Of a DNA stretch of 64,000 bases, positions 1 through 64,000 are shown piece by piece. The notes beneath the pieces are model-generated. The model did no database searches. It worked only from the letters and a program-made list of their open reading frames with translations, and was not told the DNA's origin. This stretch comes from Piscinibacter sp. XHJ-5 (GTDB lineage Bacteria > Pseudomonadota > Gammaproteobacteria > Burkholderiales > Burkholderiaceae_C). A program made the position numbers and the translations under genes. The stretch spans positions 1,054,001 to 1,118,000 of the forward strand of contig NZ_CP123228.1 of NCBI RefSeq assembly GCF_029855045.1. The letters are read 5' to 3'. Numbering within the stretch: the stretch's first letter is position 1; every line of letters begins with the position of its first letter.

Positions 1-600
1 TGGGACTTCGCCCAGGGACCGATCATGTTCGGCGACACCGGCAACGACCTCGACACCGGCCTGGTGGGGGCCGGCCAGAAGAGCGGCATGTTCTGGGCCT
101 TCCGCGCCAAGGACGGCAAGCTGGCCTGGTCGCGGCAGGCGGCGCCGGGCGGTGTCACCGGAGGCCTGCAATGGGGTTCGGCCACCGACGGCCAGCGCAT
201 CTTCGTCGCGGCCGCCAACAGCGGACCGTCGAGCAACGGCGGCGGGGTGGGTGCCCTGCCATGGACGCTGAAGGACGGCACGACGACCACCGCGGGCGGA
301 TGGGCGGCGCTGGATGCGAAGTCAGGCGCCGTGCTGTGGACCACCAAGGACCCGCAGGGCAGCCGCGCCGAGGCGGCCGTCAGCGGCGCCAATGGCGTGG
401 TGTTCGGATGCAACCTGGCGGCAGGCGCGGGAACCCTGTACGCGCTCGACGCGAAGAGCGGCAAGGTGCTGTGGTCGTACGACAGCGGCGCGCCGTGCAA
501 TGCCGGTCCCTCCATCGTCGACGGCATGGTGTTCTGGGGCAGCGGCACCTTCGTGAGCCCCGGCGGGCCGAAGAAGGTGTTCGCCTTCTGGCTGCCCTGA
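1..600 (+). CDS. PQQ-binding-like beta-propeller protein, C-terminal part (polyvinyl-alcohol-dehydrogenase-like)
   Basis: The frame is open from the first base of the window, so this is the last 199 residues of a longer gene. The visible part has repeated propeller blades, each with a strand like YALDAKSGKVLWSY or WAALDAKSGAVLWTT. Such blades are typical of pyrrolo-quinoline quinone (PQQ) dehydrogenases and their non-enzymatic relatives. The family is usually periplasmic and oxidises alcohols. The GGLQWGSATDG stretch resembles the polyvinyl alcohol dehydrogenase subgroup. The calcium/PQQ ligands and any cytochrome domain would lie upstream and cannot be judged. It converges with the esterase end of the neighbouring operon. 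Substrate is unknown; the adjacent aromatic-alcohol oxidation genes make an alcohol plausible. Confidence 0.75.
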   Translation, partial: WDFAQGPIMFGDTGNDLDTGLVGAGQKSGMFWAFRAKDGKLAWSRQAAPGGVTGGLQWGSATDGQRIFVAAANSGPSSNGGGVGALPWTLKDGTTTTAGGWAALDAKSGAVLWTTKDPQGSRAEAAVSGANGVVFGCNLAAGAGTLYALDAKSGKVLWSYDSGAPCNAGPSIVDGMVFWGSGTFVSPGGPKKVFAFWLP

Positions 601-619
601 CACCGGCAGACCGGCTGGC

Positions 620-643
620 CCCTCTCCCGCTCGCGGGAGAGGG
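620..643. repeat. Hairpin repeat copy A (11-bp stem)
   Basis: A perfect inverted repeat: CCCTCTCCCGC, a 2-base loop, then GCGGGAGAGGG. It lies between two convergent genes and could end transcription from either side, although no T-run follows. The same hairpin recurs at 9083-9104 and 41860-41884. A GGGTCTGGGGTGAGGG stretch that normally follows such elements directly is displaced to about 698-715. Confidence 0.8.
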
Positions 644-717
644 AGTCTGATATTGCCGTCCGTCATGACTTGCAACGTCCTCACTCAGGTTCCCGGGTAG
701 GGTCTGGGGTGAGGGCC

Positions 718-1659
718 TCAGGCGGCATCGACCGCTTCCCGCAGCGCCACGCCGAACTGACGCTGTGCCTGGCGCGCGGCCGTCACGCCGCCGGCCATCA
801 CGATGAAGCCGTGCGCCAGGCCATGCCATTCGACGAGCTGCACGGCGGTGCCGGCGGCCAACAGCGCGTCGCCGAAAGCGAGCCCTTCGTCGCGCAGCGG
901 ATCGTGACCGGCCAGCACCAGCAGCGCCGGCGGCAGGCCGGCGAGCGAGGCGGCGAGCAGCGGTGCGCCGCGAAAGTCCACGGCCCGGCCGGCGGGTCCG
1001 AAGGCATGGGCGAGGAAGTAGTCCATCGTGCGCCGCGTCAGCGTCGGCCCGGAGGCATGCCGCGTGCGTGACGGGTAGTCGCCGTCGTGCCCACCGGCCG
1101 CGGGCGGGTACAGCAGCGCCTGCATGCGGATCGCCGGACCGCCGGCGTCGCGCGCGAGCAGCGCCACCACGCTGGCGAGCACCGCCCCGGCGCTGTCGCC
1201 GGCCACCGCCAGCCGCGCCGGATCGGCACCCAGCGCGCGTGCGCGCTCGGCGGCCCAGACCAGTGCAGCCCAGGCGTCGTCCACGGCAGCGGGAAACGGA
1301 TGTTCCGGTGCGAGCCGGTAGTCGACCGAGACGACGACCGTGCCGCTGTCTTCGCACAGCTGGCGGCACACGTTGTCGTAGGCCGGGATGTCGCCGAGCA
1401 CGTACCCGCCGCCGTGGTAGTACACGACGATGCCCCACGGCCCCTCTTCGCGAGGCGTGTAGACCCGCAGCGGGATCGCCGGCAGCGCGCCGGCCGGCAC
1501 CTCGCGGTCTTCCACGCGCACGTCGGCCGGCGCGCGGTCGGCTGCCGCGCAGATCTGGCGGTAGAGGTCGCGGCACGCCAGCGGCGGCAGGTCGCACAGG
1601 TCGGGCATGCCGGCCTCGTGGGCGGCCTTCATCATCGCGGCGAGTTGCAGGTCGAGCAT
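718..1659 (-). CDS. Alpha/beta hydrolase, hormone-sensitive-lipase/acetyl-esterase family
   Basis: A 313-residue carboxylesterase, the usual length for this family. The oxyanion motif HGGG is at residues 82-85 and the nucleophile elbow GDSAG at 154-158 (Ser156). Asp253 in GHDPLRDE and His283 in LAHGF complete a plausible triad. No signal peptide is seen, so it is likely cytoplasmic. It is the last gene of the minus-strand operon, 20 bases after the RND gene, and is preceded by a purine-rich AAGGAAAA. In this operon it may remove acyl groups from an ester form of the aromatic substrate; that role is inferred. The fold assignment is secure, the substrate is not. Confidence 0.9.
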   Translation of the reverse strand: MLDLQLAAMMKAAHEAGMPDLCDLPPLACRDLYRQICAAADRAPADVRVEDREVPAGALPAIPLRVYTPREEGPWGIVVYYHGGGYVLGDIPAYDNVCRQLCEDSGTVVVSVDYRLAPEHPFPAAVDDAWAALVWAAERARALGADPARLAVAGDSAGAVLASVVALLARDAGGPAIRMQALLYPPAAGGHDGDYPSRTRHASGPTLTRRTMDYFLAHAFGPAGRAVDFRGAPLLAASLAGLPPALLVLAGHDPLRDEGLAFGDALLAAGTAVQLVEWHGLAHGFIVMAGGVTAARQAQRQFGVALREAVDAA

Positions 1660-1679
1660 GGAGTTTTCCTTCGAGGAGA

Positions 1680-4088
1680 TCAGGCGGCGGCGGTCCGCAG
1701 CGCCGAGGCCGGCGCGGCCGCGGGCCGCAACAGGAAGTGCGCCAGCGCCGGCAGCAGCACCAGCGCGCCGACCATGTTCCAGACGAACATGAAGGCGAGC
1801 AGGATCCCCATGTCGGCCTGGAACTTGATCGGCGAGAACGCCCAGGTGCCGACGGCCAGGGCGAGCGTGACGCCGGTCAGCAGCACGACGCGGCCGGTGA
1901 ACTGCAGCGCGTGCAGGTATGCATCGGACAAGGAATCGCCGGCGCGCAGCCGCGCCAGCATGACGCTGAGCACGTACAGCGCGTAGTCGACGCCGATGCC
2001 GACGCCCAGCGCGATCACCGGCAGCGTCGCGACCTTCACGCCCATGCCCAGTCCCACCATCAGCGCTTCGCAGAGGATGGACGTCAGCACGAGCGGCAGC
2101 ACCGCGCAGGTGACGGCGCGCCATGAGCGGAACGTGATGAAGCACAGCACGACCACGGCGCCGTAGACCCACAGCAGCATCTCGCGCATCGCCTGGTGCA
2201 CGACGATGTTCGTCGCCGCCGCGATGCCGGCCGAGCCGGCGGCCAGCATGAAGCGCGCATCGCCTGCGGCGGCCTCGGTGGCGATGAAGCGCTCGGTCTC
2301 GCCGACCACGCGCGCCAGCGTCTCGGCCTTGTGGTCCTTCAGATAGACGTAGAGCGACAGGAAGGAGCAGCCCTGGTTGAACAGCTCGCGCGGCGCGCGG
2401 GTCTGCACGCCACCGAGCGCCGCCGCGTTGGGGAGCAGCTCGAACCACTTCAGGTTGCCTTCGTTGTAGCCGACCATCGCCAGCTTCGACAGGGCGGCCA
2501 TCGAGTGGGTCGCCTCCACGCCGGGAAGCTGCTCCAGCCGCCACGCGAGGCGGTCGACCTGGGCCAGCGTGCCGTAGCGCGTGCACTGGTCTTCCGGCGT
2601 CGCGACCATCACGACCAGGATGTCGGCGCTGGCCGCGTAGTGGCGCGCGAGATAGTCGTTGTCGCGGTTGTAGCGCGAGTCGGCACGCAGCTCGGGCGCG
2701 CCGGGATCGAGATCGCCGACCTTGAGCTGCAGGCTGACGACGTAGCCGCCAGCGGCCAGCAGCGCGCCGCAGGCGAGTGCCACGAGCGCGGGCGTGCGCT
2801 GCGTGAAGCGGTCGAGGTGGCCCCACAGCCCTGCGCGCCGCGCGCCACCCGCTTCGACGCGAAGGCTGCGTGCCGCCGCACGGGTGCCGACGCCCAGGTA
2901 CGACAGCAGGACGGGCAGCAGCACCAGGTTCGTGAAGATCAGCACCGCGACGCCGATGCTTGCCACCGCGGCCAGGTCCTGGATGACCTGGATCTGGATG
3001 AGCGCCAGCACGGCGAAGCCGACCGCGTCGCACAGCAGCGCGGTGAGGCCCGCGACGAAGAGGCGGCGAAAGGTGTAGCGCGCGGCGACGACCTTGTGCG
3101 TGCCGCGCCCCACGTCCTGCATGATGCCGTTCATCTTCTGCGCGCCGTGGCTCATGCCGATGGCGAACACGAGGAAGGGCACCAGCACCGAATACGGATC
3201 GAGCGCGTAGCCCAGCAGCGCGAGCAGGCCGAACTGCCAGACCACCGCCACCAGCGAGCAGGCGACGACGAGCAGCGTCGAGCGCACGCAGCGCGTGTAG
3301 CCGTACAGCACCGCGGCGCAGATGACCAGCGCGACGGCGAAGAACGCCAGCACCTCGCGCATGCCGTCGATCAGGTCGCCCATGACCTTCGCGAAGCCGG
3401 TGACGTGGATGCGCACGCGGTCGCTCTCGTGCTTCGATCTCAGCCCTTCGATCTGCCGGCCGAGCTCGCCGTAGTCGAGCGCCTGGCCGGTCTTCGGATG
3501 GCGGTCGAGCAGCGGCACGAAGATGATGCTCGACTTGAAGTCGGCGGCGACGATCTGGCCGATCTCGCCCGAGCGCTCGACATTGGCGCGCACCTCGGCC
3601 AGCGCCTGCGGCGAGCCGTCGTAGCTGTCGCCCATCACGGTGTTGCCGTCGAGCCCGTCCTCGGTCACCGCGACCCAGCGGGTGTTCGAGGTCCACAGCG
3701 ACTTCATGAACGGCCGGTCGACACCGGGCAGCAGGTAGATCTCGTCGTTGAGCTTCTGCAGCGTGCGCAGGTAGTCCTTGTCGAAGATCGAGTCGCCGGT
3801 CGTCTCGACGGCGATGCGCAGGGCATTGCCCTGGCCGGCCAGGTTGCCCTGGTTGGCGAGGTAGTTCGCGATGTACGGGTGCCGGGTGGGAATCGTCTTC
3901 TCGAAGCTCGCATTGAGCTGCAGCTTCAGCGCCTGCCAGCCGAACAGGGCGGTCAGCACCAGACACAGCAGCAGCACCCACGGCCGGTGGTTGAACAGCA
4001 GCCGCTCGGGTGCCGAACCCGAGGCGGTGTCGAAGTCTTCGAGGCGGGAGACGACCGGTTGGTCGGCGAGCGAGGTGTCGGCGTGCAT
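1680..4088 (-). CDS. RND/MMPL-family membrane transporter
   Basis: An 802-residue inner-membrane protein with the RND layout. One transmembrane helix near residues 36-56 is followed by a large periplasmic loop, a helix bundle, a second large loop near residues 420-600 and a final bundle. GVGIGVDYALYVLSVM lies in a late helix. It matches the short MMPL/predicted-exporter type rather than the 1040-residue AcrB type, and no membrane-fusion or TolC partner is encoded nearby. The start chosen is the ATG just upstream of the YCF48 gene stop region (11-base overlap-free gap). It belongs to a DUF1302-DUF1329-YCF48-RND set that recurs in proteobacteria using hydrophobic substrates. Transport direction and substrate are unknown. 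Confidence 0.9.
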   Translation of the reverse strand: MHADTSLADQPVVSRLEDFDTASGSAPERLLFNHRPWVLLLCLVLTALFGWQALKLQLNASFEKTIPTRHPYIANYLANQGNLAGQGNALRIAVETTGDSIFDKDYLRTLQKLNDEIYLLPGVDRPFMKSLWTSNTRWVAVTEDGLDGNTVMGDSYDGSPQALAEVRANVERSGEIGQIVAADFKSSIIFVPLLDRHPKTGQALDYGELGRQIEGLRSKHESDRVRIHVTGFAKVMGDLIDGMREVLAFFAVALVICAAVLYGYTRCVRSTLLVVACSLVAVVWQFGLLALLGYALDPYSVLVPFLVFAIGMSHGAQKMNGIMQDVGRGTHKVVAARYTFRRLFVAGLTALLCDAVGFAVLALIQIQVIQDLAAVASIGVAVLIFTNLVLLPVLLSYLGVGTRAAARSLRVEAGGARRAGLWGHLDRFTQRTPALVALACGALLAAGGYVVSLQLKVGDLDPGAPELRADSRYNRDNDYLARHYAASADILVVMVATPEDQCTRYGTLAQVDRLAWRLEQLPGVEATHSMAALSKLAMVGYNEGNLKWFELLPNAAALGGVQTRAPRELFNQGCSFLSLYVYLKDHKAETLARVVGETERFIATEAAAGDARFMLAAGSAGIAAATNIVVHQAMREMLLWVYGAVVVLCFITFRSWRAVTCAVLPLVLTSILCEALMVGLGMGVKVATLPVIALGVGIGVDYALYVLSVMLARLRAGDSLSDAYLHALQFTGRVVLLTGVTLALAVGTWAFSPIKFQADMGILLAFMFVWNMVGALVLLPALAHFLLRPAAAPASALRTAAA

Positions 4089-4099
4089 CGTGAATGGCT

Positions 4100-5131
4100 T
4101 CAGGGCGCGACCTGTCGGCGTACGCCGCGCAGGGTGCTGAGGACGAAATGGCCGTCGGCCGTGACGGCGAGGCCGGTGGCCGCAAGAGGCGCGGCGGCAG
4201 GTTGCTTCTGGAAGCCGACGGCATCGTCGCGGCTGACGAGCAGCTCGCCGGTCTGGCCGACCAGCGCCAGCGTGCCGGGCGCCATCTCGAGGCCGGCACT
4301 GATGGAGCCCGGCACGCCGCTGTCCACGGCCTGCCAGCTCGCGCCGCCGTCGGCCGAGCGGAAGATGCGGCCGCGCAAGCCGTACGCGACGAGAGTGCCG
4401 GAGCGCGCCGCGACAAGGCCGAACCAGCTGCCCTTGTAAGGCGATGCGAGCGGCGCGAAGCTCGCGCCGCCGTCGGCCGACTTGATCAGCAGGCCTTGCT
4501 CGCCGGCGACATAGAGCTGGCTGCCGGCCCAGCGCACCGCGTACAGGTGCAGGGTCTTCGCATTCGGAAGACGGCCGACGATCGGGCTCCACGTCGTCCC
4601 GCCGTCGGTGGTGGCGAAGGCCATGCCGTACGCGCCGACCGCGACGCCGTGCTGCGCATCGGCGAAATCGACGTCGAAGAACGGCTTGTCCGGTCCTTCT
4701 TCGGCGAAACGTGCGGCAAGCCTTTGCTCGCGCTCGTCGCCCGACCTCGCGGCCGCGGCGACGATGCGCTCGGCGGCGGTCACGCCATCGAGCTGTCGCA
4801 TCCAATGCTCGCCGCCGTCGTCGGTTCGCAGGATCACGCCGAGGTGACCGACCGCCCAGCCGATGCGCTCGTCGACGAATCGCACGGCGGTGAGCGACAC
4901 CTGCACCGGCACCGACGCCTGGCGCCAGTGCAGGCCGCCGTCATCCGACAGCAGCACGATGCCGCGCTCGCCGACGGCCACCAGCCGCGCACCGGCACGC
5001 GTGACGGCGAGCATGGCGGCGCCCGACGCCTTCGCGGTGACGATGGCCGGCTCGACGAGCACGCGCGGCGCCGGCTCGGCGTGCAGTGCCGGCGCTGCGG
5101 CCAGCGCCAGCAGGAGCGCCGCGCGGCGCAT
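4100..5131 (-). CDS. YCF48/BNR-repeat periplasmic protein
   Basis: A 343-residue protein with a clear N-terminal signal peptide (MRRAALLLALAAAPALHAEP). Repeated Asp-box/BNR strands follow, such as LLSDDGGLHWRQ, LRTDDGGEHWMR, ATTDGGTTWSP, KSADGGASFAP and RSADGGASWQA. These are typical of the YCF48/photosystem-assembly-like seven-bladed propeller family, here a periplasmic accessory protein. Start ATG shares its A with the TGA stop of the upstream DUF1329 gene (TGATG), so the two are translationally coupled. Members of this family often sit beside an RND transporter, as here. A scaffold role between the transporter and outer-membrane parts is inferred, not shown. Confidence 0.88.
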   Translation of the reverse strand: MRRAALLLALAAAPALHAEPAPRVLVEPAIVTAKASGAAMLAVTRAGARLVAVGERGIVLLSDDGGLHWRQASVPVQVSLTAVRFVDERIGWAVGHLGVILRTDDGGEHWMRQLDGVTAAERIVAAAARSGDEREQRLAARFAEEGPDKPFFDVDFADAQHGVAVGAYGMAFATTDGGTTWSPIVGRLPNAKTLHLYAVRWAGSQLYVAGEQGLLIKSADGGASFAPLASPYKGSWFGLVAARSGTLVAYGLRGRIFRSADGGASWQAVDSGVPGSISAGLEMAPGTLALVGQTGELLVSRDDAVGFQKQPAAAPLAATGLAVTADGHFVLSTLRGVRRQVAP

Positions 5132-6486
5132 CAGCGCGTCCCCTCGTTTGCCAGCTCCTCGGCGCTGAAGAACGAGCGCGGGATGGTCGGGACCGGCTTG
5201 TACTGCACCGGCAGCTCGTTCGACGCCATGTTGAGGTAGTAGGCGCCCGTCTGCAGGTCGTAGCCGCCCCACAGCATGTTGCCGACGACGGCCGGGATGT
5301 CCGGCGCCAGCAGCATCAGCGTGTAGTTCGTGCGCCAGAGCTCGCCCTTCGCGTCCCAGCCGTCGAACAGCACGATCTGCCACGAGTCCTCGTCGATGTA
5401 GTACTTGCGCTTGGGCACGACGTGGCGCTTGCCCTCGGCGAGCGTGGCCTCGACCTCCCAGACGCGGTGCAGCTCCCAGCGCACCAGGCCCGGATTGAGC
5501 GTCTTCGGCGTCACCAGGTCCGCCACCTTCGCGCTTGCGGCGCGGTTGTTGTTGTAGGGGATGTAGAGCTCGCGCTTGCCGACGAGCTTCAGCTGGTGCT
5601 TGTCGATCGGCCCGAACAGCATGAAGGCCTCGTCGAACAGGCCGATGCCCGAGGTCACCGAGTCGGGCGTGTCATAGGCGACCGAAGGGGCCTTGCGCAC
5701 GCGGCGCTGGCCCACCAGGTACTGCCACAGGCCGCGCGGGTTGGCGGCATTCAGGTTGTCGTGCGCGAGGATCGCTTCACCGGCCTTGGAGCCCGGTTCG
5801 GTGACCGCGAACTTGCCGAGCTGGTAGTAGCCGTCGAACTTCTCGATGGAGCCCTCGGGGTCGTAGTACGGCTTGCGCAGCGTCTGCACGCCGCCCGAGG
5901 CGAGCGCGCGCCGGCCGTCGGCCGTGACCACCCACACGCGCACCGGCGCCTGGACGTTGGTGCCGGTCCATGCGAGGCGGTGGTTCTGGAACACCTCCGC
6001 GCCGTCCTTGGGGATGGGGAACGGCGTGCCGCCGTACGCGTTCTCGGTGCCGTGGCCGTTGTCCACCAGCTTGGCGCGCGTCGCATTCTTGAAGGTGTTG
6101 TCGTAGACCCATTGCGGCGCGGCGGCGCTGCGGTGCGTCGGGTACACGTCGATGCGGAAGTCGGGGTACTTCTTCATGAGCGCCTTCACGCCGTCGCTCA
6201 GCTTCGCGGCGTGCTGGTCCATGTTCTTCGCGTCGATGGAGAACAGCGGCTTGTCGGCGGCGAACGGGTCGGGACGCGGATCGCCGGGCTTGTAGCCGGC
6301 GGGGGCCTTGGTGAGGCCGCCATCCCAGGCGGGGATGGTGGAGTCCTTGTTGGCGGCACGCTCGGCGCCGAGCGGCGTCAGCGAGGTCTTGAGCCTGGCC
6401 GCTTCCTCGGCGCTGACGGCCGCGTGCACGTAGAGCGGCATGGTCAAGGCGAGAGCCAGCGTGGCCCGCATGCTGTGGTTCGACAT
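5131..6486 (-). CDS. DUF1329 domain-containing outer-membrane-associated protein
   Basis: A 451-residue secreted protein with signal peptide (residues 1 to about 24, ending LYVHAAVSA). The DUF1329 body has a LolA/LolB-like beta-sheet character; GRRALASGG, YLVGQRRVRKAP and PYNNNRAAS are recognisable stretches. Members lie in the periplasm or inner leaflet of the outer membrane and nearly always pair with a DUF1302 protein, as here. The DUF1302 gene is 17 bases upstream and the YCF48 gene overlaps downstream. A role in carrying a hydrophobic substrate or lipid between membranes is inferred from fold and neighbours. Family assignment is firm; function is not known. Confidence 0.9.
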   Translation of the reverse strand: MSNHSMRATLALALTMPLYVHAAVSAEEAARLKTSLTPLGAERAANKDSTIPAWDGGLTKAPAGYKPGDPRPDPFAADKPLFSIDAKNMDQHAAKLSDGVKALMKKYPDFRIDVYPTHRSAAAPQWVYDNTFKNATRAKLVDNGHGTENAYGGTPFPIPKDGAEVFQNHRLAWTGTNVQAPVRVWVVTADGRRALASGGVQTLRKPYYDPEGSIEKFDGYYQLGKFAVTEPGSKAGEAILAHDNLNAANPRGLWQYLVGQRRVRKAPSVAYDTPDSVTSGIGLFDEAFMLFGPIDKHQLKLVGKRELYIPYNNNRAASAKVADLVTPKTLNPGLVRWELHRVWEVEATLAEGKRHVVPKRKYYIDEDSWQIVLFDGWDAKGELWRTNYTLMLLAPDIPAVVGNMLWGGYDLQTGAYYLNMASNELPVQYKPVPTIPRSFFSAEELANEGTR

Positions 6487-6503
6487 CTTGTGGTCTCCGG
6501 AAA

Positions 6504-8240
6504 TCAGAAGGTGCGCGATGCGCTGAAGGCGACGTAGGCGCGGTCCCTCAGCGACTGGGCGAAGGTGAGCTGGCGCGGCGAGCCGGAGCCCTGCACCAGC
6601 GTCTCGGTGAAGGTCTTCTCGGGGCCGAAGTAGCCGTTGTAGGTGAGCGCGACGTTCCAGGCGTTCTGGTACTTGCCCTTCAGGCCGAGGCTGTAGTCGC
6701 CGGACTTGGAGGCGCCGCCGGCGAAGTTGAAGATCGCCGAGGAGCGGCCGCCGAAGTTGTAGCCGAGGCCGACGGGCACCGAGAGATCGAGCCCCGGCAG
6801 CACCTGGAAGTACTGCGGCTCGAACAGCACGCGCAGCGCGAACGCGCCTTTGGTCGTGTTCGGGTCCAGGCCGCCCAGACCGGCGTTGGTGCCTCCGGGT
6901 CCGATCGCGAAGATGTCCCTGGTGACCGACAGCCGGCGGTTGTAGGCCAGCTCGGCGAGCAGTGCGCCCCCTCCCCACAGCGGACCGGGCTGCAGCACGT
7001 AGATCCCCGAGACCTGCAGGTGGCCGGTCTTGCCGACCGCATAGCAGGGATCGTCCTTCGACGTGCCGCACGACAGGATGGGCCCCAGGCCGAGCACCGC
7101 GGGGTCGCTGGTCAGCGGCGCGTTCGTGCGCACCGAGCCCTCGATCGCCCAGTTGAGCTGGCCGATCGAGGAGGTGACGCTGGCGCCCACCGTGCGGATG
7201 TCGCTGGCGTACGCGAGGTGCACGTTGCCGTTGACGAAGTCGAACACCGGGACCGCCGGCGTCTTGTCGTGGTACTGCGCGGCGTAGAAGCCGAACTCGA
7301 AGTCGCTGCCGGTGGGACTCCAGCGCAGCTGCACGCCGCCCTGGCCGCTGTCCTTGGGGCGCAGGTCCTTGCTCTGGTCGTAGGTGAGGAAGATCGGGTT
7401 GCCGCCGGCGTCGGTGCCGAAGTTGACGATGCCCGTGCCGACATAGTCCTGGTTCGAGAAGTAGCTGCCGACGCCCGGGATGCGACTCGGCCGCCACTTG
7501 AGCTGGTAGTACGCGCCGAGCGACACGCCTTCGGCCACCTGCAGCGAGCCGGAGAGCTGCTCCACCGGCAGCAGCACTTCCTTGAACTGCCATCCGGGCA
7601 CCGACAGGATCCTGGCGACGTCGACCGGCCCCTGCGCGTTGGCGATGCCGTTCTGCCCGAAGAACAGGCTCTCGCCCCACTGCAGCGTGTGCTTGCCGGC
7701 GCGCAGCGTGCCCTTCATCGATCCGAGATCGCCCTTCAGGTAGACGAAGGCGTCGAGCAGCTCGCTGCCGCGGCCGTGCTGGCGCCTCGTCGCCGGCAGG
7801 AAGTCGTTCGCTGCCTGGCCGGGAAAGTTGTTCGAGGTCGACACCGTCGGCCCGACCGGCACGCCGCTGGCCAGGAGGGGCGTCCCTTCGTAGTCGCTGC
7901 GGCCGAGGTAGGCGCTGTCGCGCCACGCCGTGCCGCTCACGCGGCCGCCGAACGACTTCGTCGTGACGTCGAGCTCGCCGAGCAGGTCCCAGCGGTTGGA
8001 GACCAGGCCCTTGCGGAAGTTGTGGTCGCCGTCGTCCTCGTTGACGGTGCCGGGGTCGTTGGCGACGTCCAGCTGCGTCAGCGCGGGCGACGGGTTCTTC
8101 AACCGGTAGCCGGCGCTGTACTTCGGCGTCAGGTCGGCGCGGACCTTGATGTCGGAATTGCCGGTGTCGATGTCGAAGGCCTGGGCGGCGGGCAGCGCGA
8201 GCGCTGCCGCCGCCGCCAGCAGGCTGCGGCGGTGGTCCAT
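6504..8240 (-). CDS. DUF1302 outer-membrane beta-barrel protein
   Basis: A 578-residue protein with signal peptide MDHRRSLLAAAAALALPAAQ, then alternating hydrophobic strands ending in ...AFSASRTF. The terminal Phe is the usual signal for the outer-membrane insertion machinery. DUF1302 proteins are predicted large barrels. Recognisable internal stretches are GKHTLQWGESLFFGQNGIANAQGP and LKWRPSRIPGVGSYFSNQD (shortened here to 20 residues or fewer by position: about residues 175-205 and 245-265). It is followed by DUF1329, YCF48 and RND genes, forming a possible trans-envelope route. It may admit or export a hydrophobic aromatic. Strong family call, inferred role. Confidence 0.9.
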   Translation of the reverse strand: MDHRRSLLAAAAALALPAAQAFDIDTGNSDIKVRADLTPKYSAGYRLKNPSPALTQLDVANDPGTVNEDDGDHNFRKGLVSNRWDLLGELDVTTKSFGGRVSGTAWRDSAYLGRSDYEGTPLLASGVPVGPTVSTSNNFPGQAANDFLPATRRQHGRGSELLDAFVYLKGDLGSMKGTLRAGKHTLQWGESLFFGQNGIANAQGPVDVARILSVPGWQFKEVLLPVEQLSGSLQVAEGVSLGAYYQLKWRPSRIPGVGSYFSNQDYVGTGIVNFGTDAGGNPIFLTYDQSKDLRPKDSGQGGVQLRWSPTGSDFEFGFYAAQYHDKTPAVPVFDFVNGNVHLAYASDIRTVGASVTSSIGQLNWAIEGSVRTNAPLTSDPAVLGLGPILSCGTSKDDPCYAVGKTGHLQVSGIYVLQPGPLWGGGALLAELAYNRRLSVTRDIFAIGPGGTNAGLGGLDPNTTKGAFALRVLFEPQYFQVLPGLDLSVPVGLGYNFGGRSSAIFNFAGGASKSGDYSLGLKGKYQNAWNVALTYNGYFGPEKTFTETLVQGSGSPRQLTFAQSLRDRAYVAFSASRTF

Positions 8241-8277
8241 CGGATGTCTCCTGTCGTCGTGTGTCGGAAAGTGGGGA

Positions 8278-9048
8278 TCAGAGATAGGTCGAGGCCAGAC
8301 CGCCGTCGACCGGCAGGTTGATGCCGCTGACCCAGCGGGCGGCATCGGAGCAGAGGAAGGCGATGACAGTCGCCACTTCGTCCGCGAGCGCGGGGCGCTT
8401 CATCCGATGCGCGTCCTTCTGCACGCGCTCGGCGCCGAGCATCGCGACGAAGTCGCCCAGGATCGGCGTGAACACCGGCCCCGGCGCGACGCAGTTCATG
8501 CGCACGCCGCGCTCGAGGAACCACTTCTGCGACTGCGTGACCGTCCAGACGATCAGCGCTTCCTTGAAGTACTGGTAGCAGGTCTCCTGCGGCACCGGGT
8601 GTTTCGCCAGCCAGGCGAGTCCTGCCTCGAAGTGAGGCGTCTCGGCGAGCGCCTTGTGCACGTCGAGGCGCTGCGGCCACTCGGCGCCGAGGATCGACGA
8701 GATGTTCACGATGCTGCCGCCTTGCGGCATGCGCTCGAGCAGCCGCTGGCTCAAGTGGCGCAGGCCGAGGTAGTTGACGCGCGCGACGAGATCGACGCTC
8801 GCCGTGCCCGGCACGCCGGCCACGTTGCACAGCGCGTCGATGCGGTCAGGGAGCTGGCGCACGGCGGCGTCGATCGTGGACTGCTCCGACAGATCGGCCT
8901 TGACGAAGCCGTCGAGCGTGAGCGTCGGCTCGTTGCGGTCGACGCCGATGACACGCGCGCCGTGGAAGCGCAGCAGGCGCGCCGTCTCGGCGCCGATGCC
9001 CGAGCTGGCGCCGGTGATGACGATGGTCTTGCCTTGCAGGTTCAGCAT
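8278..9048 (-). CDS. calA: Coniferyl-alcohol-dehydrogenase-like short-chain dehydrogenase
   Basis: A 256-residue SDR. The cofactor motif TGASSGIG is at residues 12-19 and VGVDRN after the second strand suggests NAD(H). The catalytic Ser is near 117-118 and Y158-x-x-x-K162 lies in YQYFKEA. The combination DALCNVAGVPG, NYLGL, GAEWPQRL and YQYFKEALIVW is what I recall of the coniferyl alcohol dehydrogenase CalA of Pseudomonas; the match is from memory, not a search. Expected reaction: coniferyl alcohol to coniferyl aldehyde. The aldehyde dehydrogenase gene just upstream in the same operon supplies the next step. Related 3-alpha-hydroxysteroid dehydrogenases are the main alternative. Confidence 0.82.
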   Translation of the reverse strand: MLNLQGKTIVITGASSGIGAETARLLRFHGARVIGVDRNEPTLTLDGFVKADLSEQSTIDAAVRQLPDRIDALCNVAGVPGTASVDLVARVNYLGLRHLSQRLLERMPQGGSIVNISSILGAEWPQRLDVHKALAETPHFEAGLAWLAKHPVPQETCYQYFKEALIVWTVTQSQKWFLERGVRMNCVAPGPVFTPILGDFVAMLGAERVQKDAHRMKRPALADEVATVIAFLCSDAARWVSGINLPVDGGLASTYL

Positions 9049-9082
9049 GGAGTTCTCCGAGGGGAATGTGGACCGGGGGCTC

Positions 9083-9104
9083 CCTCTCCCGCTTGCGGGA
9101 GAGG
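9083..9104. repeat. Hairpin repeat copy B (10-bp stem)
   Basis: Perfect inverted repeat CCTCTCCCGC, loop TT, GCGGGAGAGG, inside the operon between the aldehyde dehydrogenase and SDR genes. Same element as 620-643 and 41860-41884. An intercistronic hairpin here could stabilise or attenuate the downstream message. Confidence 0.8.
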
Positions 9105-9124
9105 CAACGTGCTGCTCGCGTTCA

Positions 9125-10588
9125 TCAGAAGGGGAACCGGGGCGGCGTGTCCTTCACCGTCACCCATTGCCATGTCGTGAAGCACTCCCAGTCGCCCGGT
9201 CCGCCGTGCGAGTTGCCGTTGCCGGCGATGCCGGGCCCGCCGAACGGATTGACGGCGTCGTCGTTCACCGTCTGGTCGTTGATGTGCACCATGCCGGCCT
9301 TGAGCCGGTTGCCGATCGCGAGCGCGCGGCCGACCGACCTGGAAATCACCGCGGCGGCGAGGCCGCCGCGGCTCTGGTTGGCGATGGCGACCGCTTCGTC
9401 GTCGGTTGCGAAGGTCGCGAGGTTGACGACCGGGCCGAAGGTCTCGTGGTCGAAGCTCGGCATGCCGGGCTTCACGCCGGTCAGCACGGTGGGCCGGTAG
9501 AAGAGGCGGTCGTAGGTGCCGCCGGCGAGCAGCTGCGCGCCGGCCTTCACGCTGGCCATCACGGTGGCATGGACGCGGTCGCGCTGGCGTTCGTCGATCA
9601 GCGGTCCCAGCGCCACCTGTCCGGTCGCTCCGTCGCCGACCGGCAGGTGGGCCGCCTTCGCCACCAGGCGCTCGGTGATCGCCGGCGCGATGGCCTCGTG
9701 CACGAGCACGCGGTTCGACGCCATGCAGATCTGCCCCTGATGCAGCCAGGCGCCCCAGGCGACGTTGGACGCGGCGAGCTCGGGATCGGCATCGTCCAGC
9801 ACGATCAGCGAGTTGCTGCCGCCCAGCTCGAGCGAGACCTTCTTCAGGTGCTGTCCCGCCAGCTCGCCGATGCGCCGGCCGACGCCGGCCGAGCCGGTGA
9901 ACGAGACCATCGCCACGTTCGGGTCGGTGACCAGCGCCTCGCCCACGTCCGCGCCGCCGGGCAGCACGTGCAGCACGCCGTCGGGCAGTCCGGCCTGCTC
10001 GAAGACGCGCGCGATGAGGCAGCCGCCGCTGACCGCCGTGCGCGGATCGGGCTTGATGACGACCGCGTTGCCGGCCGCCAGCGCCGGCGCGACGACGCGC
10101 AGCGTGAGGATCAGCGGGAAGTTGAACGGCGAGATCACGCCGACGACGCCCAGCGGCACGCGGCGCGCCATCGACAGCCGGCCCGGCGTGCTGGGCAGCA
10201 CCTGGCCCTGCGCCTGCATCGGCATGGCGGCCGCGACGTGGCAGAAGGCGATGGCCTCGCGCAGCTCGTGCTGGCCCTTCGGCAGGATGGCGCCCGTCTC
10301 GCGGGTCACGTAGAGCGCAAGTTCATCGAAGTGCTGCTGGAACAGCGCCGCGGCGCGATGGAACACCGCGGCGCGTTCGCGTGGCCCGAGCGCGGCCCAG
10401 GCGGGCTGCGCCGCAGCAGCGGCCGAAGCGGCGGTCGCGACATCGGCCGGCACCGCGCGGCCGGTGCGTGCGAGCACCTGGCCGGTCGCCGGCTCGACGA
10501 TGTCGGCCGCCTGCGAGGCGGTGCGCCATCCGTGGCTGAACAGGCTTTCGCGCCAGAGCGCATGGTCGAGGAAGGGGGTTGAGCTCAT
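9125..10588 (-). CDS. NAD(P)-dependent aromatic aldehyde dehydrogenase (coniferyl/vanillin/benzaldehyde type)
   Basis: A 487-residue aldehyde dehydrogenase of normal length. Asn156 is in SPFNFP, Lys179 in NAVVIKP, the general base Glu254 in LELGGSN and the nucleophile Cys288 in [11 protein letters not shown]. All catalytic residues are present. [11 protein letters not shown] near the C terminus resembles benzaldehyde/vanillin dehydrogenases. It is the first gene of the sigma-54 operon and precedes a CalA-like alcohol dehydrogenase, so oxidation of coniferyl aldehyde to ferulate is the simplest reading. The Shine-Dalgarno is weak. Substrate could also be another benzylic or cinnamyl aldehyde. 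Confidence 0.88.
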
Positions 10589-10622
10589 CGGCAGGTCTCG
10601 AGTGGGTTCGGCCCTGCCTTGC

Positions 10623-10636
10623 GCAACGCACGTGCC
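10623..10636 (-). promoter_or_regulatory. Sigma-54 (RpoN) -24/-12 promoter for the aromatic alcohol operon
   Basis: Read on the minus strand the sequence is GGCACGTGCGTTGC, with GG and GC separated by exactly 10 bases. It fits the consensus GGCACG-N4-TTGC. The -12 GC is at 10623-10624, so transcription should begin near 10610, about 20 bases before the aldehyde dehydrogenase start. The divergent gene encodes a sigma-54-type activator with a GAYTGA loop, which makes a chance match unlikely. Confidence 0.85.
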
Positions 10637-10744
10637 GCCGCACCGTTCGGGGACCCGGCTCGCCGCCGTCCGCGGCGAGTTCGCGCCGAGGAAAGAAGGC
10701 CTGCCTTCTCCGGACTTTCCCGGGGGTCGGTTGCTGCGCCGCAG

Positions 10745-10762
10745 CTCCGGGTAGACCCGGAG
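10745..10762. other. Perfect palindrome CTCCGGG-TAGA-CCCGGAG
   Basis: A 7-bp perfect inverted repeat with a 4-base spacer in the divergent intergenic region, between the sigma-54 element and the direct repeats. It has no T-run, so it is not an obvious terminator. It could be an extra protein-binding site or a hairpin in the opposite transcript. Confidence 0.5.
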
Positions 10763-10768
10763 GGGGTT

Positions 10769-10822
10769 GCTTCATCAATTGAGAACAGAATCCCGCGCCC
10801 GGTTGGGCGAGCTTCATCAATT
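10769..10822. promoter_or_regulatory. Candidate activator sites: two GCTTCATCAATT direct repeats
   Basis: The 12-mer GCTTCATCAATT occurs at 10769-10780 and 10811-10822, spaced 42 bp (four helical turns). The first extends into TCAATTGA. XylR/DmpR upstream sites are known to centre on TTGAT-CAATTGATCAA-like sequence, so the resemblance is specific. They lie about 135-190 bp upstream of the -12 box, a normal distance for such enhancers, and just before the activator gene, where they could also control it. Confidence 0.65.
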
Positions 10823-10831
10823 CAGCAATCC

Positions 10832-12631
10832 ATGGCCAAGCCCGACTCCCGCATCTCGCTCGCCGAGGTGGCCCGCCAGACCGGCACCATGCTGCGCCGC
10901 GGCGACAGCGCCCATTACCGCGACGGGCTGCCGCCCAGCCTGGCCGACCTGACCGAGTCGCTGTTCTTCTCGCCCGGCGATGGCCGCATCTGGCTCAACG
11001 ACCAGCGCATGCTGCTGTGGCACAGCTCGGCGATGGGCCACCTGCGGCGCGAGCTCATCGACACGCTCGGCGTGGACCGTGCGCGCGGGCTGCTCACGCG
11101 CGCCGGCTACGTCTCGGGCGCGCGCGACGCGCAGCTCGTGCGCGAGCGCTGGCCCAACGGCGACGCCGCCTCGGTCTTCATGGCCGGCACGCGGCTGCAT
11201 GCGCTCGAAGGTGTCGTCAAGGTCACGCCATTGGCCTTCGATTTCGACATCGACCGCGGCACCTACGAAGGCGAGTTCCTGTGGGAGCACTCCAGCGAGG
11301 ACGACGAGCACATCGTGGCCTACGGCATCGGCACCGAGGCCGCGTGCTGGTCGCAGGTGGGTTACGCCACCGGCTACGTCACGAGCCTGTTCGGCCAGCT
11401 CGTGGTGTTCCGCGAGGTCGAGTGCCGCTCGATGGGCGCGGGCGTCTGCCGGGTGATCGGCCGCCACGCGGCGGCGTGGGGCGACGTCGACGAGGACCTG
11501 CGCTACCTGCAGGCGCGCGACTTTCGCAGCCTGGCCGAGGCGCCGGCGTCGCGCACGGCGCTCACCGCGCCGGCGCTCGAGCCGACGCCGGAGGTGAGCG
11601 GCGCGCGGCACGAGATCGTCGGCGCGTCGTCGGCCTTCAACTCCGCCTGTCACCAGCTCGACCGCGTGGCACGCACGCAGGCGACGGTGCTGTTCACCGG
11701 CGAGTCGGGCGTCGGCAAGGAGGCGTTCGCGCGCCGGCTGCATCGCATCAGCGCCCGCGCCGACAAGCCCTTCATCGCCGTCAACTGCGCGGCCATTCCC
11801 GAGACGCTGATCGAGTCGGAGCTGTTCGGCGTCGAGCGGGGCGCCTACACGGGGGCCAGCAGCTCCCGCCCGGGCCGCTTCGAGCGTGCCGACGGCGGCA
11901 CGCTGTTCCTCGACGAGGTCGGCACGCTCTCGCTGCCCGGCCAGGGCAAGCTGCTGCGCGCATTGCAGGAAGGCGAGGTCGAGCGGGTCGGCGGCACACG
12001 AACGCTGAAGGTCGACGTGCGCGTCGTCGCCGCGACCAACGTCGACCTGCAGGGCGAGGTGCGTGCCGGGCGTTTCCGCGAAGACCTCTTCTACCGCCTC
12101 AACGTCTACCCGATCCATTTGCCGCCGCTGCGCGAGCGGCGCGATGACGTGCCGCTGCTGATGAACCACTTCCTGCGCCGCGAGTCGCAGCGCCACGACC
12201 GTCGGCCGACCGGCTTCACCGCGCGGGCGGTGCGCGCGATGCTGCACTACGGCTTTCCCGGCAACATCCGCGAGCTGCAGAACCTGATCGAGCGCGGCGT
12301 GATCTCGGCCGAGGACGGCGCGCCCATCGACGTCGCGCACATGTTCAGGCGCGAGCAGCTCTCACCGGAGACGCTGCTGGCGATCGGCGCGCAGGGCACG
12401 CTGACGGCCGACGCGACGCCGCCGCCCGGGCGCCTGCTGGCGCTGCTGCAGCAGGCAGACGCGAAGGGACTGTCGTTGCCGGCCATCGAGCACAGGTTGC
12501 TGCGCGAGGCCGTGGACGCCGCCGACGGAAACCTGTCGGCTGCGGCTCGCCAGCTCGGCATCACGCGTGCGCAGCTGGCCTATCGGCTGCAGCGGGCCGA
12601 AGCGGCGCCTCGGCGGCGCCGGGGACGCTGA
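10832..12631 (+). CDS. Sigma-54-dependent transcriptional activator, XylR/DmpR family
   Basis: A 599-residue one-component regulator. Residues about 40-110 match the XylR N-terminal sensor and about 140-215 the V4R effector domain (Cys198 and Cys205). The AAA+ domain has Walker A GESGVGKE at 290-297, the sigma-54 contact loop GAYTGA at 336-341 and Walker [10 protein letters not shown] at 354-362. A Fis-type helix-turn-helix ([19 protein letters not shown]) ends the protein. Relatives bind phenols or other aromatics directly and are then released from self-repression. It is divergent from the aldehyde dehydrogenase operon, which carries a fitting promoter. The likely inducer is an aromatic alcohol, aldehyde or acid of that pathway; this is inferred. 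Confidence 0.92.
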
Positions 12632-12654
12632 GGGGAAGGGAGTAAAACCGCCCC

Positions 12655-13500
12655 ATGCACCCCGCCGCGAACTGGACCTGTCCCACTTGCAATCAGCTCG
12701 TGCGCACGCCCTTCTGTGCACGATGCGGCGAAGAACCGATCCCGCCACGCGACCTCACCTTCCGGGCGCTGCTGGAGAAGGTGGTGCACGCGCTGACCAA
12801 CGTCGATGCCCGCGCAGCGCGCACCATCCGCTGCCTGCTGGTCCGTCCGGGCGAGCTCACGCTGTCGTGGACGCGCGGTGTGCGCAAGCCCCATGTGGCG
12901 CCTTTCCAGCTGTTCCTCATCGCGAACGTGATGTTCTTCGCCCTCCAATGGCTGACCGGACTGAACGTGTTCAGCTCGACGCTGGCCTCCCACATGCACC
13001 AGCAGGATTGGAGCGAGCTGGCGCGCTCGCTGGTCGCAAGACGGCTCGAGGCCACGCATGTGCCGCTCGACCGCTATGCGCCGGTGTTCGATCGCGCGGT
13101 GGTGCTCAACGCGAAGTCGCTCATCCTGCTGATGACGCTGCCCTTCGCGCTGCTGCTGCCGGTCGTCTTCCTGCGCGCGCGACGGCCCTTCATGGCCCAC
13201 ATGGTGTTCTCGCTGCACCTGTATTCGTTTCTGCTCCTGCTGTTCTGCGTGGGGCTGCTCGCGGCGGAGCTCAGCCGCTGGGCCGGTGCCGGCGGCCTGG
13301 ACTCGCCGCGCGTCGACACGGTGCTCAGCATCGCCTTGCTCATCGCCTGTTCGGTGTACCTCTACCTCGCCATCGGGCCGGTCTACCAGGCCCGAGGCGC
13401 CATGCGCGTGGTGCAGACGATGGTGCTGGCGATCGCGGTGGCTTCCATCGTTCTGGGATACCGGTTCGTCCTCTTCCTCATCACCCTGTACGGCACCTAG
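12655..13500 (+). CDS. DUF3667 family membrane protein with zinc ribbon
   Basis: A 281-residue protein. The N terminus has a four-cysteine ribbon (CPTCNQ near residues 10-15, CARCGE near 22-27). About four hydrophobic helices follow: near 85-100 (FQLFLIANVMFFALQW), 160-180, 182-205 and 225-280. PGELTLSWTRGVRKPHVAPF is a conserved DUF3667 stretch, usually written as pG...W..G.R..y..P. It starts 23 bases after the activator gene, but probably is not part of that pathway. Function of the family is unknown. Confidence 0.85.
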   Translation: MHPAANWTCPTCNQLVRTPFCARCGEEPIPPRDLTFRALLEKVVHALTNVDARAARTIRCLLVRPGELTLSWTRGVRKPHVAPFQLFLIANVMFFALQWLTGLNVFSSTLASHMHQQDWSELARSLVARRLEATHVPLDRYAPVFDRAVVLNAKSLILLMTLPFALLLPVVFLRARRPFMAHMVFSLHLYSFLLLLFCVGLLAAELSRWAGAGGLDSPRVDTVLSIALLIACSVYLYLAIGPVYQARGAMRVVQTMVLAIAVASIVLGYRFVLFLITLYGT

Positions 13501-13559
13501 GCGGCTGCGAGAAGGCTGCCCTGCCCAGGACGCTGCAAGTCACCGTCCCGCGGCTGCCG

Positions 13560-13575
13560 AATACAAAGCGACAAC
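13560..13575. promoter_or_regulatory. AATACAAAGCGACAAC motif upstream of the tail-collar gene
   Basis: This 16-mer matches AATACAAAACGATAAC at 15945-15960 in 14 of 16 positions. Both sit in intergenic DNA, the second beside the OmpR-type regulator. It may be a site for that regulator; no experimental basis is available. Confidence 0.35.
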
Positions 13576-13660
13576 AACGCCCGCCACCGGTGAAGTCCCG
13601 CTGATACACGCGCTTGCCAGACTGCCTGCACATCTGGCAAACGCTTCAACGGAGATCACC

Positions 13661-14263
13661 ATGACCGTCTTCAGACCCCGCCGCCTCGCTGCCGTCGTGC
13701 TGGCCTGCGCATGCCTGCCGTCCGCCGGTCCGGCGCTCGCGCAGACCAGCCCCTACCTCGGGCAGATCATGTGCGGCGCCTGGAATTTCGCCCCGCGCGG
13801 CTGGGCGATGATGAATGGTCAGCTGCTGCCCATCGCGCAGAACACGGCGCTGTTCTCGTTGCTGGGCAACAGCTACGGCGGCGACGGCCAGGTGTCGTTC
13901 GCCCTGCCCGATCTGCGCGGCAGGGTGCCGCTTCACATCGGCCAGGGACTCGGCCTCACCGCTCGCAACCTCGGCGACCGAGGGGGCAGCGAGAGCGTCA
14001 ACCTCACGGCGGCGCAGCTTCCGCCGCATGCGCACGCGATGACCATGCTGGGCAGCGGCAACGATGCCACCTCGGCCTCTCCCGCCGGCCGGGTGCCGGC
14101 CAAGGGCAAGACCGCGCAGTACGCGGATCCGAGCGGGCTGGTCGCGATGTCCGCCGGCACGACGGGCTCCGTGGGGTCGGCCGCGGCGATCGACAAGATG
14201 CCGCCCTATCTGGCCGTGAACTGCGTGATCGCGTTGCAGGGCACCTTTCCCACGCACGACTGA
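13661..14263 (+). CDS. Secreted phage-tail-collar-domain protein
   Basis: A 200-residue protein with a Sec signal peptide (about residues 1-27, ending GPALAQ). A tail collar domain follows: GQIMCGAWNFAPRGWAMMNG, then LLGNSYGGDG and LPDLRGRVPLHIGQG. The domain was first described in phage tail fibres. It is also common in bacterial free-standing proteins, including the microcystin-dependent-like MdpB group. No other phage gene is present, so this is not prophage debris. The NmrA-like gene follows 11 bases later, suggesting co-transcription. Location is periplasmic or extracellular; function unknown. Confidence 0.88.
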   Translation: MTVFRPRRLAAVVLACACLPSAGPALAQTSPYLGQIMCGAWNFAPRGWAMMNGQLLPIAQNTALFSLLGNSYGGDGQVSFALPDLRGRVPLHIGQGLGLTARNLGDRGGSESVNLTAAQLPPHAHAMTMLGSGNDATSASPAGRVPAKGKTAQYADPSGLVAMSAGTTGSVGSAAAIDKMPPYLAVNCVIALQGTFPTHD

Positions 14264-14274
14264 GGAGCGCGACC

Positions 14275-15138
14275 ATGATTCTCGTGACCGGCGCGACCGG
14301 CCAGACGGGGCGCGCGCTCGTCGATCTGCTGTCGCGGGGCGGCACGCCGGTGCGAGCCCTGGTTCGCGACGCGTCGAAGGCGGCCGCCTTGCCGAAGCAC
14401 AACGTGCAGGCCGTGGTCGGCGACCTCGGCATCCCGTCCTCGCTGCCCGAGGTTCTCGAAGGCGTGACGGCCGCGTACCTCAACACCGCGGCCCATCCGG
14501 CGCAGGTCGAATGGCACGGCCACTTCATCGACGCGGCAAGACGCGCCGGCGTTCGACACATCGTCCGCCATTCGGTGCGCGGCGCGGAGCCGACCTCGGC
14601 GGTGAAGATCTGCCGCTGGCACGCCCAGTCGGAATGCGAGCTCGAGGCCTCCGGCATCGCATGGACCCACCTGCGGCCGGTCTACAACATGAACAACCTC
14701 CTGAAGCTCACGGGAAGCATCGTCGGGCAGGGCGCCTTCTTCGCGCCGATGAAGGACGCGCAGCTCGCCATGGTGGACGCGCGGGATGTCGCCGCCGTTG
14801 CCGCGGCCGCGCTCGGCGGCGGCGCGCATGAAGGCAGGCAGTACCTCGTCACCGGACCCGAGGCGATCGGCTTCGCCGAGGCGGCGGCCGCGCTGGCCGC
14901 CGTGCTGGCGCGGCCCGTGCGCTATGTCGACGTGTCGCCCGGCCAGGCGCGCGAGGGAATGCTGCGCCTGGGCATGCCGGCCTGGTACGTCGACGACCTG
15001 ATCGGCTTCTACGACTTCTACAGCAGCGGCGCAGGCGCGGTGGTCAGCGACGTGGTGCCCCGGCTCACCGGGCGGAGCGGCCATGCCTTCGCCGCGTTCG
15101 CGCGCCATCACCGTTCCCGCTTCCAGCCGTCAGGCTGA
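14275..15138 (+). CDS. NmrA-like NAD(P)-binding oxidoreductase
   Basis: A 287-residue atypical SDR. The nucleotide motif VTGATGQTGR is at residues 4-13 and VRALVRDASKA follows the second strand, suggesting NADP(H). The rest (HIVRHSVRGA, YLVTGPEAIGFAEAAAAL) is that of NmrA/HSCARG or ergot-alkaloid-AgnD-type redox sensors and reductases. The classical YxxxK pair is not evident, so it may bind rather than reduce. It is preceded by GAGGAG and lies 11 bases after the tail-collar gene. It converges with the response regulator. Confidence 0.85.
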   Translation: MILVTGATGQTGRALVDLLSRGGTPVRALVRDASKAAALPKHNVQAVVGDLGIPSSLPEVLEGVTAAYLNTAAHPAQVEWHGHFIDAARRAGVRHIVRHSVRGAEPTSAVKICRWHAQSECELEASGIAWTHLRPVYNMNNLLKLTGSIVGQGAFFAPMKDAQLAMVDARDVAAVAAAALGGGAHEGRQYLVTGPEAIGFAEAAAALAAVLARPVRYVDVSPGQAREGMLRLGMPAWYVDDLIGFYDFYSSGAGAVVSDVVPRLTGRSGHAFAAFARHHRSRFQPSG

Positions 15139-15149
15139 TCGCCGCCGGG

Positions 15150-15905
15150 TCACTCGCTGCTGACGCGCATTCCGTCGGGAACGAACATGTAGCCGCCGTT
15201 GCGCACCGTGCGGATGGTCTGCGGCTTCTCGGGGTCGGCTTCGATCTTGCGGCGCAGGCGGCCGATGCGGATGTCGATCGAACGGTCGAACGGCTGCCAC
15301 TCCCGGTTGCGTGCGTGCATCAGCAGCTGGTCGCGCGACAGCACGCGATTGGGGTTGGCCGTGAAGGCCACCAGGAGGTCGTACTCCATCGCCGTCATCG
15401 GGACCTCGTCACCGCCTTCGCTGACCAGGCGGTGTGCCTGCACCTCGAGCCAGCAGCGGCCGACTCGGATGCGCGCGCCTGCTTCGGGCGCTGCCGGCGC
15501 CGTCGAGGGTCCCTCGGTCTCTGCGTGCGTGCGTGCCTGCATGCGCCTCAGCACGCTCTTGAGGCGTGCGAGCAGCTCGCGCGGGTCGAACGGCTTGGTG
15601 ACGTAGTCGTCGGCGCCCACCTCCAGCCCGACCACCCGGTCGATCACGTCGCCCGATCCGGTGACCATGATGATGGCCACGTCGTAGCGCTCGCGCAGGA
15701 AGCGCGCCAGGCTGATGCCGTCTTCGCCGGGAAGGTGGATGTCGAGCAGGATCGCATCGGGCAGCTCGCGCTCGATCTCCTCGCGCATGGCATTGCCGCC
15801 CCCGACGCAGCGGACCTCGTAGCGGTGTTCGCTGAGGTACTCCTCGAGCATCGCGCAGACGCTGGTGTCGTCGTCAACGATGAGAACGCGGCTGCGATTC
15901 GACAT
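15150..15905 (-). CDS. OmpR-family response regulator
   Basis: A 251-residue two-component regulator. The receiver has the acidic DDD at 11-13, the phosphoacceptor Asp55 in LLDIHLPGEDG, and YVTKPF with the conserved Lys. A winged-helix output domain follows (MTAMEYDLL, FDRSIDIRIGRLRRKIE, IRTVRNGGYMF). The start ATG was chosen just ahead of NRSRVLIVDDD. No kinase gene adjoins it. The hybrid kinase at 17513-19975 is the nearest candidate partner. A 16-base motif at 15945-15960 in its own promoter resembles repeats before that kinase, hinting at shared control. Confidence 0.93.
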   Translation of the reverse strand: MSNRSRVLIVDDDTSVCAMLEEYLSEHRYEVRCVGGGNAMREEIERELPDAILLDIHLPGEDGISLARFLRERYDVAIIMVTGSGDVIDRVVGLEVGADDYVTKPFDPRELLARLKSVLRRMQARTHAETEGPSTAPAAPEAGARIRVGRCWLEVQAHRLVSEGGDEVPMTAMEYDLLVAFTANPNRVLSRDQLLMHARNREWQPFDRSIDIRIGRLRRKIEADPEKPQTIRTVRNGGYMFVPDGMRVSSE

Positions 15906-15944
15906 GGGCCGGTCCCTGTGCGTCGGCACCGGCGCGGCCGGTGC

Positions 15945-15960
15945 AATACAAAACGATAAC
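15945..15960. promoter_or_regulatory. AATACAAAACGATAAC motif in the response-regulator promoter
   Basis: It lies 40 bases upstream of the response-regulator start. Half sites ATACA and ATAAC are spaced about 10 bases, the spacing used by OmpR-type dimers. An ATTACCGGGCG sequence at about 15988-15998 resembles the ATTACCCGGCG repeats at 20016-20037. Autoregulation is plausible. Confidence 0.4.
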
Positions 15961-16063
15961 ACGCGACCCGGCATCCGAAGCGCGCCGATTACCGGGCGTT
16001 TCCACACTGCTTGCCAAGGCGCGGCGAAGGACGCCGCGGCCACTGGACCCGTGAGGAAACATC

Positions 16064-16351
16064 ATGCTCGCCTCTTTGCTCGCGCAGCGCCTGCGCGCCT
16101 CTTTCGCTGCCCCTTCGAGCCGCGCCCGCCCGTCGCTGCTGCGCCGGCTGGCCGGCGCCTGGCAGGCGCTGCGATCGCTGCGCCGGCAGGCCGCCGACAG
16201 GCGCCGCTTCCAGCGCCTGGACGCCGCGACGCTGCGCGATCTGGGCATGTGCCGGTCGGAGTTCGATTCGTTCTGGCTCGAGGCGCACGGTCGCGCCATG
16301 CCCACCCGGCGGCGCACCGCTGCGGCGCGTGGCGACGGGGACCGGTCATGA
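16064..16351 (+). CDS. DUF1127 domain-containing protein
   Basis: A 95-residue, very basic protein. The centre carries the DUF1127 signature: RRFQRLDAATLRDLGMCRSE, about residues 45-65. It is preceded by the good ribosome site GAGGAAAC. Its stop overlaps the MFS start (ATGA), so the two genes are translationally coupled. Small DUF1127 proteins in other proteobacteria affect RNA or phosphate metabolism; a role here is not known. Confidence 0.8.
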   Translation: MLASLLAQRLRASFAAPSSRARPSLLRRLAGAWQALRSLRRQAADRRRFQRLDAATLRDLGMCRSEFDSFWLEAHGRAMPTRRRTAAARGDGDRS

Positions 16352-17595
16352 ACGCTCACGCCTGGCGCGCGACGCTGGCCGCCACCCTGTTGATGGGGCT
16401 CACGCAAGGCAGCCGCTCGGCGTTCGGGCTGTTCCTGTCGCCGCTCAACACGGCGACCGGCATCGGCGCGGGCGCCATCGGCCTCTCCGTCGCCGTCGGC
16501 CACCTGGCGCTGGGTGTGGCGCAACCCGTGCTCGCCTCGCTGGCCGAGCGGCACGGCGCCGCGCGCCTGATGGCCGGCGGCGCCTGCCTGCTTGCGGTGT
16601 GCACGGCGCTGCTGGCGTATGTCGGCGATGCATGGACGCTCACGGTGCTGGTGCTGCTGATGTCGCTGGCCGGCTGTGCGCTCGGCAGCAACGCCGTGTT
16701 GATGGCGGAGCTGGGCAGGCGGGTGCCCGCCACGGTGCAAGGGATGGCGGCGGGCATCGTCGGGGCGGGCGGCTCCGCCGGTCAACTGGTGTTCGGGCCC
16801 CTGACGCAATGGCTGATCGGTGGATTCGGCTGGCGCGTGGCGGCCTGGGCGACGGCTGCCGCGATGCTGATCGCGCTGCCGCTGGCAAGCGCATTCGGGC
16901 GCTCGCGTTCGCCCGACCGCGGGGCCGCGCTGCCCAGCACGGATCCGGGCTGGCGCGCGATCTTGCGCGATCGCCGCTTCCGGCTGATCGGCGCCAGCTT
17001 CACGCTGTGCGGCTTTCACGTCACCTTCCTCACCACCCACATGCCGGGGGTGATCGAGCGCTGCGGCCTTCCGTTGTCGCTGGCCGGGACCTGGCTGGCC
17101 GTTGCCGGAGCGGCCAACATGGCGGGCAGCATCGGCATCGGCGCGCTGATGCGCCGCTGGTCGTCCCCCCTGCTTCTCGGGCTGCTGTACGCCACGCGCG
17201 CCGTCGCGATCGCGACGCTGCTCGTCGTGCCCGTCACGCCGGCGGTGATGCTGGCCTTCGCGCTGGTGATGGGGCTGACCTATCTCGCGCCGCTGGCGCC
17301 CACCGCGCAGTTGCTGGCCCAGCATTTCGGCGTGCATCGGCTGGGCACGCTGCTCGGCATGGTGATGGTCGGCCACCAGGCGGGTGCCTTCGCCGGCGCC
17401 TGGCTCGGCGGCCTGGCAGTGGAGATCACGCGCGGCTACACGCCGTTGTGGATCGCCGACCTGCTGCTCGCGCTGGTGGCCGCGGCGCTGCAATGGCCGC
17501 TGCGCGGTGGCGTCACAGGCAGTGCTGCAGCGCCGCGAACAGCAGGCCCTCGTCGATCGGCTTGCGCAGCACGGAGCGCACGCCCAGCTGCCTGA
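16348..17595 (+). CDS. Major facilitator superfamily transporter
   Basis: A 415-residue MFS protein with about twelve hydrophobic helices. GLTQGSRSAFGLFLSP near the start is characteristic of the monocarboxylate/oxalate-formate antiporter-like branch. Arg and Asp charges fall in the loop between helices 2 and 3 (LAERHGAARLMAGG). It overlaps the upstream DUF1127 gene by 4 bases. The last 83 bases overlap the end of the antisense histidine kinase gene. The C-terminal extension rich in Arg, Pro and Ala is therefore shaped by the opposite gene. The substrate is likely an organic anion, by family only. Confidence 0.88.
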   Translation: MNAHAWRATLAATLLMGLTQGSRSAFGLFLSPLNTATGIGAGAIGLSVAVGHLALGVAQPVLASLAERHGAARLMAGGACLLAVCTALLAYVGDAWTLTVLVLLMSLAGCALGSNAVLMAELGRRVPATVQGMAAGIVGAGGSAGQLVFGPLTQWLIGGFGWRVAAWATAAAMLIALPLASAFGRSRSPDRGAALPSTDPGWRAILRDRRFRLIGASFTLCGFHVTFLTTHMPGVIERCGLPLSLAGTWLAVAGAANMAGSIGIGALMRRWSSPLLLGLLYATRAVAIATLLVVPVTPAVMLAFALVMGLTYLAPLAPTAQLLAQHFGVHRLGTLLGMVMVGHQAGAFAGAWLGGLAVEITRGYTPLWIADLLLALVAAALQWPLRGGVTGSAAAPRTAGPRRSACAARSARPAA

Positions 17596-19975
17596 GCGCC
17601 GGCTCATCGAGGCCTTCGTCGAACCCGGTGTAGAGCAGCACCGGCAGCGACGGGCGCAGCGCGAGCAGTTCCCCGGCCAGCTGCACGCCGGTGAGCCGCG
17701 GCATGGTCTGGTCGGTCAGCACGACGTCGAATGCGTCGGGCTCGTCGGCGAAGCGCTGCTTCGCCACGACCGGGTCGCGAACGAGCGTGACCTCCAGCCC
17801 CCAGCCGGAGAGCAGCTCCGACATGAAGGCTGCGACCATGGCCTGGTCCTCGACGAGCAGCAGGCGCCCTCGCAGCTTCGCCGCGCCGCCCATCGACGGC
17901 GAGTCCGCTGCGGGGACATCACCCTGCGCCGGCGCGGGCGCTGCGGGCAACATCACATGGAAGGTGCTGCCCCGCCCCGGACGGCTGTCGACGACGATGT
18001 GGCCGCCATGGTCGTGGACGATGCCGTGCACCATGGCCAGCCCCATTCCCGAGCCGCGCCCGACTTCCTTGGTGCTGAAGAACGGGTCGAACATGCGCTC
18101 GCGCACGTCGTCGGCCAGGCCGCAGCCGTCATCGGCCACCACCAGCTCGATCCACCGCCCGTCCACGTGGGCCCGGCACGATGCGCAGGTCGCTTGCACG
18201 TCGCGTTCGCGCAAGGACACCCGCAGCCTTCCGGCCCCCGCCATCGCGTCGCGGGCGTTGATGCAGAGGTTGAACAGCACCTGCTCGATCTGCACCGCAT
18301 CGGCCGCGACCGCAGGCAGCCTGGCGGCGAAGTCCACTTCCAGCTCGATGCTGCTCGGCAGCGTCGAGCGCAGCAGCGACAGCGATTGGCGCAGCGCGGG
18401 CGCGATCGCCAGCGCCGTGCGCTCAGGGCGCGTGCCCGAGCCGCGGCGGGCGAAGGTGAGCATCTGCGAGATGAGGTCGCGCGCGCGCTGGGAGGCCAGG
18501 TGCGCCTGCGCCAGCCGGTGCGTCAGCCGCGCATCGTTCAACTCCTCGGCGCGCTCGCCGGCCAGCACGATGTACCCCATCATGCTGGTGAGGATGTTGT
18601 TGAAGTCGTGCGCGATGCCGCCGGTGAGCTGGCCGATGGCTTCCATCTTCTGGGCCTGGCGCAGCTGCGCCTCGAGTTCGGCATGCTTTGCTTCGGCCTG
18701 GCGGCGCGCGCTGATGTCGCGCAGATGGCCGACGAAGATGTTCTCGCCGGCTGCGCTGCCCACGCTGATCGCCAGCTCGACGGGGAATTCGCTGCCGTCC
18801 GCGCGCAGCGCGGTCGTCTCGATCAGCCGGCCGACGAAGGGGCCTGACCCTGTCTGCAGCAGGCGCGCCAGGCCGCGGGCGTGCGCCTCGCGGTAGCGCG
18901 GCGGAATGATGACCTCGGCCAGGGAGCGTCCCAGCACGTCGCTGCGCGCGCGGCCGAAGCAGCGCTCGGCGACGGCATTGAATTCGACGATGCGCCCGTC
19001 GGCGTCCATGCCGATGATGCAGTCGAACGCCGCGTCGACGGTGGCGCGAAGCCTCGCCTCGCTGCGCAGGAGCGCCTGCTCGCGCTCGCGCAGCGCGCTG
19101 ATGTCGCGCACCACCTGCAGCACGTGCGGTTCGCCGCGGTAGCGCACCGGCACCACGCGCAGGTCGATCCAGAAAGGGCTGCCGTCGGCGCGCAGCGCGA
19201 TGCTCTGCACATGCGTTTCATGGCCCTCGAGCGCGCGCCGGATCTGCGCCTCGCGCTCCTCCACATAGCCGGGCGGGAAGTTCGCGGGGTAGCCGCCGCC
19301 GGCGGCGATGAGCTCGCGCGAGAAGCCGTACATCCGGTAGAAGGCCGGATTGGCGTCCAGGGTGCGTGCGCGGGCATCGCGCAGGACGAAGCCGTCGGAT
19401 GCGGCCTCGAAGATCACCCGGTACTGCTCCTCGCGCAGGCGCAGCACCTCGTCGGCGCGCAGTCGCTCGACTTCTGCGGCCGCACGCACGGCAAAGATCT
19501 GCAGGATGGACTCCACCCAATCCAGGTGCTGCATCGGCTTGCGCGACAGCACCGAGATGATGCCCAGCGAGCGGCCGTGGCGGTCGCTGAGGCCGAAGCC
19601 GGCATAGCTTTGCGCGCCCATCTCGCGCAGCGGAGGGTCGAGCGGAAAGCACTGTGCGACGTCGCAGGCGTAGGCGCGAAAGCGCGTGCCGATGACCGTC
19701 GCGCACGGGGTGCCTTCCAGCGCATAGGTGGCGTCTTCGCCGGCCTTGCCGTCGAGCACCATCGCCACGCGATGCAGCGACGTGGGATCGTCGTCCTGGT
19801 GCACCGCGATGAAGGCGCAGTCCACGCCCAGGATGTCCGCCAGCGAGAACACCAGCTCGCTCAGCACGGCCTCGCCCTGTGCGGCGGAAACGGCCAGCGC
19901 GGCGCGGCGCAGCGCTTCGGCCAGCGCCGCCCATTCGTCGACGCTGCGTGCGGTGGGGGACGGGCGGACCGACAT
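17513..19975 (-). CDS. GAF/PAS hybrid sensor histidine kinase
   Basis: An 820-residue cytoplasmic sensor without transmembrane helices. Domains in order: GAF about 10-165, PAS about 175-295 ([12 protein letters not shown]), PAS about 300-420 ([17 protein letters not shown]), HisKA with His456 in [11 protein letters not shown]. Then come HATPase_c (N box near [11 protein letters not shown] box [13 protein letters not shown]) and a receiver domain with Asp755 in LTDQTMP. It belongs to the group that passes phosphate through its own C-terminal receiver. An unusual CASC pair in the ATPase domain ([10 protein letters not shown]) could respond to metal or redox. The gene end overlaps the MFS gene. 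The nearest lone regulator is at 15150-15905. Confidence 0.92.
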
Positions 19976-20015
19976 GGCGTCGAGTCTAGGCCGCAGCCGC
20001 CCCAGTCGGGCAGGC

Positions 20016-20037
20016 ATTACCCGGCGATTACCCGGCG
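20016..20037. repeat. Tandem 11-bp repeat ATTACCCGGCG x2
   Basis: Two exact back-to-back copies, 20016-20026 and 20027-20037, about 40 bp upstream of the kinase start. An 11-bp period places both on the same DNA face, as expected for a dimeric regulator. Confidence 0.7.
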
Positions 20038-20044
20038 GCGACCA

Positions 20045-20066
20045 GCGCGATACAGGCGCGATACAG
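20045..20066. repeat. Tandem 11-bp repeat GCGCGATACAG x2
   Basis: Two exact adjoining copies in the same intergenic region as the ATTACCCGGCG repeats. The ATACA core recurs at 13560-13575 and 15945-15960. It is a candidate site for the OmpR-type regulator and could serve either the kinase or the solute-binding protein gene. Confidence 0.7.
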
Positions 20067-20190
20067 GCAAGGCCCGGACGGCGGGCCCCGCGCGAGCGGC
20101 AAGCCTGTGCATTCCGTGCAATATGGTACGGATCATCGGGTCTAACCCGGATGCCGCCCAAGGGAGTGCTTCCATAGCATGCCGTCAACG

Positions 20191-20208
20191 CCATACAGAC
20201 ATGTATGG
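20191..20208. promoter_or_regulatory. Inverted repeat CCATACA-GACA-TGTATGG
   Basis: Perfect 7-bp arms with a 4-base spacer, about 20 bp upstream of the solute-binding-protein start. Shares ACATGTRT with the palindrome at 22203-22214. Probably an operator, possibly for the TetR repressor encoded at 21453. Confidence 0.5.
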
Positions 20209-20227
20209 CAGCTTGCGAGGAGGCATC

Positions 20228-21367
20228 ATGTTGAGCAGATGGGTCGGGGCCGCCGCTGTCGTCATCGGGATGGCGGCATCGCCTGGCGCAGGCGCGGCCA
20301 ACGGCGTCACGGACCACGAGATCCGCATCGGCGCGTCCGTGGTGCTCAGCGGACCGCTCGGGCCGCAGACCGCGGACTACGGCGCGGGTTCGCGCCTCTA
20401 CTTCGATTCGGTCAATGCGGCGGGCGGCGTGCACGGCCGCAAGATCGTCTACCGCACGCTCGACGATGCCTTCGATGTGCAGCGCGCCGTCGAGAACACA
20501 CGCCAGCTGCTGGAGCGCGACAAGGTCTTCCTGATCTACAACAACACCGGCACGGCGCACACCGCGGCCATCCTGCCCATCGCGGCCGAGGCCAGGACCG
20601 TCGTCTTCGGGCCGGTCACCGGCGCCTCGGCACTGCGGCAGACCTTCCACCGCCACCTGTTCCACGTGCGCGCTGGCTACGCCGACGAAGCGGCGCGCAT
20701 CACGCGCCAGCTGCACGAGATGGGCATCACGCGCGTGGCGGCGTTCTTCCAGGACGACGCGTTCGGCAAGGCTCTGCTCACGGAAGTGAAGAAGGCCGCC
20801 GCCGCGCAGCGTCTCGAGATCGTCGCCGAAGCGTCGGTCGATCCGAAGGCGCCGGCGTTCGAGGCCGCGGCCGCCACGCTGGGCAAGGCGGCGCCCCAGG
20901 CGGTGGTCATGTGCACGGCGGGGTCCACCTTCACCGGCCTCGTCAAGGCGCTGGGCACCACCGGCACCCGGCCGGGCATCTACGGGTTCTCGGTCGTCAG
21001 CGTGGACCAGACCACGCGCGACCTGGGCGCGGCGGCGCGCGGCATCGTGCTGGCGCAGGTCATGCCGTCGCTGGCGAATCGCGCCAACCCGGTGGTCGAC
21101 GAATACCTCTCGCTGGCGTCGGCCAAGGGCGACGCCGGGCCGCCGTCGCAGTCCAAGTTCGAGGGATTCGTGCACGCCCGGGTGCTGGTGGAGGGCCTGC
21201 GTCGCGCCGGGCGCGATCTGAGCACCGACCACTTCATCCGCGGCCTCGAGTCGGCCGGCGAAGTCTCCTTCGGGAAATTCTCGGCGCACTACTCGCCGAG
21301 CTCGCACAGCGGCTCGGCGTACGTGGAGCTCGCGATCATCGACACGGAAGGCAAGCTGCGGTACTGA
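20228..21367 (+). CDS. ABC transporter periplasmic solute-binding protein (branched-chain/aromatic type)
   Basis: A 379-residue type I periplasmic binding protein. A signal peptide is at about residues 1-26. IRIGASVVLSGPLGPQT begins the mature fold, FDSVNAAGGVHGRKI and FQDDAFGKAL are typical of the LivK/Peripla_BP_6 family. The start ATG was chosen because AGGAGG is 5 bases before it; an earlier ATG at 20201 lacks such a site. The permeases are not adjacent, but a full importer is encoded at 25374-30082. Relatives such as CouP bind hydroxycinnamates. It may be a second receptor for that importer; this is inference. Confidence 0.88.
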   Translation: MLSRWVGAAAVVIGMAASPGAGAANGVTDHEIRIGASVVLSGPLGPQTADYGAGSRLYFDSVNAAGGVHGRKIVYRTLDDAFDVQRAVENTRQLLERDKVFLIYNNTGTAHTAAILPIAAEARTVVFGPVTGASALRQTFHRHLFHVRAGYADEAARITRQLHEMGITRVAAFFQDDAFGKALLTEVKKAAAAQRLEIVAEASVDPKAPAFEAAAATLGKAAPQAVVMCTAGSTFTGLVKALGTTGTRPGIYGFSVVSVDQTTRDLGAAARGIVLAQVMPSLANRANPVVDEYLSLASAKGDAGPPSQSKFEGFVHARVLVEGLRRAGRDLSTDHFIRGLESAGEVSFGKFSAHYSPSSHSGSAYVELAIIDTEGKLRY

Positions 21368-21452
21368 GGGCGTCCGAGGCAGTCTTGACCACAGAGACAC
21401 AGAGCCAATCCAGTCTCCGTGATCAAGGACGAGGTTGCCAGCGCCGCCCGCC

Positions 21453-22085
21453 TCAAGCCCCCGCCCGCATCTGGATCAGCCGCTCCACGAAGCGGTTGCG
21501 CTCCTCGCGTTGCGGCGCTGTCATGTCGCGCGACATGACCGACTCCGCGACGACGTAGCTGTAGAGGACGAACGCTCTCCAGCGTGCCTCGACGATGGGG
21601 AAGCCCATCGACGAGAAGATCTGCGCGATGTAGCCCATGCGGCTGCCGTCGGCTTCGTCGACCGCCTGGCGCGCCATGTCGTCGCGCCGCGCCCACGCGC
21701 GGATGGCCAGCTCGATGCGTGCGGCACGCACGGCCGCCTTGCCGCGAAACGGCAGCGAGATCACGTCACGGATCTGCTCCACCGGATCGGTGCTGGCGCG
21801 CTCGAGTCGCGCCGTCAGCGCCTCGGTGGCGTGCTGGCGCCAGGCCCTGAGCACGCTGCGCAGCAGGTCTTCGCGGTCGCGAAAGTGCCAGTAGAAGCTG
21901 CCGCGCGTGACGCCCAGCGTGCGGGCCAGGACGTCGACACGCACGCTGTCGATGCCGTGGTCGGCGAGCACTTCGGTGGCCGCTTCGGTCCAGCGTTCCG
22001 GCGTCAGTGACGCGCGGACGGGATCGTCGGGCTTGGCGCGCTCTTTGGTCTTGCGGCCGCGCGAGGAATCGACGGAGATGGCCAT
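21453..22085 (-). CDS. TetR/AcrR-family transcriptional repressor
   Basis: About 210 residues. The N-terminal helix-turn-helix is clear: DSVRVDVLARTLGVTRGSFYWHF. The C-terminal ligand domain is divergent, as usual. An in-frame ATG at 22116-22118 would add 11 residues; neither start has a good ribosome site, so the shorter, starting MAISVD, is chosen tentatively. It is divergent from the feruloyl-CoA-synthase-like operon with a perfect palindrome between. By analogy it represses that operon until an aryl-CoA or aromatic acid binds. Confidence 0.88.
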   Translation of the reverse strand: MAISVDSSRGRKTKERAKPDDPVRASLTPERWTEAATEVLADHGIDSVRVDVLARTLGVTRGSFYWHFRDREDLLRSVLRAWRQHATEALTARLERASTDPVEQIRDVISLPFRGKAAVRAARIELAIRAWARRDDMARQAVDEADGSRMGYIAQIFSSMGFPIVEARWRAFVLYSYVVAESVMSRDMTAPQREERNRFVERLIQMRAGA

Positions 22086-22202
22086 GGTCGGCTGCGAGTG
22101 GCGAGATGCCCGTAGCATGTGCAGTGCAGCAGTGTATGGAACTTGGGGGAAACCCGGTTTTCATGAAGGGGCATGCTCCCTAACATCCTTCTTCAACACA
22201 CA

Positions 22203-22214
22203 TACACATGTGTA
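22203..22214. promoter_or_regulatory. Perfect palindrome TACACATGTGTA (candidate TetR operator)
   Basis: A 12-bp perfect palindrome 10 bases ahead of the CoA-ligase start codon, next to its GGAAAG ribosome site. Repressor bound here would block transcription or initiation. A related site is at 20191-20208. Confidence 0.6.
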
Positions 22215-22224
22215 CGGAAAGACG

Positions 22225-24036
22225 ATGGAGCCCAGCCTGTTCGAGGATCCCCGTTGGCTCGCGCCGCCGCGCACGGTGCGCATCGACTTCGACGACGGCA
22301 GCTTCGTGCTGCGATCGCCGCAGCCGCTGCAGCCGTATGCCCGTCGCATCGGGGACTGGCTCGAGCGCTGGGCCGCAGAGACACCCGACGCCCCCGCATT
22401 CGCCGAGCGCGGCCCGGACGGACAGTGGCGCAGGCTGACGTGGGGCCAGGCGCGCCGTGACGTGGGCCGCATCGCGCAAGCGCTGCTGGCGATGCGGCTG
22501 GCGCCGCAGGCTCCGGTGGTCGTGCTGTCCGACAACTCGGTCGACCACCTGCTGCTGATGCTGGCGGCCATGCACATCGGGCGTGCCGTGTGCAGCGTGT
22601 CCAGTGCGTACTGCCGGCTCACACGGGACTACACCAAGATCCACGGCATCCTCAACACGCTCGGACCGGCGCTGGTCTACGCCGCCGATGCGTCGGTCTA
22701 CGGGCCTCCCATCGCGGCGGCAGGACTTCGGTGCCCGGTGGTGCTGGGCCAGGGCGCGCAGCAGATGGAAGGGGCGCTGTCCTTCGCCAGCCTGCTCGAG
22801 CACGAGGAAGGCGCGCAGGTGATGCAGGCCTTCGCCGAGGTCGGCCCCGACACTCACGCCAAGTACCTGCTGACGTCGGGCTCGACCGGCCATCCCAAGG
22901 TGGTGATCAACACCCATCGCATGCTGTGCGCCAACCAGCAGATGATCGCGCAGGCGTGGCGCTTCCTCGAGCACGAGAAGCCGGTCATCGTCGACTGGCT
23001 GCCGTGGAGCCACACCTTCGGCGGCAATCACAACCTGAACATGGTGCTGCGCAACGGCGGCACGCTGGTCGTCGACGAAGGCCGGCCGGCGCCGGGGCTG
23101 GTGGAGAAATCGGTGCGCAACGTCTGCGAGGTGCAGCCCACGCTGTACTTCAACGTGCCGCGCGGACTGGAGATGCTGCTGCCCCATCTCGAGGCCGACG
23201 ACGCGCTGGCCCGCAGCTTCTTCAGCCGCCTGCGCGCCGTGTTCTACGCGGGCGCGGCGCTGCCGCAGTCGACCTGGGAGCGCCTGCAGGCGCTGGCCGT
23301 GCGGGTGCGCGGCGAACCGGTGTGGCTCACGACCGCGTGGGGATCCACCGAGACGTCGCCGGCGGTGACGAGCGCCCACTGGAGGCTCGATCGCGCCGGC
23401 GTCATCGGGTTGCCCTTGCCCGGCGTGGAGCTCAAGTTCGTGCCGAACGGCAGCAAGCTCGAGCTGCGCGTGCGCGGCGTGAGTGTCTTTCCCGGCTATC
23501 GCGACGCGCCGCACCTCACGGCGCAGGCCTTCGATGACGAGGGCTACTACTGCATCGGCGACGCGGGCCTGCTGGCCGACCCCGCGCATCCTGAGCGCGG
23601 TGTCGTCTTCGACGGGCGCGTCGCCGAGGACTTCAAGCTCACCACCGGAACCTGGGTCTCGGTGGGCACGCTGCGCGTGCGTGTCGTCTCGGCGCTGGCG
23701 CCGCTGGCGCAGGACGTGGTCATCACCGGCCACGACCGCGACGAGGTCGCCGCGCTGGTGTTCCCGTCGCAGCAGGCTGCGGGAATGCCCGCCGGGGAGC
23801 TCGCCGCCAGGATCGCGGCGGCGCTCGCATCCCTGCGCTCGTCGGGGGGCGGCTCGTCCCAGGCGCCGGCCCGCGCCATGGTGCTGACCGAGCCGCCGAG
23901 CGTGGATGCGGGCGAGATCACCGACAAGGGCTACATCAACCAGGCGGCCGTGCTCAAGCGCCGCGCCGCCCTCGTGCAGGCGCTGTACGAGCAAGGGCCG
24001 CAGGTCATCCTGCCGGCCAAGGATCCGCGGCCATGA
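22225..24036 (+). CDS. fcs: Feruloyl-CoA-synthase-like acyl-CoA ligase
   Basis: A 603-residue AMP-forming ligase, the usual size for the feruloyl-CoA synthase group. The phosphate loop LTSGSTGHPKVV is at about residues 215-226, the aromatic-acid pocket region VDWLPWSHTFGGN at about 255-267, TTAWGSTETSP at about 371-381 and the C-terminal ITDKGYINQAAVL replaces the usual lysine loop, as in other feruloyl-CoA synthases. The expected reaction is ferulate or a related hydroxycinnamate plus ATP and CoA to the aryl-CoA. It overlaps the crotonase gene by 4 bases and starts an operon that includes an importer. Other aryl acids cannot be excluded. Confidence 0.85.
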   Translation: MEPSLFEDPRWLAPPRTVRIDFDDGSFVLRSPQPLQPYARRIGDWLERWAAETPDAPAFAERGPDGQWRRLTWGQARRDVGRIAQALLAMRLAPQAPVVVLSDNSVDHLLLMLAAMHIGRAVCSVSSAYCRLTRDYTKIHGILNTLGPALVYAADASVYGPPIAAAGLRCPVVLGQGAQQMEGALSFASLLEHEEGAQVMQAFAEVGPDTHAKYLLTSGSTGHPKVVINTHRMLCANQQMIAQAWRFLEHEKPVIVDWLPWSHTFGGNHNLNMVLRNGGTLVVDEGRPAPGLVEKSVRNVCEVQPTLYFNVPRGLEMLLPHLEADDALARSFFSRLRAVFYAGAALPQSTWERLQALAVRVRGEPVWLTTAWGSTETSPAVTSAHWRLDRAGVIGLPLPGVELKFVPNGSKLELRVRGVSVFPGYRDAPHLTAQAFDDEGYYCIGDAGLLADPAHPERGVVFDGRVAEDFKLTTGTWVSVGTLRVRVVSALAPLAQDVVITGHDRDEVAALVFPSQQAAGMPAGELAARIAAALASLRSSGGGSSQAPARAMVLTEPPSVDAGEITDKGYINQAAVLKRRAALVQALYEQGPQVILPAKDPRP

Positions 24037-24842
24037 GCGTCTCTCTCGTCCCCGCGCAGGGGCTCCTGGGCAGCCTGTCGATGCTGCGCGTCGAGATCGG
24101 CGGGCCCGTCGTCCACCTGCGGCTCGACCGGCCCGACAAGCGCAACGCCATCAGCGACGAGCTGGTGACGCAGATCCAGACCGCCTTCGTGAACCTGCCG
24201 CGCGACGCGCGCGTGGCCGTGGTGAGCGGCGAGGGGGCGCACTTCTGCGCGGGCCTCGACCTGAACGAGGTCATTGAACAGGACGTGGCCGAAGGCATTG
24301 CGCATTCGCGGCGCTGGCATGCCGCCTTCGACCAGATCCAGTTCGGCCCGGTGCCGGTCATCGCGGTGCTGCAGGGCGCGGTGGTGGGCGGCGGCTTGGA
24401 GCTGGCGGCGACCGCCCACCTGCGCGTCGCCGAGACATCGGCGTTCTTCGCCTTGCCCGAGGGGCAACGCGGCATCTTCGTGGGCGGCAGCGGCTCGGCG
24501 CGCATTCCTCGCTTGATGGGCGTCTCGCGCATGACCGACATGATGCTCACCGGCCGGGTGTTCACGGCCGAGCAGGCCGAGGGCTTCGGCCTGGTGAACT
24601 ACGTGGTCCCCGAGGGCGAGGGCCTCGCCAAGGCGCTCGCGCTCGCGCGCCAGGTGGCATCCAATGCGGCGATGTCCAACTATGCCGTCACGCAGGCGCT
24701 GCCGCGCATCGCCGACATGAGCGCCTCCGACGGCCTGTTCGTGGAGTCGCTGATGTCGGCCATCGCGCAAGGCGACGATGCGGCCAAGCAGCGGGTGCGC
24801 GCCTTCCTGGACAAGCGCGCCGCGAAGGTGCGCAAGTCATGA
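24033..24842 (+). CDS. Crotonase-family enoyl-CoA hydratase/lyase
   Basis: A 269-residue crotonase. The oxyanion-hole segments are HFCAGLDL and GAVVGGGLE. Both hydratase glutamates are in place: Glu123 in GGGLE and Glu143 in LPEG, 20 residues apart as in rat mitochondrial hydratase. It therefore should hydrate a 2-enoyl-CoA such as feruloyl-CoA. It is unlike the classical feruloyl-CoA hydratase/lyase in sequence (no WCFGGGF motif), so direct vanillin release is uncertain. Start ATG overlaps the ligase stop. An internal ATG near 24081 is less likely. Confidence 0.85.
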   Translation: MSVSLVPAQGLLGSLSMLRVEIGGPVVHLRLDRPDKRNAISDELVTQIQTAFVNLPRDARVAVVSGEGAHFCAGLDLNEVIEQDVAEGIAHSRRWHAAFDQIQFGPVPVIAVLQGAVVGGGLELAATAHLRVAETSAFFALPEGQRGIFVGGSGSARIPRLMGVSRMTDMMLTGRVFTAEQAEGFGLVNYVVPEGEGLAKALALARQVASNAAMSNYAVTQALPRIADMSASDGLFVESLMSAIAQGDDAAKQRVRAFLDKRAAKVRKS

Positions 24843-24889
24843 CCGAGCACCCAGAGGGCGACGCCTGATCACACCAGAAGGGCTTCCAG

Positions 24890-24937
24890 ATGAAGATCGT
24901 CCAGCAGGCCGGCGGAACGCGCGGGGCAGCCCGATGA
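24890..24937 (+). other. 15-codon open frame coupled to the thioesterase start
   Basis: A short frame, MKIVQQAGGTRGAAR, ends in a TGA that overlaps the thioesterase ATG. It lies in a 91-base gap that also holds a 9-codon frame beginning at 24839. It could be a coupling leader or the remnant of a lost gene. There is no clear ribosome site beyond AGAAGGG. Confidence 0.3.
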
Positions 24938-25353
24938 GCCGGGTCCACATCCACCGGGTGAACGTGCAGTTCGGCGATTGCGATCCCGCCGGCATCGTGT
25001 TCTTTCCCAACTTCTCGCGCTGGATGGACGAGTCCTCGCTCGGCTTCTTCATGGCGCAGGGCGTTCCGCCGTGGCGCGAGCTGCTGAAGACGCGCGGCAT
25101 CGTCGGCACGCCGCTGCTCGAGATCCACACCCGCTTCATGAAGCCGGCCACCTACGGCGAGACCATCGAGGTGCACACCACCGTCGAGGCGTGGGCGGCG
25201 AAGACCTTCCGCCACCGCCATGTCGTCAAGCGCGGCGCCGACACGCTCTGCGAAGGCACCGAGGTGCGCGCCTTCGTCATCCGCGACCCGGCCGACCCGG
25301 ACCGCATCAAGGCCATCCCGATCCCCGAGGACATCAAGGCCTTGTGTACCTGA
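24934..25353 (+). CDS. 4-hydroxybenzoyl-CoA-type acyl-CoA thioesterase (hotdog fold)
   Basis: A 139-residue hotdog protein. The signature QFGDCDPAGIVFFPNFSRWM spans residues 12-31 and includes Asp17, at the place of the catalytic Asp in the Pseudomonas 4-hydroxybenzoyl-CoA thioesterase. It would hydrolyse an aromatic acyl-CoA, such as vanilloyl-CoA or 4-hydroxybenzoyl-CoA, freeing CoA after side-chain shortening. Co-location with an aryl-CoA ligase, a hydratase and an acyl-CoA dehydrogenase supports that. No good ribosome site; translation probably follows that of the short upstream frame. Confidence 0.85.
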   Translation: MSRVHIHRVNVQFGDCDPAGIVFFPNFSRWMDESSLGFFMAQGVPPWRELLKTRGIVGTPLLEIHTRFMKPATYGETIEVHTTVEAWAAKTFRHRHVVKRGADTLCEGTEVRAFVIRDPADPDRIKAIPIPEDIKALCT

Positions 25354-25373
25354 TCCACAACGAGGAGACATCC

Positions 25374-26510
25374 ATGAAGCGTTCGTTCGTGCTGTGCGCC
25401 GCCGCGGCGGCCTTGCTGTCCGCCGGCGTGCGGGCCGAGCTCACCGTCGGCGTGGTGGTGCCGCTCACCGGTCCTGCCTCGGGCCTCGGCATCCCGATGA
25501 GCAACGGCGCGAAGATGTGGCCTGCCACCGTGGGCGGCGAGAAGGTGAAGCTCGTCATCCTCGATGACGCGACCGATCCCACGCGCGGCGTGCAGAACGC
25601 GCGCCGCCTCGTCAACGAGGACAAGGTCGATGTGCTGATCGGCTCGGGCGCCACGCCGGTGGCCATCGCCATCGCCGACGTGGCTTCCGAGACCAGGACG
25701 GCTCAGCTGTCGCTGTCGCCGGCGCCGCTGCCGCCGGGCAAGGACACCTGGACCTTCCGCATGCCGCAGTCCAACGGCGTGATGGCCAATGCCATGGTCG
25801 CCCACATGCAGAAGCAGGGCGTGAAGTCGGTGGGCTTCATCGGCTACACCGACGCGTACGGCGAGAGCTGGCTGCAGGAGCTGACGCCGCGGCTGGAGAA
25901 GGCCGGCATCAAGCTCGTGGGCAGCGAGCGCTTCGCGCGCACCGACACCAGCGTGACCGCGCAGGCCTTGAAGCTGGCCACCGCCAACCCGGATGCGATG
26001 GTCATCGTCGCCTCGGGCAGCGGCGCGGCCATGCCCCAGCTGGCACTGATCGAGCGAGGCTACAAGGGCAAGTTCTATCAGACCCATGCAGCGGCGACGC
26101 GCGACCTGATGCGCGTGGGCGGCAAGGCGATGGAGGGCACCTTCGTCACGTCCGGGCCGGTGGTGGTCGCCGAGCAGCTGCCGGACAACCATCCGTCGAA
26201 GGCGCTCGGCGTGAAGTTCAACCAGGCCTACGAGCAGGCGCATGGGGCGGGCCTGCGCAACCAGTTCGCCGCGCATTCCTACGACGCCTACCTGCTGCTC
26301 GACAAGACCGTTCCGGTGGCGCTGAAGAAAGCCAAGCCCGGCACGGCGGAGTTCCGCGCGGCGCTGCGCGATGCCATCGAATCCACGCACGGGCTGGCGG
26401 TCACGCACGGGGTGTACGACTTCTCGGCCAGCGACCATTGGGGCTTCACGCCCGACACCGGCGTGGTCATGAAGGTCGTCAACGGCGACTGGCAGCTCGA
26501 GAAGAAGTGA
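25374..26510 (+). CDS. ABC transporter periplasmic solute-binding protein
   Basis: A 378-residue type I binding protein with signal peptide (about residues 1-21, ending VRAEL). The start of the fold is GVVVPLTGPASGLGIPM. VGFIGYTDAYGESWLQ and QTHAAATRDL are typical of the aromatic-acid-binding branch. GAGGAG lies 6 bases before the ATG. It is immediately upstream of both permease genes and both ATPases and is clearly the receptor of this importer. Relatives with aryl-CoA ligases bind hydroxycinnamates or benzoates; ligand inferred. Confidence 0.9.
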   Translation: MKRSFVLCAAAAALLSAGVRAELTVGVVVPLTGPASGLGIPMSNGAKMWPATVGGEKVKLVILDDATDPTRGVQNARRLVNEDKVDVLIGSGATPVAIAIADVASETRTAQLSLSPAPLPPGKDTWTFRMPQSNGVMANAMVAHMQKQGVKSVGFIGYTDAYGESWLQELTPRLEKAGIKLVGSERFARTDTSVTAQALKLATANPDAMVIVASGSGAAMPQLALIERGYKGKFYQTHAAATRDLMRVGGKAMEGTFVTSGPVVVAEQLPDNHPSKALGVKFNQAYEQAHGAGLRNQFAAHSYDAYLLLDKTVPVALKKAKPGTAEFRAALRDAIESTHGLAVTHGVYDFSASDHWGFTPDTGVVMKVVNGDWQLEKK

Positions 26511-26532
26511 CGGGCGCGGCCACGACAGCTCC

Positions 26533-27570
26533 ATGGATCCGACGATCGCCGCCATCCTCAGCCTCGACGGCGTGACCAACGGCGCGGTCTATGCCTTGCT
26601 GGGCATCGCCATCGTGCTGGTGTTCACCGTCACGCGCGTGATCTTCATCCCGCAGGGTGAATTCGTCGCGTTCGGGGCGCTGACGCTGGCCATGCTGCAG
26701 GCCGGCCGGGTGCCGGGCACGGTGTGGCTGCTGTTGTTCATGGCCGCGGCCGTCGCGGTGAACGACACGGTCGCGGCGCTGCGCACGCGCCGGCATGCGC
26801 GCCAGGTGGCGCTGGAGGCGGCACGCACGCTGGGGCTGCCCGTGATCGTGTCCGCCGCCGCGATCGTGCTCGCGCCGGCCCGGCCGCCGATGCTCCTGCA
26901 GGCGGCGCTCACGCTGGCGCTGGTCACCCCGATGGGTCCGCTGGTGTACCGGCTGGCCTACCGGTCGTTGGCCGATGCGAGCGTGCTGGTGCTGCTCATC
27001 GTCTCGGTCGGCGTGCATTTCGCGCTCACCGGGCTCGGACTGCTGTTCTTCGGCGCCGAGGGCTTTCGCAACCCGAGCTTCTGGGACGAGCGCTTCACCC
27101 TGGGCCCGCTGTCGCTCACCGGTCAGACGCTGATCATCTTCGCGGCGTCGCTGGCGCTGCTGGCCACGCTGTTCGTGTTCTTCGATCGCACGCTGGTCGG
27201 CAAGGCGCTGCGCGCGACCGCGGTGAACCGCACCGGGGCTCGCCTGGTCGGCATCTCCACCGACGGCGCCGGCACGCTGAGCTTCACGATGGCGGCCTTC
27301 ATCGGCGCGGCGTCGGGGTTGCTCATCGGACCCAGCACGACGATGTTCTACGACAGCGGCTTCCTGATCGGCCTCAAGGGCTTCGTCGCCGCGGTGTTTG
27401 CCGGTCTCACCAGCTTTTCGCTCGCGCTCGCCGGAGCGCTCGGCGTCGGGCTGATCGAGTCGTTCGGCTCGTTCTGGGCCAGCGCCTTCAAGGAGGTCAT
27501 CGTCTTCACCGCCATCCTGCCGGTGCTGCTGGCGCGCTCCTTCGTCGACCGCCATCCGGAGGAGCACTGA
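26533..27570 (+). CDS. Branched-chain-type ABC transporter permease, LivH-like
   Basis: A 345-residue membrane protein of the LivH/PF02653 family. The first part has LSLDGVTNGAVYALLGIAIV, then helices near residues 40-70, 95-130, 150-175, 195-220 and 250-335. A hydrophilic stretch (NDTVAALRTRRHARQV, about 76-91) between early helices makes it longer than LivH of E. coli (308). The stop TGA directly abuts the ATG of the next gene. It forms the translocation pore with the LivM half of the following fusion. Confidence 0.9.
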   Translation: MDPTIAAILSLDGVTNGAVYALLGIAIVLVFTVTRVIFIPQGEFVAFGALTLAMLQAGRVPGTVWLLLFMAAAVAVNDTVAALRTRRHARQVALEAARTLGLPVIVSAAAIVLAPARPPMLLQAALTLALVTPMGPLVYRLAYRSLADASVLVLLIVSVGVHFALTGLGLLFFGAEGFRNPSFWDERFTLGPLSLTGQTLIIFAASLALLATLFVFFDRTLVGKALRATAVNRTGARLVGISTDGAGTLSFTMAAFIGAASGLLIGPSTTMFYDSGFLIGLKGFVAAVFAGLTSFSLALAGALGVGLIESFGSFWASAFKEVIVFTAILPVLLARSFVDRHPEEH

Positions 27571-29349
27571 ATGGCCACCCGGCGCCTGGTGTTCCCCGCA
27601 CTGCTGCTGCTCGTCGCCCTGATTCCGCTGCTGCCCGTGCCGCCGTACTGGATCACCAAGCTCAACTACATCGGCCTGTTTTCGCTGGTGGCGCTGGGGC
27701 TGGTGCTGCTCACCGGCGTCGGCGGTCTCACCTCGTTCGGACAGGCGGCGTTCGCCGGCATCGGCGCCTACACCAGCGCCTGGCTGTGCCTGCGCCTGGG
27801 ACTGTCGCCGTGGGTCGGCCTGATGGCCGGCCTCGCGCTCACCGCGGCCGTCGCGCTGGCGCTGGGCTGGCTCACCTTGCGCATGTCGGGCCACTATCTG
27901 CCGCTGGCCACCATCGCATGGTCGCTGGTGCTGTACTACACGATGGGCAACGTGGACGCGCTGGGCCGCTACGACGGGCTGCTCGGCGTGCCGCCGGTCT
28001 CGCTGCCCGGCTTCGAGCTGCGCGAGGAAGGCCGGCTCTTCTGGCTGATCTGGGTGTGTGCGCTGCTGTCGGCCGCCGCCGTGGTGCGGCTGCTCGACTC
28101 GCGGCCCGGACGCGTGATGCGCTCGCTCAATCCCCACCGCGGCGGCGGCATCACGATGCCCGAGGCGATGGGCGCCTCGACGTTTCGCTACAAGGTGCTG
28201 ATGTTCGTGATCGCGGCGCTGCTGGCGTCGCTGTCGGGCTGGCTGTTCGTGCACATGCAGCGCAGCGTGAACCCGTCGCCGTTCGGCATCAAGTTCGGCA
28301 TCGAGTACCTGTTCATGGCCGTGCTCGGCGGCGTCGGCAGCGTGTGGGGCGCCTTCGCCGGCGCGGCGCTGGTCAAGCTCACCGAAGACCAGCTGCAGGT
28401 GCTGCTGCCGGCGCTGCTCGGCACCAGCGGCAACTACGAGATGATCGTCTTCGGCATCGTGCTGGTGGTCGTGCTCAAGTTCGCGCCGCAGGGCCTGTGG
28501 CCCCTCGTCGAGGGCCGGCTGCCGCGGCGCCGTGCGCGGCTGGACGCGTCGAACCATCAGGCGCTGCCCAGCCGCGACAAGCCGCAGCGTGGCGACCTGC
28601 TGCTCGAGGCTCGGCAGCTGCGCAAGTCCTTCGGCGGGCTGGTGGCGGTGAACGACATCGGCTTCAGCATCCGGGCCGGCGAGATCGTCGGGCTGATCGG
28701 GCCCAACGGCGCCGGCAAGTCCACCACCTTCAACCTGCTGTCCGGCGTGACGCCGCTGAGCGGCGGCGAAGTGTGGCTGCGCGGCCGTCGCGTCGACGGA
28801 CTGCCGGCGCGCGAGGTGGCGCGCCTGGGCCTGTCGCGCACCTTCCAGCACGTGAAGCTGGCACCGGAGATGACGGTGCTCGAGAACGTCGCGCTCGGCA
28901 CCTACCTGCGCACCCGCAGCGGCACGCTCGCCGCCATGCTGCGGCTGGATCGCGCGGAGGAGCGGCGTGCGCTGCACGAGGCCGAGCGGCAGCTGCAGCG
29001 CGTGGGCCTCGCCGACGTGATGCACGAGCCGGCGGGCAACCTCGCGCTCGGACCGCAGCGTCTGGTGGAGATCGCGCGGGCGCTGGCCAGCGACCCGGCG
29101 TTGCTGTTGCTCGACGAGCCGGCCGCCGGACTGCGCCACAAGGAAAAGCAGGCGCTGGCCACCGTGCTGCGGCAGCTCAAGGGCGAGGGCCTGAGCCTGC
29201 TGCTCGTCGAGCACGACATGGACTTCGTGATGAGCCTCACCGATCGCATCGTCGTGATGGAGTTCGGAACCTTCCTGATGGAGGGCACGCCGGCCGAAGT
29301 GCAGGCCAGCCCGGCGGTGCGCGCCGCCTACCTCGGCACGGAGCACTGA
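27571..29349 (+). CDS. LivM-LivG fusion: ABC permease with C-terminal ATPase
   Basis: A 592-residue fusion. Residues 1 to about 325 form the LivM-type permease ([38 protein letters not shown]). Residues about 345-592 form the LivG-type ATPase: Walker [10 protein letters not shown] at 377-385, signature-like [16 protein letters not shown], Walker [13 protein letters not shown] and switch His in LLVEHDMD. The signature is degenerate (LALGPQ), as in other LivG. Fused permease-ATPase forms are known in this family. The gene is followed by a separate LivF ATPase, so the importer has two different nucleotide-binding domains. Confidence 0.92.
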
Positions 29350-29350
29350 C

Positions 29351-30082
29351 ATGGCGGCACTGCTCGAGGTGGTCGATCTGCATGCCGGCTACGGCAAGGC
29401 CGAGGTGCTGCGCGGCCTGTCGCTGCAGGTGCCGGCCGGCGGGGTGGTGACCGTCATCGGTCCCAACGGCGCCGGCAAGTCGACGCTGCTCAACGCGCTG
29501 ATGGGTCTGCAGCCGTCGCGCGGACACCTGCGCTTCGACGGCGGGGAGCTGGGCTCCCTGACCCTGGAGGCACGCGTGATGCGCGGACTGGCGCTGGTGC
29601 CGGAGAAGCGGGAGCTCTTCGCCACGATGAGCGTGGAGGACAACCTCGTGCTCGGCGGATGGCGTCCGCTCAAGCTGCGCATGCCGCAATGGCGCGACGG
29701 GCTCGAGCGTGTGTTCGGGCTGTTCCCGCGCCTGAAGGAGCGGCGCGCCCAGCTGGCCGGCACCTTGTCCGGCGGCGAGCGGCAGATGCTGGCCATCGGG
29801 CGGGCCCTGATGGGCCAGCCCAAGCTGCTGATGCTCGACGAGCCGAGCCTCGGCCTGGCGCCGCTCATCGTGCGGCAGATCTTCGACATCATCGCGCAGC
29901 TGCGGTCCAGCGGCGTCGCCATCCTGCTCGTGGAGCAGAACGCACGCGCCGCGCTGCAGGTGGCCGACCACGCGTACGTGCTCGAGACCGGCGAGCTGGC
30001 GCTGCAGGGACCGGCCGCCGAGCTGGCCCGTGACGCGCGGGTGATCGACACCTACCTCGGCGCCAGGCGAGAGGCGGCTTGA
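29351..30082 (+). CDS. ABC transporter ATP-binding protein, LivF-like
   Basis: A 243-residue ATPase. Walker A is GPNGAGKST near residues 37-45, signature [15 protein letters not shown] near 138-152 and Walker [12 protein letters not shown] near 158-168. The switch is [11 protein letters not shown]. It starts 1 base after the LivM-LivG stop, and its own stop is 2 bases before the acyl-CoA dehydrogenase ATG. It completes a two-permease, two-ATPase importer for an organic acid. Confidence 0.93.
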
Positions 30083-30084
30083 CG

Positions 30085-31821
30085 ATGTGGCACTACGACG
30101 CTCCGCTGCGCGAGATGCGCTTCGTCATCGAGGACGTGCTGCAGGCGCCGGCGGCGTGGCGCTCGATGCCCGCCTTCGCCGATCTCGACATGGACACCGC
30201 GGCCGAGGTGCTCGCGCAGGCCGCGCGCTTCGCCTCGGAAGTGCTGCAGCCCTTGAACGGACCCGGCGATCGCGAGGGGTGCCGACTCGTCCAAGGTCAC
30301 GTGAAGACCCCGGCGGGCTTTGCGCAGGCCTGGGCGTCGTTCGTCGAAGGCGGATGGCCGGCGCTGGCCTGCGACCCCGATGTCGGCGGGCAAGGCCTGC
30401 CACAGCTGCTGAATGCGGCGCTGTTCGAGATGCTGGTCTCGGCCAACCACGCCTGGACGATGTACCCGGGGCTGCTGCACGGCGCCTACGAGACCTTGCT
30501 GGCCCATGCCGAGCCGGCGCTGCGCGAGCGCTACCTGCCGAAGATCGTCAGCGGTGAGTGGCTGGCCGCCATGGCGCTCACCGAGCCGCAGGCCGGCAGC
30601 GACCTGGGGCTGGTGCGCACCAAGGCCGCGCCGCGCCCGGACGGCAGCCTGGCGGTGACCGGCAGCAAGATCTTCATCTCCGGGGGTGATCACGACTTGA
30701 GCGAGAACATCGTTCACCTGGTGCTCTGCCGGCTGCCGGACGCGCCGGCGGGTCCCAAGGGCCTCTCGCTCGCGCTGGTGCCGAAGTTCCTGCCCGACGG
30801 CTCGCGCAACGCCATGGTGTGCGACGGCCTGGAGCACAAGATGGGCATCCACGGCAGCGCCACCTGCGCGATGCGCTACGACGGCGCCATCGGCTGGCTC
30901 GTCGGCGAGCCGAACCGCGGCCTCGCCGCGATGTTCGTGATGATGAACGCCGCCCGGCTGCACGTCGGCCTGCAGGGCCTGGGCCACCTCGAGATGGCGG
31001 CGCAGAACGCGCGTCGCTATGCGCTGGAGCGGCTGCAGATGCGGGCGGTGGTGCGCCCGCCCGGAGCGTCCGCCGCCGCGGATCCGATCGCGCGGCATCC
31101 CGCGATGCGGCGCAGCTTGCGCAGCCTGCAGGCGGTGGCCGAGGGCCTGCGCGTCGTGGCCTACCAGGCGGCGATGTGGCTGGACGAGGCCCATCGGCAT
31201 CCCGACGCAGGGCAACGCGAGCAGGCCTTCGCCCGCGCCGCGTTCCTCACGCCGGTGGTGAAGGCCTTCGCCACGCACTGGGGCTTCCAGGGCGCCAGCG
31301 AGGCGCTGCAGGTGTTCGGCGGCTACGGCTATGTGCGCGAGTTCGGCATCGAGCAGACCCTGCGGGATTCGCGCATCGCGCTGGTCTACGAGGGGACCAA
31401 CGAGATCCAGGCGATCGACCTGCTGCTGCGCAAGACCCTGGCCGACGGCGGCGCCGCGTTCGAGCGCTGGCTCGACGAGCTGGCACCGGCGGCGACGGCA
31501 CACGACGCGTTCGGCTCCGCCCTCTCCGACCAGCTCGCCGCGGCGCGCGCCGCGCTCGGCTCGCTGCGACAGGCGCAGCCCGACGATCCCGAGGCGCCCT
31601 GGCGCGTGGCCGACGATTTCCTGATGGGCGTGGGCCACCTGCTGCTGGCCTGGGCCTGGGCGCGCATCGCCACGGCGGCCCGCCGGTGCCAGGACGATGC
31701 GGCGTGGGCGGCCGAGCGCGAATCCCTCGCGCGCCACGGCGTCGCATGGGTGCTGCCGCAGGCACGCGTGCACTGGCATCGCGTCTCGGCGGCTGCTCCG
31801 CTGGACGAGGTGCGGGCCTGA
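30085..31821 (+). CDS. Acyl-CoA dehydrogenase (AcCoA-dehydrogenase-C type)
   Basis: A 578-residue flavoenzyme. LTEPQAGSDLGLVRTKA is the FAD/substrate motif and Glu436 in VYEGTNEIQ is the catalytic base. It has the C-terminal extension of the long PF12806-containing group. A TTG at 30079 could add two residues; the ATG is preferred. It is closely related to the dehydrogenase at 54714-56504. In this operon the likely substrate is a saturated aryl-propanoyl-CoA (for example dihydroferuloyl-CoA), giving the cinnamoyl-CoA that the crotonase hydrates. That substrate is inferred from context. Confidence 0.9.
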   Translation: MWHYDAPLREMRFVIEDVLQAPAAWRSMPAFADLDMDTAAEVLAQAARFASEVLQPLNGPGDREGCRLVQGHVKTPAGFAQAWASFVEGGWPALACDPDVGGQGLPQLLNAALFEMLVSANHAWTMYPGLLHGAYETLLAHAEPALRERYLPKIVSGEWLAAMALTEPQAGSDLGLVRTKAAPRPDGSLAVTGSKIFISGGDHDLSENIVHLVLCRLPDAPAGPKGLSLALVPKFLPDGSRNAMVCDGLEHKMGIHGSATCAMRYDGAIGWLVGEPNRGLAAMFVMMNAARLHVGLQGLGHLEMAAQNARRYALERLQMRAVVRPPGASAAADPIARHPAMRRSLRSLQAVAEGLRVVAYQAAMWLDEAHRHPDAGQREQAFARAAFLTPVVKAFATHWGFQGASEALQVFGGYGYVREFGIEQTLRDSRIALVYEGTNEIQAIDLLLRKTLADGGAAFERWLDELAPAATAHDAFGSALSDQLAAARAALGSLRQAQPDDPEAPWRVADDFLMGVGHLLLAWAWARIATAARRCQDDAAWAAERESLARHGVAWVLPQARVHWHRVSAAAPLDEVRA

Positions 31822-31833
31822 CTCAACGGCGGC

Positions 31834-32367
31834 TCACGGTTGCAGGTGCGAGTACATCCAGAAGTTGCCAGGCCTGCCGCGCACCTGGCGATAGCTCCTG
31901 AGCAGCCCCTCGCGCTCGAAGCCGCACCGTTGCAGAACCCGGGCAGAGCGCTCGTTGGATTCCAGCACGGTGGCCTGGACCCGCACGAGCCGGGCGTCGG
32001 TGTGGGCCCAGGCGACGAGCACGCCGCACAGATGCGTGGCGATGCCTCGGCCCCACATCGCCGGCGCCAGGTCGTAGGCGATCTCCGCGCTGCGGTTCTC
32101 CGCGGACACGGTGTGAAAGCCGATCGTGCCGACGAGCTGGTTGGTCGAGCGCAGCGCAATGGCAAGCCGCAGCGCCGTGGACGGTGCGCTGGCATGAGGC
32201 CCCCAGACGTAAGCTGACAGGTCCCCGGCGGACTTGAGGTTCCAGCTGGTGTGCTCGTACACGGCGGGCAGCGAGAGATAGGCGTACCAGACGGGCAGGT
32301 CGGCGGCGACGATGGGACGCAGCGCGACCAGCGGGTGAGCGGGTTCGGGCAGCTCGTCGAATTGCAT
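31834..32367 (-). CDS. GNAT N-acetyltransferase, RimJ/RimL type
   Basis: A 177-residue acetyltransferase. LRPIVAADLPVWYAYL opens the fold, YDLAPAMWGRGIATHL holds the acetyl-CoA loop (R/Q-x-x-G-x-A as WGRGIA) and NERSARVLQRCGFEREGLLR is the classic C-terminal motif. Relatives acetylate ribosomal protein N termini or small amines. It is convergent with the importer operon (12-base gap) and starts the pair with the small membrane gene upstream. Substrate unknown. Confidence 0.9.
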   Translation of the reverse strand: MQFDELPEPAHPLVALRPIVAADLPVWYAYLSLPAVYEHTSWNLKSAGDLSAYVWGPHASAPSTALRLAIALRSTNQLVGTIGFHTVSAENRSAEIAYDLAPAMWGRGIATHLCGVLVAWAHTDARLVRVQATVLESNERSARVLQRCGFEREGLLRSYRQVRGRPGNFWMYSHLQP

Positions 32368-32385
32368 GGACTGATCACGCTGCGG

Positions 32386-32790
32386 CTACCGTTTCGCCGG
32401 CGGACGAGAAGCGACGCACTTCGGGTCCGGCTGCAGCGGCATCGACAGCTCGAACAGCGGCGTGGCGAGCATGGCCACGGCGAAGATGCCCACGCTGAGC
32501 AGCGAGGTGCGAGCCCATGCGGTGAGCGTGGCCCGTGCCTGCGGGCTGGTGGTGACTGCGCGCACCACGACACTGGCCAGGCACACGAGCGCAAAGACCG
32601 CGGCGGCCGTTGCCAGCACGCCCAGGTAGCCGAGGCCGAAAGTGTGGGTTCGGTCCTGGCAGGCATCCCGAGGCGTGTGGAGAAGGACGCCTGCCGGATA
32701 GCGCCAGCGTGCATACAGGCCGGCCAGGACCGCGGACACCACGATCGCCCAGGCGAACATCGGTGTGCGTGGAGGCGCGGGCAGAGGCAT
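32386..32790 (-). CDS. Small hypothetical membrane protein
   Basis: 134 residues with three hydrophobic stretches near 11-28 (FAWAIVVSAVLAGLYARW), 50-75 (YLGVLATAAAVFALVCLASV) and 90-115. It has two Cys in loops (RDACQDR and PKCVAS). I do not recognise the family. The start was taken at the first Met that gives a sensible N terminus; a longer frame continues upstream. It lies 18 bases before the GNAT gene. Confidence 0.55.
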   Translation of the reverse strand: MPLPAPPRTPMFAWAIVVSAVLAGLYARWRYPAGVLLHTPRDACQDRTHTFGLGYLGVLATAAAVFALVCLASVVVRAVTTSPQARATLTAWARTSLLSVGIFAVAMLATPLFELSMPLQPDPKCVASRPPAKR

Positions 32791-33045
32791 GAGTGACGTC
32801 GTTCGGCAGGAAGGGAGCGCACTGTCGCTCGCCACCTCGGGTGCCGTCAAGGCGCCGGCCCCGCACCCATAATCGTGCCGTCCTCGGGTTCGCGCCCCGG
32901 CCCATCCCGACAGCTCCAGAAGAATGACCCTTTCCCTGCTCCTGCCCAACCTGCTTCACGGCGCTCGACCTCGAGGTCCCGCAGCGGCCTGCCCCCGGCC
33001 GCGCCGGTGCGCGGCGGAGCGTTTCCGGTGAACAAGGAATCCTCG

Positions 33046-34113
33046 ATGCCGCGCTGGGCCCTGGCCGCGCCACTCGTCGCGGTCGTGCTGCTGGCGGTGG
33101 CCCTGCTGTTGCCGCCCAGCACCGTCATTGCGCTGCTGTGCGCGCCGGCGCTGATCGGCGCCGTGCTCGCCGCGGTGCATCACGCAGAGGTGGTCGCCCA
33201 CCGGGTGGGCGAGCCCTTCGGAACGCTGGTGCTCGCGGTGGCGGTCACCGTCATCGAGGTGGCGCTGATCGTCTCGGTGATGCTCACCGGCGGGCCCGAC
33301 AAGGCGGCGCTGCCGCGCGACACCATCTTCTCGGCCATCATGATCATCTGCAATGGCGTCGTGGGGGTGTGCCTGCTGGTCGGCGGACTGCGTCACCACG
33401 AGCAGACCTTCCACCTCGGCGGCGCCAACTCCGCGCTCGCGGCGCTGATCGCGCTCAGCACGCTGTCGCTGGTACTGCCTGCCTTCACCACCAGCTCGCC
33501 GGGCCCCACCTACACGGCGGCGCAGCTCTCGTTCGCGGCGATCGCGTCACTGTCGCTGTGGGCGGTGTTCGTGTTCTTCCAGACGGTGAGCCATCGCGAC
33601 TACTTCCTGCCTCCGGACGATCCGGCGGACGAGGAGAGTCACGCCGCGCCGCCATCGGTGCGCGCCGCATGGATGGGCTTCGGCATGCTGCTGGTCGCGC
33701 TCATCGCCGTCGTCGGCCTCGCCAAGATCCTCTCGCCGAGCATCGAGAGCGGCGTCGCCGCGGCCGGTGCGCCGAAGGCGGTGATCGGCATTGCGATCGC
33801 GCTGCTGGTCCTGCTGCCCGAGACCTGGGCCGCCGTGCGCGCGGCGCGCGCCAATCGCCTGCAGACCAGCCTCAACCTGGCGCTGGGCTCCGCGCTGGCG
33901 AGCATCGGCCTCACCATCCCCGTCGTCGCGCTGGCGTCGGTGCTGCTGGAGCTGCCGCTGGTGCTCGGGCTTGACGCCAAGGAGCTGGTGCTCCTGGCGC
34001 TGAGCTTCATCGTCGGCTCGATCACGCTGGTCTCCGGCCGGACCAACATGCTGCAAGGTGCCGTGCACCTGGCGATCTTCGCGGCCTTCCTGTTCCTCGC
34101 GCTCGTGCCCTAA
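33046..34113 (+). CDS. chaA: Calcium/cation:proton antiporter, ChaA/CaX family
   Basis: A 355-residue inner-membrane antiporter with about eleven helices. The two CaX repeat motifs are visible: GEPFGTLVLAVAVTVIEVAL near residues 54-73 and LNLALGSALASIGLTIP near 275-291. Both contain the acidic or polar residues used for cation binding. AAGGA is 7 bases before the ATG and decides the start over a GTG 18 bases earlier. It should export Ca2+ or Na+/K+ for protons. The stop TAA overlaps the stop TAG of the Sel1-repeat gene on the other strand. Confidence 0.92.
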   Translation: MPRWALAAPLVAVVLLAVALLLPPSTVIALLCAPALIGAVLAAVHHAEVVAHRVGEPFGTLVLAVAVTVIEVALIVSVMLTGGPDKAALPRDTIFSAIMIICNGVVGVCLLVGGLRHHEQTFHLGGANSALAALIALSTLSLVLPAFTTSSPGPTYTAAQLSFAAIASLSLWAVFVFFQTVSHRDYFLPPDDPADEESHAAPPSVRAAWMGFGMLLVALIAVVGLAKILSPSIESGVAAAGAPKAVIGIAIALLVLLPETWAAVRAARANRLQTSLNLALGSALASIGLTIPVVALASVLLELPLVLGLDAKELVLLALSFIVGSITLVSGRTNMLQGAVHLAIFAAFLFLALVP

Positions 34114-35666
34114 GCGGCCAGCGCCATGCGCAGCGGCTGCTTCGCGCGGAAGGCCCACTTCGGCCCCAGCCGCAGCGACTCGAGCGTCGTCGAGCTCGCG
34201 GTGGCGAAGAACATCGCCTCGTCGAGGCCGAGGCGCTCGAACGCCCTGCGCTGGCGCAGCGAGCGGCGCCGCAGGTCGCCCTCGATGGCAAGGGTGTCGC
34301 GTCGCGCCTGTCCGAAGAAGGACGCTGCCTCGCGCGCGATGACCAGCGCGCCCTCGGACGTGGCCGGAATCGCGCGCGGTGCGGACAGCCGACTCTGCGA
34401 GATGAAGGGATTCTTGCCGACGACCAGCCCCCACGGCCGCAGGCCGGCCGCCGGGTCGACGCACAGCGCTTCGAGCTTGGTGAGGCCGAAGGTGCGCGAC
34501 AGCTGCAGCCTGACGGCCAGCCAGGGATCGCTGCGCCGGATCTGCTCGATGGCGGGCAGCGCATCCTCCGCGCGTCCGTCCACCGGCAGCACCAGCGACG
34601 ACAGCAGCTCGGCGGCGTGTGCATCGCCATGGCTGGCGGCTTGATGCAGCCAGTGAATGGCCAGCTCCGATTCGGCCAGCGAGCTCGATTCGCGCAGCAT
34701 CAGCGCGCCGAGCTTGCGCTGCGCCTGCGACTGCCCGCGCGTCGCCGCCTTCTCGAGGAAGAAGCGGGCCATCTGCGGGTTGGACACCGACAGCCTATGG
34801 TCTGCGTGCAGCCGGTACAGATGCAGCCAGGCTTCGTCGCGTCCGGCGTCGGCGGCGCGCAGCAGGTAGGCCGCGCCGCGGCGGATGTTGATGCTGTCGG
34901 CGAACACCGCCGAACCCAGGGTGTCGTCGGCGACGCCGCACAGCCCCAGCCCCAGCACGTAGGCTGCATCGCGGTCGCCCTGGTTCGCGCGCTGCTCGAG
35001 GCTGGCGCGCAGGTGTTCGGCCTCGATGCCTTGCAGACGGCGGCCTTGCTCGCGCGCCTGACGCACCGCCGCGGCCACCAGCTCCATCAGCTCGCCGCTG
35101 AGGCCGCCGGCCAGCGCGAGCGCGGTTTGCAGACAGGCGATGAAGTCTTCGAAGCGATCGCCGGCATGCGCCCGCCTGGCCGCGATCAAGGCGATCGCCG
35201 CGGTGTCGATGCCGGCGTTGTCGCGCAGCGCGCGCAGCAGCTCGAGCGCGCTCGGCTCGGCATCGGGCTGGCCGCGCGTCGCATGCGACAGGGCGCGGCG
35301 CGCGCCTTCGTCGCCGCCGGCCGCGGCGCTCTTCAACCAGTGCAGACCGTCAGCGGCGCGGGCACGGCGCGCGCACTCCCACGCGCCGAGCTTGAGCTGC
35401 GCGACGGTGCTGCCGGCTTGCGCGGCTTGCGACAGGGGCCGCTCCTGCTGCAGCTCAAGCAGGTCGTCGAGCGCGAGATGCTCCGCGACGATGCGTGCGG
35501 CCGCGGGGAGGTCGCGCACGCTCGCATGGCTCAGGTGCTCGATGCCGGTGGCGATGTGCCGCGGGAAGCCGTCGATCCCGAGCAGGTAGCGGCGCCCCAC
35601 CTCGCACCGCGCGGCCGCGTCGCCCTGGCGGGCGGAGGCGAGAAGCTGGATATCTTGTCGACGCAT
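34110..35666 (-). CDS. Sel1-like repeat protein
   Basis: A 518-residue alpha-helical protein. Sel1-type repeats (A..G...A...LG...) recur: GSTVAQLKLGAWECARR, GDRDAAYVLGLGLCGVADD, GRDEAWLHLYRLHAD, GQSQAQRKLGALMLRE, GDAHAAELLSSL. The last 130 residues (from about 385) are not repeat and are unrecognised. No signal peptide, so cytoplasmic. Such proteins usually scaffold other proteins. It converges with and touches the CaX antiporter gene (4-base overlap of stop codons). Partner unknown. Confidence 0.8.
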   Translation of the reverse strand: MRRQDIQLLASARQGDAAARCEVGRRYLLGIDGFPRHIATGIEHLSHASVRDLPAAARIVAEHLALDDLLELQQERPLSQAAQAGSTVAQLKLGAWECARRARAADGLHWLKSAAAGGDEGARRALSHATRGQPDAEPSALELLRALRDNAGIDTAAIALIAARRAHAGDRFEDFIACLQTALALAGGLSGELMELVAAAVRQAREQGRRLQGIEAEHLRASLEQRANQGDRDAAYVLGLGLCGVADDTLGSAVFADSINIRRGAAYLLRAADAGRDEAWLHLYRLHADHRLSVSNPQMARFFLEKAATRGQSQAQRKLGALMLRESSSLAESELAIHWLHQAASHGDAHAAELLSSLVLPVDGRAEDALPAIEQIRRSDPWLAVRLQLSRTFGLTKLEALCVDPAAGLRPWGLVVGKNPFISQSRLSAPRAIPATSEGALVIAREAASFFGQARRDTLAIEGDLRRRSLRQRRAFERLGLDEAMFFATASSTTLESLRLGPKWAFRAKQPLRMALAA

Positions 35667-35773
35667 GCATCACTCCGAACGCTGGATGCAGGCGACGATA
35701 GGCAGGCGGCCTGTCGCCGACATGGCGCCAGAATTACGGTTCTGTCATGTGCGGGTCATGCGGCGCCAGCTGC

Positions 35774-35807
35774 AAGAAAGGGGCTGCACCCTTGCGGACG
35801 CAGCCCC
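35774..35807 (-). terminator. Rho-independent terminator after the porin gene
   Basis: On the minus strand GGGGCTGC, a 12-base loop, GCAGCCCC, then TTTCTTG. The stem is 8 bp and perfect. It lies 40 bases past the porin stop. Confidence 0.8.
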
Positions 35808-35846
35808 CTCGAATGCGCGATCGATGTCGCGCCGGCGTAACGCCGG

Positions 35847-36881
35847 TCAGAAGCGGTGGCGGATGCCCAGCTCGAAGCCGGTCGAATCCTTGCCGGCCGG
35901 CAGCGCGGGATTCGAATCGACGGCGAAGGCTGCCGCGCCCTTGTTGTTGACGCGTGCGTAGGTGGTGTACAGGGCCGTGCGCTTGGACAGGTCGTACACG
36001 TAGCCGATGGCGAGCTGGTTCGCGTCGTTGTTCTCGGTGTCGACACCGGCGCCGTTCACGCCGGAGGCGTTGGCCCGGATGTACGACACCCGCACCGTGC
36101 CCTGGCCCAGCGGCACCAGCGCGCCGATGTTGGCGACGGCGAGCTTCAGGTCGGCGTACTTCTGCTGGCTGTAGTAGCCCAGCAGCTTGGCGACGCCGAA
36201 GTCGTACGAGGCGCCGAATTCGGCGACCTTGTACTTGTCCTCGCCGGCGGCGTTCGGCGCCACCTCGGTCTGGCCGAGCGACACCGACACGTCCAGCGGC
36301 CCGGCGGCATAGCCGGCGCGGCCGCCGACGTACTTCTTGCCGACCACGCCTTCGCCCGCGGCCACCGACACCTGGCCATAGAAGCCGCCGAGGCCGGACG
36401 GCGCGAAGTAGCTGACGATGTTGTCGGCGCGCGTGCGCGTGTCGACCGCCGTGCCCAGCGTCGAGGAGAACTTGTCGGCAGCCGCGACGCCGTTGGTGCC
36501 GAACGCGTCGTAGTCCGAGAAGCCGGTGTAGGTCGGCGTGAAGTCGCGGCCCAGGCGCAGCTCACCGAGGCTGGCGCTGCTCAGGCTCACCGTCGAGCGC
36601 CGATTCCAGAAGCGGGCGGCGTCGGAGGTGGTGCCGGTGTCGGGATTGATCCCGGTCTCGAGCCAGAAGCCGGCTTTCAGGCCGCCTCCGAGGTCTTCGG
36701 TGCCGCGCACGCCCAGGCGGCTGGTGTTGGCGCCGTTGGAGGCGAGCGACTTGACGCTAAGGTCCCCGTTCTTCACGTAGCGGGCCGAGGCGTCCACGAT
36801 GCCGAACAGCGTGACCGAGGACTGGGCGCTGGCAGACGCGGAGACGGCGGCGAGCACGGCCACTGCAGCGAATTGCTTCAT
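35847..36881 (-). CDS. Gram-negative general porin
   Basis: A 344-residue outer-membrane porin. The signal peptide is MKQFAAVAVLAAVSASASAQ and the mature protein starts SSVTLFGIVDASARY, the standard betaproteobacterial opening. RLGVRGTEDLGGGLKAGF and GELRLGRDFTPTYTGF follow, and the chain ends in GIRHRF with terminal Phe. It forms a sixteen-stranded trimeric pore for small solutes. AAGGAAG precedes the ATG. In-frame upstream ATG codons exist (to 36939), but would spoil the signal peptide. A strong terminator follows and a hairpin lies in the leader. Confidence 0.93.
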   Translation of the reverse strand: MKQFAAVAVLAAVSASASAQSSVTLFGIVDASARYVKNGDLSVKSLASNGANTSRLGVRGTEDLGGGLKAGFWLETGINPDTGTTSDAARFWNRRSTVSLSSASLGELRLGRDFTPTYTGFSDYDAFGTNGVAAADKFSSTLGTAVDTRTRADNIVSYFAPSGLGGFYGQVSVAAGEGVVGKKYVGGRAGYAAGPLDVSVSLGQTEVAPNAAGEDKYKVAEFGASYDFGVAKLLGYYSQQKYADLKLAVANIGALVPLGQGTVRVSYIRANASGVNGAGVDTENNDANQLAIGYVYDLSKRTALYTTYARVNNKGAAAFAVDSNPALPAGKDSTGFELGIRHRF

Positions 36882-36905
36882 AGTCTTCCTTAGTGAGTTG
36901 ATTCC

Positions 36906-36939
36906 GGACATGTCCATGTCCTTCATGAGCAAGGACATG
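36906..36939 (-). promoter_or_regulatory. Porin leader hairpin and GGACATGTCC palindrome
   Basis: A 9-bp inverted repeat CATGTCCTT / AAGGACATG with 7-base loop (36915-36939) adjoins the 10-bp palindrome GGACATGTCC (36906-36915). It lies 25-58 bases upstream of the porin start. The GGACATG unit occurs three times. It may be an operator or an mRNA structure controlling porin synthesis. Confidence 0.5.
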
Positions 36940-37065
36940 CGGGAAGGGTATGGAGCGAGGGCTGCGGCCGGCACCGGCGATGCGAGAGCCGGGACCCTCG
37001 CGCATGCATGACGCCCCCCAAACAGGACGCGGCCGTGCCTTCGTTGCTGCAATCGCTCTGTCGGC

Positions 37066-38583
37066 TCAGGCCTCGGCGGGCCCGGGACCGGGGAACCGCA
37101 GCGAGAACGCCGTGCGCTCGCCCGGGTGGCTGCGCACGGCGGCATCGCCGCCGTGCAGGTCCATGATCGACTTCACGATCGCCAGCCCGAGCCCGGATCC
37201 CGAGCCTTCGCGCGAAGCGTCGACGCGAAACAGCCGGTCGAACAGGCGTGGCTGGTCCTTCGGCGCAATGGCGGGTCCTTCGTTGGAGACTTCGAGGGTG
37301 CAGGCGCCGCCCTCGTGGCTGGTCGCGCACAGCAGGACGCTGGTGCCGCGCGGCGCATAGCGCAGCGCGTTCGAGATCAGGTTGCTGACGGCGCGCAGCA
37401 GCAGGGTCTTGTCGGCCCACACGCGGTGATGCGCGGCATCGTCGCCGCGCAGCTCGCATCCGAGCGACACGCCCCGCTCGTCGGCCAGGCCCTCGAAGTA
37501 GTCGCGCACCCGCTCGGACGCCGTGCGCAGGTCGATCCACTCGCGGTGAATGGAGGCCTGCGCATCCTCGGCGCGCGCCAGGAACAGCATGTTCTCGATC
37601 AGCCGGGAAATGCGCTCGTAGTCCTCGACGGCCGACTCCAGCGCGGCCCGGTATTCCTCGGCGCTGCGCGGGCGCGACAGCGTGACCTGTGCTTCACCGA
37701 GCAGGTTGTTGATGGGCGTGCGCAGGTCGTGCGCCAGGTCGGACGAGAATTCCGACAGGCGCTTGAAGGCCGCCTCCAGCCGGTCGAGCATGCGATTGAA
37801 GGCCTCGCCCGACTCGAGCAGCTCGGTCGGTGTGCGGTCGAGCCTGAGCCTCTCGTGCAGCGCGTGCCCGCTGATGCGGCTGGCGGCGGTGCCCAGGCGC
37901 CGGGCGACGATGACGATGCGGTTCGCGATCGACACGCCGATCACGGCGGCGGCCGCCGCGCTCAGCACCAGCGCCACGATGAGCACCTTCCAGCCGTGCA
38001 CGACGACGTCGCGCGCATGCGAGAGCTCGAACGCGAGAGCCACGAGCACGGGGCCCTGCGTCGCGGCGGGGAACTGCTCGGGCACCGTCACCCGGCACAG
38101 CATCAAGCGGAAGACGCGCCCATCGGGGGCCTTCCACATCGTCGTCAGCGGGCCCAGGCGACGCTGCAGCGCCTGGACCTTCTCGTGGGTCACGCCGGTC
38201 GGCAGGTCGCCGATGCGCAGCGCCTCCCGAGGCAGCGCCGAGATCGGCACCTGGAAGTAGTCCGATGCGGCGATCACGCGCCGCTGCTCGTCGAGCAGGG
38301 CGACATGCAGGCTGCCGAGCTGCGCTTCGATGCGATTGGCCAGCGCGTGCGCCACGCTTTCGATCTCGAAGCCGGAGGCGGTGAGGTCTTCGTGCAGGAA
38401 GGCGATGTTGGCCAGCATGACCATCTCGCTGCCCTGGCGCAGCTCCTGCGTGGTCATGCGCAGCACCAGCCAGTTGCTGCTCGCGACGAGCAGAACGGAC
38501 ACCAGCGTGATCGCCACGCTGATCTGCGCGCTCATCGAGCCTCGCAGCGCGGCCAGCCAGCGGCGCGGCATCGACAGGGACAT
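37066..38583 (-). CDS. Sensor histidine kinase, heavy-metal (CusS/CopS/IrlS) type
   Basis: A 505-residue membrane kinase. Helices at about residues 19-42 and 190-213 flank a periplasmic sensor loop. A HAMP linker follows. HisKA has His285 in SSDLAHDLRTPINNLL; the ATPase has NLISNALRYAP and GSGSGLGLAIVKSIM. The S-DLAHDLRTPI signature is that of the CusS heavy-metal sensor group. The gene starts 2 bases after the regulator stop, giving a two-gene unit. The neighbouring genes are not metal exporters, so the signal is open. Confidence 0.92.
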   Translation of the reverse strand: MSLSMPRRWLAALRGSMSAQISVAITLVSVLLVASSNWLVLRMTTQELRQGSEMVMLANIAFLHEDLTASGFEIESVAHALANRIEAQLGSLHVALLDEQRRVIAASDYFQVPISALPREALRIGDLPTGVTHEKVQALQRRLGPLTTMWKAPDGRVFRLMLCRVTVPEQFPAATQGPVLVALAFELSHARDVVVHGWKVLIVALVLSAAAAAVIGVSIANRIVIVARRLGTAASRISGHALHERLRLDRTPTELLESGEAFNRMLDRLEAAFKRLSEFSSDLAHDLRTPINNLLGEAQVTLSRPRSAEEYRAALESAVEDYERISRLIENMLFLARAEDAQASIHREWIDLRTASERVRDYFEGLADERGVSLGCELRGDDAAHHRVWADKTLLLRAVSNLISNALRYAPRGTSVLLCATSHEGGACTLEVSNEGPAIAPKDQPRLFDRLFRVDASREGSGSGLGLAIVKSIMDLHGGDAAVRSHPGERTAFSLRFPGPGPAEA

Positions 38584-38585
38584 CG

Positions 38586-39257
38586 TCAGTCGCGCGCTTC
38601 GAAGATGTAGCCGACGCCGCGGATGGTGTGGATCAGCTTGGTGGAGAACGGGTCGTCCAGCTTGGCGCGCAGGCGGCGCACCGCGACGTCGACGACGTTG
38701 GTGTCGCTGTCGAAGTTCATGTCCCACACATGCTCGGCGATCAGGGTGCGCGACACCGCCTGGCCGATGTGGCGCGCGAAGTAGTCGAGCAGCGTGTACT
38801 CGCGGGCCGACAGGTCGATGCGCCGCCCCGCGCGGCTCACCCGGCGGCGCGTGAAGTCCATCTCGAAGTCGGCGATGCGCACCACGCTGGCGGGCCGGCC
38901 GGAGCCGCGCCGCAAGATGCTCTGGATGCGCGCCAGCAGCTCGGAGAACGCGAAGGGCTTGATGAGGTAGTCGTCGGCGCCGAGCTGCAAACCCTTCACG
39001 CGGTCCTGCACCTCGTCGCGCGCGCTGAGGAAGAACACCGGCGTCTCGAGCTCCCGGCGGATGCCGCGCAGCACGGACCAGCCGTCGGCCCCCGGCAGCA
39101 TGACGTCCAGCACGATGAGGTCGTAGGGCGTCGAGGTGGCCAGGTGCAGCCCGTCGAGGCCGTTGCCGGCCACGTCGACGACGAACGCGTGCTCGGTCAG
39201 TCCTTTGCGGATGTACGCCGCGGTTTTCGGTTCGTCTTCGACGATCAGGATGCGCAT
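38586..39257 (-). CDS. Heavy-metal-type response regulator (CusR/CopR/IrlR family)
   Basis: A 223-residue OmpR-family regulator. Acidic residues ED at 7-8, phosphoacceptor Asp51 in IVLDVMLPGADGW, Lys in LIKPF. The output winged helix includes DLSAREYTLLDYF, SDTNVVDVAVRRLRAKLD and TIRGVGYIFEAR. It is the first gene of the pair with the kinase and is likely autoregulated. The divergent EamA gene is 108 bases away and may share the promoter region. Confidence 0.94.
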   Translation of the reverse strand: MRILIVEDEPKTAAYIRKGLTEHAFVVDVAGNGLDGLHLATSTPYDLIVLDVMLPGADGWSVLRGIRRELETPVFFLSARDEVQDRVKGLQLGADDYLIKPFAFSELLARIQSILRRGSGRPASVVRIADFEMDFTRRRVSRAGRRIDLSAREYTLLDYFARHIGQAVSRTLIAEHVWDMNFDSDTNVVDVAVRRLRAKLDDPFSTKLIHTIRGVGYIFEARD

Positions 39258-39365
39258 GGGTGGCCGTGATTATCACGACGGCCGTTCTTTTTCGCTGGCC
39301 GTCACATCGATGTCGACCGCGCCGTGCGGACGATCGGCAAGCCACGCCGATAATCCGCGCCTGCG

Positions 39366-40223
39366 ATGACCCGCGCGCGCGTCTTCACCCTCACCCTGCT
39401 GGCGCTCGTCGCCTTCGCCGGCAATTCGCTGCTGTGCCGCGTGGCGCTCAAGCACACCGCCATCGATCCGGCGAGCTTCACGTCGGTGCGGCTCGTCTCC
39501 GGCGCGCTGGTGCTGTGGCTCCTCGCGCGCTCGCGCGCTGCGCAAGCCGGCCCGGCGGGCAACTGGCGATCGGCGCTGGCGCTGTTCGCCTACGCCGTCC
39601 TGTTCTCGTGGGCCTACGTTTCGCTCACGGCGGCGACGGGCGCCTTGCTGCTGTTCGGCGCGGTGCAGGCCACCATGATCGGCTACGGCTGGTGGATGGG
39701 CGAAAGGCTGCGTGCGCGCCAGCTCTTCGGCTTCGTGCTGGCCGTCACGGGACTGATCGGCCTTCTGCTGCCCGGCCTGTCGGCGCCCCCGCTGCAGGGC
39801 TCGCTGCTCATGCTGGCCGCGGGCGCGGCGTGGGGCATCTACACCCTGCGCGGCAAGGGCAGCGGCGATCCGACGCGGGTGACGGCTGGCAATTTCCTGC
39901 GCGCCGTCGTGCCGACCGCGGTGCTGAGCGTGGCCACGCTCCCGTGGGCTTCGCTCGACGCCCGCGGCGTGGCCTTCGCGATCGCCTCGGGTGCGCTGGC
40001 GTCCGCGCTCGGCTACATCGTCTGGTACGCGGTGCTGCCGCGCCTCAAGGTGAGCACGGCGGCCACCGCGCAGCTGAGCGTGCCGATGATCGCGGCACTC
40101 GGCGGCATCGTGTTCCTCGGCGAAGCGCCGACGCTGCGGCTGGTCGTGGCCTCGGCGGCAATCCTCGGCGGCATCGCGTGCGTGGTCATGCCTTCGGAAT
40201 CTGCAGCGGCCCGCCGCGCCTGA
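39366..40223 (+). CDS. EamA/DMT-family transporter
   Basis: A 285-residue drug/metabolite transporter with ten helices and an internal duplication. FAGNSLLCRVAL opens repeat 1 and AAGAAWGIYTLRGKG opens repeat 2. SFTSVRLVSGALVLWLL matches the EamA pattern. Family members export amino acids, nucleobases or metabolites. The end overlaps the antisense Lrp gene by 38 bases. Lrp-type regulators often control such exporters, so the pair may be linked. Confidence 0.9.
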   Translation: MTRARVFTLTLLALVAFAGNSLLCRVALKHTAIDPASFTSVRLVSGALVLWLLARSRAAQAGPAGNWRSALALFAYAVLFSWAYVSLTAATGALLLFGAVQATMIGYGWWMGERLRARQLFGFVLAVTGLIGLLLPGLSAPPLQGSLLMLAAGAAWGIYTLRGKGSGDPTRVTAGNFLRAVVPTAVLSVATLPWASLDARGVAFAIASGALASALGYIVWYAVLPRLKVSTAATAQLSVPMIAALGGIVFLGEAPTLRLVVASAAILGGIACVVMPSESAAARRA

Positions 40224-40653
40224 CTGCGTCGAGCACGATCTGCGTGGTGAAGCTCCGCACGTTGGCGTCGTGCAGCAGGCAGGCCTCGCAGAAGGCGTCG
40301 TAGGCCTCCAGGTCCGACACGATCACCACCAGCACGTAGTCGGCGGCGCCAGTGACGCCGTAGCACTGCTGCACTTCGCCGCGTGCGGTCACCTTGTCGC
40401 AAAAGGCCTGCGCCGCGCGCGCCGACTCGTCGACCAGGTCGACCTGCACGATCGCCGTGACGCCCAGGCCGAGCCGGCGGCAATCGAGCGAAGCCGTCTC
40501 GGCCACGATGACGCCGTTTTCGCGCAGTCGCTTCAGGCGCCGTTGCACGGCCGCGGCCGACAGGCCCACCTGGGCGCCCATTCGCTCGCTGGGCACGCGG
40601 GTGTCGCGCTGGTACAGGTCGAGGATCTGGCGGTCGAAGGCGTCGAGTTCCAT
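40186..40653 (-). CDS. Lrp/AsnC-family transcriptional regulator
   Basis: A 155-residue regulator. The helix-turn-helix is at about residues 5-50 (RVPSERMGAQVGLSAAAVQR). The RAM ligand domain follows, with CYGVTGAADYVLVVIVSDLE (exactly the conserved GxxDY pattern). It likely senses an amino acid. It is convergent with the EamA gene and divergent from the VOC gene, with 139 bases between. Confidence 0.92.
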   Translation of the reverse strand: MELDAFDRQILDLYQRDTRVPSERMGAQVGLSAAAVQRRLKRLRENGVIVAETASLDCRRLGLGVTAIVQVDLVDESARAAQAFCDKVTARGEVQQCYGVTGAADYVLVVIVSDLEAYDAFCEACLLHDANVRSFTTQIVLDAVRRGGPLQIPKA

Positions 40654-40792
40654 CGAGGCAGGAGCGCCGCATGCACGGCCGGCTGGATGCGGCTTCGCCG
40701 CGGGAAAGGGGGGTGGATTCGCGGCCGGGCGCACCGTGCCGCCGCACAAACTGGGGCGCTCGCGATTATCGACAAGACCTTGAGGAGTTCCC

Positions 40793-41167
40793 GTGATCGA
40801 TCATGTTTCCCTCGGCACGACGCGCTATGCCGAGTCCGTCGACTTCTATCGCCGCGTGCTGGCGCCGCTGGGACTGGAACTGCTGCGCGACACCGGCGCC
40901 GAAGCTTCGTTCGGCGTGCCCGCGCACTGGTCGTTCTTCCTCTACCCGGTGGCCGAAGGCGAGCAGGCCGTGGCTCGCGGCATGCACGTCGCGTTCGGCG
41001 CCGCGTCGCGCGCCGAGGTGAGGGCGGCGCACGACGCGGCTCTCGCCGCATCGGCGCCCTCGATGTCCGCGCCGCGCGAGCGGCCGGACATCAGCCCCAC
41101 GTACTTCGGCGCACTCTTCCTCGATCTCGACGGCCACCGCATCGAGGTGCTGACCAACGCCGGCTGA
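40793..41167 (+). CDS. VOC/glyoxalase-family protein
   Basis: A 124-residue protein. It opens with IDHVSLGTTRYAESVDFYRR and ends LFLDLDGHRIEVLTNAG, the two half motifs of the vicinal oxygen chelate fold (metal ligands His in HVSL and Glu in IEVL). A GTG start at 40793 is supported by GAGGAG 6 bases before it. Family members include glyoxalase I, dioxygenases and resistance proteins; the substrate is unknown. Confidence 0.9.
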   Translation: MIDHVSLGTTRYAESVDFYRRVLAPLGLELLRDTGAEASFGVPAHWSFFLYPVAEGEQAVARGMHVAFGAASRAEVRAAHDAALAASAPSMSAPRERPDISPTYFGALFLDLDGHRIEVLTNAG

Positions 41168-41172
41168 GCCGC

Positions 41173-41802
41173 TCACCCCACGGCGATCGTCACGTCGGCA
41201 CGCTGGCGGCTCGCGGCCACGAGGCGCGCATTCGGCTCGTCCGTGTGCTGCACCCACTGGAGCGCGGCGTCGCGACTGCGGCCGAACGCCATGTGCCGCT
41301 GCACCAGCCGCTCGCGGCGCAGGTCCTCGTCGACCTCGACGTACCACGCTTCGTCCAGCAGGGGGCGCACCTGGCGCCAGGGCTCGGTGTCGAGCAGCAG
41401 GTAGTTGCCCTCGGTGATGACGAGCGGGAGGCGTGCCTCGACGGCGATGGCGCCGGCGATGGGCTCCTCGATCTCGCGACGGAATTCCGGCGCGTAGACG
41501 GTCTCGCCGGCCGCCGGAGACCGCAGGCGGCGCAGCAAGGCCACGTAGCCGGCTGCGTCGAAGGTCTCCGGCGCGCCCTTGCGCGAAGCCAGTCCGCGCC
41601 GCTCGAGTTCGGCCTGGGCCAGGTGGAAGCCGTCCATCGGCACGATCACCGCCCGGCCGGGAAACGCGGCGGCGAGCGCTTGCGCCAACGTCGACTTGCC
41701 GCTGCCCGGCGCTCCGACCAGGCCCAGCAGCCGGCGACCGCCGGCGAGGAGGGCGCTCGCGCGCGCCAGGGGCTCGGAGGAAAGTGGACCAGTGAAAGTC
41801 AT
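41173..41802 (-). CDS. P-loop nucleoside/sugar kinase family protein (uridine kinase-like)
   Basis: A 209-residue P-loop kinase. Walker A GAPGSGKST is near residues 30-38, then MDGFHL near 56-61, and ITEGNYLLLD holds the Walker B-like Glu. The family includes phosphoribulokinase/uridine kinase relatives and the YggC/fructose-import-type kinase. RRERLVQRHMAFGRS matches the lid region. It converges with the VOC gene (5-base gap). Substrate likely a sugar or nucleoside; not determined. Confidence 0.88.
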   Translation of the reverse strand: MTFTGPLSSEPLARASALLAGGRRLLGLVGAPGSGKSTLAQALAAAFPGRAVIVPMDGFHLAQAELERRGLASRKGAPETFDAAGYVALLRRLRSPAAGETVYAPEFRREIEEPIAGAIAVEARLPLVITEGNYLLLDTEPWRQVRPLLDEAWYVEVDEDLRRERLVQRHMAFGRSRDAALQWVQHTDEPNARLVAASRQRADVTIAVG

Positions 41803-41859
41803 TGAATATCGATCCTCTTTGAGGCGAACGGAAGCAGCTGGCCATTCTGAGCCCGGGCC

Positions 41860-41884
41860 CCCTCTCCCGGCTTGCGGGAGAGGG
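41860..41884. repeat. Hairpin repeat copy C (10-bp stem)
   Basis: CCCTCTCCCG, 5-base loop, CGGGAGAGGG followed by TCGGGGTGGGTG. This copy has the usual G-rich 3' extension directly attached. Same family as 620-643 and 9083-9104, here between divergent genes. Confidence 0.8.
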
Positions 41885-41969
41885 TCGGGGTGGGTGTCGC
41901 GGCGTTACCACCCTGGGCTGCTCCTACACTGGCGGACACGCATCCCGAACGGCCCTGCCGACCGCCGCC

Positions 41970-43703
41970 ATGTCCCGCCGTCCTTACGAAAGCCTGCGCA
42001 GCGCGCGCTGGTTCGCGCCCGATGACCTGCGCTCCTTCGGCCACCGCTCGCGCATCATGCAGATGGGCTACGCGCCCGCCGACTGGGCCGGCCGCCCGCT
42101 GATCGCCATCGTCAACACCTGGTCCGACATCAATCCGTGCCACGGCCACTTCAAGCAGCGCGTGGAGGACGTCAAGCGCGGTGTGTACCAGGCGGGTGGC
42201 TTCCCGATCGAGCTGCCTGCCATCTCGCTGGCGGAGGCCTTCGTCAAGCCGACGACCATGCTCTACCGCAACCTGCTCGCGATGGAGACCGAGGAGCTGC
42301 TGCGCAGCCATCCGGTCGACGGCGCGGTGCTGATGGGCGGCTGCGACAAGACCACGCCCGGCCTGCTGATGGGCGCGTTCAGCGCCGGCCTGCCGTGCAT
42401 CTACCTGCCGGCCGGACCCATGCTGCGCGGGAACTACAAGGGCCAGGTGCTCGGCTCCGGCTCCGACGCGTGGAAGTTCTGGGACGAGCGGCGCGCCGGG
42501 CGCATCGGCCCGGCCGAGTGGACCGGCGTGGAGGGCGGCATCGCGCGCAGCCACGGCACCTGCATGACGATGGGCACGGCCGCGACGATGATGGGCATCG
42601 CCGAGGCGCTCGGCATGACGCTGCCCGGCGCATCGGCCATCCCCGCGCCCGACGCCAACCATGCGCGCATGGGCGCCGAGTGCGGCCGGCGCATCGTCGA
42701 CATGGTGTGGGACGATCTCAAGCCGGCCCGGGTGCTGTCGCGCGACTCCTTCCACAACGCCATCGTCGTCGCGATGGCGATGGGCTGCTCCACCAACGCC
42801 ATCATCCATGTCGTCGCGATGTCGCGGCGCGCCGGCTGCGAGGTGGGCCTCGACGATTTCGACGCGGCGAGCCGCCAGGTGCCCGTCATCGCCAACATCC
42901 GGCCGAGCGGCGACACCTACCTGATGGAAGACTTCTACTACGCGGGCGGCCTGCCGGGACTGATGAGCCGGCTCACCGGCCACCTGCGGCTGGGCGCGAT
43001 GACGGTGACGGGCCGAACGCTGGGCGACAACATCGCCTCGGCCCAGGTGCACAACGACGACGTCATCCGGCCGCTTGCCGACCCGATCTATGCCGAAGGC
43101 GCGCTGGCCGTGCTGCGCGGCAACCTGGCCCCCGACGGGTGCGTGATCAAGCCGAGCGCGTGTGCGCCAGGCTTGCTGCAGCACACCGGCCCGGCGCTGG
43201 TGTTCGACGACTATCCGAGCATGAAGGCCGCGGTCGACGACGACACGCTCGAGGTCACGGCCGACCACGTCCTCGTGCTGCGCAATGCCGGGCCGCAAGG
43301 CGGACCCGGCATGCCGGAGTGGGGCATGCTGCCGATTCCCACCAAGCTCGTGAAGCAGGGCGTGCGCGACATGGTGCGCATCTCCGACGCGCGCATGAGC
43401 GGCACCAGCTACGGCGCCTGCATCCTGCACGTCGCGCCCGAGTCGCATGTCGGCGGGCCGCTGGCGCTGGTGAAGACCGGCGACCGCATCACGGTCGACG
43501 TGCCGGGACGCCGCATCCAGCTCGAGGTGAGCGACGAGGAGCTGGCGCGGCGTCGCGCGGCCTGGACGCCGCCGCCCCCGCGTTTCGAGCGCGGCTACGG
43601 CTGGATGTTCTCGCGTCACATCCTGCAGGCGGACGAGGGCTGCGACTTCGACTTCCTCGAGACCGGCTTCGGCGCGCCGGTCGGCGAGCCCGACATCTTC
43701 TGA
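41970..43703 (+). CDS. IlvD/EDD-family sugar-acid dehydratase (L-arabinonate dehydratase-like)
   Basis: A 577-residue iron-sulfur dehydratase. Three cysteines fit a 2Fe-2S cluster: Cys57 in DINPCHGH, Cys125 in GGCDKTTPG and Cys198 in SHGTCMTMG. These positions closely match pentonate dehydratases, such as the Rhizobium L-arabinonate enzyme, more than 4Fe-4S IlvD/Edd types. SGTSYGACILHVAPES holds the catalytic Ser region. It would convert an aldonate to its 2-keto-3-deoxy acid. The RraA-like and SDR genes follow, making a short sugar-acid operon. The exact sugar is not clear. Confidence 0.88.
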   Translation: MSRRPYESLRSARWFAPDDLRSFGHRSRIMQMGYAPADWAGRPLIAIVNTWSDINPCHGHFKQRVEDVKRGVYQAGGFPIELPAISLAEAFVKPTTMLYRNLLAMETEELLRSHPVDGAVLMGGCDKTTPGLLMGAFSAGLPCIYLPAGPMLRGNYKGQVLGSGSDAWKFWDERRAGRIGPAEWTGVEGGIARSHGTCMTMGTAATMMGIAEALGMTLPGASAIPAPDANHARMGAECGRRIVDMVWDDLKPARVLSRDSFHNAIVVAMAMGCSTNAIIHVVAMSRRAGCEVGLDDFDAASRQVPVIANIRPSGDTYLMEDFYYAGGLPGLMSRLTGHLRLGAMTVTGRTLGDNIASAQVHNDDVIRPLADPIYAEGALAVLRGNLAPDGCVIKPSACAPGLLQHTGPALVFDDYPSMKAAVDDDTLEVTADHVLVLRNAGPQGGPGMPEWGMLPIPTKLVKQGVRDMVRISDARMSGTSYGACILHVAPESHVGGPLALVKTGDRITVDVPGRRIQLEVSDEELARRRAAWTPPPPRFERGYGWMFSRHILQADEGCDFDFLETGFGAPVGEPDIF

Positions 43704-43714
43704 AGGAGCCTGCC

Positions 43715-44425
43715 TTGAATCCGAAGACCCGCGAGCAGCTGCAGAGCGTGAGCACCGCGACGCTGTGCACCGCGCTGTTCAAGCGCGGCCTGCGCAACCA
43801 GTTCATCCAGGACGTGCGGCCGCTGAACCCCGGCCTGCCGAACATGGTCGGCCCGGCCTACACGCTGCGCTACATCCCGGCGCGCGAGGACTTGAACCCG
43901 ATCACCGTGTTCCAGGACCACGGGCATCCCCAGCGCAAGGCCGTCGAGCAGTGCCCGCCCGGCGCGGTGTTCGTCATCGACAGCCGCAAGGATGCGCGCG
44001 CCGCATCGGCCGGCTCCATCCTCGTGTCGCGCCTGATGAAGCGCGGCGTGGCGGGCGTGGTCACCGACGGCGGCTTTCGCGATTCGCCGGAGATCGCGCG
44101 GCTGGCGATCCCCGCCTACCACCATCGGCCGTCGGCACCGACCAACCTCACGCTGCACCAGGCGCTGGACATCGACGTGCCGATCGGCTGCGGCGATGTT
44201 GCGGTGTTTCCGGGCGACATCGTCGTCGGCGATGCGGAGGGGGTCGTCGTCGTTCCGGCGCATCTCGCCGACGAGATCGCGGCCGAAGCGACCGAGATGA
44301 CGGCCTTCGAGGACTTCGTCACCGAGGAGGTGATGAAGGGCCGTTCCATCCTCGGCCTGTATCCGCCGACCGAGGAGCAGGCGCGCAACGATTTCGCGGC
44401 GTGGCGGCAGGCGAACGGACGGTGA
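43715..44425 (+). CDS. RraA-like/HMG-aldolase-family protein
   Basis: A 236-residue protein of the RraA / 4-hydroxy-4-methyl-2-oxoglutarate aldolase fold. Key stretches are TLCTALFKRG, GGFRDSPEIARLAIPAYHH and IGCGDVAVFPGDIVVGDAEGVVVVP (given here as residues about 160-184). GGxRD carries the Arg-Asp pair used by the aldolases. TTG start with AAGGAG 6 bases before; no nearby ATG fits. It follows the dehydratase by 11 bases and may cleave or hydrolyse the 2-keto-3-deoxy acid. True RraA RNase E inhibitors are shorter. Confidence 0.85.
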   Translation: MNPKTREQLQSVSTATLCTALFKRGLRNQFIQDVRPLNPGLPNMVGPAYTLRYIPAREDLNPITVFQDHGHPQRKAVEQCPPGAVFVIDSRKDARAASAGSILVSRLMKRGVAGVVTDGGFRDSPEIARLAIPAYHHRPSAPTNLTLHQALDIDVPIGCGDVAVFPGDIVVGDAEGVVVVPAHLADEIAAEATEMTAFEDFVTEEVMKGRSILGLYPPTEEQARNDFAAWRQANGR

Positions 44426-44457
44426 AAATCGCCGCGGCCGCGCAGTAAAGTGGCCGC

Positions 44458-45168
44458 ATGAACCACACACCCACTTCCCGCACTGTTGTCATCACCGGCG
44501 CCGCCGGTGCCCTGGGCCGCGCGGTCGCCCAGCAGTTCCTCGACGAGGGCGCGCAGCTCGCGCTGGTCGATCAGGACGAGGGCCGGCTGCGCAGCGTCTT
44601 CGCCGGCCGCGCCGACATGTCGCCGCACCAGCTGGTCGCCGCCGACGTCACGTCCGAAGCCGGCATGGCGGCTGCCGCGGTGCGCATCGAGCAGGCGCTC
44701 GGGCGCGTCGACGTGCTGGTCCATGTGGCTGGCGGCTTCGAGATGGGCGAGCCGGTGCACGCCCTGAGCCGCGCCGCCTGGGACCGAATGATGAACCTCA
44801 ACGCCTGGTCCTTCGTCGCCGTCACCCGGGCCTTCGTGCCGCAGATGCTCGGCGACGGCGCCGGCAAGGTCGTCGCGGTGTCGGCCGGCTCGGCGGTGCG
44901 CGGCGCGGCGCAGATGGCGGCCTACGTGGCGTCCAAGAGTGCGCTGCAGCGGCTCGTCGAGGCGCTGTCGCAGGAAGTGCGCACCAAGGGCATCAACGTC
45001 AACAGCATCGCGCCGACCATCATGGACACGCCGGCCAACCGCGAGTCGATGCCGAACGCCGATCACTCGGCATGGGTGTCGACCGCGGTCGCGGCGAAGA
45101 CCATCGGCTTCCTGGCTTCGGATGCCGCACTGTCCATTCACGGACAGCACGTGGTCGTCGGCGCGTAG
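44458..45168 (+). CDS. Short-chain dehydrogenase/reductase
   Basis: A 236-residue SDR. TGAAGALG at residues 14-21 binds the cofactor, ALVDQDEGR suggests NAD. Catalytic Ser in SAGSAVRGA and Tyr-x-x-x-Lys in AAYVASKSA near 155-162. It is 32 bases after the RraA-like gene. In this operon it could oxidise a sugar, lactone precursor or keto-deoxy acid; the precise step is unknown. Confidence 0.9.
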   Translation: MNHTPTSRTVVITGAAGALGRAVAQQFLDEGAQLALVDQDEGRLRSVFAGRADMSPHQLVAADVTSEAGMAAAAVRIEQALGRVDVLVHVAGGFEMGEPVHALSRAAWDRMMNLNAWSFVAVTRAFVPQMLGDGAGKVVAVSAGSAVRGAAQMAAYVASKSALQRLVEALSQEVRTKGINVNSIAPTIMDTPANRESMPNADHSAWVSTAVAAKTIGFLASDAALSIHGQHVVVGA

Positions 45169-45193
45169 GCGTGCCGTCGGGGCGCCCGGCGCC

Positions 45194-46189
45194 CTACGAG
45201 AGCAATTGCGCGAAGCGCTCCGCGTCGATGTTGGATCCGGACACGATCAACGCGACGCGCTTGCCGTCGAGGCGCTCGCGCAGCGGACCCAGCAGCGCCG
45301 CCGTCGAGGCGGCGGCTGCGGGTTCGGCGACGAGCTTCACGTCCTTGAACAGGTGCCGCATGCCTTCGCGCAGCTGCGTGTCGGACACCCGCACCACCTC
45401 GTCGACGAAGCGCCGGCACACGGCGAAGCTGTAGGGCAGGGTGTAGGGCGCGCCGAGGCTGTCGGCCACGGTGTCGACCCGGTCCAGCTTCTCGGTCCGG
45501 CCAGACTCGAAGCTGCGCGCCATCGCGTCGGCGCCCGCCGGCTCGACGCCGTAGACGCGGCACGAGGGCTCGATCTGCTTCACCGCCGCGGCCACGCCGG
45601 CGGCGAGGCCGCCCCCGCCGACCGGCACGATGACTGCGTCGAGCCGCAGCACCTGCCGCATCAGTTCGAGGCCGATGGTCGCCGTCCCCTGTGCCGTCAG
45701 CGGACCTTCGAAGGGATGCACCAGCGTGCGGCCTTCGTCGCTCACCAGCCGCTGCGCGAGCGCGAAAGCGTCGTGGATGGTGTCGGCGAGGAGCACCTCG
45801 GCGCCTTCGGCACGGCAGGCATCGATGCGTGCCCGGCTGGCGTGGCGCGGCATCGCCAGCTTGGCGTGCGTGCCCGCCGCCCGCGCGGCGTACGCGACCG
45901 AGACGGCGTGATTGCCGGCGCTGCAGGCCACGACGCCGCGCGCCAAGGCGGCGGCATCGAGCGCCGCAATGCAGTTGAGCGCGCCGCGCAGCTTGAAGCT
46001 GCCGGTGCGCTGGAAGAGCTCGAGCTTGAGCCAGACTTCGGTGGCCGGGCTCAGCGTCTCGACGACGCCGGTGCGCCATCGCCAGACGGGTGTCTCGAGG
46101 TAGCGGCCGGTCAGGCGCTCGGCGGTCTGCCGGGCCTGGGCCAGGGTGGGATAGTCGGACGCGAACGCATCCGTTGCGGTGAAGGTCAT
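45194..46189 (-). CDS. Threonine/serine dehydratase-like PLP enzyme
   Basis: A 331-residue fold-type II pyridoxal-phosphate enzyme. Lys66 in GSFKLRGALN forms the Schiff base, SAGNHAVSVAYAA holds the substrate Asn loop, VGGGGLAAG binds the phosphate, and the end SGSNID has the Ser near the pyridine nitrogen. It lacks the regulatory ACT domain, so it is of the catabolic threonine ammonia-lyase/serine racemase/hydroxyaspartate type. It converges with the SDR gene. The 229-base gap to the CHAT gene shows nothing I can name. Confidence 0.9.
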   Translation of the reverse strand: MTFTATDAFASDYPTLAQARQTAERLTGRYLETPVWRWRTGVVETLSPATEVWLKLELFQRTGSFKLRGALNCIAALDAAALARGVVACSAGNHAVSVAYAARAAGTHAKLAMPRHASRARIDACRAEGAEVLLADTIHDAFALAQRLVSDEGRTLVHPFEGPLTAQGTATIGLELMRQVLRLDAVIVPVGGGGLAAGVAAAVKQIEPSCRVYGVEPAGADAMARSFESGRTEKLDRVDTVADSLGAPYTLPYSFAVCRRFVDEVVRVSDTQLREGMRHLFKDVKLVAEPAAAASTAALLGPLRERLDGKRVALIVSGSNIDAERFAQLLS

Positions 46190-46418
46190 CTCGCCAATCT
46201 CCAATCGAACGCGGGAAAGGCGGCGCCGGCCGGATGCGCGACGCCGCGCGGATCGGGGCGGATCGCCGAGCACCGGGCCAGCCGCAGCTCAGCGATCCCG
46301 GCGAATTCGAATCGGGCGCGCCCGCGCCGGCCGCGCGGAAGCGGTGGGGCGGATGGTGAGGAGAAGGCGCGCAGTCACGGCCGGCATGATCGCACAGGCC
46401 GCCGCGGTGCGTGTCGCC

Positions 46419-49400
46419 TCATGCCTTCCGGCGCGTCGTCTTGCGAGCCGTCTTGCGCGGTGGACTCGCACGCCTGGCCGGCGCCGCGCGCTCGGGCTTC
46501 GTCTCGGGCACAGGGAGCAGCAACTGGGCGTCGGCGTCCGAGGCGACGCTCAGCCGGTCGGCCAGCAGGTCGAGCCGCGCGCTCACCGACTTGGCCGCGC
46601 TCACGCTGCCTGCCGTCTCGTAGGCGCGATGGAGCAGCGCCATCAGCCGGATCTGCTTGACCACCGAGTCCCGCTCACGCGGGGTGACGATCGCGCTCTG
46701 CAGCGCATCGTCGTAGCCGGCGACCAGGCCTTCCAGCGCGGCGTCGCTGCCGCTGGCCGCAGCGGCGAGCGAGTCGTCGAGCAAGGCGGTGACCAGTGCC
46801 GCGTCGGCCACCATCGTCGAGTTGTAGGCATCGGGCATCTCGGCGAATGCGGCGTTGGCGGCCGCCGCGCAGCGCTGCGCGTGGGCCACGTACGCCAGGC
46901 GCTCGTCGGGCTGCGCGCTCAAGGACCAGAGGAACAGCCAGTTGAGTGTCTGGTACGGACGGATGTCCTTGTCCCCGAGCTTGCTGGCCATCGCCTGGTA
47001 GGCCTGGCTGCTGTGCTCGAGCGCGTCGGCCATCAGCGTGAACTCGGTCTGCTTGCCGGTGGCGAGGAAGGCACGCGCATGCACGGCGGCCTTGCATTTC
47101 CACGCGCCGCCGAGCAGCCCGGCGCGTTCGGCATTGGCGAGTCCTGGCGCCTGGTCGCGCATCGTCTGCTGCGCCGAAGCGCCGGGCAGCGTGCCGCCGG
47201 TCACGCGCACGAGCTGGGTCAGCCGGTCGATGCCCGCGGCCACCAGGCCGGCATCGTCGGTGGCGTCGCCGAGCCGCGCTTCGGCGTTCGCGAGCTGCTC
47301 GATCGCGCGGATCGGGACCTTGCCGTCGCGGTCGGAGGCCATGACCGCGCGCTGGTAGCACTCGCAGGCCAGCGCGAGATAGTCCGGTCCGAGGTCGGCG
47401 TAGAGCTCGCCCAGGGCGCTCAGCAGGTCCGGCCGCTGCATCCATTGGGACGGCGCATTGGCGAACCATTGCTGCACGCGTGTCACCAGGCGCCGGGCCT
47501 CCCCCGCGCTCAGCGCTTCGCCGCGGCGCTGAAGCTCCTGCCGTTCGGCCTCGATGCGGTCGAGCAGCTCTTCCGGCGCCACGCCGCCCCAGGCGGTCTG
47601 CACGCGACGCGGCGGGGCATCGGCCTTGGGATCGGCCCGCCAGCCGGGATCGCCATACGCCTGGTATGCGCCCCAGGTGATGCTCGCGGGATAGCGGTCC
47701 CAGGTGACGCAGCGCGCCTGGAACACCGCCTCGCCGAACGTGAGGTTGTCGGCCAGCAGCCGGTCGTAGAAGGTCTCGGCGAAGAGGCTCGCCGGTGCGT
47801 CTTCCACGGCCCAGCCCGCCACGACGACCGCACGCACGCCGATGTCGATGAGCTGGCGTGCCACGCTGTAGGCGAGCTTGTTGAACGCCACGGGCGAGCG
47901 GTCGACCTTGCCGAGGTGGCAGCAGTTGAGGAACACGAGGTCGGGCACGATCTCCATCGCATCGATCTCGGCCGCGGTGATCATGAGGCCGTCGGACAGC
48001 ATCACGCCGCTGCGCGCCCGGTCGTCGGCCGCGTTCTCGTCGTAGAGGCCGTGTCCGGCGACGTGGACGATGCGGTACGGATGCCGGTAAAGCCGATTCA
48101 CCACCTCGATCGCGGGCTGGTGGCTGCCGATGACGCGCTCCACCTCGAAGCCATGTCGCGCCAGGCTGTCCGTGACGGTGGCGGCTTCCTTCTCGGCAGC
48201 AGGCAGATCGTCGAGCGCGGTGAGCCCGCCGAGCTTCGGGTCGGGAAAGGCCTTGTAGAAGCCCTCGGTCGAGGGATTGCCCACGACATACGCGCGCCGC
48301 TCCATCGTGTGGCCGACACGCGCACGGAACTGCATCGACGAGAGCTGGCGAACCATCGCCGTGCGCGTGGCGAGCGGCTTGTCGTCGGCAAGCATCAGCT
48401 CCCAGGGCAGGTTCGCGGTGTAACCGTCGAGCACGAACACCATCTGCTGCATCTGCCGCGCCGCGTCCTTGAAGTCGTGCGGCACCAGCAGCTGGAACAG
48501 CGTGCGGCTGAAGTCCGGGTCGTAGCGCTGCACCATCACCTGGCGCTCGACGATGCTCTCCACCAGCTGGGGCTGGCGCTGGTGCACCACCGATTCGGCG
48601 CGGGCGCGCTGCCCGAGGTAGAGATAGCGCAGGCGTTCGGCGAGGGCGCGCCTGGGCGCGAGGGTCTGCACGGCGGCGCTCTCGTCGCGGTCGGCGTCGG
48701 TGATCATCAGCCGCGGCCAGTACGTCCCGCCGCGGCCGTCGAACAGGCGCTGGCGCATGCCGTCGCCCTGGTGCAGCAGCGCGTCCATGTCGATGCGGCA
48801 CGGGATGCGGGGATCGGCGTTCATCGCGTGCGAGATCTGGCGTGCCGCGTAGGTCGCGGTGATGGCCGAATCGAGGTAGATCTCGACGATGTCGAGCGAG
48901 ACGATGCGCAGGCGCGACTTCGTGGTTTGCGCGAAGTGCCGGTTGGCATCGATGACACCGCTCAACAGCGCCTGCACCGAGTCGGCGATGCTCAGGTTGG
49001 CCGATGAGTTGTAGCCGATCAGCAGCGTCGCCAGCCTGATGCCTTCAGCCTGTTCCAGCCCCGCGGCGACCGCGCCGCTGTCCAGCACGTGGACCAGGTA
49101 GCGCAGCGCGGCGGTGCGAACCGCCTCGGTGAGCTTGCCGACGGTGAGGGAGCCGTCGTACTTGCCCAGGCCGGCCACCACGGCGCCGCGCATGCTGCCG
49201 CGACGGCGCTCCTGCAGACTGCTGCGCAGCAGCACCGCGCTGGCGGTGCCGATGGCGCCGGCATAGAGGCCGAGGTGATGACGCACCGTCAACTCGCCGT
49301 GCACGATGTGGCGGTCGATGAGTGCCTCGGGGCCGGAGATCGCGTCCTGCTCGTAGTGGCCGACCAGGATGGGTTGCGTGACCTGGCGCAGGTCCATGGC

Positions 49401-52349
49401 GCGCACGCGCACGTTGAGCACGTCGCGGGGACGCTCGCGCGAGCGCAGCCGCTTGCCGGCGCCGAAGAGTCCGGCGGCGACTTCGGCATCGGTGGGGTAC
49501 GGCGCCGGACCGGCGTCGTAACTGGCCACGAGCGGCGCTTCCTCGGTGCCGCGCACCGCCGGCGGGCTGGTCATCAGCATGCCGCCTTCGCCGCGGTCGA
49601 GCAGGCCGGCGATCGAGTCGAAGTAGTCGGAGGTGTCGGCCAGCGCGCCGTGTTCGGCCGGCATGTAGAAGAACTGCCCGATGCCGTCGATGCGCCCGGA
49701 GTCCCAGGTGACCGAGCCGTCCCCGTGCGGCGTGCCGAGCATCTTCCAGCGGGTGCCTTCGCGCGTGATGCCGCACGGCGTCTTGGAGGCACAGCCGAAG
49801 ACATAGGCGACGTTCTTCTCGTGCCTGGCCGGCAATGCCGGGCGCGCGCTGCCATCGCGCGCCCACAGCCATTGCGCCTGCTTGAGCACGGCCGCCGACG
49901 GCAGTGCGCCTATGCCGTCGCCGAACCAGAGGTCGCGCATGTCCTTCTTGAAGTCGCCCCAGACGGCCGCATCGAAGTAGTCGCTGCTCTGCGTGCCGCC
50001 GGTGTCGATGAAGCCAGGCTTGGGCAGCAGCTGCAATGCGCCGGGGAAGCCGGCGATGATGTCGACCACCTCCTGCAGGTCGTGCTCGAGGTCGAGCACA
50101 CCCAGCTTGCGCACCGTGTCCGACTTGCCGATCAGCGCCTCGACCATCAGGTGCGAGCCCTGGTTGGGCGTGCCCAGCATCACGAATCGGGCGCCCTGGC
50201 GCTGCATCAGCTCGTCCCACAGTTGCGGGTGGCGATGGATCATGGCGCGTGTCACCAGGCCGCCCATGCTGTGCGCCAGCACGCGCACCGGCTGCAGCGG
50301 CGTGCGCGTCGCGTCCAGCTGCTGCCGAAGGGTCGCGGCCAGGCGGTCTGCCAGCACGTCCAGCGGCTGGCGCCAGTCGTACGGGAACGCAACCACGCGG
50401 TGGCTCGACTCCAGATGGCGGTGCAGGTCGCCGTAGAACTGGGCGAACAGCGCCTCGGCCTCGACCGGGTCCTTCTTGCCGCTTGCGGGCAAGCGCAGCT
50501 TGTCGAGTCCGCCGAGCGCCAGTGCCGCGATGTCGAACCACACCCGCTCACGCTTGTTCAGCCAGAGGTGCGAGCCCATGATGCCGGGCAGGAACACGAC
50601 GACGGGCAAGGTGCCCGCTGTCGCAGCAGCGCCCCGGCTGCGCTCGCGCCGTGCCGCCGGCAGCACATGCTCCAGGCCGGCCAGCGGCTTGAACACCTCG
50701 ATCTGCTCGACCGATGCCTCGGTGAGCCAGCTGCGCAGCGCGGTGCGCGTGACGTCGTTGACGAAATAGCGGAAGTGGCTGACCTCGGGGCCCCGGTCGA
50801 ACAGCACCCGCGTTCCTTCGGGCCGCGCCACGCCGGCGGTCATCGAGTCGGTGTCGACGACGAGGTCGTTGTCGGTGCTGTCGAAGAAGGTGAAGTCGGT
50901 GAACAGCACCCCCAGCCGCTTGAGCCAGCCGCCGCCCTCGATGTCGCCGCTGATGACGGCCAGCCTGAGCCCTTCCTGCACCTTGGCGCTGGCGAGGAAG
51001 CGGGCCATCGGGGAGCCGGGCAGCATGGCTTCGATGCCGGGGACGAGGTTCGGCTTGGTGCGGTTCTTCGCCACCTCCAGCACCACCCGCTTGAAAGCGG
51101 AGTAGATCGGGTTGCCCTTGAACGCCGGCACCCAGCCCATCAGCGACAGCAGGGCGGAGAGAAAGACGTCGAAGTTGCCGCTGGCCAGTCGCGTGCCGCG
51201 CGCGGGACAGGCGACGCGAACGTAGCGCTCGACGCGCGGCTTCTTGCGACGCAGCTCCGCCGCCAGCTCGTGCAAGGCGCTGCGCTGCTCCGCATGGGCC
51301 TTCACCAGTTCGCCGCGGATGCGCTCGCGCTCGGCCGGGTCTTCTTCGCCGAGCTGGGCGCGATCGAGCGCATAGCCGTCGATCAGCGCCTCGAAATTCT
51401 CGATGCACAGCAGATCGCCGACCAGCCCGCCGCGCGAGTGCGTCACCAGGTGCACCGTCGCGCCTTCGGGCAGGGCGCGAGCGAGCTGCAGCGCGTTGTC
51501 GACCGGGCTCTCTGACAAGGTGCGATGCTCGAACGCGAACACCCGATCGCCGTAGCGGTCCTCGAAGGCCTTCCAGTAGGCGTGCGAAGCGCTTTGCAGC
51601 GCATCGAAGCTGCCTGCGGTGCTGGATCCTGTGCCATGGATCAGCACCAGCAACGGACCGCCCGCCGCTTCGGCTTTCAGCCTGGGGTCGCCGGGCTCGA
51701 AGCGCTCGGCCAGCTCGCCGTCGGCGAAGCGGTACAGGCCCGGCTCGCGCTTGAGGCGGCTTTCGATCGCCCACATCAGCGCCTTCGTGCCGGCCCAGCT
51801 GACGCCCAGCTCGGCGTACTGCTCGATGCCGTCTTCAGCCTTCACGCCGAGCCATTCGCAGGCCTTGCGCTTGGCCGCTTCGATGATGGGATCGGCGGCC
51901 TGGCCGACGGTCAGCGTGTAGACCCGCGAGACGATGGAGCCCAGGCCATCGGCCAGCGCGTCGCCGATGCTGCCGCGCATGGCGGTGGTTCGCGGGCGCA
52001 GCGCGCGCTCGAAGACGATCGCCCCGTCGGCATCGACCGCTTGCGGATCGATGCGCTGCAACGTCTCGCGCAGGTTGTCGGGGTGCGTGATGACGGTGAC
52101 CCCTTCGGGCAGCTCGAGCACGACGACCTCGCCGGTTTCCGGCGCCACGTCGTGCTGCCGCTGGCCGGCGTCGGTGGAGCGTGCCGCGGTGGACAGGTCG
52201 AATGCCTGCCCGACCTTCAGCAGCCGCCGCGGAACGAAGGGATCGTCCTCGGCCATGCCGGCGGAGCGCTGGCTGTCCTGGAAAGCGCGGGGCAGGGGGC
52301 CGGCGGGCAAGGCGGCGGCGCGCAGCTTGAAGAGGACCGGTGCAGCCAT
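46419..52349 (-). CDS. Giant CHAT-domain protease with two lipase-like alpha/beta-hydrolase domains
   Basis: A 1976-residue cytoplasmic protein with no signal peptide or clear membrane helix. Domain 1 (about 230-480) is a lipase-type hydrolase: LIHGTGSS at 237-243 and THSRGG with Ser305. Domain 2 (about 580-800) is LCAT/PGAP1-like: [12 protein letters not shown] at 585-596 and AHSMGG with Ser694. Residues about 990-1095 resemble the N domain of M17 leucyl aminopeptidases. Residues about 1300-1560 form a CHAT (caspase-HetF-associated) domain: His1433 in HVAGHG, Cys1477 in FLNCCHLG, then [16 protein letters not shown]. Residues about 1590-1930 are helical, TPR-like, and the last 20 are basic. 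A GAGGAG ribosome site sits 6 bases before the ATG. A terminator upstream separates it from the lipoprotein gene, so it is monocistronic. A protease-controlled lipase of immune or cell-death type is a hypothesis. Confidence 0.9.
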
Positions 52350-52490
52350 CTCATCTCCTCGAGCGCGGCGCAGCAGATCCGGCGACGGGGCGACCGCGGG
52401 CTCGTTCGTTGTCGTGGGCCGAAGGCGCGGGCAGTTGAGCACACGCCCTGCAGCGCCTCAATCCCCTGGATATCACCGGTTCGGCACGCC

Positions 52491-52524
52491 CAAAAGACAA
52501 GGCGCGCCAGGGCGCGCCTTGTCT
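52491..52524 (-). terminator. Rho-independent terminator after the glycine-zipper lipoprotein gene
   Basis: On the minus strand a perfect 14-bp stem AGACAAGGCGCGCC / GGCGCGCCTTGTCT with a 2-base loop runs straight into TTTT. It lies 19 bases after the lipoprotein stop and isolates the CHAT gene from upstream transcription. Confidence 0.9.
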
Positions 52525-52542
52525 GCAAAGGGATGTCGCGGA

Positions 52543-53019
52543 TCAGCTCTTCGAGCCTGCCGGCACGACGACCGGGGCGCGCGACACGCGGGTCTTGCCG
52601 CCGGTGGACACGAGGATGACCGCGTCGCCCGGGGCGAGCGTCTCGTTGCCCTTGGCCTGGACGATCGCGCGGCGCTCGCCGTTGCGCAGCTGCACCAGGA
52701 TCTCGACCGCGTCTTCGCGGGTGCTCATGCGCTCGACCGCGTTGCCGACCACCGCACCGGCCACGGCGCCGAGCACGCCGACCACGGCGGACTCGCGCCG
52801 TCCGCCGACGCTGGAGCCGGCCACGCCGCCGGCGATGCCCCCGGCGGCTGCGCCCACGCCGCTCTGGTTGCCCTCGACCACGACGGGCCGCACCGACAAC
52901 ACGGTGCCGTCCTGCACCTGGGACAGGCGCTGGGCATCGCCCTTCTGGATGACATCGGGACTGGTGGTGGTGCAGGCGGCCAGGATGACGACGGTCAACG
53001 CGGCGAACAGCTTCTTCAT
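52543..53019 (-). CDS. Glycine-zipper outer-membrane lipoprotein (SlyB/Pcp-like)
   Basis: A 158-residue lipoprotein. The lipobox is LAAC at about residues 13-16 (VVILAACTTTSPD). A glycine-zipper hairpin follows: GVGAAAGGIAGGVAGSSVGG, then VVGVLGAVAGAVVGNAVE. The C-terminal half is a small beta domain (EILVQLRNGERRAIVQ). Family members stabilise the outer membrane. It has its own promoter region and strong terminator, consistent with a single-gene unit. Confidence 0.92.
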   Translation of the reverse strand: MKKLFAALTVVILAACTTTSPDVIQKGDAQRLSQVQDGTVLSVRPVVVEGNQSGVGAAAGGIAGGVAGSSVGGRRESAVVGVLGAVAGAVVGNAVERMSTREDAVEILVQLRNGERRAIVQAKGNETLAPGDAVILVSTGGKTRVSRAPVVVPAGSKS

Positions 53020-53153
53020 GGACGGGCTCCTCGGATCGGGTGCTTCAGCGAACGACTGGCGTGCGGCGCCGGTTGACGCGCACAACCGAATATTGAACTC
53101 GCTGCGTTGACCGAGTTCCGCGAGGCTTGTAAAGATCCGATGGAGGGATGGGC

Positions 53154-53711
53154 TCAGCCGTGCAGCCGGCTGTGCCGGGGCACGCTGGCCAGCAGGAACT
53201 CCATCTGGTCGACCAGGATGCGGCGGCCGCGCAGGATCATGTCTTCGTGCAGGTTGGGCACGTAGGGCAGGTACAGCAGCGACATGTGCGCCTCTTCGGG
53301 CATGCGGTTGCCCTTGCGGCCGTTGCACGGGCGGCACGCGGTGATGCAGTTCATCCAGGTGTCGCGCCCGCCTCGCGACGTGGGCGTGATGTGCTCTCGC
53401 GTGAGGTCGTCGACATGGAAGTGGCCACCGCAGTAGGCGCAGACATGGCGGTCCCGGGCGAAGAGCTTGGGGTTGGAAAGCGCCGGGGTCTGGCGCCACG
53501 CGCGGCTGGGCACTGCGCCGCGCACCGCGATGATGGGATGCACCTCGATGCGCGACTGAACTCCGGTGCGCCGCTGCGTGCCCCCGCGCAGCACGTAGAA
53601 CGCATTGCCCAGCGTCCAGGCGATGCCGTCGCTGGCGTAGATGCACGCCGCTTCCTTGGCCGAGATCCACGCTTGCGGGCGTCCGGAGACGTCGAGTTGA
53701 AGAACTTCCAC
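53154..53711 (-). CDS. HNH endonuclease family protein
   Basis: A 185-residue protein. The N-terminal half (VLQLDVSGRPQAWISAKEAA) is a conserved domain seen in many betaproteobacterial HNH proteins. The C-terminal half has the zinc/HNH module: CAYCGG, then LTREHITPTSRGG and CITACRPCNGRKGNR, with two CxxC pairs. A GTG start at 53711 is chosen since AAGGAG lies 7 bases before it; the longer frame lacks one. Proteins of this type occur widely on chromosomes and are probably housekeeping rather than phage. Target unknown. Confidence 0.88.
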   Translation of the reverse strand: MEVLQLDVSGRPQAWISAKEAACIYASDGIAWTLGNAFYVLRGGTQRRTGVQSRIEVHPIIAVRGAVPSRAWRQTPALSNPKLFARDRHVCAYCGGHFHVDDLTREHITPTSRGGRDTWMNCITACRPCNGRKGNRMPEEAHMSLLYLPYVPNLHEDMILRGRRILVDQMEFLLASVPRHSRLHG

Positions 53712-53921
53712 GCAAAACTCCTTCCTGCGAGCGTAATCAATCCGCGGCGGCGACTCAATAGGCATGCGGCTTGCGAGGCGGCGTGGCAACGGGCGTGCAT
53801 TTGGCACGAACGTGCACGGGTTAACCCGCGTAACCGGCGTCCGCCAGGCGCCCACTAGGCACGCAAGCCTAGAAAAAGGGAGGTGGGTCTCCTGCGCGAG
53901 GCGGCGGAAGTCTGCAAAATA

Positions 53922-53933
53922 GAACGATCGTTC
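53922..53933. promoter_or_regulatory. Perfect palindrome GAACGATCGTTC (candidate TetR operator)
   Basis: A 12-bp perfect palindrome 33 bp before the TetR-family start codon, in the divergent region with the HNH gene. Position and symmetry fit autorepression by the adjacent regulator. Confidence 0.65.
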
Positions 53934-53965
53934 GATTCCGCGTTGCGACACAACGCCCCGGCGCC

Positions 53966-54673
53966 GTGAGCGACTCCAACGTCACCTCCCTTCGTGATTC
54001 GCATCCTCCGCAGCGCACGCTGATGAAGGGCCAGCAGACCCGTGCCGCAATCCTCGAGGCTGCGCTCGGCCTCGCGGCCAACATGGGTCTCGAAGGCCTC
54101 TCGATCGGCGCGCTCGCGGAGGTCACGCAGATGAGCAAGTCGGGTGTCTTCGCCCACTTCGGCTCACGCGAGGAGCTGCAGATCTCGGTGGTGCGCGAAT
54201 ACCACACCAAGTTCGAGGAAGAGGTTTTCTTCCCCGCCATGCGCGAGGCGCGTGGCCTGCCGCGCCTGAAGGGACTGTTCGAGCGCTGGGTGCGGCGCGT
54301 GTCTGCCGAGCTCGATTCCGGCTGCATCTACATCAGCGGCGCTGTCGAGTTCGACGACCGGCCCGGGCCGGTGCGCGATGCGCTGGTGTCGATGGTGCAG
54401 GCGTGGCAGTCGGCGCTGGAGCGCGCCGTGCGCATCGCGGTCGAGGAAGGCCATCTGCGCGCCGACATGGATCCGCTGCAGCTCGTCTTCGAGCTCCACG
54501 GTCTGATCCTCGCCCTGCACCACGACGCCCGCTTCCTGCGCAATCCCGGCGCGATGGAGCGCGTGCGGACCGCCTTCGAGCGCCTCGTCGGCCACTACGG
54601 CACGCCTGCGGGCCACCAGATCCTGAGCGGTGCGCCGCGCACTGCCAAGCCGCAGCGCAAGGCGCGCGGCTGA
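53966..54673 (+). CDS. TetR-family regulator of the beta-oxidation operon
   Basis: A 235-residue regulator. The helix-turn-helix is EGLSIGALAEVTQMSKSGVFAHFG, about residues 45-68 (shortened: core ALAEVTQMSKSGVFAHF). The C-terminal domain resembles the TetR_C type found beside fatty-acid genes. GTG start at 53966; an ATG at 54023 would remove 19 residues and remains possible, as MKGQQTR is a typical TetR opening. It is 40 bases upstream of the acyl-CoA dehydrogenase and on the same strand, so likely acyl-CoA-responsive. Confidence 0.88.
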   Translation: MSDSNVTSLRDSHPPQRTLMKGQQTRAAILEAALGLAANMGLEGLSIGALAEVTQMSKSGVFAHFGSREELQISVVREYHTKFEEEVFFPAMREARGLPRLKGLFERWVRRVSAELDSGCIYISGAVEFDDRPGPVRDALVSMVQAWQSALERAVRIAVEEGHLRADMDPLQLVFELHGLILALHHDARFLRNPGAMERVRTAFERLVGHYGTPAGHQILSGAPRTAKPQRKARG

Positions 54674-54713
54674 CCTTCATAACCCGAATCCGCTTCCCAC
54701 AAGGAGTTTCACG

Positions 54714-56504
54714 ATGGCCCAGTACACCCCTCCGTTGCGCGACATGCAGTTCGTCCTGCACGAGCTGTTCAATGTCGTCGACGAGCTGAAGGCGATGCCG
54801 GCGCACGCGGAGATCGATGCCGACACGATCAACGCCGTGCTGGAGGAGGGCGGCAAGTTCGCCTCGCAGGTCACCGCGCCGCTGAACCAGATCGGCGACG
54901 AGCAGGGCTGCAAGCTCGATCCCGCGACGCACGAAGTGGCGACGCCCAAGGGATTCAAGGAGGCCTACCAGCAGTACATCGAGGGCGGCTGGCCGGCGCT
55001 GGCGGCCGATCCGGCCTACGGCGGCCAAGGCTTGCCGATCGTCGTCAACCAGTGCCTGTACGAGATGCTGAACTCGGCGAACCAGGCCTGGACCATGTAC
55101 CCCGGCCTCTCGCACGGCGCGTACGAGGCGCTGCATGCGCACGGCACGCCTGAGCAGAAGAAGACCTATCTGCCCAGGCTGGTCAGCGGGCAGTGGACCG
55201 GCACGATGTGCCTCACCGAAGCTCACTGCGGCACCGATCTCGGCCTGCTGCGCACCAAGGCCGAGCCGCAGGCCGACGGCACCTACCGGATCACCGGCAA
55301 CAAGATCTTCATTTCGGCAGGCGAGCACGACATGGCCGAGAACATCGTCCACCTCGTGCTGGCACGCCTGCCGGACGCGCCGCAAGGCTCCAAGGGCATC
55401 TCGCTGTTCATCGTGCCCAAGTTCCTGGTCACGCCAGAAGGCAGGATCGGCGCACGCAACGGCGTGTACTGCGGCGGTCTGGAGCACAAGATGGGCATCC
55501 ACGGCAACGCCACGGCGCAGATCGTGCTCGAAGGCGCGATCGGCACGCTGGTGGGCGAGCCCAACAAGGGCCTGCAGGCGATGTTCGTGATGATGAACGC
55601 CGCGCGCCTGGGTGTGGGCATGCAGTCGCTGGGCCTCACCGAAGTGGCCTACCAGAACGCGACGGCGTACGCGAAGGACCGCATCCAGATGCGCTCGCTG
55701 TCCGGCGCCAAGGCGACCGACAAGCCGGCCGATCCCATCATCGTGCACCCCGACGTTCGCAAGATGCTGCTGACCGCACGCGCCTATGCCGAGGGCGGCC
55801 GCGCATTCGCCATCTGGACGGCGCTGCAGATCGACAAGGAGCTGTCGTCCAGCGACGAGGACGAGCGCAAGGACGGCGCCGACCTGGTCGCGCTGGCCAC
55901 GCCGATCGTCAAGGCCTTCCTCACCGACAACGCATGGATCGCCACGTCGCATTGCATGCAGGTGTTCGGCGGCCATGGGTACATCAGGGAATGGGGCATG
56001 GAGCAGTTCGTGCGCGATGCCCGGATCAACATGATCTACGAGGGCACCAACACGATCCAGTCGCTCGACCTGCTGGGCCGCAAGGTGCTCGCCGACAACG
56101 GCGCCAAGCTGAAGAAGTTCGGCAAGCTGGTGCGCGATTTCGTCGAGGAAGAGGGCGTCGACGAGGCGATGCAGGAGTTCGTGAACCCGCTCGCCGACCT
56201 CGGCGAGAAGGTGACCAAGCTGACCACCGAGATCGGCATGAAGGCGTTCCAGAACGCCGACGAAGTAGGAGCCGCGGCGGTGGACTACCTGCGCGTCTGC
56301 GGCCACCTGGTGTTCGCGTACTTCTGGGCACGCATGGCCAAGGTGGCGCTCGCCAAGGCGGCATCGGGCGATCCCTTCTACAAGGCCAAGCTGGCCACCG
56401 CGCGCTTCTACTTCGCCAAGCTGCTGCCCGAGACCGCGAGCCTGATCCGCACCGCGCGTGCCGGGGCCAAGCCCATGATGGACGTCGAAGAGTCGCTGTT
56501 CTGA
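54714..56504 (+). CDS. Acyl-CoA dehydrogenase (fatty-acid beta-oxidation)
   Basis: A 596-residue flavoenzyme of the long AcCoA-dehydrogenase-C group, close in size to Pseudomonas FadE-type enzymes of this class. CLTEAHCGTDLGLLRTKA is the FAD motif and Glu443 in IYEGTNTIQ the catalytic base. LEHKMGIHGNAT is shared with the enzyme at 30085. AAGGAG is 7 bases before the ATG. It forms the 2-enoyl-CoA from a long-chain acyl-CoA. Followed by DUF2147, the bifunctional enzyme and thiolase, so this is the first step of a full cycle. Confidence 0.94.
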   Translation: MAQYTPPLRDMQFVLHELFNVVDELKAMPAHAEIDADTINAVLEEGGKFASQVTAPLNQIGDEQGCKLDPATHEVATPKGFKEAYQQYIEGGWPALAADPAYGGQGLPIVVNQCLYEMLNSANQAWTMYPGLSHGAYEALHAHGTPEQKKTYLPRLVSGQWTGTMCLTEAHCGTDLGLLRTKAEPQADGTYRITGNKIFISAGEHDMAENIVHLVLARLPDAPQGSKGISLFIVPKFLVTPEGRIGARNGVYCGGLEHKMGIHGNATAQIVLEGAIGTLVGEPNKGLQAMFVMMNAARLGVGMQSLGLTEVAYQNATAYAKDRIQMRSLSGAKATDKPADPIIVHPDVRKMLLTARAYAEGGRAFAIWTALQIDKELSSSDEDERKDGADLVALATPIVKAFLTDNAWIATSHCMQVFGGHGYIREWGMEQFVRDARINMIYEGTNTIQSLDLLGRKVLADNGAKLKKFGKLVRDFVEEEGVDEAMQEFVNPLADLGEKVTKLTTEIGMKAFQNADEVGAAAVDYLRVCGHLVFAYFWARMAKVALAKAASGDPFYKAKLATARFYFAKLLPETASLIRTARAGAKPMMDVEESLF

Positions 56505-56541
56505 TGCAATGCCGATCGCACGACAACTCAGGAGGAGCCGC

Positions 56542-56985
56542 ATGCTGAAGACTGTCCTCGCAGGCCTGGTGCTGGTCGCCCACGCCAGCGCCTTCGCCCA
56601 GGCCACCCCGGTCGGCCTGTGGAAGACGATCGACGACAAGACCAAGAAGGAGCGCTCGCTGGTGCGCATCGTGGACAGCGGCGGCACGCTGAGCGGCAGG
56701 ATCGAGAAGCGCCTCGATCCCGACGCCAAGGCCGGCGACACCTGCGACAAGTGCTCGGACGATCGGAAGGACAAGCCCATCCTCGGCCTCGAGCTCCTGC
56801 GCGGCGTCAAGAAGAGCGCCAGTGGCGAGAACCGCTGGGACGGCGGCACGATTCTCGATCCCGAAGACGGAAAGACCTACAAGGTGCTGCTGACGCCCGT
56901 GGATGAGGGCAAGCGCCTCGACGTGCGCGGCTACATCGGCATGCCCATGCTGGGGCGCACGCAAACCTGGATCCGCGTCGAGTGA
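56542..56985 (+). CDS. DUF2147 domain-containing periplasmic protein
   Basis: A 147-residue protein with signal peptide (MLKTVLAGLVLVAHASAFAQ). PVGLWKTIDDKTKKERSLVR and GGTILDPEDGKTYKVLL are the DUF2147 hallmarks; the fold is a small lipocalin-like barrel. A CDKCSDD pair of Cys is notable in the loop region. GGAGGAG lies 7 bases before the ATG. DUF2147 genes commonly sit inside beta-oxidation operons in Burkholderiales, as here. Its ligand may be a fatty acid; unproven. Confidence 0.9.
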   Translation: MLKTVLAGLVLVAHASAFAQATPVGLWKTIDDKTKKERSLVRIVDSGGTLSGRIEKRLDPDAKAGDTCDKCSDDRKDKPILGLELLRGVKKSASGENRWDGGTILDPEDGKTYKVLLTPVDEGKRLDVRGYIGMPMLGRTQTWIRVE

Positions 56986-57020
56986 GCTCGACGCCCGATG
57001 CACACAACCAAGGAAAGACC

Positions 57021-59405
57021 ATGAATCGATTTCCCGTGCGCAAGGTCGCCGTGCTGGGCGCCGGCGTCATGGGCGCGCAGATCGCCGCCCATCTCGTCAA
57101 TGTCAAGGTGCCGGTCGTGCTGTTCGACCTGGCGGCCAAGGAAGGCCCGAAGAACGGCATCGTCACCAGGGCAGTGGAGGGGCTGAAGAAGCTGAAGCCG
57201 TCGCCGCTGGGCGTCGCCGAGGATGCGGCGCTGATCGAGCAGGCCAACTACGACGAGCACCTCGACAAGCTGCGCGAGTGCGACCTCGTCATCGAGGCGA
57301 TCGCCGAACGCATGGACTGGAAGCTCGACCTGTACAAGAAGATCGCTCCGGCCATCGCGCCGCATGCGATCGTCGCCTCGAACACGTCCGGACTGTCGAT
57401 CACCAGGCTGTCCGAGGTGCTGCCCGAGGAGATCAAGCCGCGCTTCTGCGGGATCCATTTCTTCAACCCGCCGCGCTACATGTTCCTGGTCGAGCTGATC
57501 CCGACGCCGACCACCCGGCCGGAGATCCTCGACCAGCTCGAAGCCTTCGTGACCACCTCGGTCGGGAAGGGCGTGGTGCGCGCCAAGGACACGCCGAACT
57601 TCGTGGCCAACCGCGTCGGCATCGCCGGCATGCTGGCCACGATGAAGGAAGCCGAGAACTTCGGCCTGTCATACGACATCGTCGACGACCTCACCGGCAA
57701 GAAGCTGGGCCGGGCGAGCTCCGGCACCTTCCGCACCGCGGACGTGGTCGGAATCGACACGATGGCGCACGTCATCAAGACGCTGCAGGACAACCTCGGC
57801 AACGATCCGTTCTTCCCGTCGTACGCGACGCCTGCCGTCGTCAAGCAGCTGATCGACAAGGGCGCGCTCGGCCAGAAGAGCGGCGCGGGTTTCTACAAGA
57901 AGGTGGGCAAGGACATCCTGCGCCTCGATCCCGCCACCGGCGAGTACGTGACCGGCGGCAAGAAGGCCGAGGAGATCGTCGCGCGCATGCTGAAGAAGCC
58001 GCCGGCCGAGCGCCTCAAGCTGCTGCGCGAGTCCACCAACCCGCAGGCGCAATTCCTGTGGGCCGTCCTGCGCGACGGCTTCCACTATGCCGCGGTGCAC
58101 CTGGGCGACATCGCCGAAAGCGCGCGCGACGTCGACTTCGCGATGCGCTGGGGTTTCGGCACCAGCCAGGGTCCGTTCGAGCTGTGGCAGCAAGCCGGCT
58201 GGAAGCAGGTCGCCGAATGGGTGAAGGCCGACATAGACGCCGGCAAGGCACTGAGCAAGGCGCCGCTGCCGGACTGGGTGTTCGATGGCCGCGACGGGGT
58301 GCACACGCCGGAAGGCTCGTGGAGCCCGTCGCAGAAGCGCTACGTGCCGCGCAGCACGCTGCCGGTGTACCGGCGCCAGCGCTTCCCGGAGAGCCTGGCC
58401 GGCGACGGCGCGGCGGCGCCGCTGAAGGCCGGCACCGAGCTTTTCAAGAACGACGAGGTGCGTGTCTGGACGCTCGACGATGAAGTCGTGATCGCGAGCA
58501 TCACCGCCAAGCTGCACCTCATCAGCCCGACCGTGACCGAGGGCCTGCTGAAAGCGCTGGAGCTCGCCGAGGCGAAGTACAAGGGCCTGGTGATCTGGTC
58601 GCCCGACGACGTGTTCTCGGCCGGTGCCAACCTCGAGGCGCTGATGCCGGTGTTCATGAAGAGCGGCGGCAAGGGCATCGCGCCGGAGGAGAAGAAGCTG
58701 CAGGACATGATGCTGCGGCTGCGCTATGCGCAGGTGCCGGTCGTGTCGGCGATCCGCGGCATCGCGCTGGGCGGCGGCTGCGAGGTCGCCATCCACTGCG
58801 CCAAGCGCGTGGCGGCGATGGAAAGCTACATGGGCTTCGTCGAAGTGGGCGTCGGCCTGATCCCGGGCGGCGGCGGGCTCACATACGTGGCGCGGCGCGC
58901 CGCGGAGATGGCCGCGGCCGGCAATGCCAACGCCGAGCTCTTCCAGTTCCTGAAGGACGGCTTCACCAGCGCCGCGATGGCCAAGGTGGGGACCAGCGCG
59001 ATCGAGTCGCGCAAGCTCGGCTACCTGCTCGACACCGACACCATCGTGCCGAACAAGGACGAGCTGCTCCACGTGGCGCTGGCCGAGGCGAAGGCCATGC
59101 ACGAGGCGGGCTACCGTCCGCCGCTGAAGCGGCTGTTCCCGGTGGCGGGCCGCAACGCCAAGGCCACCATCCAGGGCCAGCTGGTCAACATGCGCGACGG
59201 CGGCTTCATCAGCCAGCACGATTTCCACATCTCTTCGCTGATCGCCGACGTGGTGACCGGCGGCGACGTCGATGCGGGCTCGCTGGTGAGCGAGGAATAC
59301 CTGATGTCGATCGAACGCAAGCACTTCTGCGGCCTGCTCGACCACCCGAAGACGCAGGAACGCATCATGGGAATGCTGCAGACCGGCAAGCCGGTCCGCA
59401 ACTGA
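57021..59405 (+). CDS. 3-hydroxyacyl-CoA dehydrogenase/enoyl-CoA hydratase, FadN type
   Basis: A 794-residue bifunctional enzyme with the dehydrogenase first, the reverse of E. coli FadB. The NAD motif is VLGAGVMGAQIAAHL (residues 11-25). The catalytic region GIHFFNPPRYM has the dehydrogenase His. The crotonase half (about 480-700) has GIALGGGCE and, 20 residues later, MGFVE; both hydratase glutamates are present. This order matches Bacillus FadN. It works with the thiolase 13 bases downstream. AAGGAAAG precedes the ATG. Confidence 0.94.
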   Translation: MNRFPVRKVAVLGAGVMGAQIAAHLVNVKVPVVLFDLAAKEGPKNGIVTRAVEGLKKLKPSPLGVAEDAALIEQANYDEHLDKLRECDLVIEAIAERMDWKLDLYKKIAPAIAPHAIVASNTSGLSITRLSEVLPEEIKPRFCGIHFFNPPRYMFLVELIPTPTTRPEILDQLEAFVTTSVGKGVVRAKDTPNFVANRVGIAGMLATMKEAENFGLSYDIVDDLTGKKLGRASSGTFRTADVVGIDTMAHVIKTLQDNLGNDPFFPSYATPAVVKQLIDKGALGQKSGAGFYKKVGKDILRLDPATGEYVTGGKKAEEIVARMLKKPPAERLKLLRESTNPQAQFLWAVLRDGFHYAAVHLGDIAESARDVDFAMRWGFGTSQGPFELWQQAGWKQVAEWVKADIDAGKALSKAPLPDWVFDGRDGVHTPEGSWSPSQKRYVPRSTLPVYRRQRFPESLAGDGAAAPLKAGTELFKNDEVRVWTLDDEVVIASITAKLHLISPTVTEGLLKALELAEAKYKGLVIWSPDDVFSAGANLEALMPVFMKSGGKGIAPEEKKLQDMMLRLRYAQVPVVSAIRGIALGGGCEVAIHCAKRVAAMESYMGFVEVGVGLIPGGGGLTYVARRAAEMAAAGNANAELFQFLKDGFTSAAMAKVGTSAIESRKLGYLLDTDTIVPNKDELLHVALAEAKAMHEAGYRPPLKRLFPVAGRNAKATIQGQLVNMRDGGFISQHDFHISSLIADVVTGGDVDAGSLVSEEYLMSIERKHFCGLLDHPKTQERIMGMLQTGKPVRN

Positions 59406-59418
59406 TCGGAGCACACAA

Positions 59419-60615
59419 ATGAGCAAGCAAGTTCAAGACGCCTACATCGTCGCTGCCACACGCACCCCGATCGGCAAGTCGGGCCGCGGCTGCTTCAGGA
59501 ACACGCGCCCCGACGATCTGCTGGTCGCCGCGATCCGCAGTGCGATGACGCAGGTCCCCACGCTCGATCCCAAGGCGATCGAAGACGCCATCATCGGCTG
59601 CTCGTTCCCCGAGGGTGAGCAGGGCATGAACATGGCGCGCATCGCGGTGCAGCTGGCCTTCTCGCATCCGGTGGCCGGCGTCACGGTCAACCGCTTCTGC
59701 GCGTCCGGCGTCACCGCGATCCAGATGGCCGCCGATCGCATCCGCGTCGGCGAAGCCGACGTGCTGATCGCCGGCGGCGCCGAATCGATGAGCCTGGTGC
59801 CGATGGGCGGCAACAAGCCGTCGTTCAACCCCGAGGTGTTCGCCAAGGACGAGAACGTCGGCATCGCCTACGGCATGGGCCTCACCGCCGAAAAGGTGGC
59901 CGCGCAATGGAAGGTCGGTCGCGAGGCGCAGGACGCCTTTGCGCTCGAGTCGCACCTGCGCGCGCTGAAGGCGCAGCAGGCCGGCGAGTTCGCCGACGAG
60001 ATCACGCCGATCGACGTGATCGACCGCTTCCCCGACCTGGCCACGGGCGAGCCGGGCACGAAGACACGCACCGTCAAGCTCGACGAGGGGCCGCGTCCCG
60101 ACACCTCGCTGGAGGGCCTGGCCAAGCTCAAGCCGGTGTTCGCCGCGAAGGGCAGCGTCACCGCCGGCAACAGCTCGCAGACCAGCGACGGTGCCGGCGC
60201 CCTGGTCCTGGCAAGCGAAAAGGCCATCAAGCAATACGACCTGAAGCCACTGGCCCGCTTCGTCAGCTTCGCCGCGCGCGGCGTGCCGCCCGAGATCATG
60301 GGCATCGGCCCGATCGAGGCGATCCCCGCGGCGCTGCGCTACGCCGGGCTGAACCTCGCGGACATCGACTGGATCGAGTTGAACGAAGCGTTCGCCGCGC
60401 AGTCGCTGGCGGTGATCAACAGCGTCGGCCTCGACCCGGCCAAGGTCAACCCGATGGGCGGCGCGATCGCCCTCGGGCATCCGCTGGGCGCCACCGGCGC
60501 GATCCGCGCGGCGACCGTGGTGCATGCGCTGCGCCGGCGCAACCTCAAGTACGGCATGGTGACGATGTGCGTGGGCACCGGCCAGGGCGCGGCCGGCATC
60601 TTCGAGCGCGTCTGA
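59419..60615 (+). CDS. fadA: Acetyl-CoA C-acyltransferase (thiolase)
   Basis: A 398-residue thiolase. The nucleophile is Cys94 in NRFCASG, His354 in ALGHPLGATGA and the second Cys384 in MCVGTGQGAAG. All three are present, so it should be active. It cleaves 3-ketoacyl-CoA to acetyl-CoA and a shortened acyl-CoA. It ends the beta-oxidation core; two short hairpins lie in the gap before the next gene. Confidence 0.95.
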   Translation: MSKQVQDAYIVAATRTPIGKSGRGCFRNTRPDDLLVAAIRSAMTQVPTLDPKAIEDAIIGCSFPEGEQGMNMARIAVQLAFSHPVAGVTVNRFCASGVTAIQMAADRIRVGEADVLIAGGAESMSLVPMGGNKPSFNPEVFAKDENVGIAYGMGLTAEKVAAQWKVGREAQDAFALESHLRALKAQQAGEFADEITPIDVIDRFPDLATGEPGTKTRTVKLDEGPRPDTSLEGLAKLKPVFAAKGSVTAGNSSQTSDGAGALVLASEKAIKQYDLKPLARFVSFAARGVPPEIMGIGPIEAIPAALRYAGLNLADIDWIELNEAFAAQSLAVINSVGLDPAKVNPMGGAIALGHPLGATGAIRAATVVHALRRRNLKYGMVTMCVGTGQGAAGIFERV

Positions 60616-60629
60616 CGAAGCAAGAAGAG

Positions 60630-60667
60630 GCCGCCACAAGCGGCCCTTCCTCGCCGCCACAAGCGGC
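60630..60667. repeat. Duplicated hairpin GCCGCCACAAGCGGC x2
   Basis: Two identical 15-base hairpins (stem GCCGC/GCGGC, loop CACAA) at 60630-60644 and 60653-60667, period 23 bases. They lie between the thiolase and alpha/beta-hydrolase genes. They may lower or stabilise downstream message. Confidence 0.75.
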
Positions 60668-60699
60668 ACCTATTCGCGAAGTGAAGGAGGGCGTCGGTG

Positions 60700-61569
60700 A
60701 TGCAGCCATGTGACCTCACGTCGACCGGCGGCGCGACCATCGCGTCGCGCTTCTACGAGCCGCCGGGCCGGCCGCGCGCGGCCGTCGTCATCGGCGGCGC
60801 GATGGGCGTGAAGCAGGACTACTACGCCGCCTTCGCGCAATGGCTGGCGGCACAGGGCTACCTCGTCGCCAGCTTCGACTACCGCGGCATGGGCGACTCC
60901 CGCCACGGACCGCTGCGCGAGTTGCGCGCCGACCTGTTCGACTGGGCCGCCGATTTCGACACCGTGATCGCCGCGACGCTGCTGCGCGGGGGCGGCGCGC
61001 CGCTGTACCTGATCGGACACAGCCTGGGCGCGCAGCTGCCGGGACTGCTCACGCACCGCGACCGAGTCGCCGGCATGGTCTCGGTGGCGGCCGGGAGCGG
61101 CTACTGGCGCGACAACGCGCCCCAGCTCAAGCGCATGGTGCTGTACTTCTGGCATGTCCTGGTGCCGGTGGCGACGAAGCTGTTCGGCTACTTCCCGGGT
61201 CGCCGGCTGCGCAAGGTCGGCGACCTGCCGGTCGGCGTCGTGCTGCAGTGGCGCAAGTGGTGCCTGAACCCGCGCTACCACGTCGGCGCCGAGGGCACGC
61301 CGGTGCGCGAGAAGTTCGAGGGCGCCCGCTTTCCGCTGGTCGCGTTGTCCATCACCGACGACGAGCTGATGACCGAACGCGGCACGCATGTCCTGGTCGA
61401 CTGCTATGCCAACGCACCGCGCCGCGTCGAGCGCATCGCGCCGGCCGACGTCCATGCGCGCCGCATCGGGCATTTCGGTTTCTTCCGCGAGCAATTCCAG
61501 ACGTCCTTGTGGCAACGCACCGTGCTGCTGCTGCAGGGATTCCAGCCATCACAGGAGACAGCAGCATGA
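60700..61569 (+). CDS. Alpha/beta hydrolase
   Basis: A 289-residue hydrolase. GGAMGVKQDYY holds the oxyanion loop, FDYRGMGDS follows, and the nucleophile elbow is GHSLGAQ. A His near the end (RIGHFGFF) could complete the triad. AAGGAGG precedes the start; a GTG 3 bases earlier is an equal alternative. It overlaps the next gene by 4 bases (ATGA). In a fatty-acid operon, it may cleave an acyl ester or thioester; not known. Confidence 0.88.
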   Translation: MQPCDLTSTGGATIASRFYEPPGRPRAAVVIGGAMGVKQDYYAAFAQWLAAQGYLVASFDYRGMGDSRHGPLRELRADLFDWAADFDTVIAATLLRGGGAPLYLIGHSLGAQLPGLLTHRDRVAGMVSVAAGSGYWRDNAPQLKRMVLYFWHVLVPVATKLFGYFPGRRLRKVGDLPVGVVLQWRKWCLNPRYHVGAEGTPVREKFEGARFPLVALSITDDELMTERGTHVLVDCYANAPRRVERIAPADVHARRIGHFGFFREQFQTSLWQRTVLLLQGFQPSQETAA

Positions 61570-62330
61570 GCATCAAGACGGCCACCCTGAACGGCGTCGC
61601 GACCATCGAGATCGCACGGCCCGAGAAGAAGAACGCGATCACGATGGCGATGTACGCCGCGATGGGCGAGGCGCTGCGCGCGGCCAATGCCGAGGCATCG
61701 GTGCGCGCGGTGCTGATCACCGGCCAGCCGGGCATCTTCACGTCGGGCAACGACCTCGAGGACTTCATGCAGCGCCCGGCGCAGGGTGCGGACTCGCCGG
61801 TGTTCGAATTCATGAAGGCGCTGCACGGCAGCGAGAAGCCGGTGGTGGCGGCGGTCACGGGCCCAGCGATCGGCATCGGCACGACGATGCTGCTGCACTG
61901 CGACCTGGTCTACGTGTCCGACGAGGCCAAGCTTGCGATGCCGTTCACCAGCCTCGGCCTGGTCCCGGAGTTCGCCTCCAGCCTGATCCTGCCGTCGCTG
62001 CTGGGCCATGCGAAGGCGGCCGAGAAGCTGCTGCTCGGCGACCCGTTCGGGCCGCAGGACGCCGTCGACCTGGGCTTGGCCAACGCGGTGCTGCCGGCCG
62101 GCGAGGTGGTCGGCCATGCGCGCCGCATCGCCGAGCGCTTCAACACGCTGCCGCCGGCTGCGGTGCGCGAGAGCAAGAAGCTGATGCGCCGTGCCGTCAG
62201 CGAGCGCGTGCTGGAGACCATCGCGGCCGAAGGCGGCGTCTTTCGCGAGCGGTTGTCGAGCCCCGAGGCGCGCGAAGCCTTCAGCGCCTTCTTCCAGAAG
62301 CGCAAGCCCGACTTCTCGCAGTTCTCCTGA
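61566..62330 (+). CDS. Crotonase-family delta3,delta2-enoyl-CoA isomerase-like protein
   Basis: A 254-residue crotonase. It lacks both hydratase glutamates: AIGIGTTM replaces GGGCE, and PFTSLG has no Glu. Instead Glu135 in LGLVPEFASS occupies the position used by peroxisomal enoyl-CoA isomerases (LGxxPE.xSS). Thus an isomerase for unsaturated fatty acids fits better than a hydratase. It would feed delta2-enoyl-CoA to the FadN-type enzyme. ATGA overlap with the hydrolase gene. A non-catalytic or other crotonase activity is possible. Confidence 0.88.
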   Translation: MSIKTATLNGVATIEIARPEKKNAITMAMYAAMGEALRAANAEASVRAVLITGQPGIFTSGNDLEDFMQRPAQGADSPVFEFMKALHGSEKPVVAAVTGPAIGIGTTMLLHCDLVYVSDEAKLAMPFTSLGLVPEFASSLILPSLLGHAKAAEKLLLGDPFGPQDAVDLGLANAVLPAGEVVGHARRIAERFNTLPPAAVRESKKLMRRAVSERVLETIAAEGGVFRERLSSPEAREAFSAFFQKRKPDFSQFS

Positions 62331-62341
62331 TCCGTCGCGGC

Positions 62342-63067
62342 ATGTCGCTGGCGCTCAAGCTGACGCTCGCGCCGCTGCTGGTGGCGCAGGCATTGAGCAC
62401 GCGACGGCGTGCGCCTGTGCTGCCCGAAGCCGCGGGGCCGCGCAGCGGCGAGATCGGCGACGGACGGCGCCTGCGCCTGCTGATCGTCGGCGATTCGTCG
62501 GGAGCGGGCGTCGGTGTGCCGACGCAAGACATCGCGCTCGCCGGCTACCTGAGCCGCACCCTCGCGCTTGAGGCGCGCGCGAAGGTTCAATGGCAGCTGG
62601 TCGCGCGCAGCGGCATCACGTCGGCGCAAGCGCTCGAGCTGGTCCAGTCCGAGCGTCCGCCACGCGCCGACGTGGCAGTGGCAGTGCTGGGCGTCAACGA
62701 CGTCATCGACCAGGTCCCGGTGCAGCGGGCGGTGCAGCACCGGGCGGCGCTCGCCGACTGGCTGATCGCCCACGCGGGCGTTCGCCATGTCGTCTTCGCG
62801 CCGCTGCCGCCGGTGCACCAGTTCCCCTTGTTGCCGCAGCCGCTGCGGTGGATCATGGGCCGCGACGCGCGGCGGCACGACGAGGCCCTGGCGCGATGGG
62901 CCGGCACACGCGAGAACGTCTCGCACGTGCCCATAGCGATCACCCTCGATGCGAGCTGCATGGCGTCGGACGGCTTCCACCCGGGCGAGCCGGTGTACCG
63001 GGTCTGCGGTGAGGCGCTCGCACGCCACATCGCCATCACTTTCCCAGCGTCGGAGACTCATCCATGA
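62342..63067 (+). CDS. SGNH/GDSL-family hydrolase
   Basis: A 241-residue hydrolase. Block I is VGDSSGAGVG with Ser52, block III LGVNDVIDQ supplies the Asn, and block V SDGFHPGE supplies Asp and His. The N terminus (MSLALKLTLAPLLVAQAL) is hydrophobic and may be a signal anchor. It overlaps the next gene by 4 bases. Likely a lysophospholipase or thioesterase acting at the membrane; substrate unknown. Confidence 0.9.
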   Translation: MSLALKLTLAPLLVAQALSTRRRAPVLPEAAGPRSGEIGDGRRLRLLIVGDSSGAGVGVPTQDIALAGYLSRTLALEARAKVQWQLVARSGITSAQALELVQSERPPRADVAVAVLGVNDVIDQVPVQRAVQHRAALADWLIAHAGVRHVVFAPLPPVHQFPLLPQPLRWIMGRDARRHDEALARWAGTRENVSHVPIAITLDASCMASDGFHPGEPVYRVCGEALARHIAITFPASETHP

Positions 63068-63894
63068 ACCTGAACGGCAAGACTCTCTTCATCACGGGCG
63101 CGTCGCGCGGCATCGGGCTGGCGATCGCCAAGCGCGCAGCGAAGGACGGCGCCAACATCGTCATCGCCGCGAAGACCGCCGAGACGAATCCCAAGCTGCC
63201 CGGCACCATCTACTCGGCCGCGGCCGAGATCGTCGAGGCGGGCGGACGCGCGCTGCCGCTGCAGACCGACATCCGCGACGAGGCGAGCGTCGTCGCCGCC
63301 ATGCAGCAGGCGGTGGAGGAATTCGGCGGCATCGACATCCTGGTCAACAACGCCAGCGCCATCAGCCTCACGCCGACGCCGGCGACGCAGATGAAGCGCT
63401 TCGACCTGATGTTCGGCGTGAACGTGCGCGGCACCTACCTGTGCACCCAGACCTGCCTGCCGCATCTCATCCGGTCGGCGCAGGCCGGGCGCAACCCGCA
63501 TGTGCTGAACATGTCGCCGCCGCTGTCGATGAAGACGCACTGGTTCCAGGGGCACGTGGCCTACACGATGGCCAAGTACGGCATGAGCGAATGCACGCTG
63601 GGGCATGCCGGCGAATTCAAGCCGCACGGCATCGGGGTGAACAGCCTGTGGCCGCGCACCGCGATCGCCACCGCGGCGTTGCAGATGATTCCCGGCGTCG
63701 ACATCAACAAGTGCCGCAAGCCGGAGATCCTGGCCGATGCGGCCTACCTGGTGCTCACCAGCGATGCGAAGACGACCACCGGCAACTTCTTCATCGACGA
63801 CACGCTGCTCGCGCAGCACGGGATCACCGACCTCGACTCCTACAGCGTCGTGCCGGGCACGAAGGAGTTCATCCCGGACTTCTTCGTCGATTGA
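63064..63894 (+). CDS. HSDL2-like short-chain dehydrogenase
   Basis: A 276-residue SDR. TGASRGIG at residues 11-18 binds the cofactor, KTAETNPKLPGTI after the second strand is the hallmark of the hydroxysteroid-dehydrogenase-like-2 group, and YTMAK is the catalytic Tyr-Lys pair. FIDDTLLAQHG near the end is also typical. Relatives take part in fatty-acid or sterol metabolism. It is the last gene of the beta-oxidation operon and overlaps the end of a gene on the other strand. Confidence 0.9.
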   Translation: MNLNGKTLFITGASRGIGLAIAKRAAKDGANIVIAAKTAETNPKLPGTIYSAAAEIVEAGGRALPLQTDIRDEASVVAAMQQAVEEFGGIDILVNNASAISLTPTPATQMKRFDLMFGVNVRGTYLCTQTCLPHLIRSAQAGRNPHVLNMSPPLSMKTHWFQGHVAYTMAKYGMSECTLGHAGEFKPHGIGVNSLWPRTAIATAALQMIPGVDINKCRKPEILADAAYLVLTSDAKTTTGNFFIDDTLLAQHGITDLDSYSVVPGTKEFIPDFFVD

Positions 63895-64000
63895 GCAGCG
63901 CCAGTACCTCGGCGTCGTCGAGCTGATGGAAGTCGATGTAGTGCAGGCCGATGGCGCGGAACGGATCGGGCATCTCCAGCACCACGAGCTCGTCGACCAG
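63869..64000 (-). CDS. C-terminal end of an unidentified gene
   Basis: An open frame entering from the right edge, 43 residues before a TGA. It reads LVDELVVLEMPDPFRAIGLH near the edge and ends with LALLNRRRSPG. The last 26 bases overlap the SDR gene on the other strand. It is too short to assign a family. Confidence 0.5.
   Translation of the reverse strand: MVDELVVLEMPDPFRAIGLHYIDFHQLDDAEVLALLNRRRSPG

Follow-up and report, generated by a model that had tools for sequence, protein, structure and literature searches.

What does a bacterium gain from fusing two lipase-type hydrolases to a caspase-like protease in one polypeptide? The question is raised by a gene in the window, a stretch of 64,000 nucleotides from Piscinibacter sp. 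XHJ-5, for which a sequence-only reading had proposed a self-contained immune or death switch whose lipases are freed or activated by a CHAT protease domain. We lean, by a modest degree, towards the view that the fusion supplies both protease and effector at the core of a multi-gene conflict system of the abortive-infection or programmed-death type. The observed basis for this conflict-system explanation is the domain content, the intact active sites, a recurrent metacaspase partner and the unlinked copy of that partner kept in the window genome.

Domain architecture of the fusion protein

The open reading frame runs over 46419..52349 on the minus strand, exactly as the sequence-only reading had placed it, and encodes 1976 amino acids. 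Its ATG start at 52349 has GAGGAG just ahead, read by eye, and an in-frame GTG at 52442 is a possible alternative start. The parts of the gene are as follows.

46419..52349, minus strand: whole gene; hydrolase 1, hydrolase 2, macro/LAP-N-like module, CHAT, TPR-S and basic tail
51750..52349, minus strand: N-terminal alpha/beta region, residues 1-200, from a structure model of the N half; residues 121-137 have pLDDT <50
50673..51749, minus strand: alpha/beta hydrolase 1 (DUF7379), residues 201-559; triad Ser305-Asp495-His525
51435..51437, minus strand: codon of Ser305, nucleophile 1; Ser in 142/143 homologues
49566..50618, minus strand: alpha/beta hydrolase 2, residues 578-928; lysosomal phospholipase A2 / LCAT fold, triad Ser694-Asp877-His900
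50268..50270, minus strand: codon of Ser694, nucleophile 2; Ser in 123/143, Gly in 20/143
48801..49427, minus strand: leucine aminopeptidase N-domain / macro-domain fold, residues 975-1183; possible ligand sensor
47622..48728, minus strand: CHAT / separase-like cysteine protease, residues 1208-1576
48051..48053, minus strand: codon of His1433; 143/143
47919..47921, minus strand: codon of Cys1477; 143/143, neighbouring Cys1476 also invariant
46494..47600, minus strand: TPR superhelix including the TPR-S (sensor) family, residues 1584-1952; Pfam TPR-S at 1661-1807, LGN/Rap TPR matches
46422..46493, minus strand: basic tail, residues 1953-1976, disordered and Lys/Arg-rich; pLDDT <50

A Pfam scan of the 1976-residue protein matched DUF7379 (E 3.8e-36), CHAT (E 1.9e-29), LCAT (E 7e-8) and TPR-S (E 3e-6), all four above their curated cut-offs, TPR-S barely so (28.1 versus 27.6 bits). 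The best Pfam stretches start beyond residues 1-200, and the match rows for the N half are mostly filled by hydrolase 2. The CHAT assignment, for which a profile search had been suggested as a check, is backed by 103.5 bits against a cut-off of 24 (PF12770), by the His-Cys dyad and by fold matches to separase and Craspase. Hydrolase 2 combines an LCAT profile match with the fold and a Ser-Asp-His triad in which Ser694 is intact in the window's protein; we therefore class it as a lysosomal PLA2 / LCAT-type alpha/beta hydrolase with predicted phospholipase activity. Thus lipase-type domains and a CHAT protease do share one chain, and the catalytic residues stand where they had been read, within the motifs THSRGG (Ser305), AHSMGG (Ser694), AGHG (His1433) and NCCHL (Cys1477). 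The helical C-terminal region described earlier proved to be a TPR array.

One module had been missed: a LAP-N/macro-like fold at about residues 975-1183, which was also matched in a homologue. Its fold agrees with a macro domain or M17 N-domain and conserved glycines were seen; it may be a sensor of ADP-ribose or a related ligand. The only other CHAT match in the window genome (G000:C1:4685726-4686670, L050) lies in a 1178-aa protein with classical TPRs.

We also compared linker composition in 26 copies. The combined Lys and Arg fraction is 0.148, 0.138 and 0.121 in the three interdomain linkers, a slight excess over 0.112 for the whole protein, and basic pairs occur there in 18/26, 23/26 and 13/26 copies. 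No cleavage site is evident from these linker compositions, which counts against the conflict-system explanation. Region 1935-1976 is more clearly basic, with a fraction of 0.235 versus 0.112 overall among the 16/26 copies that have at least five residues there.

A conserved family with a variable second hydrolase

A database search, in which 7998 candidates were scored, found 1590 proteins at E<=0.001. Among the matches listed, 118/120 exceed 1700 aa, nearly always with DUF7379 together with CHAT, and the carriers named include Piscinibacter, Albitalea, a Burkholderiaceae bacterium and a Candidatus Binatia MAG. The many long DUF7379-CHAT homologues point to a conserved family rather than to one genome's odd fusion. 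We aligned 143 sequences, namely the 118 listed database homologues of more than 1700 aa and 25 genomic copies, with identities reaching down to 25%. His1433, Cys1476, Cys1477, Asp495, His525, Asp877 and His900 are invariant in 143/143, so that the motif residues are not chance occurrences. Since Ser305 is kept in all copies except one and the CHAT dyad in every copy, hydrolase 1 and the protease are under the steadiest constraint, and hydrolase 1 is probably the more consistently needed lipase, as hydrolase 2 can lose its nucleophile.

The losses of Ser694 amount to four changes by parsimony on a FastTree tree: P0047, P0094, L073 and one clade of 17, with poor support for the node that unites P0094 with its neighbour. 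The L073 copy (G395) has Gly at both lipase serines but keeps its CHAT dyad, and the metacaspase next to it has intact catalytic motifs. To judge by these copies without nucleophiles, some lineages can dispense with hydrolase 2, and even the loss of both serines leaves the proteases in place; this points to the proteases as the core. The same pattern is at odds with the earlier proposal that the lipases are simply effectors released by CHAT, and the L073 copy counts against the conflict-system explanation.

The pattern also invites an explanation in which CHAT and the metacaspase do the work as a pair and the hydrolases chiefly bind lipids or ligands as scaffolds, having become pseudoenzymes in some lineages. 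We regard this as unlikely. Besides the serine losses set against a CHAT dyad lost in 0/143, it draws on hydrolase-free macro-CHAT-TPR-S copies in Rhizobium and in G025, one of the 24 family carriers; yet a pure scaffold would not be expected to keep Ser305 so steadily and the other triad residues without exception, and hydrolase-free copies are rare (0/4 carriers in a draw of 299 genomes). The two hydrolase-free copies had suggested an effector swap. A hydrolase-free query returned the same 4/299 phylum genomes, all with reading frames of more than 1880 aa, and we set that idea aside.

The distribution of the fusion gene is patchy, with carriers in 24/150 genomes of the window's family (E<=1e-30) and 4/299 of the phylum, and the gene was found in none of the phage records at E<=1e-15; the patchiness favours the conflict-system explanation and the lack of phage carriage counts against it. 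Plasmid records contain eight matches to the family. A developmental or stress death programme, rather than an anti-phage function, has been proposed for the conflict systems of multicellular or aggregating bacteria, and excerpts of Kaur et al. 2020 (PMC7159879) tie such systems to multicellularity. Applied to the fusion, this explanation is in keeping with the phage records and with a chromosomal position that is conserved in the window's clade. However, plasmid copies exist, one of them beside restriction-modification-type and recombinase genes, and we consider a developmental role doubtful.

A metacaspase is a recurrent partner of the fusion

We observed a metacaspase gene upstream of the fusion on the same strand in 12/29 genomic loci with readable upstream sequence, defined as at least 1.5 kb; two of the 31 sources were excluded with <200 bases, L083 (G450) and L049 (G003), the N-terminal part of the G003 copy being on another contig. 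A profile built from three seed metacaspases identified 11/30 neighbourhood sources, the three seed loci included, and G425 is the twelfth. One of the 12 linked loci, G025, has the hydrolase-free copy. The gap to the fusion is within about 120 bases in 11/12 and slightly negative in some, allowing for an unmatched N-terminus and with the start of the G025 copy not fixed; in L075 it is about 0.95 kb, with two short opposite-strand ORFs called between. Two of the metacaspases were identified by Pfam scan (Peptidase_C14) and nine more in a genome-wide C14 search, and the G425 copy, which is outside that search, was assigned by its 69% identity to the metacaspase of the window genome. In 17/29 genomic loci there is no upstream metacaspase, and among six plasmid loci examined it was found in 0/6; both results count against the conflict-system explanation.

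One large subfamily holds seven of the linked metacaspases; L039, L072 and L074 form a second, and L043 is divergent. The association has therefore probably arisen on more than one occasion. The window genome has its own metacaspase at 6013565-6014536 (6.01 Mb), 4.9 Mb from the fusion gene. It belongs to the commonest linked subfamily, is 73% identical to the linked L071 copy and is one of six non-adjacent metacaspases that join the first subfamily with support of 99/100, in a tree that is elsewhere poorly resolved, with long branches and part-filled rows. The fusion had been described as self-contained, a protein that would need to sense by itself; the upstream metacaspases and the unlinked copy in the window genome speak against this.

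Co-occurrence was assessed with the window genome's metacaspase as query in 150 genomes drawn from the window's family. At E<=1e-20, a cut chosen after the list had been seen, 17/24 carriers (11 adjacent, 6 not) had a match versus 2/126 others (Fisher p 5e-15, uncorrected for relatedness; the 150 genomes span 141 genera and the 24 carriers 23). At E<=1e-6 the counts were 19/24 versus 6/126. The 5/24 carriers in which this metacaspase has no match at E<=1e-6 count against the conflict-system explanation. Of the two non-carriers with a match, G034 has a DUF7379-CHAT fusion, and in G043 the copy adjoins a glyoxalase gene. To our knowledge, bacterial metacaspases have few assigned partners or substrates; the recurrent and statistically linked partner found here offers a directly testable protease pair.

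A second companion is a protein of about 200 aa without a Pfam match, which we take from its motifs to be SLOG-like. It lies in the fetched neighbourhood of six genomes, on varying strands, and occurs in 8/24 carriers versus 3/126 others (p 1.7e-5). Because their tallies match (133 near-complete, 141 genera), we take the gene, metacaspase and SLOG-like counts to refer to one set of 150 genomes. In the window genome the SLOG-like gene is unlinked (G000:C1:3503098-3503691, 3.503 Mb). The family includes L091:8020-8664 and relatives, and in L046 it is fused to a TPR-S region.

Genomic settings differ between the window's clade and other carriers

In the window's own clade (the window, G002, G049 and G004) the gene has a conserved place beside a TetR/beta-oxidation operon, with housekeeping neighbours and no upstream metacaspase. 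The absence of a recognised defence island around the gene in this clade counts against the conflict-system explanation. The setting raises the alternative that the hydrolases are a regulated housekeeping or storage-lipid esterase pair, active for instance in lipid remodelling, with CHAT as a maturation protease and the beta-oxidation neighbours reflecting this role. TetR/acyl-CoA dehydrogenase synteny in four genomes of the clade and lipase triads that are intact in most copies are consistent with it. Outside the clade, however, the gene has other neighbours and our BLAST grouping shows no recurring lipid-gene cluster, so we rejected a recurrent beta-oxidation link as clade-specific synteny; moreover, the distribution is patchy, and the recurrent partners are a metacaspase and a SLOG-like protein, with TIR and STAND proteins in single loci. 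We consider a housekeeping esterase distinctly unlikely. The sequence-only reading had held that constant linkage to housekeeping genes together with an unconserved dyad would speak against an immune role: the linkage is present in the window's own clade and the dyad is conserved, so that half of this combination is seen.

Directly upstream of the fusion gene, the window has a small lipoprotein-like ORF (52543-53019, minus strand) with glycine-rich repeats seen by eye. It occupies the spot where some relatives have the metacaspase, and a homologue lies in the same place in Albitalea.

Elsewhere, the fusion has conflict-type neighbours at some loci, such as metacaspase, TIR, STAND NTPase or restriction-modification genes, in line with the immune proposal. 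In G464 the run consists of a metacaspase, a 330-aa protein with a Cap17-like match below cut-off, a SLOG-like protein, a TIR protein, an AAA protein with a MoxR-like (bpMoxR) match below cut-off and no vWA match, a 1248-aa protein without a Pfam match, and then the fusion. Six of the plasmid records were examined. On an Azotobacter plasmid the fusion lies near a DNA methyltransferase, a restriction specificity subunit, Fic, a PD-(D/E)XK protein, a recombinase and transposases, and on an Ensifer plasmid a STAND-like NTPase (one BLAST match, E 7e-9) is upstream. In Rhizobium leguminosarum the hydrolase-free macro-CHAT-TPR-S gene stands between two TIR-nSTAND1-WD40 proteins, with a SLOG-like protein downstream and a GH108 lysozyme gene beginning 33 bases after it. 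This plasmid cluster spans L132:2996-17563 (CP050083.1), and another TIR gene follows after about 3 kb.

Three of five Paracoccus plasmid records were examined. In these the hydrolase-CHAT gene is immediately preceded by a gene of about 1090 codons (L133:4244-7528 and L134:4276-7521), which is split into two ORFs in one strain. One of the two proteins scanned has a solute-binding-domain match and the other has hydrophobic stretches, seen by eye; the protein is a candidate membrane sensor.

We then compared neighbours with PADLOC families, using 77 neighbour proteins from ten loci, a sample that excludes the window's neighbours and the later-fetched loci. Matches at E<=1e-5 were obtained for 18 families, caspase by two members and the other 17 by a single member. 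A single 971-aa protein of L042 accounts for seven of these families, including mad3 and mad8, and we doubt a MADS link for this reason; we presume the protein to be a UvrA-type ABC ATPase. A 2036-aa reading frame directly adjoining the fusion at L081:12684-18791 groups with that protein by BLAST. The ten other single matches include PDC-S08 (E 8e-131), ThsB, SAVED-TIR and ZorB, and given these there may be a genuine defence neighbour in single loci. As a count of how often homologues lie in defence islands, the check proposed with the immune reading, the 77 proteins yield scattered single matches and no complete system, which counts against the conflict-system explanation. The fusion protein itself matched no system's defining protein in PADLOC 2.0.0; its CHAT region has a weak BovA match (E 7e-4).

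A possible proteolytic relay

Under the conflict-system explanation, infection or damage would give rise to a nucleotide- or NAD-derived signal, or to a bound protein ligand, and the SLOG-like companion, or TIR or STAND proteins where present, might be its source. The macro/LAP-N-like and TPR-S modules would sense the signal and switch on the CHAT protease. CHAT and the metacaspase may then form one proteolytic relay, in either order, which would cut linkers or a lid and free the phospholipase-type domains. These lipases would damage the cell's own membrane, and growth would stop. In its most specific form, a death cascade would join two proteases, a metacaspase and a separase-like CHAT, gated by the macro domain and TPR-S and equipped with a built-in lysosomal-PLA2-like executioner, the metacaspase being able to relocate within the genome and yet co-occur. 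We put this form forward tentatively, as short of an even prospect.

If true, the two-protease cascade would stand beside gasdermin pores and Craspase as a counterpart that cuts lipids. Should proteolysis release the lipases, bacterial caspase-like signalling would lead to the hydrolysis of membrane lipids as well as to pores, and the fusion would serve as a compact example of how sensor, protease and executioner are put together. Copies with Ser694Gly, or with both serines changed to Gly, occur naturally and could be used directly to ask which part matters.

Relation to known systems

In bacterial gasdermin systems, a caspase-like protease unleashes a membrane-damaging effector. The fusion shares this idea and differs in that its presumed effector, of phospholipase type, belongs to the protease polypeptide itself. 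Unlike lysosomal phospholipase A2 / LCAT and the Tle4 phospholipase effector, the predicted lipase is embedded in a protease/sensor protein. In the type III-E CRISPR Craspase the TPR-CHAT protein (Csx29) has a separate substrate, Csx30, whereas here the lipases are fused. Among the 20 Pfam-scanned neighbours of the window gene, none was named as a gasdermin, as a Cas7-11/gRAMP partner or Csx30-type substrate, or as part of a MoxR ATPase, vWA and VMAP set. With Borvo (BovA), only the protease domain is common. Excerpts of a 2023 review (PMC10952713) list CHAT for Borvo and type III-E CRISPR, and those of a 2024 PNAS paper (PMC10907252) describe a CHAT-TIR target protein in a conflict setting of this kind.

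The closest likeness is to the MoxR-vWA/VMAP systems. According to the excerpts of Kaur et al. (PMC7159879), the caspase domain of VMAP systems is invariably found with an alpha/beta-hydrolase gene next to it, and the same conflict networks are listed as containing TIR, SLOG and macro domains. Both have a caspase-superfamily protease with an alpha/beta hydrolase and TIR/SLOG-type signal enzymes, and one fusion locus has the MoxR-like AAA gene described above. By contrast, two hydrolases, the macro-like module, CHAT and TPR-S here form one chain, with the metacaspase as a separate gene. Since a caspase-hydrolase pairing was already predicted there, the fusion family is a variant of a predicted kind. 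A limited literature search, with incomplete targeted coverage, found neither the fusion nor a metacaspase-CHAT-lipase operon. The single-chain architecture and the specific metacaspase partner are features of its own, absent from the excerpts compared, and we do not claim that they are unreported.

A looser arrangement occurs in two relatives. In L052, from a genome of the window's genus, a DUF7379 hydrolase gene adjoins a TCAD7-CHAT gene (L052:3224-10403), a further likeness to the VMAP pairing, and in L051 a DUF7379 hydrolase is fused to CHAT (L051:7193-13623). Each locus further contains an ORF of about 524 aa (in L052 called on the opposite strand) and, close by, another CHAT protein, of 429 or 441 aa; this may be a separate type of hydrolase-CHAT gene cluster.
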